From positions 1 to 25,328 of IMG/VR virus record IMGVR_UViG_3300030380_005305: a stretch of 25,328 nucleotides of DNA. One strand, 5' to 3'. The notes beneath the pieces are model-generated. The model saw nothing but the letters and a program-made list of their open reading frames with translations, was not told the DNA's origin and did not search any database. Shown piece by piece: positions 1 through 25,328 of this stretch. Source of the stretch: a virus. Position 1 is the stretch's first letter; every line of letters begins with the position of its first letter. The position numbers were made by a program, and so were the translations under genes.

Positions 1-1
1 C

Positions 2-199
2 AATTTCTTAACTGATCCAAATGCGTTCTTCCTTATCACTGATGTTCCAAACGGAATGAAACATTTCGTTAGAACACCAATCAAAACAGCTATGGAAGGT
101 GACTTCGATACTGGTAACTTAAGATTTAAAGCTAGAGAAAGATACCAATTTGGTGTTTCTGACTTTAGAGGAATCTTCGGTTCACCTGGAGTAAGTTAA
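2..199 (+). CDS. Major capsid protein, C-terminal 65 residues (5' truncated)
   Basis: The reading frame is open from the window start to TAA at 197-199 and continues upstream out of the window. It ends in ARERYQFGVSDFRGIFGS, a C-terminal pattern I associate with phage major capsid (coat) proteins. It lies first in a head-to-tail gene order and is followed immediately by a strong GC-rich hairpin, as expected for a heavily expressed coat gene. Only the C-terminus is visible, so the fold family (HK97-like subtype) cannot be assigned. The call rests on this motif plus position. Confidence 0.75.
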   Translation, partial: NFLTDPNAFFLITDVPNGMKHFVRTPIKTAMEGDFDTGNLRFKARERYQFGVSDFRGIFGSPGVS

Positions 200-210
200 T
201 AAATAATTTT

Positions 211-233
211 GAGGCGGAACACAGTTCCGCCTC
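211..233 (+). terminator. GC-rich hairpin after capsid gene (terminator-like or mRNA-stabilising)
   Basis: Perfect 10-bp stem GAGGCGGAAC / GTTCCGCCTC with loop ACA, 11 nt after the capsid stop codon. It is not followed by a U-run (AATCTAAAAA follows), so it is not a textbook intrinsic terminator. It could be a partial terminator or a 3'-end stabiliser for capsid mRNA. It is preceded by the same TAATAAATAATT string that precedes the hairpin at 1371. Confidence 0.7.
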
Positions 234-259
234 AATCTAAAAATAAGAAAGAAAAACTA

Positions 260-514
260 ATGAAAAAACTTCTCATCAACATTTGGGCTTACAATCATCA
301 TGCTAAATTTACTATATTAGCTGAAGATAATGCTAAAAGCGTAGAAAATGCAATCCTTGACAAACTTGGAGAAAAGAGTATAAAATGGGAAGATCTTGGA
401 GTTAGTTATGACGACAAGAAAAACAGAATAACTTTTGAAGAGGTTATAGATGATACAAGACCTATACAAACAAAAAAGGTCCTTGGAGTTGAAGTGGGAA
501 CAGGAGCATATTAA
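260..514 (+). CDS. Hypothetical 84-aa phage protein
   Basis: Not recognised. I chose ATG at 260 (protein begins MKKLLINIWAYNHHAKF) over an in-frame ATG at 209, because the upstream start would run through the hairpin at 211-233. The ribosome-binding site is weak (AGAAAG). The product is a small mixed charged/hydrophobic protein without signal peptide or membrane segment. Its 3' end overlaps the next gene by 65 nt in another frame. Position after the capsid gene suggests a head-associated or accessory role, but nothing in the sequence shows one. Confidence 0.65.
   Translation: MKKLLINIWAYNHHAKFTILAEDNAKSVENAILDKLGEKSIKWEDLGVSYDDKKNRITFEEVIDDTRPIQTKKVLGVEVGTGAY
357..384 (+). promoter_or_regulatory. 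Candidate intragenic sigma70-type promoter
   Basis: TTGACA (357-362), 16-bp spacer, TATAAA (379-384), lying inside the 260 gene and about 65 bp upstream of the 450 start codon. An exact -35 box at near-optimal spacing is uncommon by chance, although TATAAA alone is cheap in AT-rich DNA. It could drive the 450 gene independently. Confidence 0.35.
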
Positions 515-659
515 CAATAATAGATATACTCTTGAAATGGTCAGAATTGATGACAAAGTTAAACAAGTCATCACAAAGATCAAGCTGGAAGAAGCAGCTA
601 TTGCCCATAGACAAAATACTGTCGAAGGTGCAGCTCCACAAGTTTCAGTAGCTACTTAA
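450..659 (+). CDS. Hypothetical 69-aa helical protein
   Basis: Not recognised. ATG at 450 has a good Shine-Dalgarno (GAAGAGG at 437-443, 6-nt spacing), which supports a real start despite a 65-nt overlap with the previous gene. The first ~50 residues are charged and probably alpha-helical (YKQKRSLELKWEQEH...KVKQVITKIKLEEAAIAHR), followed by a short Ala/Val/Pro tail. No membrane segment. A small helical protein at this position could be a capsid accessory or scaffold-like factor, but that is speculation. Confidence 0.6.
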   Translation: MIQDLYKQKRSLELKWEQEHINNNRYTLEMVRIDDKVKQVITKIKLEEAAIAHRQNTVEGAAPQVSVAT

Positions 660-702
660 TCAAAAGCTACATTGCTGAAATGCATAAATACCGTAGGCTC
701 TC

Positions 703-731
703 TTGCACTCCACTTAAATCTAGTATATAAA
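703..731 (+). promoter_or_regulatory. Candidate promoter for the 820 gene
   Basis: TTGCAC (703-708), 17-bp spacer, TATAAA (726-731) in the 160-bp gap before the 820 gene. A second perfect TATAAT lies at 742-747 without an obvious -35 box. Transcription from either would give a 5' leader containing the hairpin at 754-798. Two mismatches in the -35 box keep confidence moderate. Confidence 0.4.
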
Positions 732-753
732 AAACTTACTGTATAATTAATTA

Positions 754-798
754 GTTTACATAGACGCATACAGTCGACGGCCTAGAGACTATGTGAAC
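754..798 (+). ncRNA. Structured 5' leader element upstream of the 820 gene
   Basis: GTTTACATAG (754-763) pairs with CTATGTGAAC (789-798): ten base pairs, one of them G-U, enclosing a 25-nt loop that contains the palindromes GTCGAC and GGCC. The gap (660-819) is unusually long for this window and locally richer in G and C, suggesting selection on the RNA. The stem ends 7 nt before the AGGAGG ribosome-binding site (806-811). An alternative outer pairing, TTAGTTT (751-757) with AAACTAG (801-807), would engage the start of that site. I do not recognise it as a known riboswitch. Confidence 0.4.
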
Positions 799-819
799 GA
801 AAACTAGGAGGATATAATT

Positions 820-1359
820 ATGGCAAATACAACCTTTTCAGGACCGGTCATTTCTAAAAATGGCTTTATAACTACAGGCCCTGGAGCAACAAAAACAATT
901 AATTCTACTGGCTTAGGTGCAAGCGGTTTAGCTTTAACAGTTAACGCCCATGCTGGAAGAATTTTAATTTCACAAGACGCAGATGGTATTTATAAATTAC
1001 CGTCTATTAATGCTAGCTCTGATTCTGCAGTAGCAGGACCAGGAAGTGATCCAAATAACCCAAGCAACATTGGTGCAAGTTTTTATTTTTACATAGACAC
1101 ATTAGCAACTGATGTTCAAATCATAACTGACGGAACTGACAAGTTTACAGGTGCAGCTATGATTGCAGTAGATAATGGAAGTAAAAAAGCTTTCTTTCCT
1201 GGCGCATCTAATGATGTTCTTTCTATGAATGGAACAACTTCAGGTGGGATCGTTGGATCTGTAATTCAAGTTACAGCGTTAGAAACTGCTCAATACTTGG
1301 TGCACAATACTTTGATCTTAGGATCAGGATCTATTATTACACCATTTAGCGATACGTAA
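820..1359 (+). CDS. Putative head decoration/structural protein (179 aa)
   Basis: A 179-residue Gly/Ser/Thr/Ala-rich protein starting MANTTFSGPVISKNGF, with probable beta-rich composition and no signal peptide or membrane helix. ATG at 820 has a perfect AGGAGG (806-811). It has its own candidate promoter, a structured leader and a UUCG hairpin after its stop, so it looks like an independently expressed abundant protein. Its place two genes after the capsid gene fits a capsid decoration or head-fibre protein. The function is inferred from composition and position only; no family motif was recognised. Confidence 0.7.
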   Translation: MANTTFSGPVISKNGFITTGPGATKTINSTGLGASGLALTVNAHAGRILISQDADGIYKLPSINASSDSAVAGPGSDPNNPSNIGASFYFYIDTLATDVQIITDGTDKFTGAAMIAVDNGSKKAFFPGASNDVLSMNGTTSGGIVGSVIQVTALETAQYLVHNTLILGSGSIITPFSDT

Positions 1360-1370
1360 TAAATAATTAG

Positions 1371-1390
1371 TGTGGGGCTTCGGCCCCACA
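1371..1390 (+). terminator. UUCG-capped GC hairpin after the 820 gene
   Basis: Perfect 8-bp stem TGTGGGGC / GCCCCACA closed by the very stable TTCG tetraloop, 11 nt after the stop. It is followed by TATAAATTTTAAGGAG rather than a clean T-run. It may be a weak or partial terminator, or a 3' stabiliser. The ribosome-binding site of the next gene begins at 1401. Confidence 0.7.
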
Positions 1391-1412
1391 TATAAATTTT
1401 AAGGAGAAAAAT

Positions 1413-1712
1413 ATGCAAACATATAGCGTAGATGGAGTAGCAACAAACGTAACCACTGAAACTAAAACTATTCAGTCTGGAAGAACTAGAGTGTACGGAG
1501 TGCACGTATCTGGTCCTAACGTAGCTGGTGTTTTAGATCTTAAAGATGGCACAACATCTAAAGTAAAATTAAATAAGGCTGCTCATGTTCATGACATGAC
1601 AATTAATTTTCCTGTACCGATTTTGTTTAAGACTTCGGTAGTTTCAGGTTTTACTACAGAACAGATCACTGCTATCACTGTGTTTCATAGTGGCGGCGGC
1701 AACACTTCGTAG
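1413..1712 (+). CDS. Small hypothetical virion protein (99 aa)
   Basis: 99 residues beginning MQTYSVDGVATNVTTETK. The pattern of alternating hydrophobic and polar residues suggests a single beta-sandwich domain. ATG at 1413 is preceded by AAGGAG (1401-1406). The stop lies 8 nt before the next start, and that gene's TAGGAG site (1709-1714) overlaps this stop codon. It sits between the decoration-like gene and the connector genes, so a minor head or neck component is likely. I recognise no specific family. Confidence 0.65.
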   Translation: MQTYSVDGVATNVTTETKTIQSGRTRVYGVHVSGPNVAGVLDLKDGTTSKVKLNKAAHVHDMTINFPVPILFKTSVVSGFTTEQITAITVFHSGGGNTS

Positions 1713-1720
1713 GAGTTTAA

Positions 1721-2662
1721 ATGGCCAACACTACTTCGGGCACTACGACGTTTGACAAAACGTTTTCGATTGATGAGATAATTGAAGAGTCTTACAATAG
1801 ACTCGGTCAATTTGACATGAGCGGTTATAATTTAAAAACTGCTCGAAGGTCTTTAAATATATTGTTTCAAGAGTGGGGTAATAGAGGTCTTCATTTTTGG
1901 GAAGTAGCTAAAACTAATATAACTTTGGTAAATGGTCAAAATGAATATAAAATTTTTAGATCTACCGCTGACGGTAATTCAAATGGAGTAACCACTACTC
2001 TAACAGCAGCTATTTCTTCTACAAGTGCGACTGCTGGAATTACGATTGCCTCTAAAGATCGTATGCCTACTACAGGAACTATTAATGTAGGATCTGAAAA
2101 TATTTCTTACACTGGATTTAATAGTTTAGAATTAACAGGAGTAACACGTGGAGTTAATGGAACAACCGCAGCCACTCATTCCAACGGAGCTGCTGTTACT
2201 AATTTTGTAAATCAAGCTACAGAAATTTTAGAAATGTCTTATAGAAATTCTTCTAATGTAGATTCTCCTTTAGAAAAAATTAATAGATCTCAATTTCAAG
2301 CTTTATCTAATAAGTCTTCTACAGGTCAACCATCTCAATATTTTGTACAAAGATTTATAGATCATATTTTAATTACTTTATATTTAACTCCAGGTTCTAC
2401 AGAAAATGGAAATGTTATAAATTTTTATTATGAAAAAAGAATTCAAGACGCAGGAGCTTATACTAACGCAACTGACGTTCCATATAGATTTGTGCCTTGC
2501 ATGATAGCTGGATTAACTTATTATCTTTCTATGAAATATGCACAACCAAGAATACAAGAAATGAAATTAATTTATGAGGATGAATTAGCTAGAGCTTTAG
2601 AAGAAGATGGTTCTTCATCTAGTGTGTATATTGCTCCTCGAACTTATTATCCGAGTATATAA
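1721..2662 (+). CDS. Head-tail connector / tail accessory protein, P22 gp4-like
   Basis: 313 residues. The N-terminal helical part (about residues 17-65: IDEIIEESYNRLGQF... then ARRSLNILFQEWGNRG) resembles the start of P22 gp4-type connector proteins, which bind below the portal ring. A beta-rich insert follows (about 85-150, with TGTINVGSENISYTG and GVTRGVNGTTAA), then a C-terminal part with a Tyr-rich helix (AGLTYYLSMKYAQPRIQEMK). Start has TAGGAG upstream. It is larger than P22 gp4 mainly because of the insert. The assignment rests on the N-terminal pattern and the position between head and tail genes. Confidence 0.65.
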   Translation: MANTTSGTTTFDKTFSIDEIIEESYNRLGQFDMSGYNLKTARRSLNILFQEWGNRGLHFWEVAKTNITLVNGQNEYKIFRSTADGNSNGVTTTLTAAISSTSATAGITIASKDRMPTTGTINVGSENISYTGFNSLELTGVTRGVNGTTAATHSNGAAVTNFVNQATEILEMSYRNSSNVDSPLEKINRSQFQALSNKSSTGQPSQYFVQRFIDHILITLYLTPGSTENGNVINFYYEKRIQDAGAYTNATDVPYRFVPCMIAGLTYYLSMKYAQPRIQEMKLIYEDELARALEEDGSSSSVYIAPRTYYPSI

Positions 2663-2664
2663 TT

Positions 2665-3036
2665 ATGGGAAACACAGCAAAAGGAAAACACGCTTTATTT
2701 ATTTCAGACCGATCTGGTTTAGCATATCCATATAGAGAAATGGTTAAAGAATGGAATGGTGCAAGAGTTCATACTTCAGAGTATGAACCTAAACAACCAC
2801 AGTTAGAACCAACACCGTATTCGGCAGATCCTCAAGGATTACAACATCCAAGACCACAACAATTTAATTTATTAACAGGAGGAGGTGGAGGAATTGTTGC
2901 TAATTTAACTTTGCCTGGAGATTTTGCATTTCAAACTACAACAAATGAAAGTATGGTTCCTGCAAATCCAGATATAATTAGTAGTGCAAGACAAGCATCA
3001 TTACAAATAGGGAGTGTAACAATTAATATATCATGA
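2665..3036 (+). CDS. Hypothetical neck-region protein (123 aa)
   Basis: Starts two bases after the previous stop without a clear ribosome-binding site, so it is probably translated by coupling. The N-terminal half is distinctive (GKHALFISDRSGLAYPYREM, then KEWNGARVHTSEYEPKQPQ), followed by a Pro/Gln-rich stretch, a five-glycine run (about 72-76) and a beta-like C-terminus. The stop TGA (3034-3036) overlaps the next ATG at 3033. I believe similar proteins occur in this position in other marine phages, but know no function. A neck or connector accessory role is inferred from the tightly coupled gene order. Confidence 0.6.
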   Translation: MGNTAKGKHALFISDRSGLAYPYREMVKEWNGARVHTSEYEPKQPQLEPTPYSADPQGLQHPRPQQFNLLTGGGGGIVANLTLPGDFAFQTTTNESMVPANPDIISSARQASLQIGSVTINIS

Positions 3037-3692
3037 CATACGATGAATTAAAACAAAAAATTATAGACTATACAGAAGTATCAAGTAATGTATTTACTGA
3101 CACTATTTTAAATGGTTTTATTGAAGACGCTGAATTTAGAATTTTAAGAGAAGTAGATTCTGATAATAACAGAAGATATGTTAGTGCTAATTTAATAGCA
3201 GGTACAAGATTTATAGACACTCCAACTGATTTATTAATTATACGATCTGCTCAAATCGTAGACTCTGAGTTAGCAGATGGAAATACAAATCAAAATAGAG
3301 ATTTTTTACAGTTTCGAGATACTAGTTTTATGTCAGAATTTAATCCTGTAGCAACAACCGGAGTTCCTAAATATTACAGCAATTGGGATGAGACTCGAAT
3401 TGTCGTAGCTCCTACTCCTGATCAAACTTATACTATTCAGTTAAATTATATCTTGAAACCAGCTGGATTATCTAGTACAGTTACCACTACATACTTAAGT
3501 ACAGAATTTCCCAATGGCTTATTGTATGCATGCCTAGTTGAGGCTTACGGATTTTTAAAAGGACCCGTTGACATGCTCCAGTTATATGATAAAAAATACC
3601 AAGAGGCAGTCAAAGGATTCTCAATTGAACAAATGGGAAGACGAAGACGAGATGAATACCAAAGTGGTGTTCCTCGAATAGGAAAACAGTAA
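3033..3692 (+). CDS. Phage head-tail adaptor protein
   Basis: 219 residues. It has a helical N-terminus (YDELKQKIIDYTEVSS...FIEDAEFRILREVD), a beta-rich middle (RFIDTPTDLLIIRSAQIVD; WDETRIVVAPTPDQTYTIQLNY) and a helical C-terminus with an Arg-rich patch (MGRRRRDEY, about 205-213). This is the layout of adaptor/tail-tube-A-like proteins of short-tailed phages, which sit under the portal. ATG overlaps the preceding stop by 4 nt, giving 1:1 coupled translation. Exact structural homologue (T7 gp11 type versus SU10 adaptor type) cannot be decided by eye. Confidence 0.7.
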   Translation: MTYDELKQKIIDYTEVSSNVFTDTILNGFIEDAEFRILREVDSDNNRRYVSANLIAGTRFIDTPTDLLIIRSAQIVDSELADGNTNQNRDFLQFRDTSFMSEFNPVATTGVPKYYSNWDETRIVVAPTPDQTYTIQLNYILKPAGLSSTVTTTYLSTEFPNGLLYACLVEAYGFLKGPVDMLQLYDKKYQEAVKGFSIEQMGRRRRDEYQSGVPRIGKQ

Positions 3693-3702
3693 GGAGAAAA
3701 CT

Positions 3703-4149
3703 ATGGCAATAACACAAGCGATTGCAAACAACTTTAAAAAATTATTATTAGAAGGTGATTCAAATTTTTCACAATCTAGTGGTGATAAATATAAGTTAGC
3801 TCTTTATACTTCTTCAGCTACTTTAAACTCAGCAACAACTTCTCTATTGACTAGTTCGCCAACTCACGAAGTTACATCAAGTAACTATTCAGCGGGTGGT
3901 GGTGCACTTGTTAACAACCCAACTTCTTTAACAGCTGGTGTTGCAAGAGCAGACTTTGCTGACCTGTCATTTCAAAACGTTACTTTGACAGCTAGAGGAG
4001 CTTTAATTTATAACACATCATCTGCAACTACTAACTCTGCAGTTTGTGTTTTAGATTTTGGAGGAGATAAAACAGCTACTTCAGGTACGTTTACAGTTCA
4101 GTTTCCAGCACCAACATCAACAGCAGCGATTCTAAGGATCTCTGGTTAA
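3703..4149 (+). CDS. Conserved phage structural protein (148 aa)
   Basis: Starts MAITQAIANNFKKLLLEGDSNF with AAGGAG upstream. A short N-terminal helix is followed by a Ser/Thr/Ala-rich beta domain (KYKLALYTSSATLNSAT; then LTARGALIYNTSS, ACVLDFGG-like strand, and GTFTVQFP at the end). The pattern of a small 'KLALYTSSATL...GALIYN...LDFG' protein recurs in many tailed phages next to tail or neck genes, but I know no precise function. It ends 19 nt before the next gene, and ribosomes terminating here would cover the hairpin that hides the next ribosome-binding site. Confidence 0.65.
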   Translation: MAITQAIANNFKKLLLEGDSNFSQSSGDKYKLALYTSSATLNSATTSLLTSSPTHEVTSSNYSAGGGALVNNPTSLTAGVARADFADLSFQNVTLTARGALIYNTSSATTNSAVCVLDFGGDKTATSGTFTVQFPAPTSTAAILRISG

Positions 4150-4152
4150 TCG

Positions 4153-4169
4153 TAGGAGGTAACCTCCTA
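4153..4169 (+). promoter_or_regulatory. Ribosome-binding site sequestered in a perfect hairpin
   Basis: TAGGAGG (4153-4159), loop TAA, CCTCCTA (4163-4169). The AGGAGG site of the 4169 gene is completely paired with the 7-bp 3' arm, and the last stem base is the A of the ATG. The upstream stop codon is at 4147-4149, so a terminating ribosome would open the stem. This predicts that the 4169 gene is translated mainly after translation of the 3703 gene. Confidence 0.6.
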
Positions 4170-5137
4170 TGAGTGGATCAGGAACTTGGGGTGTCGGCAC
4201 ATGGGGTCAAAACCAATGGAATGATTTAGCAGATCCGTCTTTTACAGTAACGGGTCAAGCCCTCACTGCATCTTTAGGAAATGAAACAAGCTCAACTGAA
4301 GTTAATGTAGGTTGGGGTCGTGTTGAATGGGGAAAACAAGCTTGGGGTATCGCAGGTACTCTTATAGCTCCTGGTGATGCTGTTACCGCAAATCTTGGAA
4401 GTGTTACTACATCAGCTGGTGCTAACACAGGTCCATCTACAAATAACAATCAAACATTAACGACCGGTCTTGGAACCGTAACAGCTTTTGGTTTAGCTGA
4501 AGTATTTCCATCAGGTATTCCACTTACAAATAGTTTAGGAACAGTTGATGCTGGTCCTGACGCTATGGCAGTAGGTGACGCTGTTGTTGCAAGTCTTGGT
4601 ACTGTTGATGCATTTAATAATGAAGGTTGGGGCAGACTTCAATGGAGTATAAACGATTGGGGTGATGCTGGTAGTTCTGTACAAGTAGATGTTTCTGGAA
4701 TTGCAATGACTGGAGCTTTAGGAACTCCAACAGAAATTACAGGTAGTGCAACTATTGTTGCAAATACTTTAAACGTAGCTCAAATAACTTTAGGAGCTGT
4801 TGATCCTGCACCAGATGCAATGATTATTGGTGAACCAATGATTGCATCTTTAGGTACTTTAGGATTTAAAGGAGATGTTTTACCTGTACCAACAGGCTTA
4901 CCATTAACAGCTGGATTAGGAAGCGTAACAGTAGATTTAAATCAACAAGTAAATGTTACTGGAAATCCTTTATTAGCAAGGGTTGCTTCAGTATCTGGAT
5001 TTACAGATGTTACTGCAACTTTTAATGGTTTTGTGTTGACTACAACAGTAGGAAGTGGTAATGCTCTTATTTGGAACGAAGTAAACACAGGTTCCGCTCC
5101 AATAGATCCTCCAGGTTGGAGAGAGGTCGTTGCATAA
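4169..5137 (+). CDS. Repeat-rich virion protein with LG repeats and Trp-Gly inserts
   Basis: 322 residues built almost entirely from about 11 degenerate units of the type GxxLTxxLGTV. The Leu-Gly or equivalent pair falls near residues 36, 76, 101, 123, 143, 184, 208, 228, 250, 272 and 294, mostly 20-25 apart. Two longer spacings (40 and 41) contain Trp-Gly segments (GWGRVEWGKQAWG at 48-60; GWGRLQWSINDWG at 153-165), and the N-terminus has a third (GTWGVGTWGQNQW). This looks like a beta-repeat fibre or tail-appendage protein. It lies just upstream of the fibre and collar genes and ends in a terminator. Function is inferred from architecture. Confidence 0.7.
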   Translation: MSGSGTWGVGTWGQNQWNDLADPSFTVTGQALTASLGNETSSTEVNVGWGRVEWGKQAWGIAGTLIAPGDAVTANLGSVTTSAGANTGPSTNNNQTLTTGLGTVTAFGLAEVFPSGIPLTNSLGTVDAGPDAMAVGDAVVASLGTVDAFNNEGWGRLQWSINDWGDAGSSVQVDVSGIAMTGALGTPTEITGSATIVANTLNVAQITLGAVDPAPDAMIIGEPMIASLGTLGFKGDVLPVPTGLPLTAGLGSVTVDLNQQVNVTGNPLLARVASVSGFTDVTATFNGFVLTTTVGSGNALIWNEVNTGSAPIDPPGWREVVA

Positions 5138-5165
5138 AGAGTTTGACACTAACTCTTTATTTTTA
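5136..5165 (+). terminator. Rho-independent terminator after the 4169 gene
   Basis: AAAGAGTT (5136-5143) pairs perfectly with AACTCTTT (5151-5158) around a 7-nt loop TGACACT, followed by ATTTTTA. The stem begins inside the TAA stop codon. It is AT-rich, but the stem plus T-tract make it the best intrinsic terminator in the window. The loop supplies most of the -35 box of the next promoter. Confidence 0.6.
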
Positions 5166-5171
5166 TAAAAT
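5143..5171 (+). promoter_or_regulatory. Promoter overlapping the terminator, for the tail-fibre genes
   Basis: TTGACA (5143-5148), 17-bp spacer, TAAAAT (5166-5171); alternatively TATAAA at 5164-5169 with a 15-bp spacer. The predicted start near 5178 is about 15 nt before the 5193 ATG and just upstream of its AAGGAA ribosome-binding site. The -35 box begins at the last stem base and occupies the terminator loop, so one 36-bp block would end one transcript and start the next. Confidence 0.5.
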
Positions 5172-5192
5172 AAACGATATAAGGAATTTAAT

Positions 5193-5894
5193 ATGGCGAA
5201 TTCAACATCAGCAAGTTTAAAACTTACAGTTCAAGCAACCGGTGAAAATTCGGGAACTTGGGGACAAATTACAAACACTAACCTTTTAATTTTAGAACAA
5301 GCAATTGGTGGTTATGACACTTTTAACGTAACTAATGCTAATAGATCTTTAACATTTACTAATGGTGCTTTATCTAATGGTAAAAATGAAGTTATAAAAT
5401 TAACAGGGACTTTGTCGGGAAATAGAACAGTTAGTATTCCTGATTCTGTAGAAAAAGTATACACTGTAATTGATGGTTGTGATCATGCAGGAAACACTTT
5501 AACTTTTAAAACTTCTTCCGGAACAGGTGTTCTTTTATGTGAAGGAAATTGTTATACGTTGTATTCAGATGGTACTAATATTGTTAAAGCAAACGAATAC
5601 AGAAAATGGAGAGCAGTCTCAGCAGCAGAAACAGTTCAAGCCGGTGCTCAACTTTTAGTAAACACAAATGGTGGAGCAGTAACAATTACGCTTCCAGCCT
5701 CACCTGCAACAGGTGATGAAGTTACATTTGTAGATCAAGGTTATGATTTCAATACTAACGCATTGACTGTTGGTAGAAACTCTTCTAATATAGCTAATGC
5801 AGCATCAGATCTTGTAGTTAATACTCAAGGTGCAGCTTTTTCATTAGTATTCTCAGGAGATGCTACAACAGGATGGACTTACACGGAGAAATAA
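5193..5894 (+). CDS. Tail-fibre-like structural protein (233 aa)
   Basis: Begins MANSTSASLKLTVQATGENSGTWG, an N-terminus I associate with fibre-like structural proteins of marine phages. The rest is Gly/Asn/Thr-rich and beta-type (GTLSGNRTVSIPDSVEKVYTV; GNTLTFKTSSGTGVLL), ending in a repeat-like domain (GGAVTITLPASPATGDEVTFVD, then GWTYTEK) typical of fibre shafts or tips. ATG has AAGGAA upstream and its own candidate promoter. The collar-domain gene follows after a 1-nt gap, so the two proteins probably assemble together. Receptor binding is plausible but not shown. Confidence 0.65.
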   Translation: MANSTSASLKLTVQATGENSGTWGQITNTNLLILEQAIGGYDTFNVTNANRSLTFTNGALSNGKNEVIKLTGTLSGNRTVSIPDSVEKVYTVIDGCDHAGNTLTFKTSSGTGVLLCEGNCYTLYSDGTNIVKANEYRKWRAVSAAETVQAGAQLLVNTNGGAVTITLPASPATGDEVTFVDQGYDFNTNALTVGRNSSNIANAASDLVVNTQGAAFSLVFSGDATTGWTYTEK

Positions 5895-5895
5895 T

Positions 5896-6489
5896 ATGTC
5901 AAATTACGAAGCAACAAAATACGATTTTTCAGGAGCAAACCTTACAGGTATCGAAGGAATTCCTACAGCGACTATTGTGCCGTGGTCTTCTTCATCAGTG
6001 CCAACAGGTTTTCTAGAATGTAATGGTCAAGCAGTTTCAAGATCAACTTACGCTGCATTATTTGCAATCGTAAGTACAACTTATGGAACTGGAGATGGTG
6101 CATCTACTTTTAACGTACCTAATTTATCTGACAACGTAGCAGTTGGAAAATCTAACAACAAAGCTTTAGCTTCAACTGGCGGAGCAAACACTGTAACATC
6201 AACTGGAAACGTTGCTGGTTCAACAGCTAATCACACTTTAACAACATCAGAACTTGCTTCTCACTCACACAGTGCAAGTGGAACTGGAAATGGTGCTTCT
6301 CCTCCTGGAGTAGTTAGATCAGGTGCAAAATTAGCTAATCAAAGTAGAGCTTTTAACCCTGGAAGTTTATCAACTAATAATACAGGATCTGACGGCGGTC
6401 ACTCTCATAATATGAGTGCAAACTTTGCTGGAGACGCAACATCAGTGTTACAACCTTATTTAACAATAATTTATATAATTAAGACTTAG
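5896..6489 (+). CDS. Tail collar domain protein
   Basis: 197 residues. About residues 23-85 form a phage tail-collar domain: ATIVPWSSSSVPTGFLECNG, then SRSTYAALFAIVSTTYGTGDG, TFNVPNLSDNVAVGK. The C-terminal half is Ser/Gly/Asn-rich with two His-x-His motifs (SHSHSASG and GGHSHNMS) and ends LQPYLTIIYIIKT, the usual terminus of such proteins. His-x-His pairs in fibre tips can bind iron. I chose ATG at 5896 (GGAGA at 5885-5889) over an in-frame ATG at 5860, which lies inside the previous gene. Role: baseplate/tail-tip or fibre attachment. Confidence 0.85.
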   Translation: MSNYEATKYDFSGANLTGIEGIPTATIVPWSSSSVPTGFLECNGQAVSRSTYAALFAIVSTTYGTGDGASTFNVPNLSDNVAVGKSNNKALASTGGANTVTSTGNVAGSTANHTLTTSELASHSHSASGTGNGASPPGVVRSGAKLANQSRAFNPGSLSTNNTGSDGGHSHNMSANFAGDATSVLQPYLTIIYIIKT

Positions 6490-6497
6490 GAGAAAAT

Positions 6498-6863
6498 ATG
6501 GCAACAAATGCAAATTGGACAATAATAATGGATGATAAAAAAATTGTTAAAAAAACAGGTGATGGAGCTGGAAACGCTTACATCATTGATGATAATGCTT
6601 TTTGGGCTACTACAGATTTTCAAAATATTTGGGCTATTCAAGCAGGGACTTCCAATGTTTCTGATGAAGTAGAACACAGAGATGGAACAGCACATTGTTC
6701 TTTAGCTGATGAAGGACTTGATCTTCAACAATTTATTAATAAATGGGATGCAGCTCATTTAGTTACAATACAAACTGATTGGGACAATGATAATGTTGAA
6801 GGTGAAAGCGAAGCAGATAAAATTTCTAGATTAGGACCAAGACCTACTTCTTATTCATCATAA
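6498..6863 (+). CDS. Hypothetical small acidic phage protein (121 aa)
   Basis: Starts MATNANWTIIMDDKKIVKK with AGGAG directly upstream. The protein is acidic and Trp-rich for its size (NWT, FWATTDF, NIWAIQ, NKWDAAH, TDWDND). No domain recognised. It is the last plus-strand gene before the minus-strand oxygenase block; its 3' end overlaps the convergent gene by 13 nt with no terminator hairpin between them. Its position after the collar gene suggests a tail-fibre accessory protein or chaperone, which is a guess. Confidence 0.6.
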   Translation: MATNANWTIIMDDKKIVKKTGDGAGNAYIIDDNAFWATTDFQNIWAIQAGTSNVSDEVEHRDGTAHCSLADEGLDLQQFINKWDAAHLVTIQTDWDNDNVEGESEADKISRLGPRPTSYSS

Positions 6864-7369
6864 CCTGTAAACTGCATTATAATTGAATATCTTTTCATAG
6901 AGTTTTTAGCTGCCCAATTCAAAGGAGCATGCAAAGCATTAGCTTTCCAAAAAATAGCCCTATTTTCTTTAAAACCAATATGAGTATTTAATTCATAGTT
7001 ATCATTATTTTTAACATAAAAACCGGTACCTTTATTAAGTTCTTCATTACCTTTTACATATACAATACCTTGAAATTCATTTTCTTTACATAAATCAGAA
7101 TGAGGTAAAGGTTTAGTTTTTGAAACTAATGTGTAAGAACACATTTCTAATTTAAGCTTTTTATTAATAAATTTATTAACTTTATTATTTAAATATATTT
7201 TATCTTCATTTTCTGCATCACATGAAAACCATAAATGACCACTAGGGTTACTATCTAAATAATTTCCTAACCAAGTATAAGGTAATAAAGGAAGTTTTTC
7301 TTTAAAATATTTTAATTTTGATTCTTCTAAAAAATTATCTATAATTCTTATATCAAATCCATTTTTCAC
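6851..7369 (-). CDS. 2-oxoglutarate/Fe(II)-dependent oxygenase (third of three)
   Basis: 172 residues with the facial-triad pattern of 2OG/Fe(II) oxygenases: His90-x-Asp92 (KPLPHSDLC), distal His147 (NALHAPLNW) and Arg160 (SMKRYSIIMQF), where the Arg would bind 2-oxoglutarate. The start is GTG at 7369, overlapping the TGA of the preceding minus-strand gene (GTGA), so translation is coupled. These enzymes hydroxylate or oxidise protein, nucleic-acid or small-molecule substrates using O2 and 2-oxoglutarate; the substrate here is not visible. It is shorter than most characterised members, i.e. essentially the catalytic barrel alone. Confidence 0.75.
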   Translation of the reverse strand: MKNGFDIRIIDNFLEESKLKYFKEKLPLLPYTWLGNYLDSNPSGHLWFSCDAENEDKIYLNNKVNKFINKKLKLEMCSYTLVSKTKPLPHSDLCKENEFQGIVYVKGNEELNKGTGFYVKNNDNYELNTHIGFKENRAIFWKANALHAPLNWAAKNSMKRYSIIMQFTGYDE

Positions 7370-7959
7370 CTTAACATCATCCAGGAAGTTAAAATATATT
7401 TTTCACCTAACAATGGAGGATTACCTCTATGAACATATGGAAAAGCAGCAGGCCATATAACTATTCTACCTGTTTTAGGTTTTACTCTTTTTGAAAAGTG
7501 TAAGAATTCTGTTTCACCACCTTCTTCTACATCATTTAAATATACAGAAAAAACAAAAGCTCTAGGTTCATTATCAAATCCCTTATTGTGTTCAATATGC
7601 CAAACATGATAACCTTCTGTAGGTAAAGTTTTTTGTATTTTTAAAGTGGTAAAATGAAAAGGAACACCATAAGCTTCTTTAGCTCCAGTATTATCTATGT
7701 AATGGTTAAAAGCTAAATCTAAATTAACCATCATAGATTTTAAATCTTCCCACCAAACATCTATATTATTACCATTTGCAAAAAATTGTTGATCTTGTTT
7801 TTGTAGTATAGATGCTTTTTCCATACCCATTCTATTAACAGTATTATTAAATTTATTTTGATTTTCGTATAGTTTAATAGCTTTGTTACATTCTTCTTTA
7901 GTAATGTAATTATCATATGTGCCAATAAAATTATTTATATTAACTGTTTTCTCTATCAT
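7366..7959 (-). CDS. 2-oxoglutarate/Fe(II) oxygenase, prolyl-4-hydroxylase-like (second of three)
   Basis: 197 residues. The core follows the prolyl-hydroxylase plan: GYHVWHIEH (about 116-124), RAFVFSVYLND (133-143), GGETEFLHF (147-155), PKTGRIVIWP (161-170), VHRGNPP (176-182) and KYILTSWM (187-194). Likely metal ligands are His121, Glu123 (or His118/His124 alternatives) and His177, with Lys187 as the 2-oxoglutarate ligand. Glu in place of the usual Asp of HxD is unusual but known in the superfamily. ATG at 7959 has an AAAGGA site and lies 13 nt after the previous gene. Probable hydroxylase; substrate unknown. Confidence 0.8.
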   Translation of the reverse strand: MIEKTVNINNFIGTYDNYITKEECNKAIKLYENQNKFNNTVNRMGMEKASILQKQDQQFFANGNNIDVWWEDLKSMMVNLDLAFNHYIDNTGAKEAYGVPFHFTTLKIQKTLPTEGYHVWHIEHNKGFDNEPRAFVFSVYLNDVEEGGETEFLHFSKRVKPKTGRIVIWPAAFPYVHRGNPPLLGEKYILTSWMMLR

Positions 7960-7972
7960 TTTTTTCCTTTAA

Positions 7973-8488
7973 TTATAACCAAGCTACAATATTTAACGCC
8001 GCTCTATTAGGAGCATTCTTAGGTGCTATACCTTTATGAAACAACTTACTTGGAAATACAAGTGCTTGACTAGCAACAGATTTTTTAAATATTGTTTCAT
8101 CATCTTTTACTCTAAAACTTGTTCCTCCATCATTATCACTAAAATTGTAAACAATTGAAAATGCTATGTCTTCAGGTCTATCTATATGATAATTCATTAC
8201 ACTATTTTTATTATAAAAATTCCAAAACACTCTATTAATACTTTTAAATTTAAGATGATATTTATCCCTAACAATATCAAAAATAAATAATCCAAATGCA
8301 TTAATATCTGTATTTGCACAAATGTTTCTATCTTCTTGAAAAGTCATTAATGTAAACCCTGCATCAGGATTTTTAAAATTATTATTAGTGTGATCTTTTC
8401 CAAAATACCAACCTTCAGCATTCATTAAAGAATCAATAACCCTATCATTTGTAGATTGAGGTATATTTGTATCAATTTCTGTTATCAT
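7973..8488 (-). CDS. 2-oxoglutarate/Fe(II)-dependent oxygenase (first of three)
   Basis: 171 residues. Catalytic pattern: His101-x-Asp103 (MNYHIDRPED), a GGTSF turn (121-125), distal His151 (KLFHKGIAP) and Arg162 (PNRAALNIVAWL). I placed the start at ATG 8488 (MITEIDTNIPQ), which has GAAAGG 6 nt upstream; a longer in-frame start at 8755 would overlap the divergent 8532 gene. It heads a three-gene minus-strand operon that interrupts the structural genes. Its sequence is clearly different from the two oxygenases that follow, so the three are not recent tandem duplicates. Confidence 0.8.
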   Translation of the reverse strand: MITEIDTNIPQSTNDRVIDSLMNAEGWYFGKDHTNNNFKNPDAGFTLMTFQEDRNICANTDINAFGLFIFDIVRDKYHLKFKSINRVFWNFYNKNSVMNYHIDRPEDIAFSIVYNFSDNDGGTSFRVKDDETIFKKSVASQALVFPSKLFHKGIAPKNAPNRAALNIVAWL

Positions 8489-8489
8489 T

Positions 8490-8518
8490 TTGTGCCTTTC
8501 ATTAAATTTCAATATACT
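8490..8518 (+). promoter_or_regulatory. Candidate promoter in the divergent gap, giving a near-leaderless mRNA
   Basis: TTGTGC (8490-8495), 17-bp spacer, TATACT (8513-8518) within the 43-bp gap between divergent starts at 8488 and 8532. Transcription would begin about 7 nt before the 8532 ATG, which has no Shine-Dalgarno. The -35 box is only 3/6, so this is tentative. The reverse strand is also AT-rich enough for a minus-strand promoter, but I see no clean one. Confidence 0.3.
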
Positions 8519-8531
8519 ATATAACACAATT

Positions 8532-10448
8532 ATGGCCTTAAAAAAAGTAGATTTTGCACCTGGTTTTAATAAACAAAGCGTACCTTCCGCTCTTCCTGGA
8601 CGATGGGTAGATGGAGATTTTGTGCGTTTTAGATATACCGCACCTGAAAAAATAGGTGGTTGGGAACAACTAACCGCCGCATCTAAAACATTACCAGGAG
8701 CAGCAAGAGCACAATTAACTTGGACCTCTTTAGCAGGTGAAAAATACGCAGCCATAGGAACTTCTCAAGGTTTGTTTTTATATTATGGTAATGATTTTTT
8801 TGATATTACGCCATTAGATACAGCAATTACAGGATGCACATTAACGACAGTTAATGGTTCAAATACTGTAACTGTAAATAAAGGATCTCATGGTTTAGCT
8901 AAAGGAAGATATGTAACATTATCTGGTGTAACTGTTACAGGTGCTTCAGACTATACACCTGCAGAATTACAACAAGTTTATGAAATACAAACAACTCCAG
9001 ATGTAGATAAGTTTACTATACTAGCTTCTAGAAATGAGGGAGGCACCGGTATGACTGCAGCAGGTGCTGCAACTGTTAATCCTTACGTTGAAGTAGGTCC
9101 TACTTTTCAAACTGCTGGTTATGGTTGGGGAACTTCCTCTTATGGAGATTCTACTTGGGGCACAGAAAGTGATACTAGTGATGTAATTTTAGATCCAGGA
9201 AACTGGAGTCTTGATAACTTTGGTCAAGTATTAGTTGCTACAATATTTAATGGCAAAACTTTTACTTGGAACGCAGGAGCATCTGGAGCTAGAGGCATTA
9301 GAGCATCATTAGCTACATCAGGTTTTTCTACTTCTGCTAATCCGACGGCTTCTAGATTTACTCTTGTATCTGACAGGGACAGACATTTATTTCATTTTGG
9401 AACTGAAACAACCATTGGTGATACAACAACACAAGATCCTATGTTTGTAAGATTTTCTAATCAAGAAGATTTAAATACTTATTTACCTACCTCTACCAAT
9501 ACTGCAGGAACATTTAGATTAGATACTGGAAATAAAATTACTGCAGCTCTTCAAGGTAAGGATTATGTTTTTGTTTTAACTGATAATGCAGCTTATGTAA
9601 TTCAATTTGTAGGTCCACCTTTTACTTTTAGTGTTAGACAAGTCGGCACAAACTGCGGATGCATAGGACAACATGCAGCTTCTTATGTTAATGGCGCTAT
9701 ATATTGGATGTCTAATGAAGGTGGTTTTTTTATGTATGATGGTACTGTAAAAGCCTTACCATGTTTAGTTGAAGATTTTGTATTTACTACACAAAATGGA
9801 GATTTAGGACTTAATTTTAATTCAGCAGATGTAATTTTTTCTTCACCAAATTCTTTATATACAGAAGTAAATTGGTTTTATCCAAAATCAGGATCAGAAC
9901 AAATTGATAGATGTGTAACTTATAATTATCAAGAAAATGTTTGGACTACTTCATCACTCGATAGAACTACTTACGCTGACCAAGGAGTTTTTGATAAACC
10001 TTATGCAACAGACTATGAGTCAACAACTACTCCAGTATTTCCAGACATTTTAGGAATTACAAATTTATATGGAGCATCCATATATTATGCTCATGAAGTT
10101 GGAAATGATCAAGTCAATAGTTCAGGTAGAACTTCAATTAATGCCTTTATACGATCTGGAGATTTTGATATTGATGATGGAGAAATATTTATGTCGATGA
10201 GAAGATTTATGCCAGATTATAAATTTTTAGTAGGTAATTCTAAAGTAACTTTATTTATATCGGACTACCCTTCAGATGCTCAATCAAGCTCACCACTTGG
10301 TCCCTTTACAATAACTTCTACTACTGATAAAGTCGACACTAGAGCGAGAGGAAGACTACTATCTTTAAAAATAGAAAACGATGCTGCAGGTGAAACATGG
10401 CGTTATGGTAGTTTTAGAATGGATGCTCAACCAGACGGAAGGAGATAA
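8532..10448 (+). CDS. Tail accessory protein, P22 gp10-like (DNA stabilisation / tail hub)
   Basis: 638 residues beginning MALKKVDFAPGFNKQ, followed by VDGDFVRFRYTAPEKIGGWE, the N-terminal signature of P22 gp10-type packaged-DNA stabilisation proteins (KPG-N...W...vRF..G.PEKIGGW). It is longer than P22 gp10, partly through a beta insert at about 100-185 (TVTVNKGSHGLAKGRYVTL...DKFTI) and a Trp-Gly segment (GYGWGTSSYGDSTWG, 196-210). ATG 8532 is used because an upstream in-frame start would lie next to the divergent gene. No Shine-Dalgarno is visible. It plugs the portal/tail in this phage type. Confidence 0.8.
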   Translation: MALKKVDFAPGFNKQSVPSALPGRWVDGDFVRFRYTAPEKIGGWEQLTAASKTLPGAARAQLTWTSLAGEKYAAIGTSQGLFLYYGNDFFDITPLDTAITGCTLTTVNGSNTVTVNKGSHGLAKGRYVTLSGVTVTGASDYTPAELQQVYEIQTTPDVDKFTILASRNEGGTGMTAAGAATVNPYVEVGPTFQTAGYGWGTSSYGDSTWGTESDTSDVILDPGNWSLDNFGQVLVATIFNGKTFTWNAGASGARGIRASLATSGFSTSANPTASRFTLVSDRDRHLFHFGTETTIGDTTTQDPMFVRFSNQEDLNTYLPTSTNTAGTFRLDTGNKITAALQGKDYVFVLTDNAAYVIQFVGPPFTFSVRQVGTNCGCIGQHAASYVNGAIYWMSNEGGFFMYDGTVKALPCLVEDFVFTTQNGDLGLNFNSADVIFSSPNSLYTEVNWFYPKSGSEQIDRCVTYNYQENVWTTSSLDRTTYADQGVFDKPYATDYESTTTPVFPDILGITNLYGASIYYAHEVGNDQVNSSGRTSINAFIRSGDFDIDDGEIFMSMRRFMPDYKFLVGNSKVTLFISDYPSDAQSSSPLGPFTITSTTDKVDTRARGRLLSLKIENDAAGETWRYGSFRMDAQPDGRR

Positions 10449-10449
10449 A

Positions 10450-10632
10450 ATGACAAAAAGACTAAATATTAAAAAAGCAATTAAAAAACCAGGTGCTTTA
10501 AGAAAATCTTTAAAGATTAAAAAAGGTGAAAAGATACCTTTAGATAAATTAAATAAAGCGGCTAAAGCAAAAGGCAAGTTAGGTCAAAGAGCTAGATTTG
10601 CTAAAACTTTAAGAAAAATAAATAGAGCATAA
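10450..10632 (+). CDS. Small, very basic phage protein (60 aa)
   Basis: MTKRLNIKKAIKKPGALRKS at the start and GKLGQRARFAKTLRKINRA at the end: roughly a third Lys/Arg. I chose ATG 10450 (AAGGAG immediately upstream, 1 nt after the previous stop) over an in-frame ATG at 10381 inside the previous gene. The composition suggests nucleic-acid binding, possibly a packaged DNA-binding or ejection-associated peptide. The motif KKPGALRKSL...KGEKIP...RARFAKTL recurs, to my knowledge, in many phage structural modules, without an assigned function. Confidence 0.7.
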   Translation: MTKRLNIKKAIKKPGALRKSLKIKKGEKIPLDKLNKAAKAKGKLGQRARFAKTLRKINRA

Positions 10633-10796
10633 TGGCAAAGTTGACTAATTACATACCTGAACCTGCACAAGAATATAATGTAGAAAATCAAAGACAGATT
10701 ATTGAATCGATGACAACTATGAAACAACAACTTAATTTTTCTTTTCAACAAGATTTAAAAAATGAACAAGAAACTTTTAATTATTTTTTATCATGA
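10632..10796 (+). CDS. 54-aa helical protein, translationally coupled on both sides
   Basis: ATG at 10632 overlaps the TAA of the previous gene (TAATG), and its TGA (10794-10796) overlaps the next ATG at 10793 (ATGA). This perfect fit supports a real gene despite the length. Product: MAKLTNYIPEPAQEYNVENQ at the N-terminus, then a Gln-rich, probably helical/coiled stretch (RQIIESMTTMKQQLNFSFQQ) ending NYFLS. No family recognised. It is likely a minor tail or ejection-complex component given its place, but this is inference. Confidence 0.65.
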   Translation: MAKLTNYIPEPAQEYNVENQRQIIESMTTMKQQLNFSFQQDLKNEQETFNYFLS

Positions 10797-11134
10797 CAAT
10801 ACAATACAAAAATGCTAGCAAAATATTAGATGGTACAGCTATGACTACTCTATTAACTATATCTACATCTGCTATAGCTATTGTAAAATCTGTATATGTA
10901 TCTAATAACAGCACGGGAGCTGTATTAGTTAATTGTGATTTAAGAGACTCCTCTGCTAGTACAGATGTAGAATTTTTTAGAAAAGACATACCTGCTACAA
11001 GCACAGTCAACGCTACAGAACAAGGGTTGAATTTAGAAGCAGGAGATGCTATAAAAGCGCAAGCAGAAACAGCTAATAAACTTGAAGTAGTAGTTAGTTA
11101 TGCGCTTATAAACAGAGAGAATGAAAACGGATAA
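10793..11134 (+). CDS. Small beta-type structural protein (113 aa)
   Basis: Starts MTIQYKNASKILDGTAMTTL with a 4-nt overlap to the upstream gene. Hydrophobic strands alternate with polar turns (IVKSVYVSNNSTGAVLVNCDLRDSS; LEVVVSYALINRE), suggesting a single beta-sandwich. The N-terminal stretch TLLTISTSAIAIVKSVYV is hydrophobic but fits a strand-turn-strand better than a membrane helix. Such small proteins occur near tail genes in marine phages; I recognise no function. It overlaps the next start by 14 nt. Confidence 0.65.
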   Translation: MTIQYKNASKILDGTAMTTLLTISTSAIAIVKSVYVSNNSTGAVLVNCDLRDSSASTDVEFFRKDIPATSTVNATEQGLNLEAGDAIKAQAETANKLEVVVSYALINRENENG

Positions 11135-11312
11135 TATACATAAAATCGATTGTACAACTATAACAATTTATAGAAATACAGAGACAGGTGAAACTTCTAA
11201 AGAAAAATTAGAAGGACCAAATATTGTTACAGATGTGACAGTGCAGGTATCACCAAAAGGTTTAGATGTATTCCAGAAAGTTATGAATGAAAACAAGAAA
11301 CCAAAACCCTAA
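11121..11312 (+). CDS. Hypothetical 63-aa protein between structural and glycosyltransferase genes
   Basis: MKTDNIHKIDCTTITIYRNT, with a two-stranded beta-like pattern (TITIYRNTETGETSKEKLEG; TDVTVQVSPKGLDVF) and a Lys-rich C-terminus. It overlaps the upstream gene by 14 nt and the downstream glycosyltransferase by 26 nt, with GAGAG just before the ATG. The tight overlaps support translation as part of the same operon, though overlapping frames lower certainty. No function assigned. Confidence 0.55.
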   Translation: MKTDNIHKIDCTTITIYRNTETGETSKEKLEGPNIVTDVTVQVSPKGLDVFQKVMNENKKPKP

Positions 11313-12234
11313 AGGCGGAACCGAGTTACAACTTGGTTTTTTACATCAATACGTAGATAAAAATTTATTAGATCAAGTACAAATTTGTACTAGTGTACCT
11401 GGTAAAGTTCCTATTGATCCTAATAAACTTAATATACTTTGGCAAAAAAACTCTTACGATCAACCTAATTTATATCCGTGGTTTAAAGATAAAAATAATC
11501 ATCACAAATATGATTGGTATGTTTTTAATTCTCATTGGAATTATGAAAAATTTAGAATGATGTTTGGCATTCCTACTGAAAAATGTGTGGTTATTAAAAA
11601 TGGAGTTGAAAAAATAACACAATCTCCGCATTATGAAAAAGGTAAACCTATTAAAATAATTCATCAAAACACACCTTGGAGAGGACTTAGTATATTATTA
11701 GGTGCAATGCAGTTAGTTAAAAATCCATTAATTACATTAGATGTTTATTCTTCATGTGAAGTATATGGCAAAGACTTTATGGAAAAAAATGATCATAATT
11801 ATAAAGCATTGTATGAACAAGCTAAATCTTTACCTAATGTAAATTATATTGGATATAAACCGAACGAATACATTAGAGAGCATTTACAAGACTATAATAT
11901 GTATGTTTATCCTAGTATCTTTGAAGAAACTTCTTGTATTTCTTTATTAGAAGCAATGTCTGCTGGTTTATATAGTATAGTAACTAATTATGGAGCCTTG
12001 TTTGAAACAGGAGCAGAGTTTCCAATGTATATTCCTTATGATAGTAACTACAAAGCTTTAGCTGAAAAATTTGCATATGGTATTGCTGCCGCTGCAGAAA
12101 CTTTAGATAAACCTCAAATACACAGTCATTTAACTACTCAAGCTAGCTACACACAATTATACTATTCTTGGCCAAAGCAAGCCTCTGCGTGGACAACATT
12201 TTTAAAAGGAGCTCTTAATGCAAAAGCCAAATGA
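11287..12234 (+). CDS. Glycosyltransferase, GT-B fold, family 4-like
   Basis: 315 residues. An N-terminal KGGTELQLGFL (9-19) matches the donor-side loop of GT4 enzymes. The middle has IKNGVEK (103-109), where GT4 proteins often read 'NGVD'. The C-terminal domain carries YVYPSIFEETSCISLLEAMSAG (206-227, split here at the E-x7-E motif Glu214-Glu222), the nucleotide-sugar-binding signature. The N-terminus starts almost at the GGTE loop, shorter than the usual first strand, so the first domain may be trimmed. It overlaps the second glycosyltransferase by 17 nt. Donor and acceptor are unknown. Confidence 0.8.
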   Translation: MKTRNQNPKGGTELQLGFLHQYVDKNLLDQVQICTSVPGKVPIDPNKLNILWQKNSYDQPNLYPWFKDKNNHHKYDWYVFNSHWNYEKFRMMFGIPTEKCVVIKNGVEKITQSPHYEKGKPIKIIHQNTPWRGLSILLGAMQLVKNPLITLDVYSSCEVYGKDFMEKNDHNYKALYEQAKSLPNVNYIGYKPNEYIREHLQDYNMYVYPSIFEETSCISLLEAMSAGLYSIVTNYGALFETGAEFPMYIPYDSNYKALAEKFAYGIAAAAETLDKPQIHSHLTTQASYTQLYYSWPKQASAWTTFLKGALNAKAK

Positions 12235-13147
12235 ACCAATATGGTTTAATGTAGACAAAAATGAAACAGCCAATGATGATACTTATCAGACAATTAAAAC
12301 TAACACAGTAGAAAATAAAATAACTGAAATTAATTTAAGTACATCACCCCACAAAATTATGGTGTGCACTCCCTGTCATAGTGATGTTAGTATGCACTAT
12401 TGTCAAGCAGTGTTAAAATTTCAACAAGCTTGTTGGAAAGAAGGAATTTTATGTAGTTTTACTTTATTAAAATCATCATTAGTTACCCAAGGTAGAAATC
12501 TGTGTGTAGCAGAGTTTTTAAATCATAAGGACAATTATACTCATTTATTGTTTATAGACTCTGACATTGATTTTAGTCCGAAGTCTATTTTTAAAATGTT
12601 AGAGTTTGATAAAGATTTAATTAGTTTACCCTATCCAATGAAACTTTTAAGTTGGGATAAAATATGGCGAAGACTTAATACAAAAGAAGATGCAATTAAA
12701 AATGAAAAAGATTTAGCTACAGCAGGTTATACCTTTCCTGTAAAAGTAGAGGACCCTAATTCAATAACCGTAGACAAGGGATTAATGGAACTTACTCATG
12801 CTCCTACGGGCTGTATGTTGATTAAAAGAGAAGTAATTGAAAAGTTAATTAAACATCATCCAGAACTAGAGATATATCAACCTACCAATATTAATGGTAA
12901 AGAAGTTAAAAAAGATAACATGTATAACTTATTTGACACATTGCACGACCTTGAAACTAAAAGATATTTTGGTGAAGATTTTGGATTTTGTCAAAGATGG
13001 ACAGATATAGGAGGCAAAGTATATGCCTATATAGATGATCCTATTACTCATGTGGGAGAATATTCCTACACAGGTAGATTTAGAGATGATTTATGGCAAG
13101 CAGGACGTCCTGTCAAATCTGTTGACGATAGCAAAAAAATCAAATAA
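12218..13147 (+). CDS. Glycosyltransferase, GT-A fold, Anp1-like
   Basis: 309 residues. After a polar N-terminus, KIMVCTPCHSDVSMHYCQAV (46-65) begins the nucleotide-binding fold, VTQGRNLCVAEFL (89-101) follows, and LLFIDSDIDFSP (110-121) holds the metal-binding Asp114-Ser-Asp116. FGEDFGFCQRW (251-261) matches the catalytic region and His278 may complete the metal site. This arrangement fits GT-A enzymes of the Anp1/mannan-polymerase-like type found in phages. It is encoded with the GT-B enzyme by overlapping genes, so the two probably act on one pathway. Substrate not visible; could be a virion protein, DNA or host glycan. Confidence 0.8.
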   Translation: MQKPNEPIWFNVDKNETANDDTYQTIKTNTVENKITEINLSTSPHKIMVCTPCHSDVSMHYCQAVLKFQQACWKEGILCSFTLLKSSLVTQGRNLCVAEFLNHKDNYTHLLFIDSDIDFSPKSIFKMLEFDKDLISLPYPMKLLSWDKIWRRLNTKEDAIKNEKDLATAGYTFPVKVEDPNSITVDKGLMELTHAPTGCMLIKREVIEKLIKHHPELEIYQPTNINGKEVKKDNMYNLFDTLHDLETKRYFGEDFGFCQRWTDIGGKVYAYIDDPITHVGEYSYTGRFRDDLWQAGRPVKSVDDSKKIK

Positions 13148-13203
13148 AGTATAATATTTACAGGATTTCTACGCCTGCTTAACAATATAAATATATTTAA
13201 ACT

Positions 13204-15714
13204 ATGGCGATATCTAGATCTTTAATGAACAGACAATTACAAGCAAATGGGGGCATCATGCAAGTTGCACCTAGAGAAAAATTTGGCTTAGGTAGTTCTC
13301 TTAAAAAATTTGTTAGAAAAATTATACCTAATGAAGTAGCAGAAGTTGCAGTTAAAGCAGCCCCTTTCGTTGCACCATTTAACCCCGCAGTTGCAGCAGC
13401 AATGTCAGGACTAGGTAGTTTTGATCAAACAGGTAGCATTGGAGACTCGTTAAAAAGTGGAGCTTTAACTTACGGATTAGGTCAAGGTGCTAGATATTTA
13501 GGTGGAGCAGGTTTTCAAGGTAATCCTTTTGCTGCAGATGGCGGAGCTTTTAGAGGTGGCCTTGAGGGATTTAAAAGCGGATTTAGTTCACCATTAGGAA
13601 ATCAAACAGGATTTAAATTAGGTAAACCTGTCGAAGCAGTTGAAGGTGTAGGTATAGATACTAGCGTGCCTTTAAAGAAACCTGATATTTTAGCAGAACA
13701 AATGAGTGAAGTATCTTTGTCACCTAATAATTTAGCAGAACAAATGAGTGAAGTATCTTTATCTCCTAGTGGATCTGTAGTTAGTACAGTAGTAGACAAA
13801 TCTATAGTAACTAAAAACGATCCTGGATTTTTAAAAAATTTATTTGATGGAGTCAGTAATCAAGACTACGGTAAGATTGCTAAAACAATTGGAGATGGAG
13901 CTAAAAAATTTGGTAAGGCTATGTTTACAAATAAAGATGGTTCTATAGATAAAGCAGCAGTAATGGGAGCAATAGCTTTTGCTGGATCATACGCAGAAGC
14001 CAGAGCATTAGCCGCTGAAACGGGCTTAGATGATGATTTAACTGAAGAAGAATATAATGAAGCACTTAGAGAAGAAAAAAAAGAAGAGTACGCAGGTTAC
14101 TTAACTAACTTCTTTGGTGGTAATAAAGACGGTGGCAGAATAGGATTTAAGTTTGGTACTAATAAAATATTAGGATTACCTGCTGAAGAATTTAAATTAG
14201 AGGGAAATCAAGGAGATCAACTTGATTTAGCTTTACAAATGTTGCTGAGAGACAATAAAGATAATGAGCTTCTTAAATATGCGTTAGATACAGCTGAAGA
14301 ACGAGGCACAAGTAAATTACAAGTGCTTATGGATTTAATGAAAAATCAAAAAGTTCTTGATGCCATTGCTAAAGAAGATGGTATAATGGCCTCAGATTTA
14401 ATTAGTGTAAAAGATTTAGCTAGAAAAGAAGGCTCAATGAAAGATGGTGGCAGAATAGGATTTAAGTTTGGTACTAAACCAAAACAAGCAGAAATAGGTA
14501 TTATGTCAATCGACGTTGAAGCAGGTGATGACGACGATACGGAAGATATGAATATGGCTGCAGGTATTAATTTTAGCAGACAAGAAAAATCATATTTATT
14601 TAAAAGATTAGGTGGATCCGGTGGAGCAGACAGATCCTATACTATGCCTAACCTATACAGAATATTAAATAATCCTGGTAGATATCCAGAAGATGCAGCA
14701 ATATTAAAAGAAATTGCTATTATGGGATTAGGAGAAAATAGAGCAGATGGCGGAAGAATAGGGTTTAATGATGGATCTTCAACAGGCAATTTTGGTGCAG
14801 ATCGATATGCCTCTGAATTAGTAGAAGCATATGAAAGTCTGTTAAATAAAGGAGATTTATTTTTAACAGATGTAGAACAAGAATTACTAGAAAAAGGAGA
14901 ATATCCATCACCTGATAAAATGAAAGAATTTATAACAAGATATGAAAATTTAGAAAAAGAATACGAACAAGGAGAAAATAAATTTGACAATATAAATCTT
15001 CAAGACTCTTTGTTCGATAAAGATGCTTTAAAATATTACAATAAAAAAATTAAAGATCTTGAAAATAGAGAAGAAAGATTAATGGACAAAGAAGATAAAT
15101 TAAATGAAGTAATGTACACTGATTTAGATGTTAGTGGTATTTTAAGAACCCCTGAGTTTCAAGAATGGTATAGCTTATGGAAAGTAAAGGATCCAAAAGC
15201 TGATGATTTACCTAATGCAGAATATTTTGAAAATATGATGTTTGATACAAAAAGATTAAGACCAGATTTTATGAAAACAAAATATGATTCTGAGATGAAA
15301 GCTAAAGGCGGGAGAATAGGTTACAAAGGCGGTGCTAACAGAGTATCTGAATTATTAATTTTAAGAGATGGTATATTAGCAAAAGATGCTAACGCAGATG
15401 TATCTGATATTGAGGCAGAAATATTTCAACTAACAGGTAAGGTATTTAAATCAATAGGTGGTATAGGAGACATACCTACAGGAAAATTAAGACAAAACAG
15501 TGCTGGAGTAATTGAAAGAGATTATAGAGATGAAGGTGGTTTTGTGCCAGTAGGTGTTAAAGAACGAGCTGATGATGTACCTGCTATGTTATCTAAAAAT
15601 GAATTTGTAATGACTGCTGATGCTGTTAGAGGTATAGGTGGTGGAGACGTTGAAAAAGGATCTAAAAAATTATACAACACAATGAAACAAGCAGAAAAAG
15701 TAGGTAAAGCATAA
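13204..15714 (+). CDS. Large internal/ejection-type virion protein with GGRIGF motifs
   Basis: 836 residues, no enzyme recognised. The N-terminus is basic (SLKKFVRKIIPNE), then an Ala/Gly-rich hydrophobic region (about 45-110). A 14-codon tandem duplication lies near 163-190. The motif [D/K]GGRIG[F/Y] occurs at about 309, 414, 515 and 701, and a related DEGGFVP at 776, each opening a new helical block. The C-terminal ~60 residues (KERADDVPAMLSKNEFVMTADAVRG... GSKKLYNTMKQAEK) resemble the end domain of phage tape-measure/internal proteins. TAATG overlap with the next gene. Probably part of the DNA-ejection apparatus, by composition and position. Confidence 0.65.
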   Translation: MAISRSLMNRQLQANGGIMQVAPREKFGLGSSLKKFVRKIIPNEVAEVAVKAAPFVAPFNPAVAAAMSGLGSFDQTGSIGDSLKSGALTYGLGQGARYLGGAGFQGNPFAADGGAFRGGLEGFKSGFSSPLGNQTGFKLGKPVEAVEGVGIDTSVPLKKPDILAEQMSEVSLSPNNLAEQMSEVSLSPSGSVVSTVVDKSIVTKNDPGFLKNLFDGVSNQDYGKIAKTIGDGAKKFGKAMFTNKDGSIDKAAVMGAIAFAGSYAEARALAAETGLDDDLTEEEYNEALREEKKEEYAGYLTNFFGGNKDGGRIGFKFGTNKILGLPAEEFKLEGNQGDQLDLALQMLLRDNKDNELLKYALDTAEERGTSKLQVLMDLMKNQKVLDAIAKEDGIMASDLISVKDLARKEGSMKDGGRIGFKFGTKPKQAEIGIMSIDVEAGDDDDTEDMNMAAGINFSRQEKSYLFKRLGGSGGADRSYTMPNLYRILNNPGRYPEDAAILKEIAIMGLGENRADGGRIGFNDGSSTGNFGADRYASELVEAYESLLNKGDLFLTDVEQELLEKGEYPSPDKMKEFITRYENLEKEYEQGENKFDNINLQDSLFDKDALKYYNKKIKDLENREERLMDKEDKLNEVMYTDLDVSGILRTPEFQEWYSLWKVKDPKADDLPNAEYFENMMFDTKRLRPDFMKTKYDSEMKAKGGRIGYKGGANRVSELLILRDGILAKDANADVSDIEAEIFQLTGKVFKSIGGIGDIPTGKLRQNSAGVIERDYRDEGGFVPVGVKERADDVPAMLSKNEFVMTADAVRGIGGGDVEKGSKKLYNTMKQAEKVGKA
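13689..13772 (+). repeat. Tandem duplication of a 42-nt unit inside the 13204 gene
   Basis: Two adjacent 42-nt copies (13689-13730 and 13731-13772); the first 30 nt are identical. They encode LAEQMSEVSLSP twice, joined by NN. Near-identity at DNA level suggests a recent in-frame duplication in a linker. Confidence 0.85.
14131..14160 (+). repeat. Direct repeat, copy 1 (30 nt, exact)
   Basis: This 30-nt block encoding GGRIGFKFGT is repeated exactly at 14446-14475, 315 nt downstream and in the same frame. Synonymous codons are also identical, which points to recent duplication or gene conversion rather than only protein-level selection. Confidence 0.9.
14446..14475 (+). repeat. Direct repeat, copy 2 (30 nt, exact)
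   Basis: Exact copy of 14131-14160. The six preceding bases differ at a single site (GAC versus GAT). More diverged versions of the same motif occur at 14746 and 15304 in the same gene. Confidence 0.9.
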
Positions 15715-16610
15715 TGGCTACAGATTATACACAAACAACAAGACGAGCTCCTTTTATAGAAGCCGCTCAAGAAAATTATATTGATTTATTAACGAAACAA
15801 GTTGGTAGAGCTCCAGGCACGACTGGTGTACCAACATTAGCGGAACTTGGACCACAAGTTGCAAGTCAAAACGTTTTAACTCAAGCCGCTCAACAACAAG
15901 CAGCAACTCAAGCAGGTTTAGGTCAATTAACTTTTGATCCAACAACAGGAGCCGTAACGGGTGCTGGAACTGGAACAGGTGTTGCAGGTTATCAACCTTT
16001 CTTAGATCAAGCGGCAGCTTATTCTGGACCAACAGGTTATCAAAGTTTTATGTCACCCTATCAACAACAAGTGATTGATACAACTCTTGCAGAATTTGAT
16101 ACGCAAACTGCAAAAGGTGTACCACAATTAGCAGCGAACGCTATTCAAGCTGGAGCTTTTGGTGGTGGTAGAGAAGGAATAGCTCAAGCTCAGTATGCAT
16201 CGGACGCTGCACAAAAAAGAGCATTACTACAAGCACAATTATTAGGTCAAGGATTTACACAAGCAAATCAATTAGCTAATCAAGCTTTTGAACAACAAAG
16301 AAATTTAGCATCATTACAACCATCATTAGCTGCGTCGGGTGTACAACAATTGGGTGCAGCTGGCACAGGAAACTTAGCTTTCCAGCAAGCACAACTAGAT
16401 GCAGCTCAACAGAGAGCACAACTTGCTTACAACGAACCCTTAAGCAGACTTAATGCTTTTGGATCAGGTATAGCAAGTCAAGCAAGCGGATCACCAACAA
16501 CTACTACTAACACTACATTAGGTGGTGCTGGAACTGTTGGACCTTTATCACAAGCGTTGTCTGCTGGTTTAAACGCTTATGGTTTAGGAAGTATTTTTGG
16601 AGGAAACTAA
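15714..16610 (+). CDS. Gln/Ala-rich virion protein, probable ejection component (298 aa)
   Basis: Starts MATDYTQTTRRAPFIEAAQ at the TAATG overlap with the upstream gene. Long Ala/Gln-rich helices dominate (TQAAQQQAATQAGL; ANQLANQAFEQQRNL; AFQQAQLDAAQQRAQLAYNE), with a conserved-looking centre FMSPYQQQVIDTTLAEFD and GAFGGGREGIAQAQYASD (about 112-165), and a Gly/Thr-rich tail. I associate this type with internal or ejection proteins of marine podovirus-like phages; such amphipathic helices could form part of the channel for DNA transfer. No enzyme motif. The stop overlaps the next ATG. Confidence 0.65.
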   Translation: MATDYTQTTRRAPFIEAAQENYIDLLTKQVGRAPGTTGVPTLAELGPQVASQNVLTQAAQQQAATQAGLGQLTFDPTTGAVTGAGTGTGVAGYQPFLDQAAAYSGPTGYQSFMSPYQQQVIDTTLAEFDTQTAKGVPQLAANAIQAGAFGGGREGIAQAQYASDAAQKRALLQAQLLGQGFTQANQLANQAFEQQRNLASLQPSLAASGVQQLGAAGTGNLAFQQAQLDAAQQRAQLAYNEPLSRLNAFGSGIASQASGSPTTTTNTTLGGAGTVGPLSQALSAGLNAYGLGSIFGGN

Positions 16611-18019
16611 TGTATTTTAAAAGACCATCATTTAAAAAAGGCGGAACAACTGGTATAGGACAATTGAGTCCTAGAGTAAAAGCTCAAATGGGTTTTCCTA
16701 ACTTTGGTATAAGTTATACTGACAGTGAACCTCAAGTTTTAAAAATGAGATCTCGTCCTTTAAAAGAAGGTAAAGGTATATTAGATTTGGTATTAGGAGA
16801 GAGATATACAAATCCTGATTTTGTTTCACCTTTTTTAAAACCAGACTCGCCTTTCTTTTCTAACCAGACAGGTTTTAAATTTTTAACACCAGGTAGCTCA
16901 ACAGATGCTACTACTTTCATGACTAGTGAAGGGCCTAAAACTATTGAAGAAGTTAAAGACACTAAAATAACACCTAACTCAGAAGATTTAGATACTACAA
17001 TAACGGGTGTAGTAAGACCAGGAGAAGGTGTAACTTATAATGTAAAAGAAAAAATTACTGACAATAATAATAAAATAGATCTTAACGAATTGATAAGTGA
17101 GACATCTATGAAAGATTCAATCGAAGGTGAAGTAGACATTCTTAAAGATTTATTAAAAGACACTGGCACAAGTAAAGGTGAAAAAGCTTTAATACTTGCT
17201 AAAGCTATTAAAACACCTGGAACAATTGCAGACAAATTAGAAGTCGGTGCAGACGAAGCAGCTAAATTGAAAAAAGCAGAACGAAAAGAAGATAAGGCTT
17301 TAATACTTACTGCATACAAAAATTACAAAGCAAAAGAATTAGCTGATGGTAAATTAACCAACACAGAAAAAATAGTTAAAAATTATGTAAATAAAAAACT
17401 TGCAGATAAAAATAATACTAAAACTAAAAACGAACTAGAGTTAGAAGCTTGGGAAATGGTGATTAAACCTGCAGGAAGTAGTAAAGATTTAAACCAAGAA
17501 TTTGCTGCGGCTCAATTAAGAGTTTTATTTTTAGAATATAAAGATGCTTTAGGTGATTTAAAAAAATATGGAAATAAACAAGATGCGGCTTCTAAAGACA
17601 AAGTAGAAAAAGCTTTAAAACTTATAGACGAATATCAAGAGTATGCTAAAACGGCTGGAATTAGTATTCCAGGTTTAGCAGAAGGCGGCAGAGTAAACAG
17701 AGCTCTTGGAACTCCTGAAATGGGAGAAATAACTGAAACTATAGAACAAGAAAGTGTTAAGACCCCAATAGAAAACGTTGAAGCAACAAAAGTAACCGCT
17801 GCAGAAAATGTAGAACCAATGAAAGAAGTACCTGTTATGGACTTTGCTACATTAAGATCTAGATTACCAAAGGAAATAACAGATGATATTGTACAATTAT
17901 TAGCAAACAGCAAAGAAGCATTACAAGATTTTTACTATATTAATTCACAAAATGATGTCAGTAGTTTTAACACAAAGTACGGAGTTAATTTAATATTACC
18001 GCCATCTGTAATGGCATAG
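16610..18019 (+). CDS. Lys-rich internal virion protein with GG motifs (469 aa)
   Basis: Starts at TAATG. The N-terminus is MYFKRPSFKKGGTTGIGQLS, with a KKGG motif near residue 9 related to the GGRIG motif of the 13204 gene, and EGGRVNRALGTPEMG near 358. Between them lies a charged helical region (about 130-350: KEKITDNNNKIDLNELISE; KKAERKEDKALILTAYKNYK). The last ~60 residues (MDFATLRSRLPKEITDDIVQ ... NTKYGVNLILPPSVMA) look like a compact conserved domain. No catalytic motif. Operon position between two ejection-type proteins suggests a core or ejection component. Confidence 0.6.
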   Translation: MYFKRPSFKKGGTTGIGQLSPRVKAQMGFPNFGISYTDSEPQVLKMRSRPLKEGKGILDLVLGERYTNPDFVSPFLKPDSPFFSNQTGFKFLTPGSSTDATTFMTSEGPKTIEEVKDTKITPNSEDLDTTITGVVRPGEGVTYNVKEKITDNNNKIDLNELISETSMKDSIEGEVDILKDLLKDTGTSKGEKALILAKAIKTPGTIADKLEVGADEAAKLKKAERKEDKALILTAYKNYKAKELADGKLTNTEKIVKNYVNKKLADKNNTKTKNELELEAWEMVIKPAGSSKDLNQEFAAAQLRVLFLEYKDALGDLKKYGNKQDAASKDKVEKALKLIDEYQEYAKTAGISIPGLAEGGRVNRALGTPEMGEITETIEQESVKTPIENVEATKVTAAENVEPMKEVPVMDFATLRSRLPKEITDDIVQLLANSKEALQDFYYINSQNDVSSFNTKYGVNLILPPSVMA

Positions 18020-18027
18020 GAGGTTCA

Positions 18028-21000
18028 ATGGATTGGCAAGAACTTTCCAAAATTGCAGCATTCCAACAAGACCAAGATGTTGTAGCACCAGAGTCAGAAA
18101 CTACTATTGGTGATTACGCACTAGATGTATTTAGAGCACCTATAGGTGGTATCAGTGATGCATTACAAGGTCTAGTTACATTAGGTGTATTACCTTTTGA
18201 TATGTTAACTGACAAAGATCTTACAGGAAAGATAGACGCTTTTTTTGAATCAGCTCCCATTTTAAATATAGAAGCTAAAACAGGTCTTGGACAAATCGTT
18301 CAAACCATAACTCAATTTGGTGTACCACTAGGTATTGCATCTAAAATAGGAAGAGCCATTCCTCTTCTACGAAAAGCAGGAGAAACAACCAAGCTTGCAA
18401 GTCTACCAACTATTGGAGCTAAAAGTACAGAGATTGCAAGAAGAGCTGGTTACTGGGGAGCTCTAGGTGGAGCTACGGATATTGCAGTTAGTGTACCAAC
18501 TAAGAACGTTGTTTTATCAGACATGCTTGGCATAACAGAAACACCGGATCTTGCATCCGCTACAGGTAAAGACTTAGCTATAGAAAAGATGAAACAAAAG
18601 TTAAAGTTTGGAGCTGAAGGTGCAGTTATTGGTGGTACTATTGCAATGTTACCAGTTGCAGGTGCGTTAGGTAAAAAACTTTTAGGGCCTGTATATAATA
18701 AAGTAATTGATCCTGCAGCAGGTGCAGTGTTTAGACAATTAGATAGTAAAATTCTTAATCCATTAACAGTTGGAATAGCCGGTAAAGGTAAAGAAGGTAC
18801 TTTTATTACTAAAGGTGTAACTAAACTTGGCACAAAAAAAGATAAGTTTAAAAGTAAACTATATGAAAAATTAGATATACCTGATCCATCTATGTGGGCT
18901 TTTTATAATACTAAAGGTGGTACGTTTGGTCAAACAGTTGCAGGTAAATTAAGTAAACTAAAAGAATACTTTGGTTCTGCAGGTTTAATGTCTAAAGGTT
19001 TAAAAAATGAAGGTGATAAAGTACAAGCTAAATTAGAAGCCATCACTAAAAAATTTAATCGTAAAGACGAATACATGAATGAAAAACTTTATGACATTGT
19101 TACTAAAATGAAAGGTAACATATTTGATAAAGTAACAAATAGTCCTGGTTATAGAAACGTCATGGATGATTTACAAAGAGAACGTAATAAAATTACAGAT
19201 TATATTATGGCCCCAGGTAAAGTACAATCTGAAAAAATGTTAAAACTAGTGAATCCTGCAGTAAGGACCGAGGCTAAAGAAATAAAACAAATGTTAAAAG
19301 AGTCTAATCAAATGGTGGGTAATTTATTTGCTAACTCTCCAATTAAATCTTTTAAAGATTTAGCTAGTTTAAAAATGAAAGATGCAGATAATTTTTTTAA
19401 ACAAAGACTTGCATCTTTTAACAATAAAAATTTTAAGTTTGATGTAAAAGGTGAAGTAGCTGCTGGAGCTAGAAAAGAAATAAAAAACACTATTCTTCAA
19501 AATCAAAACATGCGACCTAAAAATATTTCTAGAAAAGAAGCAGATACATTAAGAAAAAAATTAAAAGAAGGTAAAAAACTTAACGAAAAAGAAACATCAT
19601 TTAATAAATTATTAGACGAAGAAGTTGCACTTAGAATGCAAGGATTAAAAAGTGCGGTAATAAACTCGGGAGCTAATACCAATAAATTTTTTGCATCTGT
19701 TGGTAGATTTACTGGTAAAGATGTAAAAAAAGTAGATGACCTTTCTGATGAAATTAGAAAATTTTTATCTACACCTAAAGGACAAAAAGTAGAAATAAAA
19801 GACTACAGCCCAGTATTAGATACAATTATATGGAATAACAAACAAGTTTATCAAAGACAGTATTTTGATCTTGTAGAATCTGAATGGTTAAAAAACGGTG
19901 TGGTATTTAAAAACATTTTAACTGATGACGCTGCGTATCAAGATGTCATAAGAAGAGGAATTGATCCTACACGTTTAAGAAAAATTACAGCTCGACCTGA
20001 TGCTGGTATTAATTCTATTGATGACTTTGCTTTAGATTCTAAATTTTTTAGAAATGAAAAAATGAGAAAACCTAAAGAAGGAGAAGTAGCAAAGTTTGAT
20101 ACTTATTTTACACTTCCTGAAATTGCAAATGCAATACAAGGAGTAAAAAGTAATTTTGATAATTTATTTGATAATGTTTTTTATTCTAACATAATGAAAT
20201 TTAAAGCAGGTGGTCAGATAACTAAAACTATTTTCTCACCAATGACACAAGTAAGAAACGTTTCTACAGCATCTTTCTTTCCATTAGCTAGTGGATTAAT
20301 AGGAGGTCGTACTTCAGTATCGCAAGCATTCAGAGATACGTTTGAAGATATATTTAAAAGTGGAAAAATAAACGAAAAGATATTTGATGATTTTATAGAT
20401 GATAGTGTAACAAGAGGAATCATCGATCAAAGTATTGCAGTTAATGAAATGAAACGTTTAGCTGAAAGAGGAGTTAAAGGTCTATTAAGTATTGATGACT
20501 TTATGAAAAACCCAACAGTTAAAAAGTTTGTTGATGTTTATCAAGGAGGTGACAACGTTTGGAAAATATACTCTGACAGATTCTATCAGTCTGCTCTTAA
20601 ACAAGCGTTCGGAGACCCTAAAGCTAACCCTGCGAAAGTATTAAATGAAGTAAAAGACTGGTACAGAACTGTAGCTAAAGAAGATTTTATTGAAATAAGT
20701 TCTATTACAGGTGCAAAGAAAACAGCAGACGAAGCTCTTAAAGAAGTGTCTGCGTATCTTGTAACTAATACTATTCCGACTTATAGTAAGGTCCCTAAAA
20801 TAATTCAAAGTATTAGAGATTTACCTTTAGGAAACTTCATAGCGTTTCCTGCAGAGATATTAAGAACAGGATCTAATTTAATTACTATAGGTGCAAGAGA
20901 ATTGACTAGCACTAACCCATACATTAGACAAATGGGGGCTCGTAGATTAATTGGAGCTTCGGCTACGTTTGGTGGTATAGGTACAGTCATTGGGGGCACA

Positions 21001-22257
21001 GCTCAAGCTATCACGGGTGTAAGTGATGAAATGATGCAAAAAGCTAGAGCGTTTGTTCCTGTGTATGAAAAGAACGCAACACTAATACCAGTATCATCAC
21101 CTGATGCCGATGGTAACTTTAAGTATTTTAATTTTTCATATTCTAATCCTTACGACTCTTTGGTTAGACCAATCAATGCAGTTGTAAATGCTTTTGGTAG
21201 AGGGGAATTAAATCAAGACAGTGCAAATACAATTGTGTTTAATTCTTTAATTGGTACTCCAGATAATCCTGGAGCTTTGGTAGAATTCTTTTCACCATTT
21301 ATATCTGAGTCTATTGGTGTTGAAAGAATCACGGACGTTACTTTAAGAGGTGGACGAACAGGAACAGGTAAAATGATTTATCGAGAAACAGATCCACTAG
21401 GTGTTAAAATATCTAGAAGTTTAGAACATATCATAGGTGGTCTTAATCCTGGAGCATTTACTTCAGCAGTTAAAGTATGGGACGGTGCTAGTGGTAGATT
21501 TACAGATTATGGTAGTGAAAGAAATTTAAGAGATGAATTAGTAGCATTGATGGCTGGTATACGTGTACAAGAAATTAAACCTATGCAAAGTATGCCATTT
21601 ATTATTACATCATTTGGTAGAGATAAAAGAAACATTGGTGCTAAGTTTGCAAGTGTTGCTTACAGTGCAAGATCTACACCAGAGCAAAAAATTAATGCTT
21701 ACAAAGTTTGGGTAATAGATTCATTTAAATCTCAAAAAAATTTAATGAATATTATTCAAGCTGCTGAAGACCTGGGTGTAAGTAGAAGTGATTTAAGAAA
21801 AGTTTTAAATGAACGTTTAAAAAATAAAACAGAAGTACAAAATTTATTTGCTGGTAGATTTAAAGTACCTACTCCAAGTGAAGCTAGAGTTAAATCTTTA
21901 CTTGAAAGATTAGAAGATCAAAATCTAGATGCAGCATTAAAATTCGAATTAGGTTTAGATGTAGCTGAAGATGCTTGGGATGATCTAAGAAAAGATGTAA
22001 GAAACTATGATCTTAATGATAGTTTAGAAAGTTTTGAATCATTCATCGATGCAGCTTTAACTTTTGGTGTTAAAGAAGCAAGAGAATTACCCCCTTTAGG
22101 CGCAAGAGTGGGACCTGTAGAAGATACTCCTGCAGTTTTACCCGTTGATCAAAACAAAAATACTGCTATAAATACTCAAGTAGTATCAGCTTCTGTTCCT
22201 AACAGAACAACGCCTGGACTATTTGAAAAATACTTTCCAAGGGGGATATTTAGTTAA
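18028..22257 (+). CDS. Giant internal virion / DNA-ejection protein (1409 aa)
   Basis: The largest gene here, with AGGAGG upstream of ATG 18028. Several glycine/alanine-rich hydrophobic stretches could insert in membranes: GLVTLGVLPFDML (about 48-60), GAVIGGTIAMLPVAGALG (about 197-214) and SATFGGIGTVIGGTAQAITG (about 978-997). In between are long charged helices. A conserved-looking block IPTYSKVPKII...DLPLGNFIAFPAEILRTG (about 914-945) resembles a segment I associate with ejection proteins of marine podoviruses. The size and late position match T7 gp16-type core proteins, but I see no lytic-transglycosylase motif. Likely injected with the DNA to span the cell envelope. Confidence 0.65.
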   Translation: MDWQELSKIAAFQQDQDVVAPESETTIGDYALDVFRAPIGGISDALQGLVTLGVLPFDMLTDKDLTGKIDAFFESAPILNIEAKTGLGQIVQTITQFGVPLGIASKIGRAIPLLRKAGETTKLASLPTIGAKSTEIARRAGYWGALGGATDIAVSVPTKNVVLSDMLGITETPDLASATGKDLAIEKMKQKLKFGAEGAVIGGTIAMLPVAGALGKKLLGPVYNKVIDPAAGAVFRQLDSKILNPLTVGIAGKGKEGTFITKGVTKLGTKKDKFKSKLYEKLDIPDPSMWAFYNTKGGTFGQTVAGKLSKLKEYFGSAGLMSKGLKNEGDKVQAKLEAITKKFNRKDEYMNEKLYDIVTKMKGNIFDKVTNSPGYRNVMDDLQRERNKITDYIMAPGKVQSEKMLKLVNPAVRTEAKEIKQMLKESNQMVGNLFANSPIKSFKDLASLKMKDADNFFKQRLASFNNKNFKFDVKGEVAAGARKEIKNTILQNQNMRPKNISRKEADTLRKKLKEGKKLNEKETSFNKLLDEEVALRMQGLKSAVINSGANTNKFFASVGRFTGKDVKKVDDLSDEIRKFLSTPKGQKVEIKDYSPVLDTIIWNNKQVYQRQYFDLVESEWLKNGVVFKNILTDDAAYQDVIRRGIDPTRLRKITARPDAGINSIDDFALDSKFFRNEKMRKPKEGEVAKFDTYFTLPEIANAIQGVKSNFDNLFDNVFYSNIMKFKAGGQITKTIFSPMTQVRNVSTASFFPLASGLIGGRTSVSQAFRDTFEDIFKSGKINEKIFDDFIDDSVTRGIIDQSIAVNEMKRLAERGVKGLLSIDDFMKNPTVKKFVDVYQGGDNVWKIYSDRFYQSALKQAFGDPKANPAKVLNEVKDWYRTVAKEDFIEISSITGAKKTADEALKEVSAYLVTNTIPTYSKVPKIIQSIRDLPLGNFIAFPAEILRTGSNLITIGARELTSTNPYIRQMGARRLIGASATFGGIGTVIGGTAQAITGVSDEMMQKARAFVPVYEKNATLIPVSSPDADGNFKYFNFSYSNPYDSLVRPINAVVNAFGRGELNQDSANTIVFNSLIGTPDNPGALVEFFSPFISESIGVERITDVTLRGGRTGTGKMIYRETDPLGVKISRSLEHIIGGLNPGAFTSAVKVWDGASGRFTDYGSERNLRDELVALMAGIRVQEIKPMQSMPFIITSFGRDKRNIGAKFASVAYSARSTPEQKINAYKVWVIDSFKSQKNLMNIIQAAEDLGVSRSDLRKVLNERLKNKTEVQNLFAGRFKVPTPSEARVKSLLERLEDQNLDAALKFELGLDVAEDAWDDLRKDVRNYDLNDSLESFESFIDAALTFGVKEARELPPLGARVGPVEDTPAVLPVDQNKNTAINTQVVSASVPNRTTPGLFEKYFPRGIFS

Positions 22258-22259
22258 TC

Positions 22260-23015
22260 ATGACAATAGATAAAAGAATAAATTTTAGAAGCGCAGGATT
22301 TGTTGAAGCAAGATCAAAAGCGGGTACAGGTGTAAACAAAGGAACCGGTGGTACTAAAGGAAATCTTGGCGGCGGTGGAGGCGGACAAGAGTCTGATTAC
22401 AGAAAATATGCACCACCTACTAAACCAACTTATGATTCTTCAAATATAGATAGTAAACTTATTACAGGTGCTGACTTTAAAAGATCAGAAAATGAATTTA
22501 TAAATAATTTAAATAGAAACAATTTATTAAGAGCACAACAAACTAACACTCCTTTTAGACCCTATCAAGGTGGAGCAAGGACAACGGATTATTATAATTC
22601 AAGTCCTTTTAAAGGCATATTAAGTTTAGTAACTAATATGACTATACCTGGTAGTAGTTTTTTTATGAATTACGGTGGTAAATTAAAAGATGGAATAATG
22701 AGTTTAAATGATCAAATACAAAATTCTGATTTTGGAAGATCTAAAAATTTAATGGACTATTTAGATATAAAAAATTATGGTGGCTATAATGAAAGAGAAA
22801 TGGCTAGTAGAATTAATATGGATGAAGCTAAAAATCTCCAAGCAAGAATAGATGCAGGTGAGTTTGGTGGAATGGGAGTTAAACCTGTTCAAACATTTGA
22901 TTCTTCTGAAATGCAATCACCTCTTCTTCAAGGAGCAGAAAGTGCAACGGGTTTAACTATTGCAGAACTTCAGGCTTTAATTAATAACGCAACAACTAAT
23001 TTAGGTTCAAGTTAA
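22260..23015 (+). CDS. Hypothetical protein with Gly-rich N-terminus (251 aa)
   Basis: Starts two bases after the previous stop, with a G-run (22242-22246) as a possible distant binding site. The N-terminal ~45 residues are Gly/Lys-rich and disordered-looking (GTGVNKGTGGTKGNLGGGGG). The rest is polar (SENEFINNLNRNNLLRAQQ-like helix; NYGGYNEREMASRINMDEAK). No domain recognised. It ends in a TAATG overlap with a putative holin gene, so it is the last gene of the ejection block. A minor internal virion protein is likely by context. Confidence 0.55.
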   Translation: MTIDKRINFRSAGFVEARSKAGTGVNKGTGGTKGNLGGGGGGQESDYRKYAPPTKPTYDSSNIDSKLITGADFKRSENEFINNLNRNNLLRAQQTNTPFRPYQGGARTTDYYNSSPFKGILSLVTNMTIPGSSFFMNYGGKLKDGIMSLNDQIQNSDFGRSKNLMDYLDIKNYGGYNEREMASRINMDEAKNLQARIDAGEFGGMGVKPVQTFDSSEMQSPLLQGAESATGLTIAELQALINNATTNLGSS

Positions 23016-23194
23016 TGGCTAAAAAATCTGCATTAGAAAAAATAGAATCTCATGAAAAGCTTTGCAGAATTATGCAGAAGCAAACGTTTGAGCAGATAAA
23101 AGAAATGCAAGAAAGAATTAAAAGATTAGAGTATTGGATTGTTGGCGGTATGGGTGCAGTGCTGTTAACTTTACTTATGGACATGTTAAATTAA
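23015..23194 (+). CDS. Small coiled-coil membrane protein, holin candidate (59 aa)
   Basis: ATG overlaps the previous TAA (TAATG). Residues 5-40 form a charged helix or coiled coil (ALEKIESHEKLCRIMQKQ, EMQERIKRLEYW), followed by one hydrophobic segment WIVGGMGAVLLTLLMDML (41-58). A soluble helix plus one transmembrane helix is the layout of XhlA-like small phage membrane proteins, some of which act with holins. The position after the virion genes fits a lysis gene, but no endolysin is seen in this window, so it could instead be an ejection or tail-related membrane peptide. Confidence 0.65.
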   Translation: MAKKSALEKIESHEKLCRIMQKQTFEQIKEMQERIKRLEYWIVGGMGAVLLTLLMDMLN

Positions 23195-23199
23195 ATTTT

Positions 23200-23577
23200 A
23201 TGAAAAATAGTTTGTTGGTGCATCAACATCTTATTATACGTGCTGAAGCAATTAAACCTCCAGTAGATGAAGAACAATTAACAGAATGGATGAAAGAATT
23301 TGTTGATTCTATAAATATGAAAATATTTATGGGTCCTTATGTTAAGTATTGTAAAATGGAAGGTAATAGAGGTATTACCGCTGTTGCAATTATTGAAACT
23401 TCTCACATAGCTATGCATGTTTGGGATGAACCTAACCCTGCATTAATGCAGTTTGATGTTTATTCGTGTGGTGAGTTTGATGTAAAAGAAATTTGTGAAA
23501 AGATTAAAAAAGATTTTAATATACAAAAAATTGAATACAAGTTTTTAAATCGCGAAACTGGACTTGTAGATATTTAA
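23200..23577 (+). CDS. speD: SpeD-type pyruvoyl-dependent decarboxylase homologue
   Basis: 125 residues, the size of bacterial S-adenosylmethionine decarboxylase proenzymes, which make the aminopropyl donor for spermidine. GITAVAIIETSHIAMHVWDE (58-77) and FDVYSCGEFD (85-94) match the family: Ser68 would be the self-cleavage/pyruvoyl residue, His73 and Cys90 the other catalytic residues. The residue before Ser68 is Thr, where classical enzymes have Glu (ESH). No spermidine synthase is nearby. Some SpeD relatives decarboxylate ornithine or arginine instead, so substrate is open. Start at 23200 was preferred to 23134, which would overlap the membrane protein. An auxiliary metabolic gene. Confidence 0.85.
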   Translation: MKNSLLVHQHLIIRAEAIKPPVDEEQLTEWMKEFVDSINMKIFMGPYVKYCKMEGNRGITAVAIIETSHIAMHVWDEPNPALMQFDVYSCGEFDVKEICEKIKKDFNIQKIEYKFLNRETGLVDI

Positions 23578-23780
23578 CGACACATACAACCTATCATACT
23601 ACCACTATTATCATTCATTATATGTAAGTTTAAAGTATCTATATATCCCGTTAGTTTTAATCTAAGTATGTCACAAAGATCAAAGCAATCTATCTCACCC
23701 GTTATTACAATACCTTCCATCATTTGTTTTGTAACAGGAATTAATTGATACAGACCATCGTTTAAAATAATTAAATCCAT
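23574..23780 (-). CDS. Hypothetical 68-aa protein downstream of the helicase
   Basis: Starts within the last codons of the helicase gene (10-nt overlap), with GAGG upstream, and ends with a 4-nt convergent overlap with the speD-like gene. The sequence has many hydrophobic strands (LIILNDGLYQLIPVTKQMME; TGYIDTLNLHIMND) and four Cys residues, two in a C-terminal GCMCR. No family recognised; a small metal-binding protein is conceivable but unsupported. Genuine overlap with the helicase stop supports coupled translation. Confidence 0.5.
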   Translation of the reverse strand: MDLIILNDGLYQLIPVTKQMMEGIVITGEIDCFDLCDILRLKLTGYIDTLNLHIMNDNSGSMIGCMCR

Positions 23781-25201
23781 TGTTTTAATTCCTCTCCCAT
23801 GACTTCACTAGCTATATTAATTTTTTTACGTAAAGCTTTTACTATACGTTCATCTACAGTTTTTTCACATATGATATCTATGTAGGTCATTTTTCTTTTT
23901 TGACCTATACGATTTATTCTAGCCTCTGATTGAGTTCTTTTTTCTAAATCATATCCGTTAGAATAATAAATCATTACATTAGCTTCAGTAAGAGTAATAC
24001 CATAACCCCCTGTTTGTGGTGTACCCACTAAGAATCTAACTTTAGAATTTGGGTCCTGTATTTCTTTTATAGCTTTGGCTCTATCTTCAGTAGACGTAGA
24101 TCCATAATAAGTCATCACGGAACCCGGATATACTTTTTCAATTGCTTTAACTATAGAATCTATATCGTGTCTCCAATGAGCCCAGATAATAGCTTTACCC
24201 TCTACCTCTTCTAAGATGTCCATTAATGCATTGACTCTTTCATTCTTAATAATTTTAAGTGTACCATCATCAGCTTTAAAATGACCACAAGTAATTTGTT
24301 GGAGTCTCATTAATTGAACTAATGCTGTAGACGTAGTCATTAACTTGCCATCCATTTGCGCAAGAGCTACATTTTTCATTTGATCATAAATTTTTTGTTG
24401 CTCTTTACTTAACTGTATAATTCTTTTTTGATAAGTATAGTCTGGCAAATCTAAACAATCTTCTTTTAAAACTCTGTCTGAAAATAAAGCAATCTTATCA
24501 GATAGTTCTTGTAAATTTTGATAACCAACAGGAACCTTTGCACTATGAGAACCAAAGTTCATGGTTTTAAGTATAGCATATCTAGTTCTAAAAGCATAAT
24601 AAGAAGTAAAATCTAATAAACCTTCACCTAAAAATTCACATTGTTTATATAAATCTAAAGGCGATTTAGTTACAGGTGATCCTGTAAGAATTCTTTTGTA
24701 CTTAGCATACTGGCCCAAAGAACAAATATGTTTAGATCTCTTAGCATCAGGATTTTTTATAGTTGTAGACTCATCAATGGCCATCATAGTTCTATGGCAA
24801 CGTAAAAATTTAGCTGCAAACTCTACACCTTTAGATGTGCTAAATGCATCAACATTCATAATTAAAATATGAAGATCCTCTCCAGGTTCAAACAATGAAT
24901 CTAACTTTAATTGTTGTGATTTAGTAATGTTGGCTTGCCACAACACCATTTTTTTATCTATGTGGTTTACCATGTGTGTAGGTATTTCTGAGTCGAACCA
25001 GTTTTTATAAACACCTTTAGGCGCAACTAATAAAAACCCATTTATTTTACCTTTATCATAAAGCATAGATACGTTATCTATTAACACTTTAGATTTACCT
25101 GTACCCATTTCCATAAAGTATGCAAATAGTTCTTTGTTATGTGACTTCTTAAGCGCTTTCAATTGATGCGCATAAGGCTTAGTTTTAAATTTATAATCCA
25201 T
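23771..25201 (-). CDS. SNF2-like superfamily 2 helicase/ATPase
   Basis: 476 residues with the ordered SF2 motifs: Q-motif region PYAHQLKAL (9-17), Walker A MGTGKS (32-37), motif II DEST (143-146), motif III LTGSP (172-176), motif V GTPQTGGYGITL (393-404) and motif VI QSEARINRIGQ (424-434). DESx rather than DEAD/DEAH and the RIGQ motif place it with SNF2-like proteins. It is about the minimum two-domain core, without extra DNA-binding domains. Phage members are common and probably remodel DNA or displace proteins during replication or recombination. It is transcribed away from the 25266 gene. Confidence 0.88.
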   Translation of the reverse strand: MDYKFKTKPYAHQLKALKKSHNKELFAYFMEMGTGKSKVLIDNVSMLYDKGKINGFLLVAPKGVYKNWFDSEIPTHMVNHIDKKMVLWQANITKSQQLKLDSLFEPGEDLHILIMNVDAFSTSKGVEFAAKFLRCHRTMMAIDESTTIKNPDAKRSKHICSLGQYAKYKRILTGSPVTKSPLDLYKQCEFLGEGLLDFTSYYAFRTRYAILKTMNFGSHSAKVPVGYQNLQELSDKIALFSDRVLKEDCLDLPDYTYQKRIIQLSKEQQKIYDQMKNVALAQMDGKLMTTSTALVQLMRLQQITCGHFKADDGTLKIIKNERVNALMDILEEVEGKAIIWAHWRHDIDSIVKAIEKVYPGSVMTYYGSTSTEDRAKAIKEIQDPNSKVRFLVGTPQTGGYGITLTEANVMIYYSNGYDLEKRTQSEARINRIGQKRKMTYIDIICEKTVDERIVKALRKKINIASEVMGEELKQWI

Positions 25202-25216
25202 AATAATTTCTTCTTT

Positions 25217-25258
25217 CTATTGACAGTGATAACATAACCCTATAATAGATGTCAATAG
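25217..25258. promoter_or_regulatory. Divergent promoter within a perfect inverted repeat
   Basis: CTATTGACA (25217-25225) and TGTCAATAG (25250-25258) form a perfect 9-bp inverted repeat. Each arm contains a consensus TTGACA pointing inward. For the plus strand, TTGACA is followed 15 bp later by TATAAT (25241-25246). For the minus strand, TTGACA is followed 18 bp later by TATCAC (4/6). The starts of the helicase (25201, minus) and the 25266 gene (plus) flank it. It could be a bidirectional promoter, an operator, or both. Confidence 0.55.
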
Positions 25259-25265
25259 GAAAGTT

Positions 25266-25328
25266 ATGAACACAGTTTATATAATACAAGAATTACCAGG
25301 AACTAAAATAGGAACCCCTAAATTTAAT
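25266..25328 (+). CDS. Partial gene, N-terminal 21 residues (3' truncated)
   Basis: ATG at 25266, with AGGAAAG (25257-25263) close upstream, opens a frame that runs off the window end: MNTVYIIQELPGTKIGTPKF and one more residue. The beta-strand-like VYIIQE start followed by a PGT loop is familiar to me from hypothetical early-region proteins of marine phages, but I cannot name it. It is transcribed divergently from the helicase from the promoter region at 25217-25258. Confidence 0.55.
   Translation, partial: MNTVYIIQELPGTKIGTPKFN

What the first reader, a model, noticed from the sequence alone, without database searches (positions are those of the whole stretch)
6851..8488. Three different 2OG/Fe(II) oxygenases in an antisense operon inside the tail module
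Three consecutive minus-strand genes each carry a recognisable Fe(II)/2-oxoglutarate site (HxD...H...R, HxE...H...K, HxD...H...R) and are mutually dissimilar. They are tightly coupled (13-nt gap, GTGA overlap) and split an otherwise continuous plus-strand structural operon. A single oxygenase is common in marine phages; three distinct ones as a cargo block between collar and gp10-like genes suggests a multi-step modification, or three substrates.
Basis: partly seen in the sequence, partly recalled or inferred. Interest (0 to 1): 0.65.

Follow-up and report, generated by a model that had tools for sequence, protein, structure and literature searches.

The report
Swappable oxygenase island in SAR11 phages
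In a very abundant group of marine phages that infect SAR11 bacteria, one fixed spot in the tail-gene region always carries one iron/2-oxoglutarate oxygenase gene, nearly always on the opposite strand, accompanied by a quickly changing choice of other oxygenases (here two), so the virus keeps altering an unknown chemical modification step.

Summary
Three antisense genes (6851-7369, 7366-7959, 7973-8488) lie in the tail module and are Fe(II)/2-oxoglutarate (2OG) oxygenases: P2 by Pfam and PDB matches, P1 by predicted fold, P3 by profile only. They are mutually dissimilar. The interpretation needs revision. Comparison of 98 non-redundant slots shows a fixed antisense site between a 121-aa gene and a virion-protein gene. 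A P2 ortholog is present in all 98, including 46 retrieved without using it. The other positions hold 0-8 exchangeable genes. About 87% of slot genes are 2OG oxygenases; most others are carbamoyl-, sulfo- and methyltransferases and ParB-like genes. P1 and P3 are two of the swappable genes, not an obligate pathway with P2. A near-identical contig differs by one clean 584-nt oxygenase insertion. The usual partner 'ferrochelatase' of published work folds as a 2OG oxygenase with no ferrochelatase match, so that label looks wrong; PHROG 274 'DNA endonuclease V' likewise. Multiple 2OG oxygenases per marine phage are already published; the constant-plus-variable antisense slot I did not find in the papers searched. 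Substrate unknown; late modification of virion proteins or their glycans is my moderate-confidence guess.

The parts
7366..7959 (-). P2, constant member of the slot (family F0), prolyl-4-hydroxylase-like 2OG oxygenase with HxE...H...K site
   Evidence: PF13640 6.6e-11, PHROG 61 4.7e-46; PDB 3itq/5hv0 ~6e-7; H121, E123, H177, K187 invariant in 88/88 aligned slots; present in 98/98 slots
6851..7369 (-). P1, exchangeable 2OG oxygenase (family F7), HxD...H...R
   Evidence: invariant H90/D92/H147/R160 in 30 aligned sequences; AlphaFold2 fold matches PHD2, OGFOD1, PiuC, P. putida P4H
7973..8488 (-). P3, exchangeable 2OG oxygenase (family F13), HxD...H...R
   Evidence: invariant H101/D103/H151/R162; PHROG 274 2e-17; profile alignment to 2OG family F1; not modelled in 3D
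8489..8531 (.). divergent spacer between the antisense operon and the virion gene; carries the AAAGG ribosome site of P3 and a TATATAA box near the start of the + gene
   Evidence: a 40-49-nt spacer in 61 of 98 slots, with CTTTCATT...TATATAA kept across most although the first antisense gene differs; promoter role inferred
7960..7975 (.). junction where contig L005 has one extra oxygenase gene (family F3, 584 nt longer) between otherwise ~99% identical P3 and P2
   Evidence: DNA alignment window vs L005
6498..6863 (+). left border of the slot: conserved 121-aa gene of unknown function (UP), downstream of the tail collar gene
   Evidence: alignment A2; no Pfam or PHROG match
8532..10448 (+). 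right border of the slot: virion structural protein gene (DN)
   Evidence: PHROG 3287 E 9.8e-83

Best explanation
The three genes are one state of a variable antisense 'oxygenase slot' of HTVC027P-like pelagiphages. SHOWN: the site is fixed between UP and DN; one gene (P2/F0) is constant and under purifying selection; the flanking genes are exchanged as single genes or recurrent pairs (F1-F2, F6-F4), nearly all being mutually remote 2OG oxygenases; the genes are tightly packed in one direction like an operon. INFERRED: the operon is read from the conserved divergent spacer at the same time as the adjacent late virion gene. P2, a prolyl-4-hydroxylase-like enzyme, hydroxylates a protein made late in infection, most likely a tail or virion protein, or a glycan on it. 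The exchangeable oxygenases, with the occasional sulfo-, carbamoyl- and methyltransferases that typically act on hydroxyl groups, add or change further groups. Swapping them would change the chemistry of the virion or cell surface faster than the protein backbone evolves.
For: Slot and constancy: P2 ortholog in 98/98 non-redundant slots and in all 46 retrieved with UP only; an independent scan anchored on DN gives the same layout in at least 36 loci. Cargo: 350 of ~404 slot genes are 2OG oxygenases, mean 3.6 per slot (assignment by motif plus family Pfam/profile links, weaker for F21, F24, F26); 1-9 antisense genes per slot. Exchange: pairs with DN >= 97% identical have the same cargo in 35% and fully disjoint cargo in 26% (n = 23); below 97% the mean overlap is 0.13-0.18 at any DN identity; clean one-gene difference between window and L005. 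Selection: median dN/dS 0.16 for F0 and 0.22-0.5 for cargo families. Operon: 4-nt overlaps the most common junction. Fold class. Modification theme: NodU-type carbamoyltransferases, sulfotransferases, methyltransferases and a sugar epimerase among the cargo; a glycosyltransferase gene at 11287-12234 in the same module, also annotated in HTVC027P and HTVC023P.
Against: No substrate, no activity and no virion mass data. Fold similarity to protein hydroxylases does not show a protein substrate; P1 and F2 models match small-molecule oxygenases (SnoN, OkaE) almost as well. Cargo content does not track the sequence of the neighbouring virion gene (r = -0.03), which gives no support for co-evolution with that protein. 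Timing of the three genes is not known; the HTVC027P transcriptome paper's main text does not report it. The spacer as promoter rests on sequence conservation only.
Confidence: 0.5

Rival explanations
1. Host-directed protein hydroxylases: the enzymes hydroxylate host translation or regulatory proteins (as PPHD does EF-Tu and OGFOD1/Tpa1 the ribosomal protein uS12/Rps23), tuning the host for phage production; the tail-module position only sets the timing.
For: P1's best structural matches include PHD2, OGFOD1, Tpa1 and P. putida P4H bound to EF-Tu; P2 matches bacterial P4H.
Against: Conserved host targets would not predict such rapid exchange of many different oxygenases in one slot; substrate cannot be read from fold.
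Confidence: 0.2
2. Glycan or small-molecule tailoring: oxygenases act on sugars, lipids or a small metabolite together with the carbamoyl-, sulfo- and methyltransferases, altering the cell surface (superinfection exclusion) or virion glycans.
For: Non-oxygenase cargo is largely group-transfer or sugar enzymes; a glycosyltransferase gene is in the same module.
Against: Most slots have only oxygenases; no complete sugar pathway is present.
Confidence: 0.2
3. Auxiliary metabolism: draw-down of 2-oxoglutarate or nitrogen signalling, or heme/iron metabolism with a ferrochelatase partner, as proposed for cyanophages and pelagiphages.
For: Published proposals (PMC3037559, PMC9599517, PMC11561400).
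Against: The 'ferrochelatase' partner (F2; PHROG 2954/3531 in 26/26) has no ferrochelatase Pfam match at E <= 1 and models as a 2OG oxygenase over its whole length. A general 2OG sink would not need many different families.
Confidence: 0.07
4. DNA or nucleotide modification or repair (PHROG 274 and 2297 are labelled DNA endonuclease V / DNA endonuclease).
For: PHROG labels of P1, P2 and P3.
Against: Clear 2OG family F1 also hits PHROG 274, 2297 and 3531, so these profiles contain 2OG oxygenases; no endonuclease V Pfam match.
Confidence: 0.05

Closest known systems
HTVC023P-type pelagiphage 2OG-Fe(II) oxygenase / 'ferrochelatase' gene clusters (Wittmers et al. 2022, PMC9599517)
   Same: Same phage group; eight non-orthologous 2OG oxygenases reported; same type of partner gene.
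   Different: There described as nearby but not adjacent, function unknown. Here: adjacent in an antisense operon at one fixed site with one constant member; further 2OG-type genes annotated only as hypothetical (gp72, gp74 of HTVC027P) belong to it; the 'ferrochelatase' models as a 2OG oxygenase.
Pelagibacter phage HTVC027P gp72-gp74 (MN698241)
   Same: Same site, strand and gene number; gp73 is the P2 ortholog (86% identity).
   Different: gp72 and gp74 are other families (F9, F3) than P1 and P3.
Cyanophage multi-2OG repertoires (S-SCSM1 with 24 genes, PMC9602691; T4-like cyanophages, PMC3037559)
   Same: Many dissimilar 2OG oxygenases (pfam13640, 13759) in one phage genome.
   Different: The passages read do not describe a single antisense slot with a constant anchor.
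Prolyl 4-hydroxylases / PHD-type 2OG oxygenases (B. anthracis P4H, PPHD, PHD2, OGFOD1)
   Same: Fold and active-site residues; P2 shares the YLNDVEEGGET signature.
   Different: P2 has Glu in place of the metal-binding Asp; substrates unknown.

Membership tests
2OG-Fe(II) oxygenase superfamily | double-stranded beta-helix fold | tested here: met
   P1 by AlphaFold2 and PDB comparison; P2 by PF13640 and PDB sequence matches; P3 only by profile alignment
2OG-Fe(II) oxygenase superfamily | HxD/E...H metal triad and a basic 2OG-binding residue, conserved in the family | tested here: met
   invariant in families of P1, P3 and P2
2OG-Fe(II) oxygenase superfamily | Fe(II)- and 2OG-dependent oxidation of a substrate | not testable with these tools
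   needs enzymology
Prolyl 4-hydroxylase (P2) | sequence relationship to characterised P4Hs | tested here: met
   3itq, 5hv0, 5iax E ~6e-7 over residues 97-194
Prolyl 4-hydroxylase (P2) | peptidyl-proline as substrate | not testable with these tools
   needs enzymology or mass spectrometry
DNA endonuclease V (label of PHROG 274) | sequence match to an endonuclease V family | tested here: not met
   Pfam at E <= 1 lists only DUF6445 (P1) and 2OG-FeII_Oxy_2 (P3); PHROG 274 is also hit by a clear PF13640 protein
Ferrochelatase (label of F2, PHROG 2954/3531) | ferrochelatase sequence family and chelatase fold | tested here: not met
   no ferrochelatase Pfam match in 26 members at E <= 1; model pLDDT 91.7 aligns along its length to 2OG oxygenases, Z up to 16.6 over 166 residues
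HTVC023P-type pelagiphage | syntenic genome related to HTVC027P/HTVC023P | tested here: met
   ~80% DNA identity over 75% of 4.6 kb to HTVC027P

The most novel reading that the evidence does not exclude
Probability: 0.22. Interest if true: 0.85.

Novelty: new variant of a known kind. Interest (0 to 1): 0.5.

Why it matters
[quoted passage not shown] Their 2OG oxygenases are reported as enriched in seasonal viral populations with a 'ferrochelatase' partner (PMC11561400), which here models as another 2OG oxygenase, so the proposed heme link would fall. A single-copy constant oxygenase in a cultured phage-host pair (HTVC027P on HTCC1062) gives a direct way to find the substrate of phage oxygenases, unknown in the papers I found.

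Tried and rejected
Motif-only evidence: rejected as insufficient (15-36% of shuffles match the loose pattern). Reading PHROG 274 as DNA repair: rejected. Three-step pathway P1-P2-P3: rejected by independent occurrence. Host origin of P2: the only close hit in genome contigs is a 4.3-kb 'Maricaulis' MAG contig that is itself this phage slot, so probably misbinned. Literature searches for virion hydroxylation in phages found nothing relevant. First slot definition let duplicated collar genes in and was redone. Turnover figures on 97%-de-duplicated slots are biased against identical pairs, so the exact-duplicate-only count is quoted.

Full report
OBSERVATION. The window is the first half of a 49.9-kb virus record whose nearest annotated relative is Pelagibacter phage HTVC027P. 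Motif matching alone would not have been convincing: a loose HxD/E...H...R/K pattern turns up in 15-36% of shuffled copies. Family evidence settles it for P1 and P2 and makes P3 very likely. P2 passes the Pfam 2OG-FeII_Oxy_3 cut-off and matches bacterial prolyl 4-hydroxylase structures. P1 has H90, D92, H147 and R160 invariant in 30 aligned sequences and folds (pLDDT 85) as a 2OG oxygenase, every listed PDB match being one. P3 has its four site residues invariant and aligns in register with a clear 2OG family. Between the three families there is no significant sequence or profile similarity.

WHAT IT IS. I collected IMG/VR loci with the left neighbour (UP, 6498-6863), with P2 and with the right neighbour (DN, 8532-10448) as separate baits. 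In 133 loci holding both borders (98 after removing near-duplicates) the slot always holds a P2 ortholog, with one exception (L048) on the minus strand. All 46 slots retrieved by UP alone have it. Slots run from P2 alone (about 630 bp, 6 cases) to nine antisense genes. Of about 404 slot genes some 350 are 2OG oxygenases of more than 20 families at 45% identity. The rest are carbamoyltransferases, sulfotransferases, methyltransferases, ParB-like proteins, cupin/JmjC proteins, a sugar epimerase and nine unassigned genes. Some genes travel as pairs: F1-F2 adjacent 38 times, F6-F4 16 times. PHROG 3531 matches F2 in its first half and F1 in its second, as if the pair also occurs fused.

EXCHANGE. 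The window and contig L005 are about 99% identical over P3, P2, P1, UP and collar, yet L005 has one extra oxygenase gene (F3) cleanly placed between P3 and P2. Identity falls to roughly 80% on crossing into DN, so a recombination break lies in or near the spacer. Across loci, DN proteins at least 97% identical over their first 300 residues still carry fully different cargo in 26% of pairs; cargo overlap is otherwise unrelated to DN identity. All families tested have median dN/dS of 0.5 or less, consistent with purifying selection. A sister lineage (HTVC023P, 023Pt_psg01 and about 30 loci) has sense-strand clusters of several 2OG genes upstream of DN instead; L230 shows none.

HOW IT WORKS. Shown: fixed site, constant P2, variable and mostly oxygenase cargo, tight gene packing, and a conserved divergent spacer, commonly 42-47 nt, that keeps the ribosome site of the first antisense gene across most slots whatever that gene is. 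Inferred: late expression alongside virion genes, and modification of a virion protein or a glycan by hydroxylation, with further decoration by the exchangeable enzymes. The P4H-like nature of P2, the tail-module position and the OH-dependent transferases among the cargo favour this. The lack of any substrate data, and the absence of correlation between cargo and DN sequence, hold confidence down. The structural and evolutionary description I hold at about 0.9; the functional reading at about 0.3-0.35; the combined statement at 0.5.

ANNOTATION CORRECTIONS. F2 matches PHROG 2954 and 3531 'ferrochelatase' in 26 of 26 members but no ferrochelatase Pfam family at E <= 1. Its model (pLDDT 91.7) matches 2OG-type oxygenases throughout the listed rows, Z up to 16.6 over 166 residues. 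PHROG 2954 is the family named as ferrochelatase in PMC11561400, so the published oxygenase-ferrochelatase partnership in pelagiphages is probably a partnership of two oxygenases. PHROG 274 'DNA endonuclease V' is hit by 18 of 51 slot family representatives, including the clear PF13640 family F1.

KNOWN VERSUS NEW. Multiple dissimilar 2OG oxygenases in marine phages are published (PMC3037559, PMC9602691, PMC9599517), and structural likeness of phage 2OG proteins to human EGLN3 too (PMC12774648). What I did not find in the papers searched is the antisense slot with a constant member and swappable oxygenases. It is a new variant of a known kind.

Noticed in passing
own genome G000:C1:36500-37900 (+), outside the window (locus L169): A second, sense-strand cluster of three 2OG-type genes (F1, F2 'ferrochelatase' and a third) beside a peptidase-like gene; with the slot this genome has at least six oxygenases. 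F2 is single-copy in 9 of 10 related records checked and absent from HTVC027P.
   Followed up: partly
L056:5488-6018 (F2 family) and G000:C1:36846-37376: Genes annotated 'ferrochelatase' in pelagiphages fold as 2OG oxygenases.
   Followed up: yes
L048: The F0-F2-F1 part of the slot lies in the sense orientation while four other genes remain antisense, as if an inner segment had been inverted.
   Followed up: no
L071, L145, L173, L174, L200, L201: Some contigs carry three tandem tail-collar-like genes next to the slot.
   Followed up: no
window 4169-5137; L005:9933-11276: Repeat-containing tail-region protein differs in length between close relatives (322 against 447 aa).
   Followed up: no
L250 (NZMJ01000062.1): A contig in a 'Maricaulis' genome bin is this pelagiphage slot, probably a misbinned phage contig.
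   Followed up: partly
window 23200-23577 (+) and 23771-25201 (-): S-adenosylmethionine decarboxylase gene beside an SNF2-type helicase on the other strand.
   Followed up: no
window 11287-12234 and 12218-13147: A family-1 glycosyltransferase and an overlapping 309-aa gene with no Pfam match; counterparts are annotated at the same place in HTVC027P and HTVC023P.
   Followed up: partly
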